From an uncultured Bacteroidia bacterium (GTDB lineage Bacteria > Bacteroidota > Bacteroidia > Bacteroidales > UBA932), in NCBI GenBank assembly GCA_902782225.1, contig CACZMF010000003.1:62001-126000 (forward strand): a DNA stretch of 64,000 bases. Direction: 5' to 3'. Shown here piece after piece: positions 1-64,000 of this stretch. A program made the position numbers and the translations under genes. The notes below the pieces were generated by a model. The model had not been told where the DNA came from. It saw only the letters and a list, made by a program, of their open reading frames with translations, and ran no database searches. Within the stretch, counting starts at the first letter, position 1. Each line of letters starts with the position of its first letter.

Positions 1-378
1 GCCGACCGCAAGAGGGCCGAAGAGGAGCAGGCCCGCCAGCAGGCGGCGATAGAAGAGCAGAAAGCCCGTGCGGCAGCTGAGCAGCAGCGGGCAAGGGAGC
101 AGGCGGCAGCGGCCCGGAGCGCGGCTCCGGCAAAGACCGGCAAGCAGTCCACGAAGAAGGCGATAGGGGCCGCCGTGCTGACAGCCGCGGTCGGAGCGGC
201 CGTCACCAGCCTGACCCGCAGCGCCGGTAACTCCGTAGCTGAAGCCGTCACCGGCAAGAACAAAGACGGCAAGAAGAAATCCACCAAGAAAGGTGCTGCT
301 GAAAAGGCCGTTTCGAACGCCACTTCCAGCGCCCTCCGCACGCTCACGAGAAGCATACTCGGCAACCTGCTCAAGTGA
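1..378 (+). CDS. C-terminal fragment of a HerA/YjgR-like ATPase (DUF853), partial
   Basis: The frame is open from base 1 and ends at TGA 376-378, so only the last 125 residues are present. They form an Ala/Glu/Gln/Arg-rich charged helix (about residues 1-45), a Lys/Ser linker, then an Ala/Gly/Thr-rich helix ending in RSILGNLLK. That tail resembles the end of the E. coli YjgR family of HerA-like helicases (DUF853), which closes with a similar RGxLGSLLK motif. The ATPase core lies outside the window, so no catalytic motif can be checked. A GTG at 175 is internal and is not a start. The gene overlaps the next one by a single base (TGATG). The family call rests on the tail only. Confidence 0.55.
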   Translation, partial: ADRKRAEEEQARQQAAIEEQKARAAAEQQRAREQAAAARSAAPAKTGKQSTKKAIGAAVLTAAVGAAVTSLTRSAGNSVAEAVTGKNKDGKKKSTKKGAAEKAVSNATSSALRTLTRSILGNLLK

Positions 379-1691
379 TGCTGAAGCGGCTTCTACTTGC
401 GGCATCCATACTGGCAGGGGCTCTTGCGGCATATGCGCAGGAGCCTCTGCCGCTGACTGATGAGGACTACTCGAAAGTCTCCCGTGCCAAGGCCGCAAAG
501 CAGGGTTTCTCGTTCGTGCCGCTCCCGATAATGGGCTACAATTCCGACCTGGGATTCCAGTTCGGAGCCTGTGCCGACATGCATCAGTACGGCCGGGAGC
601 CTTCGCTGTTCCCCGATTTCCTCTACCACATCCATTTCGAAGGCTCGTACTACACCAAAGGGCAGCTTCTGCTGCACGGACAATATGACAGTTCGCACCT
701 GATACCGGGTGTGGACTTCGTCGCTTCGCTGACCTGGCAGAAGGATCCGCTGTTCCAGTTCTATGGCTTTGACGGTTTCGTATCTTCGTACGACCCTGCT
801 GTCGACAGGCGCGACGGCTCGGCATACTACTGCTTCAACCGCAACATGATACGCTTCCTGACATCGATGCAGGGCCATTTTTCGGGCCCCTGGGGCTGGA
901 TGGCAGGGCTCAACTACCGTTACGTCAAGTCCGGCATCCTGGATTTCAAGGGCTACGATTCCGATAATACTCTTTTCGGCCGCTATCTTGAGGCCGGTGT
1001 GATCGATTCCTCAGAACTTGAGGGGCATACAGCAGACCTGATTGCCGGCATCAAATACGACACCCGCGATTTTGAGCCCAATCCGACCAGGGGTATCTGG
1101 GCGGAGGCCTATCTGAACGGCTCCCCGGACTTCACTGCTTCCGGCCATTCCTTCCTGAAGGCCTCCCTGCGCTGGCGGCAGTACTTCACTCCGGGTCCGG
1201 ACTGGCTGACGCTGGCATACCATCTTGGCTACCAGACCACGCTTCTGGGCCGTACTCCCTTTTATATGGCCCATAATATCAGCACTATACGAATACGGCA
1301 GACCTGCACGGAAGGCCTCGGTGGGGTGAACACCATAAGGGGCGTGATGATGAACAGAATCATCGGCGATGCTTATGCCTGGGCCAATTTCGAGCTCCGT
1401 TTCCGCCTTCTCACCTTGAACGTGCTGGGCATGGAACTGGGGCTGGCGGCAAATCCTTTTGTGGATGTGGGTATGATCACAAAACCATATCGCCTCGAGG
1501 AGATGGCAGCGTTGACTTCGTCGGACCCGGCCTCTCTCCGGCAACTGGCCATGAAACCCCATGCCGGAGCCGGCGCTGGACTGAAGTTCTCAATAGACAA
1601 AAACTATATACTTTCATTTGAATGGGGCGTCCCTTTCAATAAGCAAGACGGACGCTCAAGTATTTATTTCACATCTGATTTCGTGTTCTGA
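378..1691 (+). CDS. BamA/TamA-like outer-membrane beta-barrel protein
   Basis: A 437-residue protein with a Sec signal peptide (MLKRLLLAASILAGALAAYAQ) and a body rich in alternating aromatic residues, as in outer-membrane barrels. Recognisable surface-antigen (D15/Omp85 C-terminal) features are DTRDFEPNPTRGIW near residues 234-247, a GLGGVNTIRG segment near 315-324 (the lid-loop position, VRGF/Y in the family), ANPFVDVG, and a final aromatic strand ending in DFVF. There is no POTRA domain, so it is a short barrel-only member and not BamA itself. The start is ATG 378, overlapping the previous stop by one base; GTG 375 is an in-frame alternative. Its cargo is unknown. Confidence 0.75.
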   Translation: MLKRLLLAASILAGALAAYAQEPLPLTDEDYSKVSRAKAAKQGFSFVPLPIMGYNSDLGFQFGACADMHQYGREPSLFPDFLYHIHFEGSYYTKGQLLLHGQYDSSHLIPGVDFVASLTWQKDPLFQFYGFDGFVSSYDPAVDRRDGSAYYCFNRNMIRFLTSMQGHFSGPWGWMAGLNYRYVKSGILDFKGYDSDNTLFGRYLEAGVIDSSELEGHTADLIAGIKYDTRDFEPNPTRGIWAEAYLNGSPDFTASGHSFLKASLRWRQYFTPGPDWLTLAYHLGYQTTLLGRTPFYMAHNISTIRIRQTCTEGLGGVNTIRGVMMNRIIGDAYAWANFELRFRLLTLNVLGMELGLAANPFVDVGMITKPYRLEEMAALTSSDPASLRQLAMKPHAGAGAGLKFSIDKNYILSFEWGVPFNKQDGRSSIYFTSDFVF

Positions 1692-1695
1692 TCTA

Positions 1696-2901
1696 ATGAA
1701 AAGGTTTACAATAATTCTCCTGTCTGTCGCCTGCCTTGCCATCTCCTGCGGAAGGCGTGGAGGCGGCACCGTGGAGCCAGGTGTACAGAAAGACACCGTG
1801 TATCCTCTGGGCTTCCGCACCGAAGATTTCGCCGTAGATTCATCGAAGGTAAGGGACGGGGAGACATTTTCCGGACTGATGAACCGCATGGGCCTTGGAG
1901 CCAAAGACTGCTATACCCTGGCCACGCGGGTGGACAGCGTGTTCGACGTGCGCCGTATGCGTGCCGGACAGCCCGTGGAGGCATACTACAGCAAGGATAC
2001 GACCCGCACCCTGAAATACGTCGTCTACCACAACGACCGCATTCGGGCAACGGTTTTCAATTGCACGGACTCGCTGTATGCCCACATTCATGACAAGCCT
2101 GTGCAGTCCGAGCGCAAGACTGCTGACGTGAAGATCACCAGTTCATTATGGAATGACATGCTGGCCGCCGACATTTCTCCGCTGCTTATCGTGGATCTCG
2201 CCGACATCTATGCCTGGACCGTGAACTTTTTCGGCCTCCAGGACGGCGACCGCTTCAGGGTGGTCTATGACCAGACCGTCTGTGAGGGCGAAGTGGTGCG
2301 TATCGACAGCGTGGAATTCGCGCTCTACGACAGCGGATCCTTCAGGGCGGCGGCAATACGCTTCGACCAGGGCGACGGCGGCAACAAGTATTGGAACGAG
2401 AAAGGGGAGAGCCTGCGAAAGGCCTTCCTGAAGGCGCCGCTCAAGTACAACCGCATCAGCAGCCGCTTCACCTATGCCCGCAAGCACCCGATTACCGGGA
2501 AGGTGCGGCCGCACACCGCAGTGGATTATGCCGCCCCCACCGGGACCCCCGTCCATTCGATCGGAGACGGCACCGTAACCGCCTGTGGATGGGACGGTTC
2601 GGGAGGAGGAAACCGTATCCGCATCCGTCATATGAACGGCTACGAAACCTGCTATATGCACCTTTCCCGCTTTGCGACCGGCATCAAATCCGGCGCAAGG
2701 GTTGCCCAGGGGCAGACCATAGGGTATGTGGGCTCCACCGGCCATTCCACCGGCCCGCACCTGGATTTCCGCGTGTGGAAGGACGGCACGCCCATCGATC
2801 CGCTGAAGATGATTTCCCCGCCCTCCGAGCCCATCAAGCAGGAGCATATAGATTCCCTGGGTAAGATCTATTCCGCTTATCTAAAGAAACTTGGCGAATG
2901 A
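1696..2901 (+). CDS. M23 family peptidase lipoprotein (LytM domain)
   Basis: A 401-residue lipoprotein whose lipobox gives Cys18 (ACLAISCGRR). The C-terminal third is a LytM/M23 zinc endopeptidase. The zinc ligands are the first His and the Asp of HTAVDYAAP (H273, D277) and the His of GPHLDFRVW (H357 by the family HxH logic, with Leu-Asp following), and MHLS supplies H322. All ligands expected of an active enzyme appear intact, so it probably cuts peptidoglycan cross-links. The middle region resembles the OapA/opacity-like linker seen in YebA/MepM relatives. ATG 1696 was chosen over the upstream frame opening at 1618 because only it yields a signal peptide. It overlaps trmO by 4 nt (ATGA), so they are co-transcribed. 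Confidence 0.85.
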   Translation: MKRFTIILLSVACLAISCGRRGGGTVEPGVQKDTVYPLGFRTEDFAVDSSKVRDGETFSGLMNRMGLGAKDCYTLATRVDSVFDVRRMRAGQPVEAYYSKDTTRTLKYVVYHNDRIRATVFNCTDSLYAHIHDKPVQSERKTADVKITSSLWNDMLAADISPLLIVDLADIYAWTVNFFGLQDGDRFRVVYDQTVCEGEVVRIDSVEFALYDSGSFRAAAIRFDQGDGGNKYWNEKGESLRKAFLKAPLKYNRISSRFTYARKHPITGKVRPHTAVDYAAPTGTPVHSIGDGTVTACGWDGSGGGNRIRIRHMNGYETCYMHLSRFATGIKSGARVAQGQTIGYVGSTGHSTGPHLDFRVWKDGTPIDPLKMISPPSEPIKQEHIDSLGKIYSAYLKKLGE

Positions 2902-3560
2902 GTATAGAGCCGGTGGCATATTTCCGGTCTCCGTTGAAGGAGAAGTTCGGGATACCGCGTCAGTCCGGTCTTGCTCCGGATTTGCGGGGGGAAGTGCGTT
3001 TTGTGGCACCCTTCGATGCTCCGGAAGCAGTGCGCGGTCTGGATGGCTTCGATTACTGCTGGCTGATATGGGGCTTTTCGATGAATCCGTCCGATGCTGC
3101 GTCGCTGACCGTGCGGCCGCCCAGGCTTGGCGGCAATGAAAGGGTAGGGGTCTTCGCCTCGCGCTCCCCTTACAGGCCAAACGGCCTGGGGCTTTCCTGC
3201 GTGAGGATCGAGTCGGTGCGCCCCGGGGTGATAGAGGTGTCCGGAGCGGATCTGGCAGACGGCACGCCGGTGTATGACGTAAAACCATATGTGGAGTATG
3301 CCGATTCCAGGCCCGGGGTGCGGAGCGGCTTCGTGGATGCCAATTCCTGGGAAGCGCTCCCGGTGGAGATCCCGGAGCCGGTGGCCAGGGAATTGGGCCC
3401 TCAGGCTTCTGCGGCGCTTTCCCAGGTGCTTTCCCAGGATCCCCGGCCCCGGTACCAGGATGATCCGGAAAGGCTGTATGGCCTTGTTTTCGGCGGGTTT
3501 AATGTAAAATTCTCTGTCAAAGGCGGAAAAGTATTTGTGCACTCGCTGGAAAAATATTAA
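2898..3560 (+). CDS. trmO: tRNA (N6-threonylcarbamoyladenosine37-N6)-methyltransferase TrmO
   Basis: A 220-residue protein of the TsaA/YaeB (UPF0066) family. It transfers a methyl group from S-adenosylmethionine to t6A37 of tRNA-Thr in the cytoplasm. Family landmarks are present in order: EPVAYFRSPLKEKFGIPRQ near the start, GFDYCWLIWGFS (residues 50-61), GVFASRSPYRPNGLGLSCV (residues 84-102) and DGTPVYDVKPYVEYAD (residues 121-136). The length is close to the E. coli protein. It begins inside the stop codon of the peptidase gene (ATGA) and is followed after 11 nt by the SEC-C gene, so it sits mid-operon. Confidence 0.93.
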   Translation: MSIEPVAYFRSPLKEKFGIPRQSGLAPDLRGEVRFVAPFDAPEAVRGLDGFDYCWLIWGFSMNPSDAASLTVRPPRLGGNERVGVFASRSPYRPNGLGLSCVRIESVRPGVIEVSGADLADGTPVYDVKPYVEYADSRPGVRSGFVDANSWEALPVEIPEPVARELGPQASAALSQVLSQDPRPRYQDDPERLYGLVFGGFNVKFSVKGGKVFVHSLEKY

Positions 3561-3571
3561 TTTTGCAGTCT

Positions 3572-4759
3572 ATGCTTCATTCTATCGAGGACATTATATC
3601 CAGGCGTTCAGTCGAAGAGATTTCCGCCACGCTGGACTATTTCGACGCCCTGCCGCGCCGCTACAAGCGTAAGCAGGACCTCGAAAAGGCTTTGTGCGCC
3701 TACTTGTCCGGCGACCCGCGCGTGTGGCTGGACAAGTTGATGGAATATGACCTCAAACTGCTTCAGAAGCTTTGCAAAGGCGGCCCAGACAGCTTCGTGG
3801 ACGTGATTCCCAGCGATTTCCCGACCATAGTCGAGACTCTCCATTTCGTCGAAAGCGGCAAGTCCGACAGCGACGATATGCTGCGGCTGACCATCCCTGG
3901 AGCTTTCTTCCGGCTGATCGTGGACGAAATCGACGACGTGGTGGCCCGCAAGGAGCGGGACGGCTCATTCCGCTTGGAGCATATGATACTCGGAGCCGTG
4001 AACACCTATGGCGCCGTGCCCCTCAGGACTTTCGTGGACAGCATCTTCATGGATTTCGAAGATATGGACGAGATGCGCCGTTTTGCTGGTGCCGTGGCAT
4101 CGCACCCGGCCATGCGCATCTACCAGGAGGAATACAGGGGTGAGTCCTATATGGTGTCGCCAGAGGTGGAGGATTTTCCCGGCCTTATGCGCGACCGCAG
4201 AAAGCTGGGCAAAGATATCAGGCGTTATGGCAAGGTCGCCATCCCGGATATTCTCCAGTGCGGCGAAAATGCTCCCTTCAATTTCTACGGGCGAAGCACT
4301 GAGGAAGGGAAAGCTCTCCTGAAACTCTTTGATTATCTGGGATATGAGGGTGACGAGCTCACATATTCCGCCCATTCTGCCTGGGTCAACTCCCAGTATG
4401 AGCCGGATGAGCGCAATCTGGAGATACTGCTTTCTGCCGTGACTGCCGCAGCGGAGGACATAGAGGATTACGCCCAGTTCCGCGAGTTCGCGCAGGTGGT
4501 GATCGACTACGCCAACTCGGTGCCCAAATGGCTCTTGAAAGGGCAGAGTGCCGAGGCGACCGGCCTGCTTCGTTATGAACTGCCCCCGGATGCTTTTTCC
4601 GAGCTGTTCGAGGAAGACGAGGAAGCCGCGAAAGAGCAGGAAGAACTGATGTCTTTCTTCGACAGCGTCAACAAGGTGCGCCCTGTGGCTCCGGATGATC
4701 CCTGCCCTTGCGGCAGCGGGATATCATACCGCTTCTGCCACGGCCGGCATTTCAGCTGA
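3572..4759 (+). CDS. SEC-C motif protein of unknown function
   Basis: A 395-residue soluble protein. The first 350 residues are helical with no family I recognise. The last 20 or so carry a SEC-C zinc-binding motif (PCPCGSGISYRFCHG), as at the C-terminus of SecA, with the CxC and CH ligands intact. A run of acidic residues (FEEDEEAAKEQEEL) precedes it. ATG 3572 is chosen over TTG 3563. SEC-C modules usually mediate protein contacts, for example with SecB or ribosomes, but no partner can be inferred here. Its last 8 bases overlap the convergent gene at 4752. Confidence 0.7.
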   Translation: MLHSIEDIISRRSVEEISATLDYFDALPRRYKRKQDLEKALCAYLSGDPRVWLDKLMEYDLKLLQKLCKGGPDSFVDVIPSDFPTIVETLHFVESGKSDSDDMLRLTIPGAFFRLIVDEIDDVVARKERDGSFRLEHMILGAVNTYGAVPLRTFVDSIFMDFEDMDEMRRFAGAVASHPAMRIYQEEYRGESYMVSPEVEDFPGLMRDRRKLGKDIRRYGKVAIPDILQCGENAPFNFYGRSTEEGKALLKLFDYLGYEGDELTYSAHSAWVNSQYEPDERNLEILLSAVTAAAEDIEDYAQFREFAQVVIDYANSVPKWLLKGQSAEATGLLRYELPPDAFSELFEEDEEAAKEQEELMSFFDSVNKVRPVAPDDPCPCGSGISYRFCHGRHFS

Positions 4760-5207
4760 TCATTCCCTGAACACCGCTCACGAGCAGGTTCCAGACAAGG
4801 AATCTGCCGGCTTTTCCTATCAGCAGCAGTATGCTCGTCCAGAGCGGATGGGTCTTGTAGAAGCCGAGGGCTATGACCACCACGTCGCCGATTACAGGCA
4901 CCCAGGCGATCAGCGCAAGCCATACCCCGAAACGGTCTATTTTCTGCTTCTGTTTTTCGAGCGTCTCACGCTTGACTTTGAACCACTTTTCAATCCATTC
5001 CCAGCGGCCGAGCCAGCCCATGCCGAAGGTTACCATCGAGCCTAGCCAGTTGCCTGCGGTGCCCACAAGGAAACAAGCAAGCGGACGCTTCGTAGCCGCA
5101 AGGATTGCGATATACAAAGCGTCCGAACTGAAAGGTATAACGGTGGCCGCCAGGAAATTGCCCAGGAAAAGGCCAACCAATCCTAAATCGCTGAGCCAGT
5201 CTAACAC
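4752..5207 (-). CDS. YqaA/DedA-like small membrane protein (VTT family)
   Basis: A 151-residue inner-membrane protein with about four hydrophobic segments: FLGNFLAATVIPFSSDALYIAIL, FLVGTAGNWLGSMVTFGMGWLG, WLALIAWVPVIGDVVVIALGF and the C-terminal WTSILLLIGKAGRFLVWNLL. The NxLGS and WVPVIGD signatures are those of the YqaA branch of the SNARE-associated/VTT (DedA-like) superfamily. Wider DedA proteins are linked to lipid flipping and membrane homeostasis; the substrate of this one is not known. It is the last gene of a leftward unit with the two genes upstream and converges on the SEC-C gene with an 8-bp overlap. Confidence 0.85.
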   Translation of the reverse strand: MLDWLSDLGLVGLFLGNFLAATVIPFSSDALYIAILAATKRPLACFLVGTAGNWLGSMVTFGMGWLGRWEWIEKWFKVKRETLEKQKQKIDRFGVWLALIAWVPVIGDVVVIALGFYKTHPLWTSILLLIGKAGRFLVWNLLVSGVQGMIS

Positions 5208-5209
5208 AG

Positions 5210-5644
5210 CTACTTGACTGCTTTTACCCGAAGCTTTTCTTCAAGATAGGTGGCGAGTTTCCCGACGTTGTCGTCATCGGGCGCGACCACGCAGACGATC
5301 ACAAGGAGACCCTTCTTGATCTCCACGCACATAAGCAGCATTATCGATCCGTTCTCGCATTCGCCGGAGAAGCCGTATGCGGTCCTGTTCTGGAACTTCC
5401 ATTCGGCTATCGGGTTCTCATCGTCATCGTCGTCGTCCCAGCCGATGATTTCAGCGAAATTGGCGTATGCCTCATCTTCAGCCGTGGTGTCGTCGGGCAT
5501 ATCGCCGGCATAGACGTCGATCTCAAAGGCGCCTTCGTCTTTCTGGGCTCCGAAGTGCGTTATGGTCGCGCCGGAGATTTCGTCGTAGCGGTCCGTCTCA
5601 GAAGACCAGCCGTCGGGGAGGGGGAGAGTTACGTCGTAAACCAT
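5210..5644 (-). CDS. Small acidic protein of unknown function
   Basis: A 144-residue protein with no signal peptide and no membrane segment. It alternates beta-like stretches (MVYDVTLPLPDGW, FEIDVYAG, ITHFGAQ) with an acidic patch of six Asp followed by Glu (WDDDDDDENP) and a hydrophobic strand (IMLLMCVEIKKGLLVIVCVV). I do not recognise a family. ATG 5644 begins 4 nt after the upstream peptidase stop; longer openings upstream lie inside the peptidase gene and were rejected. It is tightly sandwiched between a YpfJ-type metallopeptidase and a YqaA protein, so co-expression is likely but the role is open. Confidence 0.75.
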   Translation of the reverse strand: MVYDVTLPLPDGWSSETDRYDEISGATITHFGAQKDEGAFEIDVYAGDMPDDTTAEDEAYANFAEIIGWDDDDDDENPIAEWKFQNRTAYGFSGECENGSIMLLMCVEIKKGLLVIVCVVAPDDDNVGKLATYLEEKLRVKAVK

Positions 5645-5648
5645 AGGG

Positions 5649-6506
5649 CTACAGCTGGTTATAAGGGATTGAGAAGGTGTCGCCCTTGGAAGGGTCGCCG
5701 GTGGAGATGCCCTTCTTAAGCCAGCGCGCGCGCTGGTCTGAGGTGCCGTGGTTGAAGGCGTCTGGGACCGTGTAGCCATAGGCTTTCCGCTGCAGGTAGT
5801 CGTCGCCTATCTTTGCGGCGACCGCGAGGCCTTCTTCTATGTCTCCTTCCTCAAGGGAATTGAACATTTTGTTGTCGTGGTGGGCCCACACTCCGGCATA
5901 GAAGTCGGCCTGGAGCTCAAGCCGCACGCTGATCTGGTTGGATTCCTTCTCGCTGACCCTCTGCATCTGGCGATGGGCGTCCTGCAGGTCGCCCAGCAGG
6001 TACTGGACATGGTGGCCGACCTCATGCGCGATGACATATGCATAGGCAAAATCGCCGTCAGCTCCGATCTGCTTCTTCATCGACGTGAAGAAAGAAAGGT
6101 CTATATAGACGGTCTGGTCGGCGCTGCTGTAGAACGGGCCCGTGGAGGCCGAGGCTGTGCCGGTGGATGTCTGGACGTAGTCGTTGTAGAGCACGAGGCG
6201 CGGCGGCTCGTAGGTCCTGCCGTTAGCCCTGAAAATCTTGGACCATACATCCTCTGTGCCGGCAAGGATCTGCTTGGAGAACACGGCCAGTTGTTCTTCC
6301 TCGGCCGAGGGCGTGTAGTCGGACTCGATCTGGGTGCCGCCTATCGCGCCGGTCTGCTGCAGCACTTCGGTCGGATTGACTCCGAAAACGAGATAAAGCA
6401 AACCTGCTATGAGAATTCCGCCGAGGCCTATGCCTCCGGCTTTGCCTACCGAGCGTCCACGGCGGTCGTCGACGTTGGTGCTTTGTCTTCTACCTTCAAG
6501 ATTCAT
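5649..6506 (-). CDS. YpfJ-type neutral zinc metallopeptidase
   Basis: A 285-residue protein of the putative neutral zinc metallopeptidase family (PF04228). The N-terminus is RRQSTNVDDRRG, then one membrane anchor (GGIGLGGILIAGLLYLVFG), then a periplasmic domain. The zincin motif is HEVGHHVQYLLG (HExxH with Glu as base), followed downstream by SVRLELQADFYAGVWAHH, whose ExxxD segment supplies the third ligand region. All catalytic positions are present. ATG 6506 matches the family N-terminus. The gene leads a leftward three-gene unit and is divergent from the Rpe-like gene across a 213-bp spacer. Confidence 0.88.
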   Translation of the reverse strand: MNLEGRRQSTNVDDRRGRSVGKAGGIGLGGILIAGLLYLVFGVNPTEVLQQTGAIGGTQIESDYTPSAEEEQLAVFSKQILAGTEDVWSKIFRANGRTYEPPRLVLYNDYVQTSTGTASASTGPFYSSADQTVYIDLSFFTSMKKQIGADGDFAYAYVIAHEVGHHVQYLLGDLQDAHRQMQRVSEKESNQISVRLELQADFYAGVWAHHDNKMFNSLEEGDIEEGLAVAAKIGDDYLQRKAYGYTVPDAFNHGTSDQRARWLKKGISTGDPSKGDTFSIPYNQL

Positions 6507-6528
6507 ATTGATCGGGTGTTTTGCTCCA

Positions 6529-6536
6529 CAAAAATA
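6529..6536 (-). promoter_or_regulatory. -7 promoter element of the metallopeptidase unit
   Basis: On the minus strand TATTTTTG fits the Bacteroidota -7 consensus TAnnTTTG, 22 bases before ATG 6506. No TTG lies at the usual 19-21 nt upstream. A second match (TAAATTTG, bases 6571-6578) lies further upstream and is an alternative. Confidence 0.45.
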
Positions 6537-6631
6537 CAAAAAATACCTCAATAATGCTATCGTCTCACTGCAAATTTAGCGCAATTGCTTAAGTATATAA
6601 TAATCAAGCTATAAAACAAATATGTTTATCT

Positions 6632-6650
6632 TGTTAACATTTTTGTTAAC
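6632..6650. repeat. Palindromic site GTTAACA-N4-TGTTAAC
   Basis: Bases 6633-6650 read GTTAACATTTTTGTTAAC: perfect 7-bp arms around TTTT. The 18 bases TGTTAACATTTTTGTTAA (6632-6649) recur exactly at 40438-40455 before mmdA. The site lies mid-way between two divergent genes, about 70 bases before the Rpe-like start. It resembles an operator for a dimeric regulator; no regulator is identified. Confidence 0.5.
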
Positions 6651-6705
6651 CTGCTTTTTGCCGCGAATTGAGGATGAAATCCTACCATTATTGCAAGTTT
6701 TTTCG

Positions 6706-6713
6706 TATTTTTG
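6706..6713 (+). promoter_or_regulatory. -7 promoter element, probably giving a leaderless transcript
   Basis: TATTTTTG matches TAnnTTTG and ends 6 bases before ATG 6720. Since transcription starts about 7 bases after this box, the mRNA would begin at or next to the start codon. The -33 region is weak. Confidence 0.5.
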
Positions 6714-6719
6714 TTTGTT

Positions 6720-7391
6720 ATGAGAAACAGGATTATTTCAGTCTCTGTGATGTGCTCCGACCTTATGAATCTCGGAGCCGATATCGACCTCCTCCGCGGA
6801 AATGGAGTTGACTGGCTCCATGTCGATGTCATGGACGGACACTTCGTCCCCAACCTAACCTTCGGCCCGGATTTCATCAAAGCGATGCACGCCCGCACGC
6901 CCCAGCCCCTGGATATCCATCTTATGGTCACCGATCCGGAGCTTGTCATGTCCCGCTTTGAACTTCGGCAGGGCGACTGCCTGAGCGTGCATGTGGAGCT
7001 TGACCGCAGCTTTGCAGAACTGAGCGCCAGCGTCCGGTCGCAGGGATGCCGTTTCGGGCTTGCCGTCAACCCCGGGACGCCGGTCGAAGCCCTGGAGCGC
7101 CATGTCGGGCTGTTTGATACCGTCACCCTGATGCTGGTGCACCCGGGATATGCCGGAGCAAAGATGGTGGAGGGCATAATGGACAAGGTGAAAGTCCTGC
7201 GCGACTGGCTGGACGCCAGGGGCCTTCAGGACGTCATGATCAGCGTAGACGGCAGCGTGAGCGCCGAAAGGGCCCGGCTTATGGCCGGAATGGGCGCCGA
7301 GATTTTCGTTGGCGGCACTGCCGGAATCTACCGCAAGGGAATGAAACTCGAAGAAACCATACCCACATTCAGAAAAGCTATAACCATATGA
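6720..7391 (+). CDS. Ribulose-phosphate 3-epimerase-like enzyme, divergent
   Basis: A 223-residue TIM barrel of the Rpe family. The metal and acid/base residues are conserved: H34 and D36 in WLHVDVMDG, H67 in IHLMV, and D177 in ISVDGS. Phosphate-loop regions are also present (FVGGTAGIYRK). Two signatures differ from housekeeping Rpe: the N-terminal SILSAD is SVMCSDL, and the SVNPGFGGQ loop is LVHPGYAGAKM. These changes and the operon context suggest a specialised ketose-phosphate epimerase (pentulose or hexulose phosphate) rather than the pentose-pathway enzyme, though ribulose-5-phosphate remains possible. ATG 6720 fits the family; the frame opens at 6711. It overlaps the dehydrogenase gene by 4 nt. 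Confidence 0.8.
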   Translation: MRNRIISVSVMCSDLMNLGADIDLLRGNGVDWLHVDVMDGHFVPNLTFGPDFIKAMHARTPQPLDIHLMVTDPELVMSRFELRQGDCLSVHVELDRSFAELSASVRSQGCRFGLAVNPGTPVEALERHVGLFDTVTLMLVHPGYAGAKMVEGIMDKVKVLRDWLDARGLQDVMISVDGSVSAERARLMAGMGAEIFVGGTAGIYRKGMKLEETIPTFRKAITI

Positions 7392-8734
7392 ACAAAATCG
7401 AACGCGCACTTCAGCGCACCACCGACACCAAAGACCTGATCATTGGGCCCGGAGTCGTGTCCCGCACAGCCGGGATGTTCCAAAAACTTTTTCCTGGAAA
7501 GACTGCGATAATAATCGCTGACACAAATACTTGGAGGGTTGCAGGTGAAGCTGTGCTTCAATCCTTGGAGGATGCCGGCGTGCCCCATGTAGACTCCTTC
7601 GTATTCGATGATCCGGACCTGTATGCCGAATGGAAATTCGTCGAGCAGCTCAAGGCGCACCTCGCCCCGCTCGACGTCATCGCGATTGCAGTGGGCTCCG
7701 GAGTCATAAACGACCTGACAAAATACACATCCCACATATTGGGCCGCAAGTATATGTGCGTAGGCACCGCCGCCTCGATGGACGGCTACACGGCCTACGG
7801 TGCTTCGATCACCAAAGACGGCAACAAGCAGACTTTCAGCTGTCCGGCGCCTTATGGCTTCGTGATGGATCCCGTCATTGCCGCCGCAGCCCCGAAGGAG
7901 CTTGCGGCGTCCGGTTATGCCGACCTCATTGCCAAGATTCCGGCAGGGGCCGACTGGATGCTCGCCGACGCTGTCGGGGCCGAGGCGATAGACCAGTTCG
8001 GGTGGGACCTTGTCCAGGATGGCCTGCGGGAGTCGCTGAGTGCACCTGCTGCGGTGCATGCGGGCGATGTGGAGATGACGGAAAAACTCTCCGAGGGCCT
8101 TCTGATGAGCGGTTTTGCCATGCAGGCCATCCACAGCAGCCGTCCCGCATCCGGCACGGAGCACCAGTTCTCGCACTGCTGGGATATGGAGAATCTTGCC
8201 TACCCCAACGGAAAGCACGTATCCCACGGCTTCAAGGTGGGCATCGGCACCCTGGCCAGCACGGCATCCCTGGAGTTCCTGCTTGAAAAAGACCTTGAGA
8301 ATCTGGATGTCGAGAAATGCGTAGCTGCCTGGAAATCCTGGGATGAGACCGAAGCCGAGATACGCACCATATTTGCCGGTAAGCCCGGGCACCTTGCCCG
8401 CGGCCTGGAGGAGACGAAAGGAAAATATGTCGACAAGGAAGGCCTTCGCAGGCAACTGGAGGCCCTGAAGGCGAAATGGCCCGTGCTCAAGGAGCAGATC
8501 AGGGCCCAGATCATCCCATTCAGCGAGGTCTATGAAGACCTGAAGCTTGTGGGAGCTCCGTATGAACCTGAAATGATATGCGTGGACCGCGCCAGGATGC
8601 GCAGGACCTTCTCATATATACCTTATATGCGCAGCCGTTTCACCAACATCGATATTGTTTACCGTCTCGGCCTGATGTCGGAACTGACCGAAAGGCTCTT
8701 CGGCAAGGGCGGTATCTGGGAAGTAAAAGAATAG
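7388..8734 (+). CDS. AraM/glycerol-1-phosphate dehydrogenase-type polyol-phosphate dehydrogenase
   Basis: A 448-residue member of the iron-type dehydrogenase group that includes EgsA/AraM (PF13685). The NAD-binding region has GSGVINDLTKYTS (residues 103-115) and the substrate loop has GTAASMDGYTA. Probable metal ligands are D179 (GYADLIAK), H259 (GTEHQFSH) and H280 (VSHGFKVGIG). Characterised relatives interconvert sn-glycerol-1-phosphate and dihydroxyacetone phosphate with NAD(P). The genes around it suggest the real substrate may be another polyol phosphate such as a pentitol phosphate. It is coupled by ATGA to the epimerase and followed after 3 nt by the transporter. The family is secure, the substrate is not. 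Confidence 0.82.
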   Translation: MNKIERALQRTTDTKDLIIGPGVVSRTAGMFQKLFPGKTAIIIADTNTWRVAGEAVLQSLEDAGVPHVDSFVFDDPDLYAEWKFVEQLKAHLAPLDVIAIAVGSGVINDLTKYTSHILGRKYMCVGTAASMDGYTAYGASITKDGNKQTFSCPAPYGFVMDPVIAAAAPKELAASGYADLIAKIPAGADWMLADAVGAEAIDQFGWDLVQDGLRESLSAPAAVHAGDVEMTEKLSEGLLMSGFAMQAIHSSRPASGTEHQFSHCWDMENLAYPNGKHVSHGFKVGIGTLASTASLEFLLEKDLENLDVEKCVAAWKSWDETEAEIRTIFAGKPGHLARGLEETKGKYVDKEGLRRQLEALKAKWPVLKEQIRAQIIPFSEVYEDLKLVGAPYEPEMICVDRARMRRTFSYIPYMRSRFTNIDIVYRLGLMSELTERLFGKGGIWEVKE

Positions 8735-8737
8735 CTT

Positions 8738-10210
8738 ATGCAGACCACCAAATCACTTAAGTACTGGCAGTGGCGCACGATTATCGTCACGATGATAGGC
8801 TATGCCATGTTCTACCTGGTACGCAAGAATTTCTCTTTTTCCATGCCGGGCCTTGGCGCCGAATTCGGCATCACCAAGACGCAGCTCGGTATATTCCTGA
8901 CCCTCCACGGCGTCATCTACGGCCTTTCGCGTTATGTGGTGGGCATCATCACCGACCGCAACAGCGCCCGCAAGGTGATGTCGCTCGGCCTGATGCTCTG
9001 CGCCATCGTGAACATCCTCTTCGGCACAAGTGACGTGATGGCCGGCTGGGTAGTCGGCCTGGCGGGCAAGGCCGGCGATGCAGCAGCGATTTCCGCCGTG
9101 CTGGTGTATGTGATGGGCGTGCTCTGGATGGTCAACGGTTTCCTGCAGGGAATGGGCGTTCCGCCGTGCACGAAGACCCTGACGCAGTGGATACATCCCA
9201 AGGAACTCGCCACCAAGATGAGCATATGGAATATGTCCCATTCCATCGGCGCCGGTCTTGCCATGGCCCTGTGCGGCTGGCTGGTGATGCCCCATCTGGG
9301 GGTTGACATGAGCATCGATCCCGAGACCGTCGCAGCCATTTCCGCCAACCTCAATCTGGATATGTCCGACCCTGCCAACGTGCAGAAAGTCAGCAACTTT
9401 GCCGCCCACTTCGGAGCCTGGCGCTGGTGCTTCCTCATTCCTGCCGGCGTGGCCGTGCTCGGCTCGGTATGGCTGTTCTTCACGATGAAGGATTCCCCTT
9501 CGGACGTGGGCCTGCCTGAGGTCGTGGGAAAGAAGAAGGCGATTGTGACCACCCCCGAAGAGGCGGCCGAGCACAAGGCCTTCGTCAACAGGCACGTCTA
9601 CCGCAACCGTATCATCTGGACTCTTGCCATCACGAATTTCTTCGTCTATGTGGTGCGTTTTGCCGCCCTTGACTGGGGCCCGACGCTGCTTACCGAATCC
9701 AAGGGGCTCTCGATGGCCAACGCCACGACCCTCTGCGTCGTGTTCGAACTCCTGGGCGGCAACCTCGGAATGCTGTTCTGGGGCTGGGCCACTGACCATA
9801 TCTTCAAGAACAAGGCCCACCACACCTGCGTGGTGTGCATGGTGGGCGTGGCTATATGCATAGCTGCGTTCTGGATGATTCCTGCAAGCGCCTCCTGGTG
9901 GCTGATGCTGGTGCCCTTCACCCTGCTTGGCTTCTGCATCTACGGCCCCCAGGCCCTGCTTGGCATCTGCGCCGCCCAGCACGCCACGAACCGCGCTTCC
10001 GCGACGGCCAACGGCATCCTCGGCATCTTCGGATACCTCAGCACCATCGTTTCCGGCTTCGGTTTCGGCTTCGTGGCCGAGCATTACGGCTGGAACGCCG
10101 CCTACATCACGATATTCGTCTGCGCCATCATAGGCCTGGTGACCGTGCTCACGATCTGGGGCGCCAAAGCCACCGGCTACACAGAAGAGGACCTTCACGA
10201 AAAAGCATAA
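8738..10210 (+). CDS. Organophosphate:phosphate antiporter family MFS transporter (GlpT/UhpC-like)
   Basis: A 490-residue, 12-helix inner-membrane carrier. Features typical of the OPA branch of the major facilitator family are YAMFYLVRKNFSFSMPGL (residues 22-39, with the Arg used for phosphate binding), GLSRYVVGIITDRNSARKVM (the loop 2-3 signature), GMGVPPCTKTLTQW, and FVYVVRFAALDWGPTLLTE in the second half with a second conserved Arg. Relatives import glycerol-3-phosphate, hexose phosphates or phosphoglycerate in exchange for phosphate. It is 3 nt from the dehydrogenase and 3 nt from the phosphoesterase, so it likely imports the substrate of the operon. Confidence 0.88.
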   Translation: MQTTKSLKYWQWRTIIVTMIGYAMFYLVRKNFSFSMPGLGAEFGITKTQLGIFLTLHGVIYGLSRYVVGIITDRNSARKVMSLGLMLCAIVNILFGTSDVMAGWVVGLAGKAGDAAAISAVLVYVMGVLWMVNGFLQGMGVPPCTKTLTQWIHPKELATKMSIWNMSHSIGAGLAMALCGWLVMPHLGVDMSIDPETVAAISANLNLDMSDPANVQKVSNFAAHFGAWRWCFLIPAGVAVLGSVWLFFTMKDSPSDVGLPEVVGKKKAIVTTPEEAAEHKAFVNRHVYRNRIIWTLAITNFFVYVVRFAALDWGPTLLTESKGLSMANATTLCVVFELLGGNLGMLFWGWATDHIFKNKAHHTCVVCMVGVAICIAAFWMIPASASWWLMLVPFTLLGFCIYGPQALLGICAAQHATNRASATANGILGIFGYLSTIVSGFGFGFVAEHYGWNAAYITIFVCAIIGLVTVLTIWGAKATGYTEEDLHEKA

Positions 10211-10213
10211 CAG

Positions 10214-11815
10214 ATGAAGCGATTGTTATCATTATTTGCAGGCGCCGCTCTGTGCCTGTCGCTCTTTGCCGCAAAGCCCCTTCCCAAGGAGGTCAAGGGG
10301 CGCGTCTGTGACACCGCGGGCAATCCGGTCCCGGGGGTGGTGGTCTCAGACGGCTTCACCGTGGTGCGCACCGACGCCGACGGCAATTACTGCTTCCCGC
10401 GCGTCCCGCAGGCGTATTATGTGTTCATAAGCATTCCTTCCGAATACGAGATTCCGCTGCGTCAGGGCCAGCCCTGCTTCTACAAGAAGCTGGAAGACAG
10501 GCCTGCCTACAACTTCACCCTGAAACCGCTCCGGAAGGGCCCGGAAAAGGAATTCAACCTGTTCCTGATGGCAGATCCCCAGTGCCAGTGGGTATGGCAC
10601 GTCCGGCGTCTTCGCGAGGAGGCGCTCAAGGATGTCAAGGCCTATGCCCGCAAATGCAAGGGCCCCGACTACGCCATCACCCTGGGCGACATCGCCTACA
10701 GCGAAGGCCACCGCAACACCAACTACCTGATTCCGATGATACGTGAGGAATTTGCCGCGGAAAAGACAGGAATGCCAGTATTCCAGACTGTCGGCAACCA
10801 CGATTTCGAGTATCCGCTGGCAGCCATCGAAGACGGCAGCCCGACCATCTCAATGCGCCGCAACCGCATTTTCGAAGACAACTTCGGCCCCGTGAATTAT
10901 TCTTTCAACAGGGGAGACGTCCACGTGGTGTCGATGAACAACGTCTGCTTCGAGTCGTTCGGCTATCCTGGCAAGTACCACGGAGATTTTTCCGATGAGC
11001 AGGTCTCCTGGCTCAGTCAGGACCTTGCTGCAGTGCCTTCGGACAAGCTCGTGATCCTCTGCGTGCATATTCCGATGGAGGGCCTCGCCAAGAAGAGCGC
11101 CAACGCCGCGAAGGTGCTGGACCTGCTCGGTGCAAGGCCGCACGCCCGCATCGTGAGCGGCCACACCCACACTATCAAGCATTTGAAGCATCCTGGCGGC
11201 ATCCCCGAATTCGTGGCTGGCGCCATGTCCGGATGCTGGTGGTGGAGCAAGAACTGCGCGGACGGCGCCCCCAACGGCTATTGCGTCTGGAAGATCCGGG
11301 GCAACGAAGTGGTCTCCGACATCTATAAGGGCCAGAATTTCAAGGACGACTACCAGATGCGCATCTACCGCGGCGATGGTGAGTTCGGCGGCCCCTATGA
11401 GACCTGCAAGCTGGAGCACGGTGCCAATTCAATTCTGGTGAACGTGTGGAACTGGGATGAAGGCTGGCGCTCGGAGGTCTATGAAAACGGGAAACTTGCC
11501 GGACAGCTGGAAAAGCTCCCGGTCTCGAACGAGTTCGGCGCTCCTTTCAACGGCAGCAAGGACTGGTGGGCTATAGGCTACAACGTCGGAGTGGTGGGCC
11601 GTGGGCATGCTCCGGGCAGCAACAGGGGCAATTATTGCTCGAAGTGCCTCCACATGTTCAAGTACACCCTAAAGGATGCTTCGGCGAAGGTGAAGGTGGT
11701 CGTGTATGACAGGTCGGGCAGGAAATTCAGCTGCAGCCGTATAACGACGGCGGACGACTATGCCGAGTTGGCAAGCCGTCCGCAGTATCCGGTCGAACCC
11801 GGCTGGGAGGAGTAA
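10214..11815 (+). CDS. Secreted calcineurin-like phosphoesterase with N- and C-terminal accessory domains
   Basis: A 533-residue exported protein with a signal peptide ending near AAKPLP. Residues 27-105 form a carboxypeptidase-regulatory-like beta domain (EVKGRVCDTAGNPVPGVVVS). Residues 115-350 are a metallophosphoesterase core with all motifs: D121 and Q123 in MADPQC, GD near 158-159, GNHD 194-197, H284 in CVHIP and GHTH 315-318. The rest matches the layout of the Bacteroidota MetallophosN/MetallophosC families. It probably works in the periplasm or at the surface as a phosphodiesterase or phosphatase releasing a phosphorylated polyol for the transporter upstream in the operon; that last step is inference. 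Confidence 0.85.
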   Translation: MKRLLSLFAGAALCLSLFAAKPLPKEVKGRVCDTAGNPVPGVVVSDGFTVVRTDADGNYCFPRVPQAYYVFISIPSEYEIPLRQGQPCFYKKLEDRPAYNFTLKPLRKGPEKEFNLFLMADPQCQWVWHVRRLREEALKDVKAYARKCKGPDYAITLGDIAYSEGHRNTNYLIPMIREEFAAEKTGMPVFQTVGNHDFEYPLAAIEDGSPTISMRRNRIFEDNFGPVNYSFNRGDVHVVSMNNVCFESFGYPGKYHGDFSDEQVSWLSQDLAAVPSDKLVILCVHIPMEGLAKKSANAAKVLDLLGARPHARIVSGHTHTIKHLKHPGGIPEFVAGAMSGCWWWSKNCADGAPNGYCVWKIRGNEVVSDIYKGQNFKDDYQMRIYRGDGEFGGPYETCKLEHGANSILVNVWNWDEGWRSEVYENGKLAGQLEKLPVSNEFGAPFNGSKDWWAIGYNVGVVGRGHAPGSNRGNYCSKCLHMFKYTLKDASAKVKVVVYDRSGRKFSCSRITTADDYAELASRPQYPVEPGWEE

Positions 11816-11820
11816 TCCCG

Positions 11821-16219
<4,399 letters not shown>

Positions 16220-16227
<8 letters not shown>

Positions 16228-17422
16228 TTCCGTACACCTTTAACGCTTCTTCAAGCACGTCCATTGCCTTTTCCAGCTGGGGAACCTCGAGGACGTATGC
16301 GATACGCACCTGGTTCCTGCCCTCACCGGGGGTCTTGTAGAAGGATGCTGCCGGAGTGACCATCACCGTCTGGTTGTCCATGCGGAATTCGGTCAGCAGC
16401 CACTTGGCAAAGTCCTCGGCATCCTGCACCGGAAGGCGGGCCACCGTGTAGAATGCTCCGTAGGGAACGGGGGAGAAGACACCGGGCATGGCGTTCAGGC
16501 GGCGAAGGGCGCAGTCGCGGCGCCGTATATACTCCGCCTTGACCTCTTCAAAATACGACGCCGGGGTGTCCAGGGCCCCGATAGATGTGATCTGGCCAAG
16601 GACCGGAGGACAGAGACGGGACTGGGCGAACTTCATGGCGCAAGCCATCACTTCGGCGTTTCGCGATACGATGCAGCCGATGCGTGCTCCGCAGAGGTTG
16701 TAGCGCTTGGACACGGAATCCACCAGGATGACGTTGTCCTCGCAGCCGGGAATCTGCATGGCGCTGAAGTAGGGCTCGTCGGTGTAGCAGAACTCACGGT
16801 ACACTTCGTCGCAAATCAGGAAGAGATCGTGTTTTTTGCAGAATTCTCCGATGGAGAGCATCTCTTCGCGGGTGAACAGCTTGCCCGACGGATTGCAGGG
16901 GTTGCTCAGCAGAACGGCTCTCGTGGAAGGAGTGAGCAGCTTCTCGAACTCGCTGATATCCGGCACGTTGAAGCCGTTGTCTATATCTGAATGGACGGCC
17001 TTGAGGGTTATTCCGTTCAGGAATGCAAAGGTCTGGTAGTTGGTGTAGTAGGGTTCGACGACCAATAATTCCTCCCCGGGGCCGGCGGCAATCTGCATGG
17101 CGATTGCGAAGGCCTCGCTTCCTCCCACGGTGACGAGTATTTCCGGCAGCTGTATGTACAGTCCTATACTCTTGTAGTACTTTTCGCACATTGCCCTCCG
17201 GAGTTCGGGAAGGCCGGCGGAATTGGTGTATGATACGTGGTGGAGGGAGGGAATACGGTTCCTGGCCGCTTCGATGGCACAGTCCGGGGACTTGATGTCG
17301 GGGGCGCCGACATTAAGGTGATAGACTTTTACTCCGGCCGCTTCTGCAGCCTCTGAAAACGGGACGAGTTTGCGTATGGCGGATGCCGGCATGGCGGCAG
17401 AGCGCGCGGAAACCTTCAGCAT
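16220..17422 (-). CDS. Class I/II pyridoxal phosphate aminotransferase (AspC-like)
   Basis: A 400-residue fold-type I aminotransferase. Typical segments are YHLNVGAPDIKSPD (residues 34-47), YTNSAGLPELRRAM, VTVGGSEAFAIAMQ, SNPCNPSGKLFTREE (substrate Arg/Asn region) and the PLP lysine in VDSVSKRYNLCGARIGC. The family usually transfers the amino group of aspartate, or of an aromatic or branched amino acid, to 2-oxoglutarate. The operon (asd upstream by 4 nt, asnA downstream) favours aspartate. ATG 17422 was chosen because the longer frame would run into asd. Substrate is inferred. Confidence 0.85.
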
Positions 17423-17426
17423 CTTC

Positions 17427-18425
17427 TCAATGGTTGATAATGTATTCCGCAATCTGGACGGCATTCAGTGCGGCTCCTTTCTTGATCTGGTCGCCTGAAA
17501 GCCAAAGGGTTATGCCGTTCTCGCAGGCAAGGTCCTTTCGCACACGCCCCACGTAGACGTCGTCTTTGCCTCCGGTGAAGAGGGGCATGGGATACTGTTT
17601 GTCCGCCGGGTTGTCGAGAAGGGTGACTCCCGGGGCGGCGGCGAGGGCGTCCTGCACCTGTTTCACGTCCAGGGGCTCCTCGGTCTCGATCCACACTGCC
17701 TCGGAATGGGAGCGGAGGGCGGAGATGCGCACGCACATGGCGCTGCACCGGACGTCGGAGTGGAGTATCTTGCGGGTTTCGTTGAACATCTTCATTTCCT
17801 CCTTGGTGTAGCCGTTGTCGGTGAAGACGTCGATCTGCGGAATCACGTTGTAGGCCAGCTGGTAGGCGAATTTGTCCACGGTCACGGGCTTGCCTTCCAC
17901 GATTTCGCGGTACTGCTGCTCAAGCTCGGCCATGGCCTGCGCTCCTGCGCCGGAGGCCGACTGGTAGCTGGCCACGTGGATGCGGCGGATGTGCGACAGG
18001 CGCTCGATCGGCTGGAGCACCACGACCATCATGATGGTGGTGCAGTTGGGGTTGGCTATGATGTTGCGGGGGCGCAGGAGGGCATCCCCGGCATTGCATT
18101 CGGGGACCACCAGGGGCACGTCGGCATCCATACGGAAGGCGGAGGAGTTGTCGATCATAACCGTACCGAACTTGGTTATGGTCTCGGCAAACTCCCGGGA
18201 TGTGCCGGCTCCGGCGGAGGTGAACGCTATGTCCACGCCCTTGAAATCATCGTTGTGCTGAAGGAGGCGGACTTCGATGTCCTTTCCCCTGAAGCGGTAT
18301 TTGCGTCCTGCGCTGCGGGCGGAGCCAAAGAGCAGAAGTTCATCGACGGGAAAGTCCCTTTCTTCCAGGACTTTGATAAATTCCTGGCCAACTGCGCCGC
18401 TGGCCCCAACAATAGCTGCTTTCAT
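17427..18425 (-). CDS. asd: Aspartate-semialdehyde dehydrogenase
   Basis: A 332-residue NADP-dependent enzyme that reduces aspartyl phosphate to aspartate semialdehyde, feeding lysine, methionine, threonine and diaminopimelate synthesis. It has the Rossmann motif [10 protein letters not shown] (residues 7-16), SAGAGTS, the catalytic cysteine C128 in ANPNCTT, and [17 protein letters not shown] 18425 matches the family start exactly; the longer frame opening at 18506 would cover the leader hairpin and lacks family similarity. It is the first gene of a five-gene leftward operon with a roughly 160-nt leader. Confidence 0.95.
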
Positions 18426-18491
18426 AATCGGCAAAGATAGTAATTCTACTTCGTTTTTCCTAAAGGAAAACCAGGAAAGCGGAATAACGAC

Positions 18492-18517
18492 TAACGCCCG
18501 CTTCACAGCGGGCGTTA
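18492..18517 (-). promoter_or_regulatory. Perfect 10-bp hairpin in the asd leader
   Basis: TAACGCCCGC (18492-18501) and GCGGGCGTTA (18508-18517) are exact inverted repeats around a 6-base loop. The hairpin lies in the predicted 5' leader of asd, about 70-90 bases downstream of the promoter and 67 bases before the start codon. No T-run follows it on the minus strand, so it is not a standard intrinsic terminator. It may be an attenuator, a protein-binding site or an RNA-stabilising element. Confidence 0.6.
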
Positions 18518-18589
18518 ACGGTTAGTTAGTAGTGTATACCTTTAGAAGGTTAATTATTGTTGGTTAGAATAGTTGTTGATTTCCGAATG

Positions 18590-18619
18590 CAAATATACTG
18601 CAATTTTTTTATACTCCAA
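18590..18619 (-). promoter_or_regulatory. Promoter of the asd operon
   Basis: On the minus strand TTG (18619-18617), 19 nt, then TATATTTG (18597-18590) matches the Bacteroidota -33/-7 promoter fully. Start of transcription is expected near 18583, leaving a leader of about 158 nt before ATG 18425. The region between it and trmD is very A/T-rich with no gene. Confidence 0.75.
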
Positions 18620-18670
18620 GAAAAATTCAATAAATTTTTTTGGTTTTTTCTTTTTTATTTTTAAAATATT

Positions 18671-19354
18671 TTATAAACTATCGTCTAATAGTTTGGGTCT
18701 TAACCTTTTAGTGCGTTCCAGGGCTTGTTCGTCCTGCCATGCCCGTATGAGTTTGGGATTGCCGCCAAGCAGGACGTCAGGCACTTTCCATCCGTTGAAT
18801 TCGGCCGGGCGGGTGTAGACGGGAGGGGAGAGGAGGTTGTCCTGGAAACTGTCTGAAAGAGCGGAAGTTTCGTCCGTCAGGGCACCGGGGATGAGGCGCA
18901 CGAGGGCGTCTGCCAGAAGTGCTGCCGGAATCTCTCCTCCGCTGACCACATAGTCGCCGACGGAGATTTCGCGGGTCACGAGATGCTCGCGGATGCGGTG
19001 GTCTATGCCTTTGTAGTGGCCGCAGAGAATGATAAGGTTCTGCTTGAGAGACAGGGCGTTGGCCATTGGCTGATCGAGCAGCTCGCCATCGGGGGACATG
19101 TATATGACCTCGTCGTAGTCCCGTTCTGCTTTCAGTTCTTCGATCATACGGTACACGGGCTCGACCATCATCACCATTCCGGCATCGCCGCCGTAGCTGT
19201 AGTCGTCTACGTTACGGCGTGGGCCAATTCCGTATTTCCTCAGGTTGTGGACGTGTATTTCCACAAGCCCCTTTTTAATGGCGCGTCCGACTATGGAATG
19301 GCCGAGGGGGCTTTCCAGCAGTTCGGGGACGACGCTAAGTATGTCTATTCTCAT
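18671..19354 (-). CDS. trmD: tRNA (guanine-N1)-methyltransferase TrmD
   Basis: A 227-residue SPOUT methyltransferase making m1G37 in tRNAs. It has [21 protein letters not shown] at the start, [30 protein letters not shown] and the trefoil-knot SAM site [16 protein letters not shown] (residues 130-145), then [25 protein letters not shown]. All family motifs are intact. It is not linked here to rpsP, rimM or rplS, as it would be in Proteobacteria. The A/T-rich 245-bp gap to asd downstream carries the asd promoter. Confidence 0.97.
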
Positions 19355-19373
19355 TTGATTTATATATTAGGTG

Positions 19374-19381
19374 CAAAATTA
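19374..19381 (-). promoter_or_regulatory. -7 element for trmD
   Basis: Minus-strand TAATTTTG fits TAnnTTTG and would start transcription about 13 bases before ATG 19354. It is packed against the opposite-strand box at 19394-19401; the two divergent units share a 52-bp spacer. Confidence 0.45.
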
Positions 19382-19393
19382 GCATTAATTTGT

Positions 19394-19401
19394 TAAATTT
19401 G
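19394..19401 (+). promoter_or_regulatory. -7 element for the cyclotransferase, leaderless geometry
   Basis: TAAATTTG fits TAnnTTTG and ends 5 bases before ATG 19407, so the transcript should begin at the start codon. No good -33 TTG is visible at the usual distance. Confidence 0.45.
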
Positions 19402-19406
19402 CAGGA

Positions 19407-20159
19407 ATGAAAAAGTTTATTCTCCTGTCTGCCTTTGTTGCAGTCTGCCTTGCGGCTTGTTCGGCTTCCGCTCCCAAGCAATACGGAGTGAAGGTCGTGG
19501 CTGAGTATCCCCACGACCGTGGCGCCTACACGCAGGGGCTCTTTTTCGATGGCGGACAGCTCTACGAGAGCACCGGCCAGTGCGGCAGCAGCAGCTTCCG
19601 CAGGGTCGACTTTTCGACCGGCAAGGTGGAGCGCAAGCTGGACTTTGCGAGAAAATATTTCGGCGAGGGGTCCGTTTTCTTCAACGGCAAGATGTATATG
19701 CTCACCTGGACCAACCACGTTGCGTTCATCTACGATGCCGCCACCCTCGAGTATGAAAAGACCCTGTCTTATCCCAGGGAGGGGTGGGGCCTGACAACTG
19801 ACGGCAGGTCGTTGATCGCTTCCGACGGCAGTTCCAGCCTGTTTTTCATGGACGGCAACCTGAAAGTCCAGCGCACCCTCAAGGTCACTATGAACGGCCG
19901 TCCGGTGCGCTACCTCAATGAGCTGGAGTGGATAGACGGGCGCATATGGGCGAATGTCTATACCACCGACATGATAGTCATCATCAATCCTTCGTCCGGA
20001 GTGGTGGAGGGCGCCGTGGACTGTTCCGGCCTTCTCCCGGCCAGGCTCCGCAGGTCCGATACCGACGTGCTGAACGGAATCGCAGTGATGGACGGACGCA
20101 TTTTCCTGACCGGCAAAAACTGGCCGAGAATGTATGAGATTGAGTTGATTAAGAAATAA
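19407..20159 (+). CDS. Glutaminyl-peptide cyclotransferase lipoprotein
   Basis: A 250-residue lipoprotein (lipobox CLAAC, Cys18) of the glutamine cyclotransferase beta-propeller family (PF05096). It turns N-terminal glutamine of secreted proteins into pyroglutamate. Diagnostic segments are YPHDRGAYTQGLFFDGGQLYESTG (residues 34-57), the EGWGLTTDG motif (residues 124-132), LNELEWIDGRIWANVYTTD and DVLNGIAVMDGRIFLTGKNWP. In Bacteroidota, export-linked glutaminyl cyclases act on Gln exposed after signal-peptide removal. Start is ATG 19407. It is followed by a separate promoter for the next gene inside its 3' end. Confidence 0.93.
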   Translation: MKKFILLSAFVAVCLAACSASAPKQYGVKVVAEYPHDRGAYTQGLFFDGGQLYESTGQCGSSSFRRVDFSTGKVERKLDFARKYFGEGSVFFNGKMYMLTWTNHVAFIYDAATLEYEKTLSYPREGWGLTTDGRSLIASDGSSSLFFMDGNLKVQRTLKVTMNGRPVRYLNELEWIDGRIWANVYTTDMIVIINPSSGVVEGAVDCSGLLPARLRRSDTDVLNGIAVMDGRIFLTGKNWPRMYEIELIKK

Positions 20160-20171
20160 ATGCTATATTTG
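20140..20171 (+). promoter_or_regulatory. Promoter of the DUF349-yidC unit
   Basis: TTG (20140-20142), 21 nt, TATATTTG (20164-20171). Transcription should start near 20178, about 24 bases before ATG 20202. The -33 element lies inside the end of the cyclotransferase gene. Confidence 0.65.
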
Positions 20172-20201
20172 TAAACTAATTATAAATAAATATCTCTTGT
20201 T

Positions 20202-22028
20202 ATGAGTGAAACAAACATTCCTGAAGAGGCCCTGAAGGCCGTTTCAGACGTAGAAGCAAAGGAAGAACAGGCAGCAGTCGAAGCAACTCCTGCAGCAGAA
20301 GAGCCCAAAGTTGAAGAACCCCGGGTGGAAGAGCCGGCAGCGGCGGAGCCCCCCGCAGAAGAAGAGGCCAAGGCTGAAAACCTTGCCGACAAGACTCTTG
20401 CGGAGCTGTCCGAAATGTTCCGTTCGCTGAAGGAAGCGGCTGACAGCATGATGCGTTCGAAGGAGGCCGAGAATATCAAGTCGGCTTTCTACAAGCTGCT
20501 CGGCAAGTTGAAGAGCGAGAATCCTGAGGCGGAGAATTCCCTGTCGAATCCTTTCGAAGCCGTGGAGGAAAACTTCAAGGCCGTCTATGCAGATTACAAG
20601 AAGGAGCGCGCAGAGTTCAACCGCCAGCAGGACGCAAAGCGGGAAGAGAACCTGGCCGCAAAAAAACAGATAATCGAAGAGCTCAAGGCCCTTGTGGAGA
20701 ATGATGAAGACGCAAGCGCTTCCTTCCCGGCTTTCCGTGAGCTCCAGAACCGCTGGCGTGAGGCCGGTCCCGTGCCCGTGACCGCATATCGCGACATCAA
20801 CGACACCTACCAGTTCTACGTGGAGAAGTTCTACGACATGGTGAAGATCAGCCGCGACCTCCGCGACCTCGACTTCCAGAAGAACCTCGAGGCCAAGGAG
20901 AAGTTCTGTGAAATCGCTGAGAAACTCGCCGAAAACGAAAACGTGGTCAATGCTTTCCACGAGCTCCAGAAGCTCCACGAGCAGTGGAAGGAATTCGGCC
21001 CCGTGGCCAAGGAGAAGCGTGAAGACATCTGGAACCGCTTCAAGGCCGCAACCGCAGTCATCAACAAGCGCTACCAGGCCCATTTCGAAAGCCAGAAGGA
21101 AGAGCAGGTCGCAAATCTTGCCGCCAAGCAGGCCCTCTGCGAGCAGGTTGAAGAAATAGCGGAAAAGGAGATAAACTCCTCCAGCGAATGGAACGACCTT
21201 TCCCGCAAGATCGAGGTAATCCAGGCCGAATGGAGGAAGATAGGTTTCGCCACCCGCAAGGAGAACCAGAAGATCTACGACCGTTTCCGCGCCGCCTGCG
21301 ACAAGTTCTTCGGCCGCAAGCGTGACTACTACAACCAGTTCAAGGATTCCATGAACTCCAACCTCGACAAGAAGATGTCCATCATCGAAAAGGCCGAGGC
21401 CCTGAAGTCCAGCACCGAATGGAAGAAGGCGACAGACCAGTTCATCGAACTCCAGAAAGAATGGAAGGAAATCGGTGCCGTGCCCCGCAAGAAGAGCGAG
21501 CAGATATGGAAGCGTTTCCGCGCCGCATGCGACGAGTTCTTTGCCGAAAGGGACAAGCACGCGAAGCCGGAGAACGATTTCTATGGCAACCTGAAGGCCA
21601 AGAAGCGCATCATCGAGGAGATACAGGCCTACGTGCCCTCCGACGACGAAACTGCCAACGCCGACGCCCTGAGGGATTTCAACGCCCGCTGGCAGGAAAT
21701 CGGCCACGTGCCCTTCAAGGAGAAAGACGCTGTCAATGATGCATTCCGCAGCGCAATACGAGAGAAATTCCCCCTGCAGCACGCTTCCCAGCGCCAGTCT
21801 GCCCGTCCCGGCCGCGCCCCGCGCACCGAAAGGGAGATTCTCATGGACAAGTACCGCACCCTGCAGCAGGACATCACCACCTATGAGAACAACATAGGTT
21901 TCTTCTCCGCATCCAAGAATTCCGAGCCTCTCATCAAGCAGATGCAGGAGCGTATCGAGCAGGCCAAGGCTGAGCTCAAGGAGCTTGAAGCGAAGATCCG
22001 TAAGGCGGAAGAAGGGGAGGCTGAATGA
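20202..22028 (+). CDS. DUF349 repeat coiled-coil protein
   Basis: A 608-residue cytoplasmic protein. The N-terminal 60 residues are a low-complexity Glu/Ala/Pro stretch. Then come about five repeats of a helical unit of 70-75 residues with the signature ELQxxWxxxGxVPxxxxxxxxxxFRxxxDxFF, for example LQNRWREAGPVPV, LHEQWKEFGPVAK, IQAEWRKIGFATR, LQKEWKEIGAVPR and FNARWQEIGHVPF. This is the DUF349 family. The C-terminus is a charged coiled coil. Function is not established. It overlaps yidC by 4 nt, so the two are co-translated. Confidence 0.9.
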   Translation: MSETNIPEEALKAVSDVEAKEEQAAVEATPAAEEPKVEEPRVEEPAAAEPPAEEEAKAENLADKTLAELSEMFRSLKEAADSMMRSKEAENIKSAFYKLLGKLKSENPEAENSLSNPFEAVEENFKAVYADYKKERAEFNRQQDAKREENLAAKKQIIEELKALVENDEDASASFPAFRELQNRWREAGPVPVTAYRDINDTYQFYVEKFYDMVKISRDLRDLDFQKNLEAKEKFCEIAEKLAENENVVNAFHELQKLHEQWKEFGPVAKEKREDIWNRFKAATAVINKRYQAHFESQKEEQVANLAAKQALCEQVEEIAEKEINSSSEWNDLSRKIEVIQAEWRKIGFATRKENQKIYDRFRAACDKFFGRKRDYYNQFKDSMNSNLDKKMSIIEKAEALKSSTEWKKATDQFIELQKEWKEIGAVPRKKSEQIWKRFRAACDEFFAERDKHAKPENDFYGNLKAKKRIIEEIQAYVPSDDETANADALRDFNARWQEIGHVPFKEKDAVNDAFRSAIREKFPLQHASQRQSARPGRAPRTEREILMDKYRTLQQDITTYENNIGFFSASKNSEPLIKQMQERIEQAKAELKELEAKIRKAEEGEAE

Positions 22029-23887
22029 TGGACAAGAATTCTATCATCGGTTTTATCCTCATCGCCTTAATACTCTTCGGTTTCACCTTTTTCGAATCCA
22101 GCCAGTCCCGCAAGCGTGCCGAGGCCCAGCGCCAGCTGGACTCCATAGCCCAGGCGCAGATGCCGCGGGACACGATGGCTGTCGCCCAGGCGGCCCCGGA
22201 AGTGCCCGCAGAACCGGCTTCCGGAGTGGCTGAACAGCAGGGAGCCATCTACACCGACGCCTTCCTCGAGAGTGCCCGCCAGGAAGCGGCCTCCGTCGTG
22301 AGCCTGGAAAATGAACTGGTGAAGATAGACTTCACGACCAGGGGAGCCCAGCCAAGCAGCGTGCTTGTGAAGAAGTATTCAAGCTACGGCGGAGGTCCGC
22401 TCTACCTTTTCAAGGAGGGTGGTGCCGAGTATTCCGTGAGCATTTATGCCGGGCAGTATATCCGCACGTCCGATTTTAACTTCCAGGTGGCAGAAAGCAG
22501 CGACACAAGCCTCGTATTCCGTCTTCCATTCGAAGGCGGCGGGTATATCGAGCAGCGCTATACCCTCGCCCCGGATTCCTACAAGCTGGACAATCTGCTT
22601 TCCTTCGTGGGGATGCAGGATGTCATTCCCCGCAATGTTGGTGCATATGACATCGATTTCAACGTGACCGTGCCCCGTCTGGAAAAGGGCTACAAGAACG
22701 AGTCCCAGTATTCCAAGCTCGACTATTACTTCGAAGGGGAGAAGAAGCCCGTCGAAATCGGACGCGGCCGTTCTGCATCGAAGAATATAGGTGCCCGCCT
22801 GAGCTGGGTGGCTTTCCAGCAGCAGTTCTTCTCAGCGATCATGTGCGCTCCGAAAGAGTTTGCCAACGGTGAGGTGGCGATCAGTTTCATTCCCGAAAAC
22901 GACCCTTCCCAGGACCTCATGCATTGCAGCGCCAAGATGCGCTCCGACTTCCGTCCCGCGCCCCAGGTGAGCGTCCCGTATGAGTTCTACTTCGGTCCCA
23001 ACCACTTCAACACCCTGAAGTCTTTCAACCGCAAGTATGAGAAGATAATACCACTGGGCGGCTGGCTCGTGGGGTGGTTCACCCGCTACGCCATCATCCC
23101 CATGTTCAACTTCTTCAGCCGCTTCATAAGTAACTTCGGTCTCATCATCCTCCTGATGACAATCGTTATCAAGCTGGTCGTGCTGCCGCTCACCTATAAA
23201 TCCTATTCTTCTTCTGCGAAGATGCAGGCCCTCAAGCCGGAGATCGAGAAGATCAACGCCAAGTATCCTAAGCAGGAAGATGCGATGAAGAAGCAGCAGG
23301 CCACGATGGACCTCTATAAACGGGCTGACGTGAACATGATGGGAGGATGTCTTCCCACGCTCCTGACTTTCCCTATCCTGTGGGCAATGTTCCGTTTCTT
23401 CCCGGCGTCCATCGAGCTGCGCCAGCAGCCTTTCCTGTGGTGCGACGACCTCAGCGCCTACGACTCCATCCTGGACTACGGCACCCGTATCCCGATACTC
23501 GGTGACCACCTTTCCCTGTTCGCCCTGCTGATGGCGGTCGTGATGTGGCTCTACTCCCGTATGACCACTGCAAACCAGGCCGCTTCCAACGACCCCACTG
23601 CTTCGTCCATGAAGTTCATGACCCTGTGGATGATGCCTATCATGATGTTCTTCATCTGCAACAACCTTTCAGCCGCCTTGAGCTACTACTACCTTCTGTC
23701 CCAGCTTATCGCCATCATCGAGACCTGGGTCATCAAGAAGTTCTTCGTCCATCCCGAGAAGATCCTTGCGAAGGTGCGCGAGAGTGAGGGCAAGCCCCTT
23801 GCGAAGAGCAAGTGGCAGCAGCGTCTGGAGATGGCCCAGAAGATGCAGGAGCAGCAGCTCCGCGAGCAGCAGAAGAGACGCCGTTAA
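22025..23887 (+). CDS. yidC: Membrane protein insertase YidC
   Basis: A 620-residue Oxa1/YidC insertase of the Gram-negative type: N-terminal anchor (SIIGFILIALILFGFTFF), a large periplasmic beta domain (residues about 60-350), then five-helix core with SNFGLIILLMTIVIKLVVLPLTYKSYSSSAKM (the helix with the conserved Arg/Lys neighbourhood), MMGGCLPTLLTFPILWAMFRFFP and MKFMTLWMMPIMMFFICNNLSAALSYYYL. The C-terminus is basic (REQQKRRR), as expected for ribosome contact. It inserts inner-membrane proteins with or without SecYEG. ATG 22025 and ATG 22028 are adjacent in-frame choices. Confidence 0.97.
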   Translation: MMDKNSIIGFILIALILFGFTFFESSQSRKRAEAQRQLDSIAQAQMPRDTMAVAQAAPEVPAEPASGVAEQQGAIYTDAFLESARQEAASVVSLENELVKIDFTTRGAQPSSVLVKKYSSYGGGPLYLFKEGGAEYSVSIYAGQYIRTSDFNFQVAESSDTSLVFRLPFEGGGYIEQRYTLAPDSYKLDNLLSFVGMQDVIPRNVGAYDIDFNVTVPRLEKGYKNESQYSKLDYYFEGEKKPVEIGRGRSASKNIGARLSWVAFQQQFFSAIMCAPKEFANGEVAISFIPENDPSQDLMHCSAKMRSDFRPAPQVSVPYEFYFGPNHFNTLKSFNRKYEKIIPLGGWLVGWFTRYAIIPMFNFFSRFISNFGLIILLMTIVIKLVVLPLTYKSYSSSAKMQALKPEIEKINAKYPKQEDAMKKQQATMDLYKRADVNMMGGCLPTLLTFPILWAMFRFFPASIELRQQPFLWCDDLSAYDSILDYGTRIPILGDHLSLFALLMAVVMWLYSRMTTANQAASNDPTASSMKFMTLWMMPIMMFFICNNLSAALSYYYLLSQLIAIIETWVIKKFFVHPEKILAKVRESEGKPLAKSKWQQRLEMAQKMQEQQLREQQKRRR

Positions 23888-23888
23888 T

Positions 23889-24551
23889 ATGAGCATCGCA
23901 CAGAATATCACCCAATTGCATAAAGAACTGCCACCGCAAGTCAAGCTGGTGGCAGTTTCCAAATTCCACCCTGTGGAGTCGATAGAAGAGGCCCTGGATG
24001 CAGGGCAGAAGGTGTTCGGGGAGAACCGTCCCCAGGAGTTCGAGAAGAAGGTCCAGGCCCTTTCCGGGCGCGGCATAGAATGGCATTTTATCGGGCATCT
24101 CCAGACCAACAAGCTGAAAATGGTGCTCCCGTATGCCGATCTTGTGGAGTCGGTCGATTCGGACCGGCTGCTTGCGGCCGTCAACGACTGGGGGGCGAAG
24201 GCCGGGAAGATCATTCCCGTGCTGCTGGAGCTTCACGTCGCCGCAGAGGAGAGCAAGCAGGGCTTCTACGAAGAGGAAATCCTGGACATCATGTTCAGGG
24301 CGGAGTCTTTCAGAAACGTCCGTTTCTGCGGGCTTATGGGGATGGCCACCAATACTGACCGGGAGGAAGATATACGTGCGGATTTTGCCCGGATAAAGGC
24401 TTTCTACGACTATCTCCGCGACCTTTTCCCGGAATACGGGGATTTCCGCGAACTGTCCATCGGAATGTCCGGCGACTGGCGCATCGCCCTCGACTACGGC
24501 GCCACGATAGTCCGCATCGGCACCTCCATCTTCGGCGCCAGAGAGTATTAG
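23889..24551 (+). CDS. YggS/PROSC family PLP-binding protein
   Basis: A 220-residue single-domain TIM-barrel protein of the YggS (PLP homeostasis) family. The PLP lysine is K25 in VAVSKFHP, followed by FGENRPQEF, WHFIGHLQTNKLK and the C-terminal phosphate-binding LSIGMSGDWRIALDYGATIVRIGTSIFG. These proteins bind PLP and balance vitamin B6 and amino-acid pools but have no clear reaction. ATG 23889 begins 1 nt after yidC; the longer opening inside yidC was rejected. The palindrome at 24552 starts right after its stop codon. Confidence 0.94.
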   Translation: MSIAQNITQLHKELPPQVKLVAVSKFHPVESIEEALDAGQKVFGENRPQEFEKKVQALSGRGIEWHFIGHLQTNKLKMVLPYADLVESVDSDRLLAAVNDWGAKAGKIIPVLLELHVAAEESKQGFYEEEILDIMFRAESFRNVRFCGLMGMATNTDREEDIRADFARIKAFYDYLRDLFPEYGDFRELSIGMSGDWRIALDYGATIVRIGTSIFGAREY

Positions 24552-24659
24552 ACAGCAGACTGTCACCTGAAAAAATGTGCCACCCTCGGCAACATAAGAG
24601 GGAGGGTGCCCTTTAGGGAGGGGTCGCGAAGCGACTTTTTTCAGGTGACAGTCTGCTGT
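24552..24659. repeat. 108-bp palindromic element with perfect 24-bp terminal arms and inner hairpins
   Basis: Bases 24552-24575 and 24636-24659 are perfect inverted repeats of 24 bases; each arm has CAGACTGTCACCTG or its complement, with a run of six A (inner left) or six T (inner right). The 60-base centre holds GTCGC-GAA-GCGAC directly before the T6 run (24623-24641), a terminator for rightward transcription, and a second stem, GCCACCCTC against GAGGGAGGGTGCC, that is followed by T6 on the minus strand. It fills the space between two convergent stop codons exactly. Two readings fit: a bidirectional terminator, or a small palindromic mobile repeat serving as one. Confidence 0.8.
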
Positions 24660-25205
24660 TTAAATGGCGTCCTCCGGAGTAAGGGGGCTGCGGAGTCGGT
24701 CTTTTTCGGAAAGTATCATACTCCAGGAGGGAATCTGCCAGTCGATGCCGAGGGCAGGGTCATCCAGTTGCACGCCGGCATCCACCTCGGGATGATAGAA
24801 CTCATCGCACTTGTATTGGAACACCGCCGTCTCGCTCAGCACTGAAAAACCGTGCGCAAAGCCCTTCGGGATGAAGAACTGAAGGTGGTTGTCTTCATTG
24901 AGCTCAACTGCGACGTGTTTCCCGAAAGTGGGGGAGCCTTTCCTTATATCCACGGCGACGTCCAGCACGCGGCCGCGCACGCAGCGCACAAGTTTCGCCT
25001 GGGTGAAAGGCGGCCTCTGGAAATGGAGGCCGCGCACGACTCCGTAGCAGGAGCGGCTCTCGTTGTCCTGGACAAAATTCACCGGACCGCACTGCGCTTC
25101 GAAATCCCTCTGGGAAAAACTCTCGAAAAAATAGCCCCGGGAATCCTCGAAGACGCGCGGCTTGATGATCAGCAGGCCTTCAATATCAGTCTTGATAACT
25201 TCCAT
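24660..25205 (-). CDS. rfbC: dTDP-4-dehydrorhamnose 3,5-epimerase
   Basis: A 181-residue cupin of the RfbC/RmlC family, which makes dTDP-4-keto-L-rhamnose from the 6-deoxy-4-keto-glucose form. It contains EDSRGYFFESFSQRDF, FVQDNESRS, the catalytic His in VVRGLHFQRPPFTQAKLVR, GRVLDVAVDIRKGSPTFG and IPKGFAHGFSVLSE (second His and following region). The other three rhamnose genes are not in the window, so the pathway must be completed elsewhere. It is the last gene of a leftward unit, 1 nt behind DUF5020, and ends at the palindrome. Confidence 0.95.
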   Translation of the reverse strand: MEVIKTDIEGLLIIKPRVFEDSRGYFFESFSQRDFEAQCGPVNFVQDNESRSCYGVVRGLHFQRPPFTQAKLVRCVRGRVLDVAVDIRKGSPTFGKHVAVELNEDNHLQFFIPKGFAHGFSVLSETAVFQYKCDEFYHPEVDAGVQLDDPALGIDWQIPSWSMILSEKDRLRSPLTPEDAI

Positions 25206-25206
25206 T

Positions 25207-25977
25207 TCAGAAAACCCATTTAATACCTGCGCAAGGCCTGCACCAGAAACCCTTGCAGGTGCCGAAATCCCATGAAAGCTCGATTTCGCCGCCCACGTTA
25301 AGGTTGGGGCATCCGAAGTGCTGGCCCACGCAGTACCAGAGCTGGGGCTCGGAGATGAACACGAAACTGGACTTTTCGGGCGTAGCGAGAGCTCTGCCGT
25401 CAGCAGCGGTCAGGAGCGTGTGCTCCTCGGCCCACACATCGGCAAATCCGCTGAAACGCAAGCCTTTGACTCCGAACAGGTCGTCCATGCCCCACACGAA
25501 GGTGAACTGAAGGGGCGCCTTGCTCTTCACTGCCGGATCGCCATAGAAAATGTGCTTGTAGAGCAGTTTGAAATTGAAAAGGTTCTTGAAATCGCTGGAA
25601 TGCACGAACCAGTCCACACCGGCGAGGAATGCGTGGTTAACTCCGAACGTCCTGTAGACGCCGCCGTTGTATTCGGCCTGGAGGCTGAGAGGAGCGAGGG
25701 CTGTGTCCTGCCAGAAGTTGAAGCAGCGGGCGATTTCCATATATGTGCCGTTCGGGTGGGTGCTGCCCATACCGTGGTCATAATCGATGAAGAAGAAGGT
25801 GTTGCCCCAGGGGTCGCTGTAGAATCCCTCGAGCGTTGTGGTCACAATGCCCCTGTCTTTCCCGAAATCATAAAACACCTGGAGATTGGTGGCTCCGTTG
25901 AACATCGTGGATTTCTCCTGGGCGAAAGAGGAAAGGGAAATCAGGGCAAATGCGATTGCGGGAAAAAGTCTTTTCAT
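25207..25977 (-). CDS. DUF5020 family outer-membrane barrel (Tsx-like)
   Basis: A 256-residue exported protein with signal peptide MKRLFPAIAFALISLSSFAQ. The mature part alternates aromatic beta strands and begins NLQVFYDFGKDRGIVTTTLEGFYSDPWGNTFFFIDYDHG, as in DUF5020 proteins of Bacteroidota, which resemble the nucleoside channel Tsx; it ends in the aromatic IKWVF. Likely an outer-membrane pore, substrate unknown. ATG 25977 gives the signal peptide. It sits between rarA (11 nt) and rfbC (1 nt). Confidence 0.8.
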   Translation of the reverse strand: MKRLFPAIAFALISLSSFAQEKSTMFNGATNLQVFYDFGKDRGIVTTTLEGFYSDPWGNTFFFIDYDHGMGSTHPNGTYMEIARCFNFWQDTALAPLSLQAEYNGGVYRTFGVNHAFLAGVDWFVHSSDFKNLFNFKLLYKHIFYGDPAVKSKAPLQFTFVWGMDDLFGVKGLRFSGFADVWAEEHTLLTAADGRALATPEKSSFVFISEPQLWYCVGQHFGCPNLNVGGEIELSWDFGTCKGFWCRPCAGIKWVF

Positions 25978-25988
25978 GATGATATTTC

Positions 25989-27290
25989 TTATTTTTTCTT
26001 GTAGTATTTGGGCCAGCAAGCCTGAAGGTAGCTTTTCAGCCTGTCCTCCTGGGCATTGGGCTGGGGCTCGTAGAATACCCGTCCCTTTTGGGCATCCGGC
26101 ATGAATTCAAGGTCGACGAAATGCCCCTGGTAGTCGTGGGCATAGAGGTAGCCGTCGGAATAGCCGAGGTCTTTCATCAGGGAGGTCGGAGCGTTGCGCA
26201 GGTATAAGGGCACAGGGGCTGTCTTGTCTTCTTCGACTGCAGCAAGTGCCGCGTCTACGGCAAGATATGCTGAATTGCTCTTGGGCGATGATGCAAGGTA
26301 CACGGCGCATTCGCTTAAGGGGATGCGGGCTTCCGGCATGCCTATGGAATGGACAATGCGGAAGGTGGCATCCGCCATGAGCAGGGCGTTGGGATTTGCG
26401 AGACCTATGTCTTCAGCCGCGAGTATGCATAGGCGCCTCGCGATGAAAAGCGGATCTTCGCCGCCGGCGAGCATACGGGCCATCCAATATACTGCGGCGT
26501 TGGGATCGGAGCCCCGGACCGACTTGATGAAGGCGGAAATGATATCGTAGTGCATTTCGCCGCCCTTGTCGTAGATGGCGATGTTCTCCTGAAGGCAGGA
26601 TGTGACGGAGAGATTGTCGATGTGGATCGATCCGTCGGCAGAGGGGGCGGTGGTGTCCGCGACTATTTCCAGAATATTGAGGAGCTTGCGGGCATCGCCT
26701 CCGCTGTGGCGGAATATGGCTTCGGTCTCGTCCACCACTATCTTCCGCTCCCTGAGCACAGGGTCGGTCGTGATGGCACGCTTCAACAAAGTGTCGAGGT
26801 CGGATGCTTCAAGAGACTTCAGCACAAAGACTTGGCAACGGGATAGAAGGGGAGTGATGACTTCGAACGAAGGGTTCTCGGTGGTGGCTCCTACCAGTAC
26901 GACGGTGCCGGATTCCACGGCCCCCAGCAGGGCATCCTGCTGAGCCTTGTTGAAGCGGTGGATTTCGTCTATGAAGAGTATCGGAGCCTCGGCGGATGAG
27001 AACAGGGACTTGTTCTTCGCCCTGTCTATGACTTCGCGCACATCCTTGACGCCTGAACTGACGGCAGAGAGGGTGTAGAACTCGCGGTCGAGAGTGTGGG
27101 CTATGATGCTGGCGAGAGTCGTTTTACCCACCCCGGGAGGCCCCCACAGTATGAAAGACGACAAATTGCCGCTGTCTATCATATTGCGGAGTATGCAGCC
27201 GGGGCCCACGAGGTGGCGCTGTCCGACGTATTCGGACAGGTCGCGGGGACGCATCCTCTCGGGAAGGGGTATGGAGGCTGCTCCCGTCAT
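25989..27290 (-). CDS. rarA: Replication-associated recombination protein A (RarA/MgsA)
   Basis: A 433-residue AAA+ ATPase related to clamp loaders and to human WRNIP1, acting at stalled forks. Motifs are PLPERMRPRDLSEYVGQRHLVG, Walker A GPPGVGKTT, Walker B LFIDEIHRF, sensor 1 VGATTENPSFE, then the Arg-finger region LLSRCQVFVLKSL and the C-terminal tetramerisation domain (DLGYSDGYLYAHDYQGHFVDLEFMPD). ATG 27290 overlaps the upstream stop by 4 nt; the longer frame is inside the neighbour. Confidence 0.95.
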   Translation of the reverse strand: MTGAASIPLPERMRPRDLSEYVGQRHLVGPGCILRNMIDSGNLSSFILWGPPGVGKTTLASIIAHTLDREFYTLSAVSSGVKDVREVIDRAKNKSLFSSAEAPILFIDEIHRFNKAQQDALLGAVESGTVVLVGATTENPSFEVITPLLSRCQVFVLKSLEASDLDTLLKRAITTDPVLRERKIVVDETEAIFRHSGGDARKLLNILEIVADTTAPSADGSIHIDNLSVTSCLQENIAIYDKGGEMHYDIISAFIKSVRGSDPNAAVYWMARMLAGGEDPLFIARRLCILAAEDIGLANPNALLMADATFRIVHSIGMPEARIPLSECAVYLASSPKSNSAYLAVDAALAAVEEDKTAPVPLYLRNAPTSLMKDLGYSDGYLYAHDYQGHFVDLEFMPDAQKGRVFYEPQPNAQEDRLKSYLQACWPKYYKKK

Positions 27291-28417
27291 AGTTTCTTGA
27301 TGTAGGAGCGGCGGCGCTTGGCGCATTCGTGGTCGAAGTCTTTCCACTGGCCCTGGTTCTTCAGGTTGTCTTCGAGCACGGCATTGGTCTCCGCCCATTT
27401 GACGCCCCATTTCTTGAATTTGGCGAACAGGTCGGCGAAGAGCAGGGAGTTGATGCCGCTGTTCTGGTAGTCGGGGCGCACGCCCACGAGCAGCATCTCC
27501 ACTCCTTCTTCATGCTTGATGAACATGGATTTGGCCAGGTGCCACCAGCCGAAGGGGAAGAGCTTGCCCCGGCACTTTTTCAGTGCCTGCGAAATGGACG
27601 GCATCGTGATGCCGAAAGCCACCAGCTCATTCTTGTCGTTCTCCACCATGGACAGGTAGCGGAGGTCGAGGATGCTCAGGTAGAAGTCCAGGTATTTCTT
27701 GGCCATTTCGTCGGGCAGGACGGTGAAATTGTACAGGTCCTTGTAGCATTCATTGATGAGCCTGAACACCTTTTCTCCGTATTTTTCTTCCCGTATGATC
27801 TTGCGGGTGAGGGGCCTCATATGCACGTTGCAGCGCTGCTGGATTATGGAAGAGACGCGCATAAGCCTGTCCGGAAGCTGTTCGGGGATGAATACCCTGT
27901 ACTCTATCCAGTCGGTGTCTTTCTCGAAACCCATCCTGGCCATGTGGTCATTGTAGTAGGGATGGTTGTAGATGAGGGCCATAGTCCCTTCCTTGTCAAA
28001 GCCCTGGATCAGCATGCCTTCAGGGTCGAAATCCGTAAATCCCAGAGGGCCAACCACGGACTCCATTTCGTATTGCCGGCCAAACTCATATACCTTTTCC
28101 ATCAAGGCGTCCGAAACGGACGGATCATCGATGAAATCGAACCACCCGAAGCGGACTTCCTTATGGTTCCACTGTTCGTTTGCCTTGAAGTTCACTATGG
28201 CAGCTATGCGTCCAGCCGCCTCACCGTCTTTATAGGCAAGGTAGAGCGCCGACTTGCAGAATTCCTGCGCGGCGCCCTTCTCCTGGTCCAGGGTGTCCAT
28301 CTGGTCGAATACGAGGGGAGGTATATAATAGGGATTGTCTTTGTAGAGCTTCTCAGGGAAATTCACAAAATCACGTAACTGCTTACGAGTCAGAACTTTT
28401 TTGATTTCTATCGCCAT
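27287..28417 (-). CDS. GNAT-fold hypothetical protein
   Basis: A 376-residue cytoplasmic protein common in Bacteroidota. The N-terminal EIKKVLTRKQLRDFVNFPEKLYKDNPYYIPPLVFDQ and the later EMLLVGVRPDYQNSGINSLLFADLF resemble the acetyl-CoA-binding region of GNAT acetyltransferases, here in a double-GNAT layout (residues 1-190 and 200-376). The middle VGPLGFTDFDPEGMLIQGFD is a signature of this group. No substrate is known. The promoter is at 28443-28473, overlapping that of the divergent barrel gene. Confidence 0.7.
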   Translation of the reverse strand: MAIEIKKVLTRKQLRDFVNFPEKLYKDNPYYIPPLVFDQMDTLDQEKGAAQEFCKSALYLAYKDGEAAGRIAAIVNFKANEQWNHKEVRFGWFDFIDDPSVSDALMEKVYEFGRQYEMESVVGPLGFTDFDPEGMLIQGFDKEGTMALIYNHPYYNDHMARMGFEKDTDWIEYRVFIPEQLPDRLMRVSSIIQQRCNVHMRPLTRKIIREEKYGEKVFRLINECYKDLYNFTVLPDEMAKKYLDFYLSILDLRYLSMVENDKNELVAFGITMPSISQALKKCRGKLFPFGWWHLAKSMFIKHEEGVEMLLVGVRPDYQNSGINSLLFADLFAKFKKWGVKWAETNAVLEDNLKNQGQWKDFDHECAKRRRSYIKKL

Positions 28418-28442
28418 AGGTTGCAGGTAGGTTTACAGAATG

Positions 28443-28473
28443 CGAATATACGCTTTTTATTGGATATAATCAA
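28443..28473 (-). promoter_or_regulatory. Promoter of the GNAT-rarA unit (TTCG variant)
   Basis: Minus strand: TTG (28473-28471), 20 nt, TATATTCG (28450-28443), a one-base departure from TAnnTTTG. Transcription would start about 19 bases before ATG 28417. It overlaps the divergent promoter at 28460-28490. Confidence 0.5.
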
Positions 28474-28490
28474 AGTTTTCGCTACCTTCG
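28460..28490 (+). promoter_or_regulatory. Promoter of the small barrel pair (TTCG variant)
   Basis: TTG (28460-28462), 20 nt, TACCTTCG (28483-28490), with the same T-to-C change as its divergent partner. It ends 4 bases before the GTG start at 28495, so the transcript would be leaderless. Confidence 0.45.
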
Positions 28491-28494
28491 TGTT

Positions 28495-29076
28495 GTGTAC
28501 CGGCTACCTCATATCCTGTTTGTGGCGCTTTACTTGTTTTTGGCGCCGGCTGTTATTGCCGGAGCGCAGGAGTTCGGCCTTTATAATTCCTTGAAAGGGA
28601 TAGGGGCTTCGGTACGCCTCCCGGAAAAGGATGGCATTTTCCATACCGTCAATGCCTATGTGGACATATACGGTGTCGCGACCAGCCGCTGCTCGTATCC
28701 CGGCTACAAGATGAACGTGTCCAGGCAATATGTCTGCAGAAGATTCCAGCGTGATGGCTATTCCGTAGCTTTTTATGCCGGGCCCGGCATTTCTCTGGGC
28801 TATGTCCGCGACCACGACAAGGGCAGGGGATTCGACTTGACTTCGCTTATGGCCGACAACGAGGGCTTTGCGCTTGCCGTGAGCGGCGACGCCGGCTTCT
28901 TTTTCGATTTCGGACGCAACGTGTTCCTCGATCTTTCCTGGACGGCGGAAGCCGGTATCCACCTGCGCCGCAACGAGTCTGAGAGAAGTTACAAGGCCTC
29001 CAGCCTTAGTCTCTACAACAACGGTTTTCTCCAGGCCATATACCCGCAACTGACCATTCTGTTCCGATTCAGATGA
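28495..29076 (+). CDS. Small outer-membrane barrel protein, unknown
   Basis: A 193-residue exported protein. Signal peptide MYRLPHILFVALYLFLAPAVIAGAQ is followed by alternating hydrophobic strands (GIGASVRLP, HTVNAYVDIYGVA, YSVAFYAGPGISLGYVRDH, NVFLDLSWTAEAGIHL) and a final ILFRFR. The pattern fits a small beta-barrel with no family I recognise. The start is GTG 28495, since no ATG precedes the signal peptide. It overlaps the next gene by 4 nt. Confidence 0.65.
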   Translation: MYRLPHILFVALYLFLAPAVIAGAQEFGLYNSLKGIGASVRLPEKDGIFHTVNAYVDIYGVATSRCSYPGYKMNVSRQYVCRRFQRDGYSVAFYAGPGISLGYVRDHDKGRGFDLTSLMADNEGFALAVSGDAGFFFDFGRNVFLDLSWTAEAGIHLRRNESERSYKASSLSLYNNGFLQAIYPQLTILFRFR

Positions 29077-29675
29077 CAAAGAGACTGCTCATATTGCTTC
29101 TGTTGACTTGTTCCATCAATGCATTTGCGCGCAAGCCGAATGTGAGCTATGGCCTTGAGTGGGGATATACGGCATCTTTCCTGCGCACCGTGCACTACAG
29201 TTTCGTCTGCAGTGACGGCTACAGGATCGTGGATAACTCTTCGTCCTTCAACTATTTCAGTAACGGATCAATACTGGCCAACGTCGGCCTGGACCTCCTG
29301 CCGAAGCTCAACCTGTCGGTGTACTCCGGACTAACCGGAGTCTGGTCCGACCGCTGGGTGGTGCCCGTGGAACTGCGCCTTCGTTTCTGCCCGGCAGGCC
29401 TCTATGGCGACGGTTTCATCTGCAGCGCCGGCGCTTCCGTGAACTTTCCCACAAAGACACTCCGGGAGACTTGCTTCCGCGCAAGCGCCGGTGCAGGGTA
29501 CAGGGTGGCCGTGTTCAGGGATATCAGCGTGGATTTCCTGCTGTCGGTCGGATATTCCACCGATCACGACCAGATTATAGACCCGATATCCGGAGACATC
29601 GTGACCTACAGCAACATAAGCCACAACGACTCCGGATATCTCGGAATCAGCCTTTCGGCCGCCATCAATTTCTAA
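29073..29675 (+). CDS. Small outer-membrane barrel protein, unknown (second of a pair)
   Basis: A 200-residue exported protein with signal peptide MTKRLLILLLLTCSINAFA. Mature strands such as VSYGLEWGYTASFL, LANVGLDLLPKLNLSVYSGLTG, ASAGAGYRVAVFRDISVDFLLSVGYS and the C-terminal GISLSAAINF resemble an eight-stranded barrel with a terminal Phe. It is translationally coupled (ATGA) to the preceding barrel gene, from which it differs in sequence, so the two may act together. It converges on the cysteate synthase gene with a 4-bp overlap. Confidence 0.65.
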   Translation: MTKRLLILLLLTCSINAFARKPNVSYGLEWGYTASFLRTVHYSFVCSDGYRIVDNSSSFNYFSNGSILANVGLDLLPKLNLSVYSGLTGVWSDRWVVPVELRLRFCPAGLYGDGFICSAGASVNFPTKTLRETCFRASAGAGYRVAVFRDISVDFLLSVGYSTDHDQIIDPISGDIVTYSNISHNDSGYLGISLSAAINF

Positions 29676-30964
29676 AACAGTTCGGAGACCTTACGGATAA
29701 TCTCTTCGGCCGGGAGTTCAGGGCTGAGCACCAGGTCGGGTTCCTTAAGGATATAGCCCTTGGCCATGGATGCGAGAGTGCCGCCTCCGGTGCAGTTCAG
29801 CATTATGAGCTCGTCCTTCTGCACATCTCCGTTCTCCACGGCCTTGGCCAGGGACGAAACGGCCACGCACGCGGCTGGCAGAAGGTCATAGCCCTCGAGG
29901 TTGCGGTACTGGAGCAACCAGTACATGATGTCGTCGTTGGAAGCCAGGAATACGTCGCCCTTGCTCTTTTCCAGGACATCGAAAAGGCCACCTGCAATGC
30001 TGTAGGGCGGTTTTCTGTTGGAAAGAACCTTTGCGAGTATGACTTCTGCCTGCCTGCGGCCCAATTCGGGCGTGATGGCTGCAAGCTGGCGGGAATGAGC
30101 CTTCCAGGAGTCGTAGATGAGGGTGAACGGAGCGTTCTGCGCAACATATACGCGCATTTTGTTCTCTCCGAAACGGCCGTCCTCGGCAAGCCGTTCTGCA
30201 TTCTCCCAGGCAGCAATGGCGCCCGTGCCGGAGCCGACGGCCTGGAAGTAGGCGTCGGGAATGCGCCCGGCCTTTTCCACGAAACTCAGTATGGTCGTGC
30301 CCATCCCGTCGCGGCGGGCAATATTCTTCGCTCCGCCTTCAAGGAAGAAGCGGGGATCCTGGGCAAGCTTGTCGCCCAGCGTGATTGCATCGTAATAGTC
30401 GCAGCCGTGGGGGACGGCAACCAGCTTGACGTAGCGGTTCAGCTTGCGGTGGAACCAGAGGTCGTGCTTGTTGTCTTCGGGTATGCATATGACTACCGGA
30501 ATATCGTTGTCCGAGCACACGTGGGCAAACGCCCTTGCAGTGTTGCCTGCGGACTGCACGACCAGGGTGCGCTTCTCCTTCCGGTCAAGGCGGGCACATA
30601 CTGAGAAGGCCTCGGTTTCCTTGAAGGAGCAGGTCAGCATCTTGGCTCCGATCTTGGGGTTGTAGCCGGAGAAAGTTATGTATAAATTATTGAGTCCCAG
30701 GTATTTTGCAAGCCCCTTCGACTTATATGTCACGGGGGCGCAGGAGTGCTTCAGGGTACGCTTCACGGGCATCCAGTCGGCATAGCGGTAGAGGCCCTTC
30801 AGGTCGTTTCGCGGGTTGAATTGCGTATGCTCATAAAGGGCGCGTATCAGGGCCGGATCACTGCATTCCGGATCGCCAAGAGCCCAGCCGGCATCGTCGA
30901 ATATACGGCCGGTTTTCACGTTTTCCAGGCGGTAGCCCGTGGGTTTAAATCTAAGTAGTTGCAT
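29672..30964 (-). CDS. Probable cysteate synthase (threonine synthase-fold PLP enzyme)
   Basis: A 430-residue fold-type II PLP enzyme. The Schiff-base lysine is probably K115 in TCSFKETEAFSVCARL, and VQSAGNTARAF (residues 137-147) binds phosphate or cofactor. A true threonine synthase has a SFKDR-type motif here; the FKETEA form and the opening GYRLENVKTGRIFDDAGW agree with the cysteate synthase group, which makes L-cysteate from O-phosphoserine and sulfite. In Bacteroidota that feeds capnine-type sulfonolipids. No cysteate acyltransferase is nearby. Threonine synthase remains the alternative. It lies 1 nt behind the antiporter gene. Confidence 0.7.
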   Translation of the reverse strand: MQLLRFKPTGYRLENVKTGRIFDDAGWALGDPECSDPALIRALYEHTQFNPRNDLKGLYRYADWMPVKRTLKHSCAPVTYKSKGLAKYLGLNNLYITFSGYNPKIGAKMLTCSFKETEAFSVCARLDRKEKRTLVVQSAGNTARAFAHVCSDNDIPVVICIPEDNKHDLWFHRKLNRYVKLVAVPHGCDYYDAITLGDKLAQDPRFFLEGGAKNIARRDGMGTTILSFVEKAGRIPDAYFQAVGSGTGAIAAWENAERLAEDGRFGENKMRVYVAQNAPFTLIYDSWKAHSRQLAAITPELGRRQAEVILAKVLSNRKPPYSIAGGLFDVLEKSKGDVFLASNDDIMYWLLQYRNLEGYDLLPAACVAVSSLAKAVENGDVQKDELIMLNCTGGGTLASMAKGYILKEPDLVLSPELPAEEIIRKVSELF

Positions 30965-30965
30965 A

Positions 30966-31925
30966 TCAATGGTTCATAAACAGCCAAACATAGTATGCCG
31001 CAAAGACGAGCAGCATCACGATGCCGTCGTAGCGGTCGATTTCATTCCTCTTGAACGTGTAGGAAGCAAGCCACACCAGCACGATGCTGAGGGTGAGCGC
31101 CAGCATGTCCACGAGGTTCACGCCGCCGAAGGCAAGAGGCATAATCGTGGCAGATGTGCCAAGGATGAGGAGTATGTTGAATATATTGGATCCCAGTATG
31201 TTACCCAGTGCGAGCTGGCCTCTTTTCTTGATGGCCGCCACAATGCAGGTTGCAAGCTCGGGCAGGGAAGTGCCGCCGGCAAGGAGTGTGATGGCGATGA
31301 ACTTGTCGCTGACGTTGAGCCTGTGGGCGATTTTGACGGCAGAGTCCACGAACCAGTCACCTCCGAAAATCAGCCCGGCAATGCCGGCAATCGAGAGCAC
31401 GATGGCCTTGAAAAGACTCATGTTTTTGGGCGCTTCTACATCGTCGGCTTCGCCCTTGTCCGTCTTAAAGCAAAGGTATATATAACCAATGAAAAGCAGC
31501 AGAAACACAATGCCTTCTATTCTCGATAAGCCGTTTGTCTCTCCGAGGCCGAAGAGGGTTTTGCTCATCCCGCAGAAGACCAGCAGGAAAGTGACCAGAA
31601 GAGCGATGGGAATGTCCCTTTTCTTGTTGTTGGAAGTGACGGCGATAGGCATGATCAATGCTGTCACTCCGAGTATGAGGAGGGTATTGAAGACGTTGGA
31701 TCCGATCACGTTGCCGATCGAAATGTCTGGATTGCCGGCGATCGCTCCAGTGACGCTCACAACCAGTTCGGGGCAGGACGTTCCGAATCCGACAATGGTC
31801 AGGCCGATAACGAATTCGCTGATTTTCAACTTTCTGGCTATTGCAGAGGCTCCGTCCACCAAAAAATCGGCTCCGAAGACTATGAGGAGCAGGCCTGCAA
31901 CGAGCAACAACAAATCTGTCAACAT
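30966..31925 (-). CDS. Calcium/sodium antiporter (CaCA family, YrbG-like)
   Basis: A 319-residue membrane protein with the two inverted halves of the CaCA family. The alpha-repeats are VIGLTIVGFGTSCPELVVSVTGAI (residues 39-62) and FIAITLLAGGTSLPELATCIVAAI; each includes the GTSxPEL motif with the ion-binding Glu. GNVIGSNVFNTLLILG and GNILGSNIFNILLILG follow. It exchanges Ca2+ for Na+ or H+ at the inner membrane. It overlaps rlmD by 7 nt and sits 1 nt before cysteate synthase. Confidence 0.93.
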   Translation of the reverse strand: MLTDLLLLVAGLLLIVFGADFLVDGASAIARKLKISEFVIGLTIVGFGTSCPELVVSVTGAIAGNPDISIGNVIGSNVFNTLLILGVTALIMPIAVTSNNKKRDIPIALLVTFLLVFCGMSKTLFGLGETNGLSRIEGIVFLLLFIGYIYLCFKTDKGEADDVEAPKNMSLFKAIVLSIAGIAGLIFGGDWFVDSAVKIAHRLNVSDKFIAITLLAGGTSLPELATCIVAAIKKRGQLALGNILGSNIFNILLILGTSATIMPLAFGGVNLVDMLALTLSIVLVWLASYTFKRNEIDRYDGIVMLLVFAAYYVWLFMNH

Positions 31926-33352
31926 AGTTCCAATTTACAAATATTCTCAACGTGTTGAGTATGAGGGAACATATCCACCGGCTGGACGGCGGTTATGCGG
32001 TATTTGCCTGTCATCATCGCGATGTCGCGCGCCTGCGTGGCTGGATTGCAGCTCACATACACTATGCGTTTGGGCTCAGCGCGCATGATAGTCTCCACGA
32101 CATCGGGATGCATACCGGAGCGTGGAGGGTCCACGATCATCACGTCCGGACGGCCGTGTTCTGAAATGAAATCGTCGTTCAGGACTTCCTTCATGTCTCC
32201 GGCGAAGAACTCGCAATTGCTGATGCCGTTGTCCAGGGCATTTGCCCGCGCATCCTCAATGGCCTCCGGAACATATTCAATACCAATGACTTTGGCGGCT
32301 TTAGAACTGACGAACTGGGCAATTGTGCCCGTGCCTGTGTAGAGGTCATAGACGGTCTGTGTGCCGTCGAGACCGGCAAATTCGAGGGTCTTCCTGTAGA
32401 GCTGCAGGGCCTGCCCGGTGTTGGTCTGGTAGAATGATTTCGGGCCTATGCGGAACCGCAGGTTCTCCATCCTTTCATACATTGCCGGGACACCGCTGTG
32501 GAGTATGCATTCCTGGTCGGAAATGCTGTCGTTGCCCTTGGTGTTGATCACGTAGTATAATGAAGTGATTTCGGGGAAACGTTCCCTGACGGCATCCAGC
32601 AGGGGAGTGATGGCGGGAGAGTCCTCCCCGAAGCATACGATAAGCATCACCTGTCCGTCGTCCGTGGTGCGGACGAACATATTGCGAAGGACTCCGTGGT
32701 TCTCGCGTATGTTATAGAAACTCAATCCGTTACGAATTGCGTAATCCTTTATGAACAGCCTCACTGCGTTGGAGGGCTCCTTCTGGAGATAGCAGCGGTC
32801 TATATCCAGCACCTTGTCGAAAAACTTGCCCACGTGGAAGCCAAGGCCCTGTTTCTGCTCGTCCGTGAGGGCGTCGGGATCCTCTCCGGGAAGAATCCAG
32901 CGCTTGTTGGAAGCGCTGTATTCCAGCTTGTTACGGTAAAAGATCGTCTTTTCGGAGCCGATGATCGGCTCGAAAGGAGGCACCTGAAGATGCCCGATTC
33001 TGGTGAGCTGGTCATAGACCTGGCGCTGCTTGGCCCGCAGCTGTATGTCGTAGGGAAGCGGCTGCCAGCGGCAACCTCCGCAAGTGCCGAAATGCTCGCA
33101 GAACGGAGCGAGGCGCTGAGGAGAAGGAGTTTTGACGCGTATGATCTTACCTTCCAGAAAACTCTTTTTCTTGCGGAAGACGCGCACGTCCACAACATCT
33201 CCGGGCACGGCGAATTCCACGAAGAGAATGCGACCGTCCGACTCCGGGTCGTCGCCATCCAAATGCACGTGCGACAGCGATTTACCTTCGGCTGCTACAT
33301 TTTCGATGACTACGTCGCGGATAACGATGTCGAGTTTTCCTTTGCGGCTCAT
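31919..33352 (-). CDS. rlmD: 23S rRNA (uracil1939-C5)-methyltransferase RlmD
   Basis: A 477-residue RumA/TrmA-type enzyme. It has an N-terminal TRAM domain (residues 1-70), a [4Fe-4S] cluster motif in CEHFGTCGGCRWQPLPYDIQ, then the SAM-dependent core with FYQTNTGQALQLYRK, DLYTGTGTIAQFV (SAM loop), VDPPRSGMHPDV and the catalytic Cys in VYVSCNPATQARDI. Bacteroidota often annotate this as RlmD; closely related RlmC/TrmA activities cannot be ruled out. ATG 33352 is favoured; a frame start at 33361 would be 3 residues longer. It overlaps the antiporter gene by 7 nt. Confidence 0.93.
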   Translation of the reverse strand: MSRKGKLDIVIRDVVIENVAAEGKSLSHVHLDGDDPESDGRILFVEFAVPGDVVDVRVFRKKKSFLEGKIIRVKTPSPQRLAPFCEHFGTCGGCRWQPLPYDIQLRAKQRQVYDQLTRIGHLQVPPFEPIIGSEKTIFYRNKLEYSASNKRWILPGEDPDALTDEQKQGLGFHVGKFFDKVLDIDRCYLQKEPSNAVRLFIKDYAIRNGLSFYNIRENHGVLRNMFVRTTDDGQVMLIVCFGEDSPAITPLLDAVRERFPEITSLYYVINTKGNDSISDQECILHSGVPAMYERMENLRFRIGPKSFYQTNTGQALQLYRKTLEFAGLDGTQTVYDLYTGTGTIAQFVSSKAAKVIGIEYVPEAIEDARANALDNGISNCEFFAGDMKEVLNDDFISEHGRPDVMIVDPPRSGMHPDVVETIMRAEPKRIVYVSCNPATQARDIAMMTGKYRITAVQPVDMFPHTQHVENICKLELC

Positions 33353-33358
33353 AGTATG

Positions 33359-33366
33359 CAAATATA
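33359..33366 (-). promoter_or_regulatory. -7 element of the rlmD unit, leaderless geometry
   Basis: Minus-strand TATATTTG is an exact match and ends 6 bases before ATG 33352, so the transcript would start at the start codon. No TTG lies at 19-21 nt upstream. Confidence 0.5.
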
Positions 33367-33469
33367 CAAAAATTTCAATAATGAAAGCGGGGAGGCCGAA
33401 GATAGTGTTTAGTTAACATAATATAAATTGTGTAACTAAAGCGAATTGTTCATAAAAAGCACATAAATG

Positions 33470-33499
33470 TTGTTTTATTAACATTTTATATTATATTTG
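33470..33499 (+). promoter_or_regulatory. Promoter of the lipoprotein-barrel pair
   Basis: TTG (33470-33472), 19 nt, TATATTTG (33492-33499): a full consensus match. Transcription should start near 33506, about 11 bases before ATG 33517. Confidence 0.7.
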
Positions 33500-33516
33500 T
33501 GAAAAATTGGACAAAT

Positions 33517-34587
33517 ATGAAAAAGTTTACAATGTTCACTGTGGCGTTCGCCGCCCTCGCTTTGATCTCCGTTTCCTGTATCAAGAAGGAATACAATATG
33601 GATGATGCAAAAGCAACTGCAACAGTTCCCGTCAACAAGACCAGCGAACTCGCTCCCCAGACATTCCTGGGATTCGACGACAATCAGGCCGTCAAGCCTG
33701 ATGAAAAAGGCGATCTGCACTTCGAATCGATTTCCGAAACCATAAGCAAGCCAGCCCCTGCCGATCCCAGCGAGCCTGTCATCTTCGAAAAGCCCCTCGA
33801 GGTAGATATGATGAAAGCTCCTGAAATAATTAAGAAAAGTTCAGGTGGCGAACTGACGGATCCCGCAGTCAAAGTGACCGTTTCCAATCCTTCTTCAGCT
33901 CCTGTTTCTTTCGGTGGAAAGCTTTCCGTGGACGGTTCCACTCCCGTGATTCTCCCCAGCGTGGAGATTCCTGCCGGACAGACTGTCGACCTGCTATTTA
34001 CTCCCGACGTCAAGTCTCCTGCCGAGCCCGCCGACATTTATGCTCCGCTTCCCGCCGAGCTCAAGAACCAGCTTAGCAAGGGTATGGATCAGGGAATGGT
34101 CCTTTCGGATGTGGTCCTGACCCCGAAGGATGCCCCCAAGGCTTCCGGCGCAATCAAAGCCAATGATGCCGGACTCTTCTCCGTCAATTGCAAGTTCGTC
34201 GCTCCCCTCTCCTTCGTGGCCGGTTCTGTGATCAAGATCAGCCAGTCATTCTCCGACCTCGGCTTCGATATCGACAAATATGTGACCGGCAGCCTGGAAT
34301 TCGACGTCAACTTCTCCGGCACCAATTTCCTGCCTTTCGAGGTCGATTTCAACGCTGTCAGCGAAGGTTCCGGCCTCACCGGCAAACTGAGCAAGAAGAT
34401 TGCGGCCGCAACCAGCTCCCAGGGCACTCCGTTCGACGCCGTGTTCGTGGTCAAGACCCTGGCCAGCAAGGCTGTCATCAACGATGTGAAGCTCAACATA
34501 GAGCTCAAGGCTGCGAAGACTCCCGCCGTCCTGAATGTCAAGGAGCCCTTCATCATCACAGCTGACACTGTAAAGATAATCAAGTAA
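33517..34587 (+). CDS. Exported lipoprotein of unknown function
   Basis: A 356-residue lipoprotein (lipobox ISVSC, Cys21; then IKKEYNMDD). The mature region is beta-rich with a segment resembling an immunoglobulin-like fold (VKVTVSNPSSAPVSFGGKLSVDG) and repeated DVNFSGTNFLPFEVDFNA-type strands. I do not recognise a family. ATG 33517 is chosen over GTG 33499 because the longer form overlaps the promoter box and has no better signal. It precedes the DUF5723-like barrel by 9 nt, so the two may form an outer-membrane pair. Confidence 0.75.
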   Translation: MKKFTMFTVAFAALALISVSCIKKEYNMDDAKATATVPVNKTSELAPQTFLGFDDNQAVKPDEKGDLHFESISETISKPAPADPSEPVIFEKPLEVDMMKAPEIIKKSSGGELTDPAVKVTVSNPSSAPVSFGGKLSVDGSTPVILPSVEIPAGQTVDLLFTPDVKSPAEPADIYAPLPAELKNQLSKGMDQGMVLSDVVLTPKDAPKASGAIKANDAGLFSVNCKFVAPLSFVAGSVIKISQSFSDLGFDIDKYVTGSLEFDVNFSGTNFLPFEVDFNAVSEGSGLTGKLSKKIAAATSSQGTPFDAVFVVKTLASKAVINDVKLNIELKAAKTPAVLNVKEPFIITADTVKIIK

Positions 34588-34596
34588 CCATACTAC

Positions 34597-35904
34597 ATGA
34601 AAAAACTCTTACTCTCGGCGGCGTTTGTCCTGTTTTGCTCGGCAGCACTGTCCGGTCAGGAACTGAAAACCGGGTTTTTCCTCGAAAACAACGTCTACAG
34701 CTACAGGATCAACCCTGCAGCCACTTTCGAGGAAAAGCCATATACTTTCTTTGCCATCGGCCTGGGCAACGTTTCAGCCACCGCAATGTCCAACCTCGGC
34801 GTTTCATCGGTTCTCTATCCTTTGGCCGACAAACTTGTCTGGGGCTTCGACGCAGACATTCCTGCCGATACCTTCCTGTCAAAGTTCGCCAAGGACAACA
34901 TCGTCCTGCCCCAGGCCAGTGTAAATATCCTGTCTTTCGGGCATCAGGGAGAGAGAGGACGCTGGAATTTTGAGTTCAACGTTCGTTCCGACAATTATTT
35001 CTATTTGTCCAAGGATTTCTTCTCCGCGATGAAGCACGGCCTAAATGAAGGCCTTTCATCGAAATCCGGAACGTACACTTTCAAGGACCTTAACGCCAGT
35101 TCTTCAAACTACGCTGAAGCTGCTTTCGGCTATTCCCACAAGATTGGAGACATCGTCACCATCGGTGGCCGTGTCAAGTTCCTGATGGGCCTCGGCGCCG
35201 CCTCTGTGGACATCAACAGTTTCACCGGCGGAGCCAGCGCTGACGGCGAGGATTTTGTGGCCAGCTCTGATATCGATCTGCTTGTCGCAACTTCTTTCGT
35301 AAAATTCGGCACCCAGATGGTAGGCGGAAAGGAGCTTTACGATTTCTCGGACATCGGTTTCAATAAGGTAGGGTTCAATGGTTTGGGCTTTGGCGCAGAC
35401 CTTGGCGTGACCGTGGAGCCTGTGGACGGCCTGTCCATCGGGCTCTCCGCCCTTGACCTGGGATTCATCAAGTGGAATTCCACCGTCAACGGAAAGGTCA
35501 AGTATGACCTCAAGGTCGTCAAGGATGTCGAAGATGCCCTTGAACTTCAGGTTGCTCCTGCCTCGGCATCCGTCAAGATGCTCAACTACAATATCCACCT
35601 GAGCGCCAAGTACCGCATGCCCTTCTACGAGGGTCTTGGTGTCGGATTCCTGGGGACCTACCAGAAATATTTCAAGGAAGCGAGACTCGGATTGGATTTC
35701 ACCCCTGCCCGCATTCTCAGCCTTGCGGTTTCCGGTGCCTACAACAATTTCGGCTTCGACTTCGGCGCTGCACTCAATATACGCTTCCCCGGCGTGAACC
35801 TTTTCGTCGGCCTGGATTCAGTGTATTTCGAGATGACTCCTCAGTACCTGCCTGTCAGCCGTGGCATAACCAACGTCACAGCCGGCCTTGCAATAGCGTT
35901 CTAA
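34597..35904 (+). CDS. DUF5723-like outer-membrane barrel protein
   Basis: A 435-residue exported protein with signal peptide MKKLLLSAAFVLFCSAALSGQ. The mature part opens LKTGFFLENNVYSYRINPAATFEEKPYTFFAIGLGN and continues in the manner of Bacteroidota DUF5723 barrels: alternating strands such as YAEAAFGYSHKIGDIVTIGGRVKFLMG and NNFGFDFGAALNIRF, ending VTAGLAIAF. Function is unknown; likely an outer-membrane channel or assembly partner of the lipoprotein before it. Its last 4 bases overlap the convergent acyltransferase gene. Confidence 0.7.
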   Translation: MKKLLLSAAFVLFCSAALSGQELKTGFFLENNVYSYRINPAATFEEKPYTFFAIGLGNVSATAMSNLGVSSVLYPLADKLVWGFDADIPADTFLSKFAKDNIVLPQASVNILSFGHQGERGRWNFEFNVRSDNYFYLSKDFFSAMKHGLNEGLSSKSGTYTFKDLNASSSNYAEAAFGYSHKIGDIVTIGGRVKFLMGLGAASVDINSFTGGASADGEDFVASSDIDLLVATSFVKFGTQMVGGKELYDFSDIGFNKVGFNGLGFGADLGVTVEPVDGLSIGLSALDLGFIKWNSTVNGKVKYDLKVVKDVEDALELQVAPASASVKMLNYNIHLSAKYRMPFYEGLGVGFLGTYQKYFKEARLGLDFTPARILSLAVSGAYNNFGFDFGAALNIRFPGVNLFVGLDSVYFEMTPQYLPVSRGITNVTAGLAIAF

Positions 35905-37037
35905 AGCTTTTCCACGGGGTTCCCGTAGATATGCCAGAAAATATCCCGAAGGGCGTCTCGATCGAGGCGCCTTTCCAGTTTCTGGATCTTGTGCTCGGTG
36001 TAGGCCTTGAAGCGCTCCAGGTCTTCGGGAAGGTATTTGACGCCAAGGAATTCGTGGGTCCCGTGCATGAGGTCGTAACCCATGTAGTTGGTCTTCCACA
36101 ACTTGTAGCCGCCGCGTATGCGCTGGTCGAGAATACCGCGAAGATACTGATAGCGGTCGTTGCCGCTTTGGGCGGCCGCCTTTGAGATTTCCTCTTTGGT
36201 CAGGGGCTTGCCGGCTTCCAGGTGGATGTGGCCTTTGTGCTGGCGAATGCCGGTGAGGATACTGTGGAGGTCTTCCTTCGGCTTCTTGACGTAGGGACCG
36301 CTCTGGCTCAGCAGAAGTTCCCTGGCCTTGCGGCTGTCGCAGGGTTCGTATTCGTAGGAAATGCTGAGCGGCACGATGTTGAGTTCGTTGAAGTTCTCCT
36401 CGAAACTGCCCTCCCCGCTCATGTCGAACATCTTCAGCAGGCCCTGCTCGGTCTTGTCCATGCCGTTTTTGGTCCTGCCTTCCTTCTGGGCTATCCAGAT
36501 GGAAGAGGTGCCTGTGGTGATGGACTGGCGTATGTATTTGGAAAGGGTCTGGGAATTCAGATACATCTGGCGGGCGCTGATGCCGCGTATGACTTTGATC
36601 ATGCGGTTGGACTTCATCAAGTCCTCGATCAGCTTGCTCTGGAGCAGGTTGCTGCCCACGCACAGCTCGGCGAAAGGGAGTCCGGACTCGTGAACTGCAT
36701 ACAGGATCAGGGCGGGATCCAGGACAATGTCCCTGTGGTTGGACACGGCAAGGACCTTTTTGCCATGATTTGCAAGGTTGGACATTCCGCTGTAGGTGTA
36801 TCCTTCCGAAGTCTTGGCAATGACGGCGTGGACGACGTTGAACATCACCACGCTCTGGAATTCGTCTATGCTCCTCATGCTGCGCAGTAGTTTCGCAAGC
36901 GAATCCACGCTGTTGTTGGGGAACAGGTATTTGGATATCATAGGGAGGAAGGGATGCCTGGATACGCGTTTCAGCGCTTCCACGGCCTCTTCATCACTAT
37001 ATGGGCGTATATCTTCGAATTCGGAAAGGTCTGCCAT
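35901..37037 (-). CDS. PlsC-like 1-acylglycerol-3-phosphate acyltransferase
   Basis: A 378-residue protein with a LPLAT/PlsC-like core. The first acyltransferase block is present as VSNHRDIVLDPALILY (HxxxxD with the catalytic His and Asp), followed by LPFAELCVGSNLLQSKLIEDLMKSNRMIKVIRG and an EGRTKNGMDKTEQGLLKMF block typical of the EGTRS motif. The C-terminal 150 residues are extra and helical. Unlike most PlsC proteins it has no obvious transmembrane helix. It likely makes phosphatidate or another acylated lipid; the substrate is inferred. Its promoter lies within the queA 3' region. Confidence 0.78.
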   Translation of the reverse strand: MADLSEFEDIRPYSDEEAVEALKRVSRHPFLPMISKYLFPNNSVDSLAKLLRSMRSIDEFQSVVMFNVVHAVIAKTSEGYTYSGMSNLANHGKKVLAVSNHRDIVLDPALILYAVHESGLPFAELCVGSNLLQSKLIEDLMKSNRMIKVIRGISARQMYLNSQTLSKYIRQSITTGTSSIWIAQKEGRTKNGMDKTEQGLLKMFDMSGEGSFEENFNELNIVPLSISYEYEPCDSRKARELLLSQSGPYVKKPKEDLHSILTGIRQHKGHIHLEAGKPLTKEEISKAAAQSGNDRYQYLRGILDQRIRGGYKLWKTNYMGYDLMHGTHEFLGVKYLPEDLERFKAYTEHKIQKLERRLDRDALRDIFWHIYGNPVEKL

Positions 37038-37058
37038 AGTCTTGTATTATTATCAGTG

Positions 37059-37089
37059 CAAATGTAGATAATTATCTTCTGAAAAGCAA
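37059..37089 (-). promoter_or_regulatory. Promoter of the acyltransferase gene
   Basis: Minus strand: TTG (37089-37087), 20 nt, TACATTTG (37066-37059). Transcription would start about 15 bases before ATG 37037. It overlaps the end of queA. Confidence 0.6.
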
Positions 37090-38274
37090 TGAAGAATCAC
37101 CGTAACTCAGGAAACGGAATCCGTTTTCGAGGGCGTGCCTATAGATGGTGCGCCAGTCGCCTCCCACGAAGGCGCTGATCAGCAGCAGCAAGGTGCTTTG
37201 GGGCTGATGGAAATTGGTCACCAGGCGGTCCACAAGGCGGAAACGGAATCCGGGCACTATAATGATGCGCGTGCCGATTTTAAGTTCATCAAGACCGTTG
37301 GCATTGAGGTAGGATATGAGCGCCCTGAGGGCTTCTCCGGTCTCATAAGGCCATTCCCGGGTGTAGGGATCCCACTGCCCCACGTCTTCAGGCGCTCCCT
37401 TCTCGATGCATGCGGCACCTGCATAGTAGAGCGATTCCAGCGTCCGCACGGAAGTCGTGCCCACGGCGGTGAGGCTGCAGTCCTTGCCGGCAAGGCGCTC
37501 GAGCAGGCTGCGTTTCACTATGAAAGGCTCACGGTGCATCGGGTGTTCCGCCACGCGGGAACTCTTCACCGGGAGGAATGTGCCTGCGCCGACGTGCAGG
37601 CAGACGTTGTCCGTTTCGATATTGCGTGCCCTGATTGCCGCGATGGTCTCCGGCGTGAAATGCAAACCGGCGGTAGGGGCAGCTACGGAGCCCCTTATGT
37701 GGGCATATGTGGTCTGGTAGCGCTCCAGGTCGATGGCCTCGGTGTCGCGGTTAAGGTACGGAGGAATAGGCACCCTGCCGCACAGATCGAGCAGTTCGGA
37801 AAATGCCTTGCCGCCGTCCCAGAAGAATTCCACCACGCCGGTCTGGCCTTCTCGGGAGACCAGGCGGGCGCGCAGATTGACATCCAGAAGTTCCTTGTGG
37901 TCCGTGTCGTACTGGAGTATATCGTCTTTCCAGCGCTTGGAATTGCCAATTACGCACTGCCAGCTGCAGGATTGCGTGGCGTCGAATGCCTTCACGTATT
38001 CGGCTGGTTCCACAGGCTGCAGGCAGAATATTTCGATGTGGGCGCCGCTTTCCCTGCGGAAATAGAGGCGCGCGGGCACGACCTTGGTGTCGTTGAACAC
38101 CATTATGGAATTCTCGGGCAGATATCCGGGAAGGCTGCTGAATACGTCGTCCGAGCATTTGCCGTCCTTATAAATAAGCAATTTCGACCAATCCCTGTGC
38201 TCGAGCGGATATTTTGCGATTCTCTCGTCAGGCAGGTCGTAGTTGTAATCCTCTATTCTTATGTCCGGAATCAT
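37072..38274 (-). CDS. queA: S-adenosylmethionine:tRNA ribosyltransferase-isomerase QueA
   Basis: A 400-residue enzyme of queuosine synthesis that transfers and isomerises the ribosyl group of SAM onto 7-aminomethyl-7-deazaguanine in tRNA. It has IRIEDYNYDLPDERIAKYPLEHRD at the N-terminus, MVFNDTKVVPARL, SVAAPTAGLHFTPE, NVCLHVGAGTFLPVKS and LVTNFHQPQSTLLLLISAFVGGDWRTIYRHALENGFRFLSYGDSSLL at the C-terminus. ATG 38274 fits the family; the longer opening at 38295 would begin with a TTG. Confidence 0.96.
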   Translation of the reverse strand: MIPDIRIEDYNYDLPDERIAKYPLEHRDWSKLLIYKDGKCSDDVFSSLPGYLPENSIMVFNDTKVVPARLYFRRESGAHIEIFCLQPVEPAEYVKAFDATQSCSWQCVIGNSKRWKDDILQYDTDHKELLDVNLRARLVSREGQTGVVEFFWDGGKAFSELLDLCGRVPIPPYLNRDTEAIDLERYQTTYAHIRGSVAAPTAGLHFTPETIAAIRARNIETDNVCLHVGAGTFLPVKSSRVAEHPMHREPFIVKRSLLERLAGKDCSLTAVGTTSVRTLESLYYAGAACIEKGAPEDVGQWDPYTREWPYETGEALRALISYLNANGLDELKIGTRIIIVPGFRFRLVDRLVTNFHQPQSTLLLLISAFVGGDWRTIYRHALENGFRFLSYGDSSLLFRR

Positions 38275-38292
38275 CAGTTTCAAAAATTTCCA

Positions 38293-38324
38293 CAAATATA
38301 ATCAATAAATGGCGTCGTTCTCAA
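38293..38324 (-). promoter_or_regulatory. Promoter of queA
   Basis: Minus strand: TTG (38324-38322), 21 nt, TATATTTG (38300-38293). Transcription would begin near 38286, about 12 bases before ATG 38274. Confidence 0.65.
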
Positions 38325-38380
38325 TAATGTTCGCAAGACTATGGCCGATATTTCGCCGGGTTACAAAATGAAACAAAATT

Positions 38381-38423
38381 AACAGTCGATAAATATACAA
38401 AAGTAAACAGTTGGCGACTGTTT
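38381..38423. repeat. Nested inverted repeats, possible operator
   Basis: AACAGTCG (38381-38388) is matched by CGACTGTT (38415-38422). AAACAGT (38405-38411) and ACTGTTT (38417-38423) form a shorter perfect palindrome with a 5-base centre. The CAGT/ACTG half-sites sit about 360-400 bases before the XRE gene, so binding of that regulator is a reasonable guess but not shown. Confidence 0.45.
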
Positions 38424-38728
38424 ATTGAATGTGATAATAGGGCGCATTGTGGTGCTATTGGTTTTAATAATAACCAAAAATCTATTTGTCTTTATATCTT
38501 ATAATCAGTTATTTACGATTTTTATTTGTGTTTTTGCTTTAGCTCTGTTTCCGGTGTTTGAGGTGGTCCCGACTGCAACAGGGTGGCAAGATCGGCTATT
38601 AGTGTCGGATGTTTATTGAATAATATGCTGAAAATAAATTAATTGCATATGTTATCTAAATGTTTGGTGTAGCTTTGAAAATCCTGTATTTAAGACATGA
38701 GGACTCCCCTGCCGCCCTTTTTTATGAT

Positions 38729-38759
38729 TTGCTTTTCTCTGTAGTATTATTTACTTTTG
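38729..38759 (+). promoter_or_regulatory. Promoter of the XRE regulator gene
   Basis: TTG (38729-38731, preceded by T), 20 nt, TACTTTTG (38752-38759). Transcription would start about 13 bases before ATG 38780. Confidence 0.6.
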
Positions 38760-38779
38760 TAAAACAAATGGAATGAAAG

Positions 38780-39082
38780 ATGACCGAAAGATTGTTGCGG
38801 TTTTTAGCCGCTGAAAATATCACCCAGTCGCAGCTCGCCGATACTCTCGGTGTGGCGCGCGCGAGCATCTCGCATATCGTCTCCGGGCGAAACAAGCCGG
38901 GCTATGAATTTTTCGAAAAAATGGCCAGCCACTACCCTGCTTTGAGTCTTGAGTGGCTGATTGCGGGCCGGGGAAAGATGTACGTTGAGAATTCATTATT
39001 TGATGAGGATTCCGTCCGTGAGCCCGAAATCGAGCGTGTGATCGTGTTTTATAAGGACGGAACTTTCCGCGAAGTGCGCTAG
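38780..39082 (+). CDS. XRE/Cro-type helix-turn-helix regulator
   Basis: A 100-residue DNA-binding protein. Residues 1-65 form a five-helix Cro/C1 domain: ITQSQLADTLGVARASISHIVSGRNKPGYEFFEKM is the classical helix-turn-helix, with ARASISHIVSGRN as the recognition helix. The C-terminal 35 residues (SLEWLIAGRGKMYVENS...) carry a domain found after XRE repressors in Bacteroidota. No toxin or phage genes adjoin. Its stop codon lies within the left arm of an inverted repeat that brackets the promoter of the next gene, so it may regulate that gene. Confidence 0.85.
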   Translation: MTERLLRFLAAENITQSQLADTLGVARASISHIVSGRNKPGYEFFEKMASHYPALSLEWLIAGRGKMYVENSLFDEDSVREPEIERVIVFYKDGTFREVR

Positions 39083-39137
39083 CCGTTTCGCCCTTTCCGT
39101 GTATTTTATTATATTTGTAGTCTGAACACGGCTAGCG
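39077..39137. repeat. 9-bp inverted repeat bracketing a promoter
   Basis: CGCTAGCCG (39077-39085) and CGGCTAGCG (39129-39137) are perfect inverted repeats 43 bases apart. The left arm includes the stop codon of the XRE gene, the right arm ends 1 base before the next ATG, and the TATATTTG box (39110-39117) lies between. It could be an operator pair or form an RNA stem sequestering the start. Confidence 0.5.
39110..39117 (+). promoter_or_regulatory. -7 element of the dihydroorotate-dehydrogenase-like gene
   Basis: TATATTTG matches exactly, 21 bases before ATG 39139. A -33 TTG is not evident. The box is enclosed by the inverted repeat at 39077-39137. Confidence 0.5.
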
Positions 39138-39138
39138 T

Positions 39139-39933
39139 ATGTACAGCTTACTGATCAGACCAATCACCCGGCGGATCAAGGACAACAACAAAGCCTCCGC
39201 CATAGCCCTCGGATATTTCAAGTTCGAGGGCATGATTCCCGGCGGCCGTTTTTTCAGCCGCCTCATCCACGGCAACCGCGCAGTCGGCCTTGAACGTGAG
39301 GTATTCGGGCTGGATTTCTATAATCCTGTTGGCCTGGGAGCCGGACTGGACGTCAACGGAGACCTCTACAATGATCTCAACGACTTGGGATTCAGCTTCG
39401 TGGAGATAGGCCCCTTCAAGGAGCTCTCGGCCATCAGAAAGGCCATTGCGCGCCTGCAGGCCGATCCGCAGGACGATATCCTTGCCGCCTGCATATCCGG
39501 AGACTATCTGGAGTCTTTCTGCCTTGCCTATGACTTCTGCGACTTTTTCGTGATTGACATTTCGGAGAACCCCGATATGGATATCTTCGAGCCCCTGCTT
39601 GATGCAAGGCTTACCTATGAGGCTTATAAGCCCATCGTGGTGAAGATTCCGGAGGAACTTGCGGCTGATGAACTGGACGACATTGTGGAGTACTGCCTCA
39701 TGAACAATATCGACGGCATAGAAGCCCGCAGTATCAGCCAGATAGTCCATATTACGGAGAAGTCCAAGGCCCGGCTGCCAATAATTGCCAACTGTCATAT
39801 AAAGACCCCTGAACAGGCCCTGGGGGCCTTGAAGGCCGGCGCTTCCCTTGTGGAGGTGCGTATGGGGCTCGTGCGTGAAGGCCCGCGGCTCGTGGGCAAG
39901 ATTCTCAAGTTTTTAGCATCCAAGGAAAAATGA
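39139..39933 (+). CDS. Shortened dihydroorotate dehydrogenase-like TIM barrel
   Basis: A 264-residue protein whose N-terminus (MIPGGRFFSRLIHGNRAVGLEREVFGLDFYNPVGLGAGLDVNGD) and C-terminus (ALKAGASLVEVRMGLVREGPRLVGKI) resemble class 2 PyrD. Class 2 enzymes are about 335 residues; the part between residues 95 and 165 is shortened, and the NxGFNN and SxxNT-type FMN/orotate-binding motifs with the catalytic Ser are not apparent. So it is probably not an active dihydroorotate dehydrogenase and may bind another ligand. It lies between an XRE regulator and pncC, and overlaps pncC by 4 nt. Confidence 0.7.
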   Translation: MYSLLIRPITRRIKDNNKASAIALGYFKFEGMIPGGRFFSRLIHGNRAVGLEREVFGLDFYNPVGLGAGLDVNGDLYNDLNDLGFSFVEIGPFKELSAIRKAIARLQADPQDDILAACISGDYLESFCLAYDFCDFFVIDISENPDMDIFEPLLDARLTYEAYKPIVVKIPEELAADELDDIVEYCLMNNIDGIEARSISQIVHITEKSKARLPIIANCHIKTPEQALGALKAGASLVEVRMGLVREGPRLVGKILKFLASKEK

Positions 39934-40409
39934 AAGTAGAAGAAAGACTGGGACAACTCTTCAAACGACATGGATGGACCCTCAGTGCCGCGGAATCCTG
40001 TACCGGCGGCCAGATTTCCCACCTGCTGACCACCGTGTCCGGTTCATCTGCCTATTATCTTGGTTCCGTGACCTCATACGCCATCTCAGTCAAGGAGAAG
40101 GTCCTTGGGGTGCAGCCGAAGGTGATCGAGGATAAGGGCGTGGTCAGTTCGGAAGTCGCAGCGGCGATGGCGGAAGGAGTCCGTGCCCTGACCGGCAGCA
40201 CTTTTTCCGTTGCCACAACAGGCCTCACCGAAGGCTCCGATGAGCACTACCCGGAGGGTACGGTATGGATTGGAGTGGCAGGTCCGGAGGGCACAAAGAC
40301 CCTCCTTTACCAGTGGAATAAGGACAGAAAAGCCAATATCAGGCGTTTTGCGGTCGTTGCACTCCGTTTTTTGGAGAAAAATGCCAACGCATATGTAATG
40401 CGCTTATAA
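39930..40409 (+). CDS. pncC: Nicotinamide-nucleotide amidohydrolase (CinA C-terminal family)
   Basis: A 159-residue stand-alone CinA C-terminal domain. It has the active-site SAAESCTGGQISHLL motif (residues 20-34), then GSVTSYAISVKEKVLGV, VSSEVAAAMAEGVR and ATTGLTEGSDEHYPEGTVWIGVAG. This domain deamidates nicotinamide mononucleotide to nicotinate mononucleotide in NAD recycling. It starts inside the stop codon of the dehydrogenase-like gene and is followed by the mmd promoter region. Confidence 0.93.
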   Translation: MKVEERLGQLFKRHGWTLSAAESCTGGQISHLLTTVSGSSAYYLGSVTSYAISVKEKVLGVQPKVIEDKGVVSSEVAAAMAEGVRALTGSTFSVATTGLTEGSDEHYPEGTVWIGVAGPEGTKTLLYQWNKDRKANIRRFAVVALRFLEKNANAYVMRL

Positions 40410-40437
40410 TTAATTGATAAAACACAATTGTTAAAAC

Positions 40438-40455
40438 TGTTAACATTTTTGTTAA
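40438..40455. repeat. Copy of the 18-bp palindromic site before mmdA
   Basis: TGTTAACATTTTTGTTAA is identical to bases 6632-6649. Here it ends 1 base before the mmdA start codon, and the outer arm base differs (TGTTAAT instead of TGTTAAC), so the arms are 6 bp. It could act as an operator close to the start of transcription or translation. Confidence 0.5.
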
Positions 40456-40456
40456 T

Positions 40457-42019
40457 ATGGATATTCAACAGGAAAAGATCAAAGAATTGGTCGAAAGGCG
40501 CGAAAAAGCCAGGCTCGGTGGCGGGCAGAAACGTATCGACGCCCAGCATGCGAAGGGCAAGCTGACGGCGCGCGAGCGTCTCGCCCTTTTGCTGGATCCC
40601 GGCAGCTTCGAAGAGTTCGACATGTTCGTCCAGCACCGATGCACCAACTTCGGAATGGATGCTTCGCACACCGACGGCGACGGAGTCGTGACCGGACAGG
40701 GCACAATAGACGGACGGCTTGTGTTCGTGTTCGCCCAGGACTTCACGGTCAACGGCGGCTCCCTTAGCAAGACGATGTCGGAGAAGATATGCAAGGTGAT
40801 GGACATGGCTGTGCGCGCCGGCGCTCCGGTGATCGGGTTGAACGATTCCGGCGGCGCCCGGATCCAGGAAGGCATAGATGCCCTTGCCGGCTACGGCGAG
40901 ATTTTCGAGCGCAATATACTCGCCAGCGGCGTGGTGCCGCAGATCAGCGTGATTATGGGCCCCTGCGCCGGCGGTGCCGTGTATTCCCCCGCCCTGACCG
41001 ACTTCACCCTGATGGTGAAGGAAACCAGTTATATGTTCCTGACCGGCCCCGCAGTTGTCAAATCCGTGACCGGAGAGGTCGTGGACCAGGAGCAGCTGGG
41101 CGGTGCCCGGGTGCATGCCTCCAAATCCGGAGTTGCGCATTTTGCTGCTGATTCAGAGGAAGATGTGATTGCTAAGGTGAAGCGTTTGTTGAGCTTCATT
41201 CCGCAGAACAATATGGAGACGGCTCCCCTTCGTCCGACCTCTGATCCTGTGGGGCGTACTGATGATTTTCTCAACACCGTCATCCCCGACAATCCCAACA
41301 AGGCCTACGATATGTACAAGGTCATCGGCACCATAGTAGATGACGGCGACTTTTTTGAAATCCACAGGGACTTCGCAAAGAACATCATTGTGGGCTTTGC
41401 GCACGTGGGCGGCAGGAGCGTTGGCGTAGTCGCCAACCAGCCCGGCGTGCTTGCCGGCGTGCTGGACATCAATGCCAGCCGCAAGGCAGCCCGTTTCGTG
41501 CGCTTCTGCGACGCCTTCAACATTCCCCTGCTGACCCTCGTGGACGTGCCCGGCTTCCTTTGCGGCACACAGCAGGAATACGGCGCCATAATCACAAACG
41601 GCGCCAAACTGCTCTACGCCTATGGCGAAGCCACGGTGCCGAAGGTCACCGTGACCCTGCGCAAGAGCTATGGCGGCGCACATATAGTTATGAGCTGCAA
41701 GCAGTTGCGTGGCGATATCAACTATGCCTGGCCGTCGGCGAACATCGCCGTGATGGGGGCAGACGGTGCCGTGGGAGTGCTCTACGGCAAAGAACTCATG
41801 GCCGAGACCGACCCCGAAAAGCAGGCTGCCCTCGCCGAGGAGAAGAAGAAGGAATACAACGACCTCTTCTGCAATCCCTACCAGGCGGCACAGAAAGGCT
41901 ATATCGAAGATGTGATCGAGCCGCGCAACACCCGCTTCCGCGTGATCCGGGCGTTTGAATCGCTCGCGTCCAAGCGTCAGGAGATGCCGGCCAAGAAACA
42001 CGATAACCTGCCGCTATGA
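40457..42019 (+). CDS. mmdA: Methylmalonyl-CoA decarboxylase/acyl-CoA carboxyltransferase subunit
   Basis: A 520-residue biotin-dependent carboxyltransferase subunit with two crotonase-like halves. It includes [72 protein letters not shown], and the second-half [32 protein letters not shown] and [12 protein letters not shown]-like [24 protein letters not shown]. It moves the carboxyl group of methylmalonyl-CoA to biotin, yielding propionyl-CoA. The membrane subunits encoded next make it part of a sodium pump rather than a soluble carboxylase. Start is ATG 40457, directly after the palindromic site. Confidence 0.93.
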
Positions 42020-42918
42020 GAAAGTCCTGTCTCATACTTGTCCTTCTGCTGTCCTGTTGCCTTGTTCAGGCCCAGAACCTTTCAGACCTGATCATCTCCG
42101 AAGCGATGCTTGGCACTGATGACGGCCTCGTGGATGAATACGGCAACCACAGCGACTGGATTGAGCTGACCAACACGTCCCAGGGCACGGTAAACTTTGC
42201 CGGATGCTTTCTCACGGACGATCCGGACGACCTCCGTAAGTGCCAGATACCCAAGGGGTATGCCTGCACGAAGATAGGCCCGAGGCAGGTCGCCCTGCTC
42301 TATGCATCGGGCAATTCGGCCAGCGGTGTGCTCCACCTTGGTTTCACCCTGCGCGGCGGTTCCACCCTCTACCTGGTCAGCAACGACGGAAGGACCGTCA
42401 TCGATTCAATAGAGATTCCTGCCGATCTGCCTGCCGGCCGGAGTGTCTCCAAATTCGCGCACGACAACAAGGAGCTGGTTTTCGACGACATCCATGCCGC
42501 TGTCCCGTCTCCCGGACTCGTGAACGGAAAGCACAGCCAGAAGACCCGCGCGCAAGTGATGAAGGAGACCGATCCCAGAGGCTGGACACTAAGCATAGTA
42601 TCAGTGTCCGTGGTATTCTGTGCCCTGCTCATCCTTTTCCTTATATATAATCTGTCGGGCAATATCTTCTCCGGCAAGTACAAACGCAGGGCAAAGGCGG
42701 CAGCCACTCCCGATGAGGCAAGTGCCGCAGCAATCGCCCTTGCGCTGGACAGGTATATGTCAGGCGGCGATGCCGTGCCGGCTGCAATTGCTGTGGCCCT
42801 TCATCTTTATCTGTCCGAAAGCGTCCATGACATCGAGCCCGGCATCATCACGATACGCCCGGCCCCATCGTCGGAATGGGCGAATAAATCATTGACATTC
42901 AGAAAGAAAACGCATTAG
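42016..42918 (+). CDS. mmdD: OadG-like delta subunit fused to a lamin-tail domain
   Basis: A 300-residue protein with an N-terminal signal peptide ([19 protein letters not shown]), a lamin-tail-like domain at about residues 22-165 ([33 protein letters not shown]...), one transmembrane helix at about 191-212 ([21 protein letters not shown]), and a basic OadG-like cytoplasmic tail. OadG/MmdD proteins anchor the sodium-pumping decarboxylase; here an extracytoplasmic lamin-tail module is added. It overlaps mmdA by 4 nt and is followed by the biotin carrier after 2 nt. The symbol reflects its position in the Veillonella-like order. Confidence 0.75.
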
Positions 42919-42920
42919 AT

Positions 42921-43367
42921 ATGAAGACCTACAAGTTCAAGATCGACGGCAAGGACTACACCGTCACCATCAATGGCATCGAAGGCAGGAACGCCGACCT
43001 GAGCGTCAACGGCGTCAGCTATAATGTGGAACTCGAGAACGAGGCTCCCGCAGCGGCTCCTGTCCAGAGGGCGGCGGAAGCAGCGCCCGTCCAGGCCGCT
43101 CCTGCGGCTGCCCCGGCTCCTGCTGCAGCCCCGGCTGCCGCACCCTCCGGCAAGGGTATCACCGTGTGCTCTCCCCTTCCCGGCGTGATAATCAGCGTGG
43201 ATGTGAAGGAGGGCCAGGCAGTGAAGCAAGGGCAGAAAGTCGCTGTGCTGGAGGCCATGAAGATGGAGAACGAGATTCAGGCCGAGGCCGACGGCACCGT
43301 GGTGGCAATACTTGTCCAAAAAGGTGATTCCGTGCTGGAAGGCGCTGAAATACTGAAACTTGCGTGA
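42921..43367 (+). CDS. mmdC: Biotin carboxyl carrier protein of the decarboxylase
   Basis: A 148-residue carrier. An N-terminal domain (MKTYKFKIDGKDYTVTING) is followed by an Ala/Pro linker (residues 43-75) and a biotinyl domain. The biotinylated lysine is K114 in EAMKMENEI. It carries carboxyl groups between MmdA and the membrane beta subunit. Stop and the next start share a base (TGATG). Confidence 0.95.
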   Translation: MKTYKFKIDGKDYTVTINGIEGRNADLSVNGVSYNVELENEAPAAAPVQRAAEAAPVQAAPAAAPAPAAAPAAAPSGKGITVCSPLPGVIISVDVKEGQAVKQGQKVAVLEAMKMENEIQAEADGTVVAILVQKGDSVLEGAEILKLA

Positions 43368-44509
43368 TGGAGCAGATTTTTGACAGCCTTGCCCAGTTCT
43401 GGCAATTCACGGGTTTTGCCAATTGCACATGGCAGCACCTGGCGATGATTGCCATCGGCATCGTGTTCATCACCCTCGGCATAGTCAAGGAATGGGAACC
43501 CATGCTGCTGGTCCCCATCGGATTCGGCATCGTGATAGGCAACATCCCCATGTTCCCTGGCCTGAACATAGGCGTGTACGAAGACGGTTCGGTGCTCAAC
43601 ACCCTCTACCAGGGAGTCCGCATGGGCTGGTATCCCCCGCTCATCTTCCTTGGCATAGGTGCTATGACCGACTTTTCGGCACTGATATCGCAGCCGCGGC
43701 TCATGCTGATAGGCGCCGCCGCCCAGATGGGCATTTTCGGCGCCTACCTGCTTGCGCTTGCCTTCGGATTCTCTCCCAACGAGGCCGGAGCCATAGGTAT
43801 CATCGGCGGCGCAGACGGTCCCACCGCCATCTTCCTCAGCTCCAAACTCGCCCCCGACCTTATGGGCGCCATTGCCGTGTGTGCATATTCATACATGGCA
43901 CTCGTCCCGGTGATCCAGAAGCCCATCATGCTGCTGCTTACGACCAAAAAGGAGCGCCTGATCGAGATGCCGAAACCCCGCACGGTGAGCCAGAAGGAAA
44001 AGATAATATTCCCTATCGTAGGCTTTCTCTGCACCGCTTTCATCGTGCCGTCCGGCCTTCCGCTTCTGGGAATGTTGTTCTTCGGCAACCTGCTGAAGGA
44101 ATCCGGAGTGACCAGGCGCCTTGCCAACACCGCAGGAGGTCCGCTCATCGATGTGGTGACCACTCTCATCGGACTGACCGTAGGAGCTTCCACGCAGGCG
44201 GATAAGTTCCTGACCGGCAACTCGTTGAAGATTTTCGCCCTGGGTCTTGTCTCTTTTGTCATTGCCACGACCTGCGGAGTCCTCTTCGTGAAGATATGGA
44301 ATCTCTTCCTGCGGCCGGAGCGCAAGATAAACCCCCTCATCGGAAATGCCGGCGTGTCGGCTGTTCCGGACAGTGCGCGCGTCTCCGAAGTCGTGGGGCG
44401 TGAGGCCAATCCGGGCAACCATCTGCTTATGCACGCCATGGCTCCCAACGTGGCGGGAGTCATAGGCTCGGCCGTGGCGGCAGGTATATTATTAGGATTC
44501 TTAGGATAA
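43367..44509 (+). CDS. mmdB: Sodium-translocating decarboxylase beta subunit
   Basis: A 380-residue polytopic membrane protein of the OadB/MmdB/GcdB family, which decarboxylates carboxybiotin and pumps Na+ out. Landmarks are WEPMLLVPIGFGIVIGN, the re-entrant GGADGPTAIFLSSKLAPDL (key Asp of the ion pathway), AYSYMALVPVIQKPIM, and GLTVGASTQADKFLT followed by NPLIGNAGVSAVPDSARV. ATG 43367 is used; a GTG at 43364 is the alternative. It completes an mmdADCB-type operon missing only a separate epsilon gene. Confidence 0.95.
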   Translation: MEQIFDSLAQFWQFTGFANCTWQHLAMIAIGIVFITLGIVKEWEPMLLVPIGFGIVIGNIPMFPGLNIGVYEDGSVLNTLYQGVRMGWYPPLIFLGIGAMTDFSALISQPRLMLIGAAAQMGIFGAYLLALAFGFSPNEAGAIGIIGGADGPTAIFLSSKLAPDLMGAIAVCAYSYMALVPVIQKPIMLLLTTKKERLIEMPKPRTVSQKEKIIFPIVGFLCTAFIVPSGLPLLGMLFFGNLLKESGVTRRLANTAGGPLIDVVTTLIGLTVGASTQADKFLTGNSLKIFALGLVSFVIATTCGVLFVKIWNLFLRPERKINPLIGNAGVSAVPDSARVSEVVGREANPGNHLLMHAMAPNVAGVIGSAVAAGILLGFLG

Positions 44510-44510
44510 T

Positions 44511-45371
44511 ATGAAACGATTATTATTTATTGCTTTAAGCATTCTGTCCTGGAGTTTTGCTTCAGCTCAGGCGACCCACTCCGTGATGAGTTGCAACATA
44601 CGTATCACGGGCCTCCCCGCCGACGAAGTCGACGGACGCCGCTGGGACGACCGCAAGGATATCTGCCTCAAGGTCATCAAGTCCCGCAAACCTGATATCA
44701 TCTGCATGCAGGAGGTCATCTATGAATCCTATGCATATATGAAGAAGAAGCTCTCCGGCTATATGGCATTCGGCTTCGAAGGTCCGGAAATGGATCCATG
44801 GACCGAGGGCTATCATCTTATTGGCAAGAACGTTATCTTCTTCAAGAAAAGCCGCTACGAACTCATCTCCGAGGGCTGTTACTGGCTGTCCGAGACTCCA
44901 ACGATAGGCGGCAGTTCATCCTGGGAGACCTCCCGTGCCCGCCATTGCAACTGGGTCCGTCTGCGTGACCGCAAGACCGGCAAGGTGTTCCGTGTGCTCG
45001 ACACCCACCTGGACCATATCAATGCCCAGGCTAAGACCAGGCAGACGGAGGTCATAGTTGCCGAATCCGCCCAATATGCTGCAGATTTCCCCCAGCTCCT
45101 TTTCGGCGACTTCAATTCCGGCATAAAGGATGAGCCCTATGCCCTGTTGACCGCCGCCGGCTGGCAGGACGTCTATGAAGCGGTCCACGGCCACGAAGAG
45201 ACCGGCTTCACCGCCCACGGCTGGAAGTTCGACCGCAAGAAAGGCCGCAGGATAGATTTCATCTACACCCGCGGCGGCGTGCAAGCCCTTGAATCAGAGA
45301 TCGTTAAGGATGCCCCTTCCGGCATCTATCCCAGCGACCACTATTTCCTCTGGGCAAAAGTGCAATTCTGA
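44511..45371 (+). CDS. Secreted endonuclease/exonuclease/phosphatase family protein
   Basis: A 286-residue exported protein (signal peptide MKRLLFIALSILSWSFASAQ). It has the EEP fold: MSCNIRI (first Asn), DIICMQEVIYES (Glu), FRVLDTHLDHINA (Asp/His), LLFGDFNSG (Asp/Asn) and RIDFIYTRGG plus the final SDHYFLWAKV (Asp-His). All active-site elements are present. Bacteroidota relatives include secreted phosphodiesterases; the substrate is not known. It begins 1 nt after mmdB, so it may be transcribed with the decarboxylase or from an internal promoter. Confidence 0.88.
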   Translation: MKRLLFIALSILSWSFASAQATHSVMSCNIRITGLPADEVDGRRWDDRKDICLKVIKSRKPDIICMQEVIYESYAYMKKKLSGYMAFGFEGPEMDPWTEGYHLIGKNVIFFKKSRYELISEGCYWLSETPTIGGSSSWETSRARHCNWVRLRDRKTGKVFRVLDTHLDHINAQAKTRQTEVIVAESAQYAADFPQLLFGDFNSGIKDEPYALLTAAGWQDVYEAVHGHEETGFTAHGWKFDRKKGRRIDFIYTRGGVQALESEIVKDAPSGIYPSDHYFLWAKVQF

Positions 45372-45399
45372 CAACTCATACTTTTCAACCACTAATACT

Positions 45400-45534
45400 A
45401 TGTTTTCCACAAAACTTTTCTATCGTCCGCCCCGCAGCGAGTCTCTCCCCTGCGAGGTGGAAACTCTCTTTTGTGCATCAAACGATGCTGTCAACGAGTC
45501 TTTCGAAGACTCCGGAACTGATTTTGTGTGGTAA
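45400..45534 (+). CDS. 44-residue microprotein upstream of a GLUG lipoprotein
   Basis: ATG 45400 to TAA 45532-45534. The peptide opens MFSTKLFYRPPRSESL and continues CEVETLFCASNDAVNESFEDSGTDFVW. Short Bacteroidota proteins with a central (V/L)xCAS followed by an acidic-aromatic tail often sit before exported lipoproteins, and the VETLFCAS...FEDSGTDFVW pattern agrees with that. It ends 14 bases before the lipoprotein start, so co-transcription is likely. Function is unknown; a regulatory leader or a peptide attached to export is possible. Confidence 0.6.
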   Translation: MFSTKLFYRPPRSESLPCEVETLFCASNDAVNESFEDSGTDFVW

Positions 45535-45548
45535 TCGATTCCTGCCCT

Positions 45549-48500
45549 ATGAGAAAAAGCATCTTGTTCGCGGGATTGATGACGGTTCTCCTTGCAGGCT
45601 GTGCCAAGGAAGTTGAACCGCAGGACCGCACGGACGGCAATTATCCCGTCCTCACTCTCACAGCCAGACTGACCGAAACCAAGACGGCCCTCGGTGCTGC
45701 CGAGTCCGGCAAACTTCCCGTTCTCTGGAACGCCGACGACCAGATCTGGGTGCGTTCCGCCGCGCAGGAAGCCGGCACCGCCGGAAATCTCTTCGTGACC
45801 TCCGCTGAAAACATTTCAGCCGACGGCAAGGAAGCCAGATTTAGCGGCGAGGCTCCTTCGGACGGCCCTTATGTGGCTGCATATCCTTATTCTGCAGTGG
45901 CTTCCGGGTCCGACAACACCAGGCTGTTGCTGGACATCCCGGCCGTTCAGAATTATGCAGCAGGCACTTTCGCTCCCGGAGCCAACCCTTCCGTGGCTGT
46001 CTGGGAATCAGGTACTTCGATGAGCTTCACCAATATCTTCGGTCTGCTGCGTCTCAAGCTCACCGGAAGCGCTCCCCTGCAGAAGATTGTGGTCACCGAC
46101 AATGCCGGCGACGCTCTCTGGGGCAGTTGCCAGGTCGCGATCGACGCTACTTCCTGCACGGCCGGCGAAGCCGAAATCACCAACAGCGCCGAGAACCGCA
46201 ACAGTCTCACGCTGGATTGCGGCGAGGGCGTGACACTTGGACCGGAGCCTACGGTGTTCTACTTCGTGGCTCCTGCCGGGGCATTTGCAAAGGGCTTCAC
46301 CTGCACGCTTTATGATGTCAAGGGCACCGTGCTCAAGACCATCGTGACCAATACCCCCTGCACCATCCAGCGCAACGGTGTGTCGAGCCTGGAGTCGATC
46401 AACCCCGAATCCACCCCGTTCAGCGGCGGCAAAGGCACGTCGGCTGATCCCTACCGCATCACCACTCCCGCCGACCTTGTGCAGATGAGCAGCCTTGTGA
46501 ACGGCGACGACGCTTCCTTCGCTTCCGCTTCCTACAAGCAGCTCAACGACATCGATATGGAGGGCACCGCCGTCAACTGCATAGGCCTGTCGTCCGGCAA
46601 GCCTTTCAAGGGCAATTACGACGGCGGCTCCTATACCATAAAGAATCTGAGTCCTGCCAAGAGCTCTTCCGCTTCCGGTATGTTCGGCTACACCGACGGA
46701 GCCACCATCCAGAACCTTACGGTGGATGGCTACACCAACAACGGCACCAATGGTGAACAGGGCGTCATCGCCGGCCGCGCCAAAAACACGACTTTCCGTG
46801 GCATCAATGTCAACGGCACCGTAGATTTCGTGAAATGCGCCTGCGGCGGCATTGTAGGCTATATGGAAGGCGGCTCCATCGAAAACTGCCGCGTGGAAGG
46901 TTTCATCCACAATGAAGACACTGACACCTTCCAGGGCGTCACCGTGGTCTCCTGCGTGGGCGGTATCGCCGGATACATCGAGAATGCAAGCATCTCCGGC
47001 TGCAGCTTCAGCGGCAACGTGACCAGCAAGGGCGAGCAGCTGGGCGGCATCGTCGGGCAGATAAAGGGCGGCACCGTCGAGAACTGCTCCGTCGAGGAAG
47101 GTTCCACCGTGACCGGCGACAACTACTATGTCGGCGGCATCGCCGGCGAAATGCTCGGATCCGGCAACAGGATTTCCGACTGCACCGTGGATGCCCACGT
47201 CATCTGCTATTACCCCGGCGCCGCGGGTATCGTGGCCTGGGTGCAGAGCGGCGACATCGACAACTGCGTGGTGGGCCCCAAGGCCCTCGTCCGCACCGGC
47301 CAGGACAAGGCCGGCGGCATCGTCGCCTACATCTATCATAAGGATACGGCCCAGACGGTGAACATCAGCAACTGCGCCGTGTACTGCGACGTGGCGGCAT
47401 CCTACTCCGTGGGCGGCATCGTGGGAGAATGCAACCCCACCAACAACTCCTCCGTGGTCAATATCTGGAACTGCGCCTACCAGGGCGGCGAAATCATCGA
47501 CGCCGGCCACGCGGCTTCCAAGTGGACTATGGTCGGCGGCATCGTGGCCTGGGCACGTATGGGCAGCACGACTTCCACCCTCAACATCGTCAACTGCTTC
47601 TCGGATCCCGAGACCATACGTTGCGACTTCCCCTGGTCCAACGAGGTCGATATGGGCGGTTTCATCGGCGAACAGGGCGGAGCCAACGCATCCGTGAACA
47701 TCCAGGGCTGCTACAACACCCTCGCCTACGGAACGGCCGTCATCAACAGCATGAAGGACATCCCTTCCAATTACTACAACTACGCCGCCCTCGTGGGCCT
47801 TCCCAACACGACCAATTTCAACTCTGTCTGGTATATCAACAGCCTGCCCGCTCTCGGCAAGGCCAATTCCGGCACGAGCGCCAACTGTGAAGGCCTCCCC
47901 GTGGGCTCCATGAGCGACGGCACCCTGCTGGCGAAGCTCAACGCCTTCGTGGATTCCTATTCCGGCCCTCTCACCCTCAAGAAATGGGTTGCAGGCGACA
48001 ACACCTACCCCGTGCTTGCTGGTATGGTGCCCGTGTCCCTGCAGGGCAAGGAAAGGCCGCTCCGCGTGAGTATCATCGGCGACTCTCTTTCCACCTTCGA
48101 CGGTTATGCCCCGCATGGTTACCAAGGCTCCCGCGCCCCCAACGGCTACCGTTGCCATTATCCCAGCACCGACGGAAATGTCACGAGCGCTGCCCAGACC
48201 TACTGGTACATACTCACCTATGAGCTCCTGTCCAACGCCGTCTGGGACACCAACCTGGCCTTCTCCGGCACCGCTACAACCCGTTGCACCGACAGCAGCT
48301 ACTCCGACAAATACTGGTACGGACAGGATTTCTGCACCCGTTACATCGAGAACGGCGGTATGGGACATCCCGACATCATCATCATCAACGGCGGCGCCAA
48401 CGACTGGGCCCACGGAATCTACAACCTCCTTGGTTCACAGAAACTTGTGCGCTATCCGTCCACGACTCCCCATCGTCCCTCCGACGCCGCTATGAACGCT

Positions 48501-48998
48501 GCCTATGCCGTGGCAGATGCGGCCAAGACCCTGGATGAGGCGAAGGCCCTGCCTGACGCTACGTTCATCGAGGCCTACCTCAAGCTCGTCAGGATGATGA
48601 CCCTCCAGTATCCGCATGTCAAGATCGTCGTGCTCATCCACGACACCCTGACTCCGGATGTAGAGGAGTCGCTTCTCCACATTGCCGACCACTACGACAA
48701 CTGCCGTGCGGTCGACCTGTATGCAGTCAACGGATTCAACGACCTGGGCTGGAATTTCGAATACCTCGACCTTGGATACCAGCCGAATATGCCTAAGCAC
48801 GACTTCGACTGGAGCGCCGTGGATAAGTCCGGCGACCTCAGGAAGAACTGCAGCGACCATTATTCCGCCGTGGCTATGCGCTTCATCGCCAACAAGATCT
48901 ACGATGAACTCGGCCCCTGGCTTGAATCTTCCGCTTCCTACAATGAATCCGACAACGGTTCTATTGGCAATTTCGACAACATAAACGGACAATGGTGA
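45549..48998 (+). CDS. Giant GLUG-motif lipoprotein with C-terminal SGNH hydrolase
   Basis: An 1149-residue lipoprotein (lipobox LLAGC, Cys18). Residues about 25-290 are beta-rich and resemble fimbrillin-type domains (TETKTALGAAESGKLPVLWNADDQIWV). Residues about 300-780 hold repeats of the GLUG type, for example GGIVGYMEGGSIENCRVEG, GGIAGYIENASISGCSFSG and GGIVGQIKGGTVENCSVEE. Residues about 838-1128 are an SGNH/GDSL hydrolase: Ser846 in IIGDSLS, block III NGGANDW and the His near 1104 in CSDHYSA. It could be a surface esterase acting on acylated glycans or lipids. ATG 45549 gives the lipobox. The next gene starts inside its stop codon. Confidence 0.82.
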   Translation: MRKSILFAGLMTVLLAGCAKEVEPQDRTDGNYPVLTLTARLTETKTALGAAESGKLPVLWNADDQIWVRSAAQEAGTAGNLFVTSAENISADGKEARFSGEAPSDGPYVAAYPYSAVASGSDNTRLLLDIPAVQNYAAGTFAPGANPSVAVWESGTSMSFTNIFGLLRLKLTGSAPLQKIVVTDNAGDALWGSCQVAIDATSCTAGEAEITNSAENRNSLTLDCGEGVTLGPEPTVFYFVAPAGAFAKGFTCTLYDVKGTVLKTIVTNTPCTIQRNGVSSLESINPESTPFSGGKGTSADPYRITTPADLVQMSSLVNGDDASFASASYKQLNDIDMEGTAVNCIGLSSGKPFKGNYDGGSYTIKNLSPAKSSSASGMFGYTDGATIQNLTVDGYTNNGTNGEQGVIAGRAKNTTFRGINVNGTVDFVKCACGGIVGYMEGGSIENCRVEGFIHNEDTDTFQGVTVVSCVGGIAGYIENASISGCSFSGNVTSKGEQLGGIVGQIKGGTVENCSVEEGSTVTGDNYYVGGIAGEMLGSGNRISDCTVDAHVICYYPGAAGIVAWVQSGDIDNCVVGPKALVRTGQDKAGGIVAYIYHKDTAQTVNISNCAVYCDVAASYSVGGIVGECNPTNNSSVVNIWNCAYQGGEIIDAGHAASKWTMVGGIVAWARMGSTTSTLNIVNCFSDPETIRCDFPWSNEVDMGGFIGEQGGANASVNIQGCYNTLAYGTAVINSMKDIPSNYYNYAALVGLPNTTNFNSVWYINSLPALGKANSGTSANCEGLPVGSMSDGTLLAKLNAFVDSYSGPLTLKKWVAGDNTYPVLAGMVPVSLQGKERPLRVSIIGDSLSTFDGYAPHGYQGSRAPNGYRCHYPSTDGNVTSAAQTYWYILTYELLSNAVWDTNLAFSGTATTRCTDSSYSDKYWYGQDFCTRYIENGGMGHPDIIIINGGANDWAHGIYNLLGSQKLVRYPSTTPHRPSDAAMNAAYAVADAAKTLDEAKALPDATFIEAYLKLVRMMTLQYPHVKIVVLIHDTLTPDVEESLLHIADHYDNCRAVDLYAVNGFNDLGWNFEYLDLGYQPNMPKHDFDWSAVDKSGDLRKNCSDHYSAVAMRFIANKIYDELGPWLESSASYNESDNGSIGNFDNINGQW

Positions 48999-51337
48999 TG
49001 AAAACGAGATACTTTATTCCCCTGCTGCTTGCATTGGCGGCAGTTTCCTGCAACAAGGAAAAGGCCATTGAAGAAAACACTTCCGGCGAGCTTGTCGAGC
49101 TGACTGCAAGCATCGGCACCCCCGCCACCAAGATCCACTTTGCGGGCGATATGGGGGCCTACACCGACACCCGCTGGGAAGACGGCGACCAGTTGTGGGT
49201 GCGCAGCGACACTCAGCCCTACTGGGAGCGCGGCGACTGCTTCACGGCCACCGGCATCAGTTCCGACGGCCATTCCGCTACATTCGTGGGCCGCACCCGC
49301 ACCGACGGCAAACTCTGCGCAGTGTACCCCTATGGCCTCGTGGCTCCGGGATCCGACAACGCGAAGATCCTGCTGGACGTACCTGCCGAGCGCGCCATGG
49401 TGGCAGGTGACTGTCCTGCAAGGTCCATTGCCGCGGCCGCTTTCATTTCCGACGGCGGCACCGCCCTGCAGATGAACTATCTTTTCGGCGCCATCAGGTT
49501 CAGCATCACCGGCTCCGGCGAAACCTTGAGCAAGGCCGAACTTGTCGACGCCGGCGGAGCGGCTCTCTGGGGCACCCTTGAGATAGTGCCTGATTATGCT
49601 GGCAATACCGCCGCCCTCACGATGGCCAACACTTCGCTGACACGGAGCACCGTAACCCTCAGCGCTGCCGGCATGAGCCTCGGTTCCACGCCGCTCGACT
49701 TCTATTTCGTGCTCCCTGAAGGCTCGCTCGGCAAAGGCTTCAGCCTTATCCTTTACGACAGCGCCGACAAGGCCTATGTGTTCTCAAGCAAGGACGCAGC
49801 CAACGTGATTACATGCGGCAAGGTGGTCAAGATGCCGGCGGTTGATATTTCCGCTGCCGGCGGCAACGTGGACAAACCCACCTTCTCACAGGGCACCGGC
49901 ACCCAGTCCGATCCCTATGTCGTCGCTACTTCCGACGATCTCGTGACTATGATGGGACTCATTAATGATGAGACTACTTACCCGTCTTATATGGACAAAT
50001 ACTTCAGCCAGACTGCCGACATCGACATGGCCGGGGTATTCTTCGCTCCCATAGGCGTTTCGACCCAGAAGCCGTTCAAGGGACACTACCTGGGAGGCGG
50101 CCACAAGGTGTCGAACCTCACTACCGGCGGCGCTTCTTCCGACTGCCCTGCCAGCGGAATCTTCGGCTATGCCGAGGATGCCGTGATTGACGGCGTGGTG
50201 GTGGAAGGACGAGTCAACAACGGCACATTCAACCGCGTCGGCGGCGTCGTGGGCTATGCAAAGAACTGCACTGTCTCCGAATGCCGTTATGTCGGCGGCG
50301 AACTGACAGGCACAACCAACATGTGCGCCGGAATTGTGGGCCATCAGGTGGGCGGCCTCATCACCGACTGCGAAATGACGGGAGGCAAGATCACTTCCAC
50401 AGGTCCTTATGCAGCTGGTATCGTGGCTTATTGCACCAACCTCGCGACGGTCAGGAACTGTACCGTGTCCGGTGGTTCCGTGATCAGCGGCACCTACGGC
50501 ATCGGCGGCATCTGCGCCCGTCTCGACAACGGCGTCATCAGCGGCTGCGTGTTCAAGGGCGCTTCGGCCGTGGAGGCGAGCAGCTACTATGCTGCCGCAA
50601 TTGTCGGCTCTTCGATCGGAGACGGCGGTTGCACCATAGACAAATGCTTTGTCCTCGACATCTGCAACGTCAGCGCCACTTACTGCGCTGCCGGCATACT
50701 TGGGTATGTGTATCCGAATGCCAGCCAGAGCATTGTCGTCAGCAATTGCGGCGTACTTGGCGGAACCATACGCTCCACCAGCTGCGACACCGGAGCCGAC
50801 CCGGCCAAGGGCGACTGTATGAGCGCCGGCATCGTGGGCTGGCTCCGCACCAGCAACGCCGGCAACAAGGGGGTCATCATCAACTGCTTCGTGTATGTCT
50901 CCCCCGGCGGCTTCCCCTGCACCCTTGCGATGAGCCATCCTTCCGTGGGCGGCATCGTGGGATATGTGTCCACGAAGAACGATTCCGGCAATGAGATCCT
51001 TGTGGCCAACTGCGCCACCACGACCGTCCAGAGCGACATCACCATAGCGGGCTCCCCTGTGACCAACGTCGCTGCCGCGGGCCGCGTGGGCGCCATCTTC
51101 GGATGGGGCACCAACAGCGACACCGTCACCTTCGACAACTGCTGCTACCTCAGCACCAGCGATCTCACGATAGGCGGCGGCTCCTGTGTGGTGAGCAATT
51201 GCACCGGCTATGACGCCGCGACATTCAAGGACGGCTCTACGGCCCTCGGAAAACTCAATGGCTACGCCACTGCCTGCTCCGATTACGCTTTGAGCAGCTG
51301 GACCGCCAATTCCGACGGACTGCCTGTGCTCAACTAA
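48998..51337 (+). CDS. GLUG-motif lipoprotein without hydrolase domain
   Basis: A 779-residue lipoprotein (lipobox AAVSC, Cys18; then NKEKAIEENTSGE). It shares the N-terminal beta domains (TRWEDGDQLWVRSDTQPYWERGD), the same linker (GTGTQSDPYVVATSDDLVTMM) and GLUG repeats (GGVVGYAKNCTVSECRYVGG, AGIVGHQVGGLITDCEMTGG, GGICARLDNGVISGCVFKG, AGILGYVYPNASQ) with the gene before it but ends after the repeats. The two look like paralogues from a duplication with gain or loss of the SGNH module. ATG 48998 overlaps the previous stop by one base; ATG 48992 is the alternative. A strong terminator follows. Confidence 0.8.
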   Translation: MKTRYFIPLLLALAAVSCNKEKAIEENTSGELVELTASIGTPATKIHFAGDMGAYTDTRWEDGDQLWVRSDTQPYWERGDCFTATGISSDGHSATFVGRTRTDGKLCAVYPYGLVAPGSDNAKILLDVPAERAMVAGDCPARSIAAAAFISDGGTALQMNYLFGAIRFSITGSGETLSKAELVDAGGAALWGTLEIVPDYAGNTAALTMANTSLTRSTVTLSAAGMSLGSTPLDFYFVLPEGSLGKGFSLILYDSADKAYVFSSKDAANVITCGKVVKMPAVDISAAGGNVDKPTFSQGTGTQSDPYVVATSDDLVTMMGLINDETTYPSYMDKYFSQTADIDMAGVFFAPIGVSTQKPFKGHYLGGGHKVSNLTTGGASSDCPASGIFGYAEDAVIDGVVVEGRVNNGTFNRVGGVVGYAKNCTVSECRYVGGELTGTTNMCAGIVGHQVGGLITDCEMTGGKITSTGPYAAGIVAYCTNLATVRNCTVSGGSVISGTYGIGGICARLDNGVISGCVFKGASAVEASSYYAAAIVGSSIGDGGCTIDKCFVLDICNVSATYCAAGILGYVYPNASQSIVVSNCGVLGGTIRSTSCDTGADPAKGDCMSAGIVGWLRTSNAGNKGVIINCFVYVSPGGFPCTLAMSHPSVGGIVGYVSTKNDSGNEILVANCATTTVQSDITIAGSPVTNVAAAGRVGAIFGWGTNSDTVTFDNCCYLSTSDLTIGGGSCVVSNCTGYDAATFKDGSTALGKLNGYATACSDYALSSWTANSDGLPVLN

Positions 51338-51357
51338 GGGATTCTCTAAAGATTTGG

Positions 51358-51393
51358 AAGCCGGTGAATTACGATTCGCCGGCTTTTTTTTTT
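51358..51393 (+). terminator. Rho-independent terminator after the GLUG operon
   Basis: AAGCCGGTGAA (51358-51368) pairs with TTCGCCGGCTT (51375-51385): 11 bp with one G-U pair, 6-base loop, followed by ten T (51384-51393). It separates the lipoprotein operon from the ATPase operon, whose promoter starts in the same T-tract. Confidence 0.9.
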
Positions 51394-51422
51394 GCTAATG
51401 CCCGGATTATTCATTATATTTG
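51391..51422 (+). promoter_or_regulatory. Promoter of the V-type ATPase operon
   Basis: TTTG (51391-51394), 20 nt, TATATTTG (51415-51422). Transcription should start near 51429, about 20 bases before ATG 51449. Confidence 0.75.
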
Positions 51423-51448
51423 AAAACTATTATAACCACGTTTCCATT

Positions 51449-52048
51449 ATGCAGAATAAACTACAGGAACTCACCGAACAGCTCTACAACGAAGGCCTTG
51501 CCAAGGGTCGCGAGGAAGGCGACCGCTATCTGGCCGAGGCCAGGGAGAAGGCTGCCAATACGATTGAAGAGGCCAAAAACGAAGCTGCAGCCATAGTGGC
51601 CCGCGCCGAGAAGGAAGCCGCCGACCTAAAGTCGAAGGCGGAAGCCGACGTCCGGATGGCCTCCTCCCAGGCCCTGCAGGCCACACGTAAGGATATCGAG
51701 AATCTCGTCGTGACCCGTCTCTCCTCGCAGGGGGCGGTGTCCGACCCTGAATTCCTGAAAGAGATAATCCGCAGTATCGCTGGCGGTTTCGCCGCAAAGG
51801 AGAATACTGACATTTCCCTGGTGCTTCCTGAATCATTGCGCGCCTCCCTTGAGCCCTGGGTTGCATCGGAACTGGCAAAGATGCTTTCGGTGCCCGTCGA
51901 AGCCAGGTTCAGCAAGAAGCTTTCCGGCGGCTTCACCATCGGCCCCAAAGACGGAAGCTACTTCATCAGTTTTTCCGACAAGACTTTCGACTCCCTGATT
52001 GCCGAGTATCTGCGTCCCGTGACCCGTAAACTGCTCTTTGGTGAATAA
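51449..52048 (+). CDS. ntpE: V/A-type ATPase subunit E (stalk)
   Basis: A 199-residue subunit. The N-terminal half is one long charged helix (MQNKLQELTEQLYNEGLAKGREEGDRYLAEAREKAANTIEEAKNEAAAIV) and the C-terminal half a compact domain (SLRASLEPWVASELAKML, GGFTIGPKDGSYFISFSDKTFDSLIAEYLRP). This is the peripheral-stalk E protein that links the catalytic head to the membrane motor. ATG 51449 fits; the longer opening at 51392 runs through the terminator and promoter. It overlaps the next gene by 8 nt. Confidence 0.85.
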   Translation: MQNKLQELTEQLYNEGLAKGREEGDRYLAEAREKAANTIEEAKNEAAAIVARAEKEAADLKSKAEADVRMASSQALQATRKDIENLVVTRLSSQGAVSDPEFLKEIIRSIAGGFAAKENTDISLVLPESLRASLEPWVASELAKMLSVPVEARFSKKLSGGFTIGPKDGSYFISFSDKTFDSLIAEYLRPVTRKLLFGE

Positions 52049-52604
52049 TTACGAGTACATAATCGCTTCGCTGCCCGTCCTTGGCAAGGACGCCGGCAGC
52101 GTGGATGCCGATGCTCTTGTCCAGTCTGTACGCAACCAGTGTTCGGATTCCGACAACGCCCTGATTGACAAGCTGCTGGACGGATTCGATGCGGAAAAGC
52201 TCGATGCCGCCTTCTATGAGGAAGCGCTGAAGTCGCGGAATCATTTCCTCCGGGAGTATCTGCTCTTCGACCTGCAGGTGCGCAACACCAAGGCGGAGTA
52301 CCTGAACTCAGTGCTCGGAAGGCCGCTGGATCAGGATGTCATTCCCCTCGGGGAAGAGTTTGACGACAAGCCGCGCGTGATGGAAATCCTCCAGGACACG
52401 GACATACTCAAGCGGGAAAGGGCCTTGGACGAGCTAATGTGGGAAAAGGCGGACAGCCTCACGGAACTGGACCTTTTCGACATCGACATCATCCTGGCGT
52501 TCATAGCGAAGATCAAAATCGCCGACAGGTGGAGCAAACTTGATGAGGAGACAGGGCGCGAACTGTTCCGCCGCCTCGTGAATGAAATAAGAAACACAAG
52601 ATAA
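52041..52604 (+). CDS. DUF2764 V-ATPase-associated protein
   Basis: A 187-residue protein starting at GTG 52041 (VNNYEYIIASLPVLG). The DUF2764 family is found in V/A-ATPase operons of Bacteroidota and related phyla, always between subunits E and A, as here. It contains a helical pattern with LDGFDAEKLDAAFYEEALKSRNHFLREYLLFDLQVRNTKAEYLNS and the acidic ELDLFDIDIILAFIAKIKI. Since this operon has no subunit C or F gene, DUF2764 may take over a C-like role, which is inference. It precedes subunit A by 1 nt. Confidence 0.82.
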   Translation: MNNYEYIIASLPVLGKDAGSVDADALVQSVRNQCSDSDNALIDKLLDGFDAEKLDAAFYEEALKSRNHFLREYLLFDLQVRNTKAEYLNSVLGRPLDQDVIPLGEEFDDKPRVMEILQDTDILKRERALDELMWEKADSLTELDLFDIDIILAFIAKIKIADRWSKLDEETGRELFRRLVNEIRNTR

Positions 52605-52605
52605 T

Positions 52606-54360
52606 ATGGCAACAAAAGGAATAGTGACAGGCATCGTGTCCAACCTGGTGACCGTCCAGGTGGACGGCCCCGTGGGCGAGAACGAGCTCTGCCACATCAA
52701 TCTCGGCGGCACCCTGCTGCTGGCCGAGGTGATAAAAGTCACGGGCGACAAAGCGTCCGTGCAGGTTTTTGAAAGCACCCGCGGCCTCAAAAACGGCGAC
52801 CAGGCCGTCTTTCTGGGCAGGATGCTGGAGGCGAGCCTGGGTCCCGGACTGCTTTCCGGAATCTACGACGGTCTCCAGAACGACCTCACTACCATGGAGG
52901 GCGTCTTCCTGAAGAGGGGCGAATACACAGACCCTCTCGACCACGAGAAGCTATGGGAGTTCACCCCCATAGCCGCCCCCGGCGACAAGGTCGTCGCCGC
53001 CGACTGGCTGGGCGAGGTCAAGGAAGGGTGGCTTCCCCACAAGATTATGGTGCCGTTCATCTTCAAGGGCGAATATACCGTCAAGTCGGTAATCCCTGCA
53101 GGCTCATATAATATCGACACCGTGGTCGCCGTGCTGGTGTCCGAAGACGGCACGGAATGCCCCGTCACGATGGTCCAGAAGTGGCCTGTCAAGGTAGCTG
53201 TCCGGGGCTATCGCGAGAAGCCGCGCCCCGGCAAGATAATGGAGACGGGAGTCCGTATCATCGACACCTTCAACCCTATCGCTGAAGGCGGCACGGGCTT
53301 CATTCCCGGACCTTTCGGATGCGGCAAGACCGTGCTCCAGCACGCCATAGCCAAGCAGGGCGAGGCCGACATCGTGGTGATGGCCGCCTGCGGCGAGCGA
53401 GCCAACGAGGTGGTGGAAATCTTCACCGAGTACCCCGAACTCGTGGATCCGCACACCGGCCGCAAGCTTATGGAACGCACTGTGATCATCTGCAACACGT
53501 CCAATATGCCGGTGGCAGCCCGTGAGGCCTCGGTCTACACGGCAATGACTATCTGCGAGTACTACAGGGCGATGGGCTACCGCTGTCTGCTGCTTGCCGA
53601 CTCCACGTCCCGCTGGGCGCAGGCGCTCCGGGAAATGTCCAACCGTATGGAAGAGCTTCCCGGCCAGGACGCCTTCCCGGTGGACCTTTCCGCAATCATA
53701 TCCAATTTCTACTCCCGCGCGGGGCAGGTGGTGCTGAACAACGGAAAGACCGGCGCCGTGACCTTCATAGGCACGGTCTCCCCCGCCGGCGGCAACCTCA
53801 AGGAGCCCGTCACCGAAAGCACCAAGAAGGCCGCCCGCTGTTTCTATGCCCTCGAGCAGAACAGGGCCGACCAGAAACGCTACCCCGCCGTCAATCCGGT
53901 GGAGTCCTACTCGAAATACCTCGAGTATCCTGAGATCCAGGCCTCGCTCGAAGAGACCATCGAGCGCGGCTGGATAGACAAGGTGCTTGAAGCCAAGAAC
54001 CTGGTGCGCCGCGGAAAGGAAATGGCCGAGCAGATCAACATCCTCGGCGACGACGGCGTGCCCATGAGCTACCACGAAGCCTTCTGGAAGAGCGAACTCA
54101 TAGATTTCGCCTTCCTGCAGCAGGACGCCTTCGACGCTGTCGACGCAGTTTGCCCGCTGGAGCGCCAGAAGTTTATGCTGAACCTCATCCTGGACATCTG
54201 CAGCCGTAAATTCGAGTTCGAAGACTACGAGAAGTGCCGCGGCTCTTTCAAGGAACTCATCAACATTCTGCGGCAGATGAATTATTCCGAATTCAAGTCG
54301 GAAGCATTTGAAAAGTATTACGACTCGCTCAAACAACAAATCTCGGAATATGGCAACTAA
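52606..54360 (+). CDS. ntpA: V/A-type ATPase catalytic subunit A
   Basis: A 584-residue catalytic subunit. The P-loop GPFGCGKTVLQHAIAK lies near residue 235, with the arginine/Walker B region (DSTSRWAQALREMSNRMEELPGQDAFP) and the non-homologous insertion typical of A subunits. It hydrolyses or makes ATP, driving or driven by Na+ or H+ flow. It overlaps subunit B by 11 nt. Confidence 0.97.
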   Translation: MATKGIVTGIVSNLVTVQVDGPVGENELCHINLGGTLLLAEVIKVTGDKASVQVFESTRGLKNGDQAVFLGRMLEASLGPGLLSGIYDGLQNDLTTMEGVFLKRGEYTDPLDHEKLWEFTPIAAPGDKVVAADWLGEVKEGWLPHKIMVPFIFKGEYTVKSVIPAGSYNIDTVVAVLVSEDGTECPVTMVQKWPVKVAVRGYREKPRPGKIMETGVRIIDTFNPIAEGGTGFIPGPFGCGKTVLQHAIAKQGEADIVVMAACGERANEVVEIFTEYPELVDPHTGRKLMERTVIICNTSNMPVAAREASVYTAMTICEYYRAMGYRCLLLADSTSRWAQALREMSNRMEELPGQDAFPVDLSAIISNFYSRAGQVVLNNGKTGAVTFIGTVSPAGGNLKEPVTESTKKAARCFYALEQNRADQKRYPAVNPVESYSKYLEYPEIQASLEETIERGWIDKVLEAKNLVRRGKEMAEQINILGDDGVPMSYHEAFWKSELIDFAFLQQDAFDAVDAVCPLERQKFMLNLILDICSRKFEFEDYEKCRGSFKELINILRQMNYSEFKSEAFEKYYDSLKQQISEYGN

Positions 54361-55672
54361 AGCATATCAACGAATATACACCAAGCTCCAGGCCATCACG
54401 AAGGCGACCGTTTCGCTCGATGCCGCAGGAGTAGCTAACGAAGAACTCGCCACGGTGGGCGGCAAACTGGCGCAGGTGGTCAAGACCCGCGGCGACCGCG
54501 TGACCCTTCAGGTGTTTTCCGGCACCGAGGGTGTGCCGACCGATGCCGAGGTCAGTTTCTTCGGCGAGCCCCCTACCCTGAAGGTCAGCGACCAGCTTTC
54601 CGGACGTTTCTTCAACGCCTACGGCAAGCCCATCGACGGCGGTCCCGAGGTGGAAGGCGAAGAGCGCGAGGCGGGCGGCCCTTCAGTGAACCCGTATAAG
54701 CGCCGCCAGCCCAGTGAGCTGATACCCACCGGTATAGCCGGCATCGACCTCAACAATACCCTCGTCTCCGGCCAGAAGATTCCTTTCTTCGCCGACCCCG
54801 ACCAGCCCTACAACCAGGTGATGGCCGACGTAGCGCTGCGTGCGGACGTAGACAAGATCATCCTTGGCGGCATGGGCCTTTCCAACGACGACTATCTCTT
54901 CTTCCGCCACGCCTTCGAAAGCGCCGGCGCCCTCGACAGGATAGTCTCCTTCGTCAACACGACCGAGGAACCCCCGGTGGAACGCCTTCTGATTCCGGAT
55001 ATGGCGCTGACCGCCGCGGAATACTTCGCCGTGGACAAGAACGAAAAGGTGCTGGTGCTTCTGACCGATATGACGCTTTATGCCGACGCCCTCTCGATCG
55101 TGAGCAACCGTATGGACCAGATTCCTTCCAAGGACTCAATGCCCGGCTCGCTTTATTCCGACCTCGCGAAGATATACGAGAAGGCGGTGCAGCTGCCGGA
55201 CGGCGGCTCCATCACCATCATCGCCGTGACGACGCTCAACGACGGAGACATCACCCACGCTATCCCCGACAACACCGGTTATATCACTGAAGGACAGATA
55301 TTCCTGCGTGCCGATTCCGACTCCGGAAAGGTTATCGTGGACCCGTTCAGGAGCCTTAGCCGACTCAAGCAGCTGGTCCAGGGCAAGAAGACGCGCGAAG
55401 ACCACAGCCAGGTGATGAACGCCGGCGTGCGCCTTTACGCCGATGCCCAGAATGCGAAGACCAAACTTCAGAACGGTTTCGACCTGTCCGACTACGACCT
55501 GCGCTGCCTGGACTACGCGAAGGATTATGCCACGCAGATTCTCAGCATCGACGTGAACATCACCATCGAGGAAATGCTCGACACTGCCTGGCGCCTGTTC
55601 GCCAAGTACTTCTCCCCCGCCGAGACCGGCATAAAGCAGGCCCTCATCGATAAATACTGGAAGACTGTCTGA
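54350..55672 (+). CDS. ntpB: V/A-type ATPase subunit B
   Basis: A 440-residue non-catalytic nucleotide-binding subunit. It contains GGPSVNPYKRRQPSELIPTGIAGIDLNNTLVSGQKIPFFADPDQPYNQV and LVLLTDMTLYADALSIVSNRMDQIPSKDSMPGSLYSDLAKIYEKA, as B subunits do, without a classical P-loop. ATG 54350 was chosen over the longer frame inside subunit A. Confidence 0.96.
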   Translation: MATKAYQRIYTKLQAITKATVSLDAAGVANEELATVGGKLAQVVKTRGDRVTLQVFSGTEGVPTDAEVSFFGEPPTLKVSDQLSGRFFNAYGKPIDGGPEVEGEEREAGGPSVNPYKRRQPSELIPTGIAGIDLNNTLVSGQKIPFFADPDQPYNQVMADVALRADVDKIILGGMGLSNDDYLFFRHAFESAGALDRIVSFVNTTEEPPVERLLIPDMALTAAEYFAVDKNEKVLVLLTDMTLYADALSIVSNRMDQIPSKDSMPGSLYSDLAKIYEKAVQLPDGGSITIIAVTTLNDGDITHAIPDNTGYITEGQIFLRADSDSGKVIVDPFRSLSRLKQLVQGKKTREDHSQVMNAGVRLYADAQNAKTKLQNGFDLSDYDLRCLDYAKDYATQILSIDVNITIEEMLDTAWRLFAKYFSPAETGIKQALIDKYWKTV

Positions 55673-56280
55673 TGGCAATCAAGTTCCAATACAACAAAAC
55701 ATCCTTGACAAACCTTGGCAAGCAGCTGAAGGTCAGGCAGAATGCGCTCCCGACCCTGAAGAACAAGGAGTCTGCGCTCCGGGTCAGCGTGATTGCCGCC
55801 AAAGCCGAGGCGCAGGCCCAGGCCGATGCCCTGGAGGCGAAGATGCGGGAGTATGACTATCTCGCCGCCCTCTGGAACGAATTCGAGCCGGGGCTCATAC
55901 GCATCACGGACATCCACCTGAAGACGGTGAAGATTGCCGGCGTCAAGGCTCCGATGCTCGACGGAATCGACTTCTCTCTCGAGCCGTTCAACGCTTTCGT
56001 GAAGCCTGCCTGGTATGCCGACGGGGTGCGTATCCTTAAGGAACTCAGCACCTTGGGTATCGAGTCCGAAGTGTCGGAGGAGAGGCGCCAGATTCTGGAA
56101 TTCAACCGCAAGAAGACCACGCAGAAGGTCAATCTCTACGAAAAGGTGCAGATTCCCGGCTATCAGGAGGCCATACGCAAGATCAAACGCTATATGGAAG
56201 ATGAGGAGAACCTCTCCAAGGCCTCGTCCAAGATAGTGAAAGAAAGACACGCGCAGCAAGAAGAGGAGGAAGAGCTATGA
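55672..56280 (+). CDS. ntpD: V/A-type ATPase subunit D (central shaft)
   Basis: A 202-residue coiled-coil shaft subunit. It has FQYNKTSLTNLGKQLKVRQNALPTLKNKESALRVSVIAAK at the N-terminus and a C-terminal helix (QEAIRKIKRYMEDEENLSKASSKIVKERHAQQEEEEEL). It starts on the last base of the subunit B stop and overlaps subunit I by 4 nt. Confidence 0.93.
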   Translation: MAIKFQYNKTSLTNLGKQLKVRQNALPTLKNKESALRVSVIAAKAEAQAQADALEAKMREYDYLAALWNEFEPGLIRITDIHLKTVKIAGVKAPMLDGIDFSLEPFNAFVKPAWYADGVRILKELSTLGIESEVSEERRQILEFNRKKTTQKVNLYEKVQIPGYQEAIRKIKRYMEDEENLSKASSKIVKERHAQQEEEEEL

Positions 56281-57992
56281 TAGAGAGAATGACCCGCTAC
56301 GACTTCATCCTGCTCTCCGGGCAGAAAGAAGAATTCATCCGGGAACTCGGAACCCTCGGAGTGATGGACATCACCCGTTCCTTCAAGCCTGTGGACGAAA
56401 AGTCACGGGATATAATGTCGCGCCTTGAGGCCGTGAAGGCTGAAATCAGGCGTATCTCCAAAGGCACGGACGCTCATCTGCAGGAGCTTAAGGCTGCCCG
56501 GTCCGAGCTTTTCAGGGAGTCTGAATCCCTTGTGCACTGGGGTGAGTACGACCGTGCCCGGCTGGATTCTCTTGGAATCCCAGTCAACTTCTATTGCGTG
56601 TCCGACAAGTCTTTCGACAAAGCCTGGGAGGAAGAATATCCCCTGGAAGTGCTGGATTCGGCCAAGGGCAAGACCTGGTTCGTCGTGTTCGGCGAGGCGA
56701 AACTTCCTGTAGCTCCCCTGCCGGCTCCTTCCATGAGCATTGGCGAGGCGGAGGCTCTGCTGGCCGTAAAAGACGCTGAAATAGAAGACTATCGCAAGCA
56801 GCTTGAAGATCTGAAGGGAAGCTTGCCTGCCCTGAAAGAGCAGGAGTCCGCCCTGGCCGGAGAGCTTTCCCGCTATCTTGCCGGCATCGGAGGCGAGAGG
56901 GTGGCAGACGGCGCTCTCACCGTATTCGAGGGCTTTGCTCCGGAAAGCGAGAAGGAAAGGCTCGCGGCTGCTTTCGACAATATGTCCTGCGTGTGGACTT
57001 CATCTGAAGCCACGGTGGAGGATAATCCCCCCATCAAGCTCAGGAACAACAAGTTTGTCAAGCAGTTTGAAACGCTGACAGATATGTATGGACGGCCCGA
57101 CTACAATGAGTTTGACCCGACTCCGTATCTGTCCGTCTTCTTCCTGCTCTTCTTTGCGATGTGTATGGGCGACGCCGGCTACGGCCTTGTGCTCATCATC
57201 GGCGGCATACTGCTGAAGAAAGTGGAGAGCATGAAGAAACTCGCTCCACTTGTCTCCATACTCGGCGTCGGCACCTTCGTCGTAGGCATAGTTATGCATA
57301 CCTTCTTCGGAGTGGATATTTCAGCGCTGCCGTGGATTCCTTCCTGGCTCAAGGCCGTGATGATCACGGGCACTATCGCAGGCTTCGAGGCGCAGATGGT
57401 GCTGTCACTTGCTATCGGTGTGATTCATCTCTGCCTCGCGATGGTCGTGAAGACCGTCTATGCCACACGCAACAGGGGTTTCCTCGGCTCTCTCGGGATC
57501 TGGGGATGGACCCTCCTGATAGTAGGCGGAGTCGTGGTCGGCGCGTTGGCTATGTTCAGCCTGCTGCCTCCGAAGGTGACGAAATGGATAATCATCGGAC
57601 TCGGGGTTGTGTCGGCCATGGGCATTTTCCTCTTCAACGACATCAGTCGCAATCCGCTGAAAAACATAGGATCAGGCCTTTGGGAGACCTACAATACCGT
57701 GACCGGGCTGCTCGGCGACGTGCTGAGCTACCTCAGGCTCTATGCCCTTGGACTTGCGGGCGGTATGCTTGGCAATGCCTTCAACAGCATCGCGGCCATG
57801 ACACTCGGCGACGGCTCTTTCGGAATTGGCTGGCTTGCCTTCGTCCTGATCCTGGTCATAGGCCACGCCTTGAACCTCGCAATGTGCTGCCTTGGCGCAT
57901 TCGTGCATCCTCTGCGACTCAATTTCCTGGAATTCTTCAAGAATTCCGGATACGACGGCAGGGGACGTCAATACAGACCTATAGGGAATTAA
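56277..57992 (+). CDS. ntpI: V/A-type ATPase subunit I (a subunit)
   Basis: A 571-residue membrane subunit that forms the stator part of the ion channel. The N-terminal 260 residues are cytoplasmic and coiled-coil rich. Then come about seven helices with YLSVFFLLFFAMCMGDAGYGLVLIIGGI, FEAQMVLSLAIGVIHLCLAM, TGLLGDVLSYLRLYALGLAGGMLGNAFNSIA (the conserved Arg that releases the ion) and ALNLAMCCLGAFVHPLRLNFLEFFKN. It is shorter than many homologues but all conserved segments are present. A 27-base gap separates it from subunit K. Confidence 0.95.
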   Translation: MIERMTRYDFILLSGQKEEFIRELGTLGVMDITRSFKPVDEKSRDIMSRLEAVKAEIRRISKGTDAHLQELKAARSELFRESESLVHWGEYDRARLDSLGIPVNFYCVSDKSFDKAWEEEYPLEVLDSAKGKTWFVVFGEAKLPVAPLPAPSMSIGEAEALLAVKDAEIEDYRKQLEDLKGSLPALKEQESALAGELSRYLAGIGGERVADGALTVFEGFAPESEKERLAAAFDNMSCVWTSSEATVEDNPPIKLRNNKFVKQFETLTDMYGRPDYNEFDPTPYLSVFFLLFFAMCMGDAGYGLVLIIGGILLKKVESMKKLAPLVSILGVGTFVVGIVMHTFFGVDISALPWIPSWLKAVMITGTIAGFEAQMVLSLAIGVIHLCLAMVVKTVYATRNRGFLGSLGIWGWTLLIVGGVVVGALAMFSLLPPKVTKWIIIGLGVVSAMGIFLFNDISRNPLKNIGSGLWETYNTVTGLLGDVLSYLRLYALGLAGGMLGNAFNSIAAMTLGDGSFGIGWLAFVLILVIGHALNLAMCCLGAFVHPLRLNFLEFFKNSGYDGRGRQYRPIGN

Positions 57993-58007
57993 AATATAAA
58001 CAAATAA

Positions 58008-60063
<2,056 letters not shown>

Positions 60064-60069
60064 CCTTGT

Positions 60070-61122
60070 CTATTTAGTCTGGTCAAAGGTGAAGGCTTCC
60101 CATGGGAGCTCCGCGTCCTTGCCTTTGTCGAGTACGGCAGCAGCGTGGCAGAGCATGGGATACTGGCTCAGGTCGGCCTTGCCGAGACGGGCTTTTGCCT
60201 CCATTGCAGCATAGACGCGGCGGGCGACCACGAGGCTCTCGAGGGTGACGCCGGCAAGAATGTCCAGGGCTTCCTGGTAGCTTTTGCCCTCGCCGAGCAG
60301 GATTCCGATCTTGCGTGTGCGTCCTCCATAGACGGTCACGTAGAGGTCGCCTATTCCAATGTTCTCGCAGTCGCGGCTGGCGCCCTGCATCTCCAGCAGG
60401 TAGCGCATCTCCTTGACTGCCTGGTAGAAAGCGGCGGCCTGGGAGTTGTAGTGCAGTCCGGCATCAGGACCGTGGTGGCGGTTCACCAGGCCTATGGTCA
60501 TGGCCACGGCAAGTGCATAGCCGTTCTTGAGGGCAACTGCGATCTCGAGGCCTTCGACGTCGTTGGTGAGGGAGATGTGATAATAAGAGGTCTGCATCGC
60601 CTCCTTCATCATCCTGAGGGTTGCGGTGTCTTTTCCGCAGAAAGCGACCTCCGTCTGGTCGTGGAACACGAGTTCGTAGCTCGTGCAGGGGCCGCCGATA
60701 GCGCATATTTCGCGCTGTATGCCCTTCTTCGCCAGTTCGCGCTTCCAATACTCGGGATAGGAAATGAGGGGGCCGTCCTCGAGATTGATAAGGCCCTTCG
60801 TTACGGAAAGCACGGGCACCGACGGGTCGAGCTCGGAGAGTATGTGCTCGAGGAACCAGTCCACGCCGAAAGAACTCACGCCGCCGATGATGAAGTCGGC
60901 GCCTTTTGCGGCTTCCTTCCAGTCTTCGATATAATAGTATTTTACGCCTTCGGGGAAAGGCCTGTCGAATTTCAGGTGCTGGTTGTTTTTCTTGCAGTTG
61001 TCTATGATTTCCTTGTCGAGGTGGGTGCCGACCAGGCGCACTTCATTGCCGTTTTCAATTGCCGGAAAAGCGAGGGCGGAGCCCATCATTCCGGATCCGA
61101 TAATCGTAATAGTTTTAGCCAT
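60070..61122 (-). CDS. gpsA: NAD(P)-dependent glycerol-3-phosphate dehydrogenase
   Basis: A 350-residue enzyme converting dihydroxyacetone phosphate to sn-glycerol-3-phosphate for phospholipid synthesis. It has the N-terminal Rossmann motif TIIGSGMMGSALAFP, VLSVTKGLINLEDG, CAIGGPCTSYEL, DVEGLEIAVALKNGYALAVAM and the C-terminal GIGDLYVTVYGGRTRKIGILLGEGKSYQEA. The usual GAWGTALA start of GpsA is altered, and GPSFA-like is GPCTSYEL, so it is a divergent Bacteroidota member. Confidence 0.85.
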   Translation of the reverse strand: MAKTITIIGSGMMGSALAFPAIENGNEVRLVGTHLDKEIIDNCKKNNQHLKFDRPFPEGVKYYYIEDWKEAAKGADFIIGGVSSFGVDWFLEHILSELDPSVPVLSVTKGLINLEDGPLISYPEYWKRELAKKGIQREICAIGGPCTSYELVFHDQTEVAFCGKDTATLRMMKEAMQTSYYHISLTNDVEGLEIAVALKNGYALAVAMTIGLVNRHHGPDAGLHYNSQAAAFYQAVKEMRYLLEMQGASRDCENIGIGDLYVTVYGGRTRKIGILLGEGKSYQEALDILAGVTLESLVVARRVYAAMEAKARLGKADLSQYPMLCHAAAVLDKGKDAELPWEAFTFDQTK

Positions 61123-61142
61123 AAAACACTATGTTTAGTTCA

Positions 61143-61172
61143 CAAAGATATCCTTTTTCAGGCACAATTCAA
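61143..61172 (-). promoter_or_regulatory. Promoter of gpsA and the antiporter
   Basis: Minus strand: TTG (61172-61170), 19 nt, TATCTTTG (61150-61143). Transcription would begin about 14 bases before ATG 61122. The -33 lies inside the end of the GH13 gene. Confidence 0.6.
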
Positions 61173-62456
61173 AACCGTATATGCCCACGGAGCCGCCGAA
61201 ACCGGCACCTTTTCAGTGCTTATGCATGCGGCCTCCCTGAGTTCACGGGGCAGCGACAGGAGGACTGACACCTCGTGCCCGGTGAAATTGCAGAACACCA
61301 GGACTGACTTGCGTCCGTCGAAGCGTACGAATGCGGTCAAGCTGTCGGGATCGAAGCCACGGGAGCCTTCATTGCAATAGCAGAGATCCCAGTTCCGGAA
61401 TCCCTTCAGGCGCTTTTTCAGGCCGCAAAGCCGCCTGTATTCTGAAAGGGTGCTTCTCTCTTCCCTGCCCGGCCCTTTCCCCTCATGGATCAGGGTCCAG
61501 ATATGAGCAAGGCTCCTGGGCCTGCACCAATTGAATATGGAAGTACGGCCGTCTGCGCTTTCGGAAGCATCTTCCCCCAGTTCCTGGCCGGCGTAAATCA
61601 TAAACGAAGCGTCGTTGAACAGCATCGAATACGCAAGGGCCGCACGTGCACGCAGGGGGCTGGAGGCGAAGAAAGGAGAGGCGAGACGCTGCTCGTCGTG
61701 GTTCTCCAGGAAGTTCAGCATACTCCCCTGCCTCTGGCCGAGCCACTGCCAGTTTCCGGTGAGTTCGCGGGCAGAGCGACTGCCGGCCAGTATGCCACGG
61801 AGGATATCGTAGCTGCCGGACTTGTCGTAGAGCAGGTCGAAGCCGGCTTCATCCAGATAGCGGCCGTAGTTTTCCAGACCATATGCTTCGGCCACGAAAA
61901 GCAGCCCGGGATACTCCCTCCGCACTTCGGAGATCACTTCGCCCAGCGCGCCTGACGGCACAAGTTCCACCATGTCGCAGCGGAAGCCGTCCACTCCCTT
62001 GGACGCCCAGAACCTTAGCACCCGCGTGAATTCTTCCCTTGTGCGGGGATCGGACCAGTCGACTTTCCTGGTGTCGGTCCAGTCGCCGTCACACCAGTCG
62101 TGGACGGCAAGGTTGCCGCTGTAGTCGCAGGCCACGTGGTTGGGGATGAAATCCATCAGGCACCTGAGTCCGGCCCTATGTGTGCGTTCCACCAGCGCTT
62201 CGAACTCCTCCATCCTGCTGCCTGCCCTGTCGGCTAAATACGGATTGACGTCGTACCAGTCGCTGACTGCATAGGGAGAACCGGGGTCTCCTTTGACGAA
62301 ATCTTTGCCGGAGGCATGCCGGGGAATGCCTGTGAACCATATATAGTCGGCACCAAGAGAGCGTATGTATTCAAAAGATGCTTCGTCCCAGGAGGAAAAC
62401 TTTCCTTCACCCCACAGGCGGGTGAGCACTTGATATATGATTATGCCTTTGTCCAT
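61158..62456 (-). CDS. GH13 alpha-amylase family enzyme, cytoplasmic
   Basis: A 432-residue glycoside hydrolase of family 13 with no signal peptide. The catalytic triad is intact: nucleophile D161 in GFRCDMVE, acid/base E190 in FVAEAYG and D254 in LENHDEQRL; DFIPNHVACDY is the first conserved region. A short beta domain closes the protein (VLVFCNFTGHEVSVLLSLP). It probably acts on imported or stored alpha-glucans. ATG 62456 overlaps the barrel gene by one base (TGATG), so the two are co-translated. Exact specificity is unknown. Confidence 0.88.
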   Translation of the reverse strand: MDKGIIIYQVLTRLWGEGKFSSWDEASFEYIRSLGADYIWFTGIPRHASGKDFVKGDPGSPYAVSDWYDVNPYLADRAGSRMEEFEALVERTHRAGLRCLMDFIPNHVACDYSGNLAVHDWCDGDWTDTRKVDWSDPRTREEFTRVLRFWASKGVDGFRCDMVELVPSGALGEVISEVRREYPGLLFVAEAYGLENYGRYLDEAGFDLLYDKSGSYDILRGILAGSRSARELTGNWQWLGQRQGSMLNFLENHDEQRLASPFFASSPLRARAALAYSMLFNDASFMIYAGQELGEDASESADGRTSIFNWCRPRSLAHIWTLIHEGKGPGREERSTLSEYRRLCGLKKRLKGFRNWDLCYCNEGSRGFDPDSLTAFVRFDGRKSVLVFCNFTGHEVSVLLSLPRELREAACISTEKVPVSAAPWAYTVLNCA

Positions 62457-64000
62457 CAGAAGGGATATCCAACGCCGAAATGAAGGGCGGAGCCGTTGCG
62501 GCCGAACCATTGTCCGGGGCCCAGCCAGCGGGAGCCTTCAGCCCTGCTGGGCTCGTACAGTTTCAGGCCCCAGTCCAGGCGTATCAATATGAAATCCAGA
62601 TTAAGCCTCAGGCCAAGGCCCCAGTCGGCTGCAACAGTGGGAAGCCAGGGACCTGGATCAACCTGATACTCTTCAGAAAGGGATGTCGTGGGAAAATTCC
62701 AGACGTTCCCGGCTTCCGCGAAGACGGCCGCTTCGAATTTCCAGAACAGTTTCTGCCGGTATTCCATATCGAATTCCAGCTTCCAGTCGCCTGTCTGGCT
62801 GGGAATCGTGAAGATTTGGAACATTTCTTCGTCTCCGGGGCCGAGCGCCCTGACCTGCCAGCCGCGCATACTGCTCGCTCCTCCGACGTAGAATTGTTTC
62901 TCAAACGGCATTGAGCTGCTACCAAGGCCCTTGCCGACACCGCCCGCAAGGTGCAGGGCGAGCGCCGAACCAGGAGAGAAGCGGAAAACCTTGCCGAGGT
63001 GGAGGTCCGCCTTGGCGTAACGTGAATAGGAAAGTCCAAAGACGCTTGGGGCGTTGTAGCTGTTTTTGGGCAGCCATTTGTCGAACAGGGAGATCACGTT
63101 GCCGGAAAGGTCGAAGCCGAAACGTATGTACTGATAGGAAGTCTTGGGCACGATGTCCGTGTCGCTCGTCCAGTAGAGCTGCCCGCCGATGCCGGCATCG
63201 AGGTGGTCGTAGAAACTGTCCCAGAGGTATATGTTCCTCAGCAGGGTCAATATGAAATCCTCGCTCATTCCGTTGATTTTCACCACGGAAACCCGAAGCG
63301 GGTAAAGCTGGTAGTAGAAGTTTCGTGTCTGGCCGGTGTAGCCGTAGGAGAGATTGGTGATGAAACGTATGAACTCCGGGCGATTCTGGTAGTTGACGGA
63401 TGCCAGTATCTCGGTGCGGGGGATGTTGTAGCCCTTGAACACGCTCATCGGCAGCCCGAGGAGACGCGGGAACGTCAGGCCCACGCTGGCTCCGAATTCA
63501 TTGGCTTTGGTTTCCGTGCCTGGAATCCACTGGAAGTTGCCGCTGAAACCCAGGGAGAGCCATTCCCCGCCGTGGAATATGTTCTTGTCGTAGAGGCTGA
63601 TGTTCGGGGATATGCCCACCAGGCCGGAGGAATTCGTGCTGACGTCCAGATTGAGTTTGACGCCCCGGCGCTTGGATTCGCCCATAGTGATATGGCAGTC
63701 CACGGTCGAACTGTCCACAGGCACCATCTCTATTCCCACGTTGTTGAACAGGCGCAGGGACGTGAGGCGGTTGTAGGTCGCATTGACCATACGCTCGCTG
63801 TAGGTCCGCCCCGGCTTGATGAGGTTGAGCTTGCGCAGGACGCTTTCCTTGAACGGAACGTCTTTGGAGTGGCTGATGGTCACGTCACCGATTTGGTACT
63901 TCAGCAGGCGGGCGGATTCGTCTTCCGGCTCGTTTCTGGTGTAGCTGCGTATTTCGTAGGTCAGAATGTTCCGGGGCCCGAGCGTGTCGGCTTCGAAGAA
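62456..64000 (-). CDS. TamL/BamA-like outer-membrane protein, N-terminus outside the window
   Basis: The minus-strand frame is open to base 64000, so at least 514 residues are present and the N-terminus is missing. The first 85 or so residues look like POTRA (SKDVPFKESVLRKLNLIKPGRTYSERMVNATYNRLTSLRLFNNVGIEMVP). The rest is an Omp85 barrel with FEKQFYVGGASSMRGWQVRALGPG (lid-loop RGW/F motif) and a final aromatic strand (NGSALHFGVGYPF). This matches the TamL group of Bacteroidota, thought to help place proteins or lipoproteins in the outer membrane. A GTG at 63883 is internal. Confidence 0.85.
   Translation of the reverse strand, partial: FFEADTLGPRNILTYEIRSYTRNEPEDESARLLKYQIGDVTISHSKDVPFKESVLRKLNLIKPGRTYSERMVNATYNRLTSLRLFNNVGIEMVPVDSSTVDCHITMGESKRRGVKLNLDVSTNSSGLVGISPNISLYDKNIFHGGEWLSLGFSGNFQWIPGTETKANEFGASVGLTFPRLLGLPMSVFKGYNIPRTEILASVNYQNRPEFIRFITNLSYGYTGQTRNFYYQLYPLRVSVVKINGMSEDFILTLLRNIYLWDSFYDHLDAGIGGQLYWTSDTDIVPKTSYQYIRFGFDLSGNVISLFDKWLPKNSYNAPSVFGLSYSRYAKADLHLGKVFRFSPGSALALHLAGGVGKGLGSSSMPFEKQFYVGGASSMRGWQVRALGPGDEEMFQIFTIPSQTGDWKLEFDMEYRQKLFWKFEAAVFAEAGNVWNFPTTSLSEEYQVDPGPWLPTVAADWGLGLRLNLDFILIRLDWGLKLYEPSRAEGSRWLGPGQWFGRNGSALHFGVGYPF

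Follow-up and report, generated by a model that had tools for sequence, protein, structure and literature searches.

The window, a 64,000-nucleotide stretch of contig from an uncultured Bacteroidia bacterium (genome G000), contains four genes for an Rpe-family epimerase (RPE2), an AraM/EgsA-type polyol-phosphate dehydrogenase (DH1), an organophosphate:phosphate antiporter (OPA), and a secreted metallophosphoesterase (MPE). All four open reading frames (ORFs) lie on the forward strand at the coordinates given in Table 1, and they confirm the single direction and the spacing of -4, 3, and 3 nucleotides reported in a preliminary description of this DNA. An in-frame TTG at 6711 offers an alternative start for the epimerase. 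The flanking genes at 5649-6551 (PF04228) and 11821-12978 (AsnA) are both on the opposite strand; thus, the four-gene unit is closed at both ends. Promoter and terminator patterns at the operon did not rise above the level seen in shuffled sequences, and no SusC or SusD gene was found among the genes flanking it. The host is a gut or rumen bacterium.

Table 1. Genes and sequence features of the four-gene operon, in window coordinates.
Feature	Position	Strand	Details
RPE2, Rpe-family 3-epimerase with ALSE-type phosphate loop	6720..7391	+	223 aa; PF00834
Strand-6 loop PGYAG of the epimerase	7143..7157	+	ALSE PGFAG, Rpe PGFGG
Beta-8 loop GGTAGIY of the epimerase, residues 198-204	7311..7331	+	alignments to 3ct7 and Rpe structures
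DH1, AraM/EgsA-type polyol-phosphate dehydrogenase	7388..8734	+	448 aa; PF13685
Presumed metal ligands D179, H259, and H280 of the dehydrogenase	span 7922..8227	+	alignment to AraM and archaeal G1PDH
Organophosphate:phosphate antiporter family (GlpT/UhpC-like MFS)	8738..10210	+	490 aa; PF07690
MPE, secreted metallophosphoesterase, MetallophosN and MetallophosC domains	10214..11815	+	533 aa

A single scan of public genomes yielded 73 loci for comparison. The dehydrogenase was at least 87% identical to that of the window in 17 loci, and 16 of these carry all four genes in the same order (counting L013, in which the epimerase is cut off by the contig end), indicating that the arrangement is not due to chance. 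The exception, L025, has the dehydrogenase alone; conversely, all four genes are present in L029, where the dehydrogenase is 81% identical. Gaps were listed for 15 distinct loci with all four genes (two further rows are copies); epimerase and dehydrogenase overlap by 4 nucleotides in 13 of these, and the gap is +4 in L012 and +12 in L029. The co-occurrence across Bacteroidales on which the preliminary description was to be judged holds among close relatives (16 of 17 loci); in more distant ones, the partners are swapped.

The dehydrogenase matched PF13685 (Fe-ADH_2) at 116.7 bits (cut-off, 28) and scored 147.4 bits, below the cut-off of 413, against the NCBI equivalog for glycerol-1-phosphate (G1P) dehydrogenase, NF002022. 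Judged by its sequence and its predicted AraM/EgsA fold, the enzyme is AraM-type, and AraM is its nearest relative of known structure (the VIA-align lists used here are a second look at Foldseek matches only). Residues D179, H259, and H280, which we take to be the metal ligands, are invariant in 22/22 aligned family members. The antiporter matched PF07690 (MFS_1; 147 bits, over the cut-off) but reached the cut-off of none of the NCBIfam models listed (GlpT, UhpT, and PgtP were considered). Its sequence is of the GlpT/UhpT type, with GlpT (PDB code 1pw4) as the closest solved structure by sequence; the arginines in VRKNF and VVRFAALDW and the histidine in MSHSIG align to 1pw4, the arginines being those of the substrate site, where phosphate is presumably bound. 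The MPE matched PF16371, PF00149, and PF16370, each over its cut-off, and has the corresponding three-domain architecture and phosphoesterase motifs, the first of which is DPQ. It is called secreted on the basis of a signal-like N-terminal segment, judged by eye. Its fold matches known phosphodiesterases and phosphatases, the nearest being the glycerophosphodiesterase GpdQ.

The epimerase matched PF00834 at 175 bits, over the cut-off, and was not assigned by either equivalog model, scoring 185.2 bits against that for Rpe (TIGR01163; cut-off, 212.6) and 173.1 bits against that for AlsE (NF007266; cut-off, 271); its score for the subfamily PRK05581.1-4 (NF004076), 166.8 bits, lies just over 165. 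It had been called divergent, which is true of its sequence (33% identical to the normal Rpe encoded elsewhere in the genome) and not of its orientation. In D-allulose-6-phosphate 3-epimerase, the beta-8 loop is reportedly one residue longer, a rule said to stem from work by Chan et al. in Biochemistry in 2008. The window epimerase lacks the short Rpe-type loop and has this longer form: measured from Gly-Ala to the aromatic residue, its phosphate loop is 13 residues long, as in the E. coli D-allulose-6-phosphate 3-epimerase, versus 12 in the Rpe structures 7sbj, 7b1w, 2fli, 1tqj, and 1rpx and in the genome's normal Rpe (HMMER places a gap at this site for 7sbj and 2fli and none for 7b1w, and the 1tqj alignment ends short). 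All but one of 31 distinct RPE2 sequences (33 of 34 counting copies) share the pattern VGGTAG(I/V)Y; the exception, from L148, reads VCGTASLY at equal loop length. On strand 6, 25 of the 31 have PG(Y/F)AG, and the other 6 have PGFSG, all from Alistipes loci (8 of 10 examined; the gene is masked by a longer overlapping ORF in L141 and L144). Because the loop is ALSE-type and a normal Rpe is present elsewhere, a ketohexose 6-phosphate would be at least as likely a substrate as a pentulose, and the earlier proposal of an Rpe feeding the pentose pathway is not well supported.

We then surveyed the wider dehydrogenase family in 109 loci, distinct by residues 100 to 300; among them, L009 and L010 are distant homologues, and L080 and L081 are halves of a single gene. 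Gene classes in these loci, which differ in length, were assigned by phmmer against chosen queries (E value of 1e-12). No more than four genes from the dehydrogenase lay an antiporter in 64/109 loci, an MPE or GDPD in 45/109, one of three unrelated epimerases (Rpe family, AraD, or GatZ) in 49/109, and SusC/D in 11/109. Pfam confirmed the SusC and SusD identity of the queries and the identity of three more SusD genes. These 11 include L022, in which a window-type operon is followed by SusC-SusD; L082 holds a SusC-SusD-MPE-PAP / DH-GH2-GH31 set. Bacteroidales relatives swap the epimerase (for AraD or GatZ) and the esterase (for GDPD) around the dehydrogenase. In the window's own genome, a second dehydrogenase adjoins a GatZ-family gene, and slightly upstream, on the same strand, lies a GDPD gene; on expression of gatZ or kbaZ, E. 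coli makes tagatose via C4 epimerization of fructose 6-phosphate (PMC11907403). RPE2 also occurs without an adjacent dehydrogenase, as metallophos-RPE2-OPA (L149 and L153), RPE2-OPA (L152), or RPE2-MPE (L148 and L150), while L146 reads RPE2-OPA-MPE-DH2. In L068, from Alistipes montrealensis kh20, the dehydrogenase and the antiporter are present without a visible epimerase. The frequent neighborhood of the dehydrogenase with antiporters, phosphodiesterases, and epimerases, and in some loci SusC/D, supports the view that a polyol phosphate is scavenged from a phosphodiester, and the same counts support the import-and-oxidize logic originally proposed for the AraM-like enzyme.

Collectively, these data, which establish family membership, gene content and order, conservation, and co-occurrence, suggest, with a probability of roughly 0.5, that the operon scavenges a phosphorylated polyol through ester cleavage, import, oxidation, and epimerization, with a ketohexose 6-phosphate as the first choice of intermediate. 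The secreted MPE, as a GpdQ-like phosphodiesterase, would cleave a phosphodiester-linked polymer or a lipid head group to yield an alditol phosphate, and the antiporter, as its family suggests, would import it against phosphate. The dehydrogenase would oxidize the alditol phosphate to a 2-ketose phosphate, which the epimerase would convert to a form usable by central metabolism. From the phosphate loop, our first choice for this last reaction would be a ketohexose 6-phosphate to fructose 6-phosphate, and our second a pentulose 5-phosphate to xylulose 5-phosphate.

The main competing route, that of the preliminary description, takes a pentitol phosphate, chiefly ribitol 5-phosphate of wall teichoic acid, through D- (or L-)ribulose 5-phosphate to xylulose 5-phosphate by an Rpe-family enzyme (or AraD). 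It gains support from relatives in which the partner of a dehydrogenase 74 to 82% identical to that of the window is not RPE2 but AraD (L-ribulose-5-phosphate 4-epimerase family). An arabinose isomerase (AraA) match is absent from 21/22 of the AraD-type genomes searched, and we rejected ordinary L-arabinose catabolism as an explanation for the AraD of these relatives, since the isomerase was found in 1/39 genomes searched (22/26 AraD-type loci, 16/18 window-type loci, and G000, with the AraD of the former and the RPE2 of the latter present by choice). Among 101 sampled genomes of the genus, the dehydrogenase family occurs in 42 overall and in 13/13 with RPE2 (Fisher, 3e-6; RPE2 assigned at scores of 155 to 185 bits and counts tallied by hand, with G296 [a fragment of 110 bits] dropped and G338 [matches of 209 and 215 bits] scored as lacking RPE2). 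AraD in general shows no association with it (20/47 AraD genomes versus 42/101 overall; Fisher, 0.51), whereas AraD without AraA, a subset picked after the isomerase result had been seen, does: 11/12 of these genomes have the dehydrogenase family (Fisher, 2e-4; same 101) and 9/12 its close type (Fisher, 2e-6). A ribulokinase gene is the next gene after the dehydrogenase in L056 and the third after it in L114. Ribitol is meso, and by our reasoning the two enantiomers of its phosphate would call for precisely RPE2 and AraD. UlaE and UlaF are two epimerases acting in series. Although 9/13 RPE2 genomes also have AraD without AraA, action of RPE2 and AraD in series was not adopted, since 8/22 AraD-type genomes lack RPE2. 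Teichoic acids mostly carry glycerol, ribitol, or sugar phosphate (PMC7086022). However, the loop of the operon epimerase is not Rpe-type, a normal Rpe is present, and the residue adjoining the catalytic Asp is T, A, or H in 27/29 distinct operon AraD sequences, versus Tyr in 10/10 AraDs beside arabinose isomerase, so the substrate of the operon AraDs may have shifted. We regard the pentitol route as possible, if on the unlikely side.

The AraM likeness admits two further readings. Lipoteichoic acid, phosphatidylglycerol, or archaeal lipid could be the source from which the MPE or GDPD frees sn-glycerol-1-phosphate; the dehydrogenase would then make DHAP, and the epimerase would be an unrelated passenger. 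AraM itself is a G1P dehydrogenase (PMC5059525), the distant family members L004 and L005 are GDPD-DH-OPA units with no epimerase in view, and the archaeal lipid named in the preliminary description is not needed as the G1P source, because lipoteichoic acid consists of the same enantiomer (PMC7086022). DHAP requires no epimerase, however, and the recurrence of three unrelated epimerase families beside the dehydrogenase, together with the genome-wide co-occurrence with it of RPE2 and of AraD in genomes without AraA, makes this reading improbable. Alternatively, the dehydrogenase could run in reverse and feed G1P into the synthesis of archaeal-type or GGGP lipids, as G1P dehydrogenases do in Archaea and B. 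subtilis; the function of the B. subtilis lipid fed by AraM is described as still unknown (both PMC5059525). A PcrB/GGGPS match is present in G006, whose distant dehydrogenase (52% identical) lies in a GDPD-DH-OPA unit. Of the genus genomes, 0/37 scored over the cut-off (with two weaker matches), versus 11 other genomes of the same sample. Since no GGGP synthase match was found in G000 (92% complete) and uptake is what the esterase and antiporter suggest, we rejected lipid synthesis for the window operon as very improbable.

Returning to scavenging of a hexitol phosphate, a broader and more speculative extension, rather unlikely to hold as a whole, would be that Bacteroidales AraM-type dehydrogenases are an alditol-phosphate dehydrogenase family and not lipid enzymes. 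They would form the core of a modular kit with the antiporter, an exchangeable secreted esterase (MPE, GDPD, or single-domain metallophos), and a likewise exchangeable epimerase matched to the polyol (ALSE-type, AraD, or GatZ), the window version consuming a hexitol phosphate. We know of no hexitol phosphate phosphodiester nutrient in gut or rumen. Among the best matches in the open-licence literature, no description of the four-gene operon was found. These data hint that the AraM family in bacteria may have a role besides lipid synthesis. With a family of AraM relatives linked to the import of phosphorylated polyols and the epimerase as a clue to the sugar, the place of AraM in the arabinose operon becomes testable; if the polymer is a teichoic acid, Gram-negative gut or rumen bacteria would be feeding on Gram-positive cell walls via dedicated loci.

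Among known systems, polysaccharide utilization loci (SusC/SusD) are common to some dehydrogenase relatives and not to the flanks of the window operon. The window epimerase shares the phosphate-loop length and pattern of E. coli AlsE (3ct7), but its overall similarity to AlsE is no higher than to Rpe, and the operon has no allose genes. The dehydrogenase is 24% identical, over the structural alignment, to AraM (9h4x), the Ni-dependent G1P dehydrogenase of the B. subtilis arabinose operon; unlike AraM, it sits with an antiporter and phosphoesterases in a genome where GGGPS/PcrB was not found. With the glp/ugp systems (GlpT, GlpQ/GDPD, and glycerol-3-phosphate dehydrogenase), the operon has in common the logic of secreted diesterase, antiporter, and dehydrogenase, from which it differs in its AraM-type dehydrogenase, its extra epimerase, and an MPE in place of GlpQ.

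The four genes are borne out by open reading frames in the window, all in one direction and with spacings of -4, 3 and 3 nt, as the preliminary description had stated. Both flanking genes, encoding a PF04228 zinc metallopeptidase and the asparagine synthetase AsnA, lie on the opposite strand. We put at about 50% a reading in which a phosphodiester would be cut outside the cell, a polyol phosphate would then be imported and oxidized to a 2-ketose phosphate, and this product would be epimerized for entry into central metabolism, with a hexulose 6-phosphate as first choice for the window version.

Operon genes in the window and gene orders at related loci (L numbers). RPE2, the operon's Rpe-family epimerase; DH, AraM-type dehydrogenase; DH2, second-type dehydrogenase; OPA, organophosphate antiporter; MPE, metallophosphoesterase; GDPD, alternative phosphodiesterase; PAP, purple-acid-phosphatase type
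Feature	Position or locus	Remark
RPE2	6720-7391	same strand as other three genes
DH	7388-8734	same strand as other three genes
OPA	8738-10210	same strand as other three genes
MPE	10214-11815	same strand as other three genes; MetallophosN and MetallophosC domains, N-terminal signal-like segment
GDPD-AraD-DH-OPA	L037, L067	
GDPD-DH-OPA	L004, L005	
SusC-SusD-MPE-DH-OPA	L053, L069, L083	
SusC-SusD-MPE-PAP and DH-GH2-GH31	L082	DeoR gene between the two sets
Window-type operon, then SusC-SusD	L022	
metallophos-RPE2-OPA	L149, L153	esterases with Tat-like signal, just under Pfam's cut-off
RPE2-OPA	L152	
RPE2-MPE	L148, L150	
RPE2-OPA-MPE-DH2	L146	

A scan of public genomes with the window dehydrogenase as the query yielded 73 loci, nearly all from rumen or gut Bacteroidales and one from Maribellus. 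The preliminary description had proposed a co-occurrence survey, which for close relatives came out in its favor: all four genes are together, with their order kept, at 16 of the 17 loci whose dehydrogenase has 87% identity or more (one epimerase is cut), and at the exception, L025, the dehydrogenase is alone. At L029 (dehydrogenase 81% identical), all four genes are present, with a second-type dehydrogenase and another MPE behind them; L028, a short contig, has three. Within the genus, the dehydrogenase family is represented in 42 of 101 sampled genomes (E 1e-60), with a member at least 61% identical in 17 and at least 87% identical in 6. In the order sample, 8 of 295 genomes had a match at E 1e-10, including two weak ones of 28 and 31% identity; the phylum sample gave 1 of 395 (E 1e-60), the window's own genome. 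Thus, the operon occurs patchily, in certain Bacteroidales lineages. Several genus-survey matches contain a single TGA or TAA codon in frame, within either the open frame or the aligned part (e.g., G326:C7:111791-113131).

Within four genes of the dehydrogenase at 109 family loci, we found an antiporter at 64, an MPE or GDPD at 45 (51 when PAP is added), an HAD phosphatase at 18, SusC/D at 11, and GH31 at 5; antiporter, esterase, epimerase, and HAD gene were all absent from view at 20. An epimerase was present at 49 loci (Rpe family, 17; AraD, 28; GatZ, 4), and an Rpe-family gene and AraD occurred together within this distance at none of the 109. In a tree of 105 dehydrogenases, the window type forms an 18-row set (support, 97) that shares its part of the tree with the AraD type, in which AraD takes the place of RPE2, while L028 and L029, where an Rpe-family gene is present, group with an AraD-type row (support, 93). 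These positions suggest that the epimerase may have been exchanged beside a conserved dehydrogenase.

Other neighbors were also observed. L056 (610-13778) is an arabinose-polymer type locus with an AraM-type dehydrogenase inside, comprising in one run a SusC-like gene, SusD, an MFS transporter, the dehydrogenase, a ribulokinase (over NF003154's cut-off), a GH43/arabinofuranosidase fusion, and an HAD phosphatase. An L-rhamnose isomerase (L102:8064-9314; over NF002203's cut-off) is immediately behind a second-type dehydrogenase, and a diverged GpsA-like NAD glycerol-3-phosphate dehydrogenase (L090:4439-5488) is near an AraM-type one. Several dehydrogenases have nearby a secreted-looking protein of ~350 aa without a Pfam match (L055:8326-9441, L089:7943-8989, L105:1657-2712); those of L055, L064, and L072 form one sequence cluster, and those of L089 and L105 are alike by eye.

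Distant from the dehydrogenase, RPE2 is often still adjoined by phosphoesterases or antiporters; L147 and L151, with RPE2 alone, run counter to this linkage. A GDPD gene is divergent from RPE2 at 8 of 8 Alistipes loci examined (Pfam-confirmed in L136), and at no fewer than five it is followed by genes for an NCS2-type permease and for a KbaY/FbaA-like aldolase. At L136 (1490-8739), GDPD, the permease, and a class II ketose-bisphosphate aldolase are divergent from RPE2, and a diverged GatZ-like gene is nearby.

All 13 of the 101 genus genomes with RPE2 also hold the dehydrogenase family (Fisher, 3e-6), in tests that ignore relatedness and use incomplete genomes. In the same sample, AraD as such showed no association with the family (20 of 47 AraD genomes; Fisher, 0.51); the 12 AraD genomes without an arabinose isomerase match held the family in 11 (2e-4), a close-type dehydrogenase in 9 (2e-6), and RPE2 in 9 (7e-8). 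Of 39 genomes picked because they carry an AraD-type (22) or a window-type (17) operon, a single one, of the AraD type, had arabinose isomerase; 16 of the 17 window-type genomes contained AraD (one match partial), and 14 of the 22 AraD-type genomes contained RPE2. In one window-type genome, G817, a zinc-type alcohol dehydrogenase is directly 5' of the lone AraD (L133:4664-6769).

RPE2 is 33% identical to its own genome's normal Rpe and scores below the NCBIfam equivalog cut-offs of both Rpe and AlsE (D-allulose-6-phosphate 3-epimerase). Its overall scores are tied (141.8 bits for the AlsE structure, 141.7 for Rpe structures), but phosphate-loop length tells AlsE type from Rpe: Gly-Ala to the aromatic residue spans 13 residues in RPE2 and E. 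coli AlsE and 12 in five Rpe structures and the genome's other Rpe. Here, HMMER alignments were ungapped against AlsE and the Rpe structure 7b1w and gapped against 7sbj and 2fli; all but one of 31 distinct RPE2 sequences carry VGGTAG(I/V)Y. The extra residue lets AlsE accept hexulose 6-phosphate, and its removal reportedly moves preference to ribulose 5-phosphate. Next to the catalytic Asp of AraD, 27 of 29 distinct operon AraDs have T, A, or H, and 10 of 10 AraDs adjoining arabinose isomerase have Tyr. The genome's second AraM-type dehydrogenase (G000:C2:187315-188640; L085:8313-9719), 42% identical to the window's, is flanked by an MBL-fold gene weakly similar to PhnP and by a GatZ/KbaZ-like gene; a GDPD gene lies a short distance upstream. 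Expression of the GatZ family in E. coli gives tagatose via C4 epimerization of fructose 6-phosphate, according to one study (PMC11907403). Collectively, these three hints (RPE2 loop, AraD residues, and GatZ) lean toward a ketohexose 6-phosphate.

Against this substrate, the operon AraD is well within its family (L067, 374 bits; cut-off, 257), lone AraDs of window-type genomes retain the Tyr in 7 of 10 cases, two dehydrogenase-family loci include a ribulokinase (adjacent at L056, three genes on at L114), and ribitol phosphate of teichoic acid is much more widely documented than hexitol phosphates of any kind. The pentitol version in the preliminary description, with ribitol-5-phosphate imported, oxidized, and epimerized into the pentose pathway, ranks next, as a possible but distinctly less probable route. 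At the distant GDPD-DH-OPA loci, simple scavenging of sn-glycerol-1-phosphate (G1P) is a plausible function; for the window operon it is less so, and appears doubtful. That the dehydrogenase supplies G1P for lipid synthesis is unlikely in this organism because a GGGPS search gave no match in its own genome, and 37 members of the genus had none above the cut-off; the same search was positive in 11 further genomes of that sample, including G006, which also holds a distant dehydrogenase.

Among the matches listed by literature searches confined to open-licence articles, neither the four-gene combination nor the swapping of three unrelated epimerases beside an AraM-type dehydrogenase appeared. Each gene of the operon belongs to a known family, and the same uptake logic is already known from glp systems.
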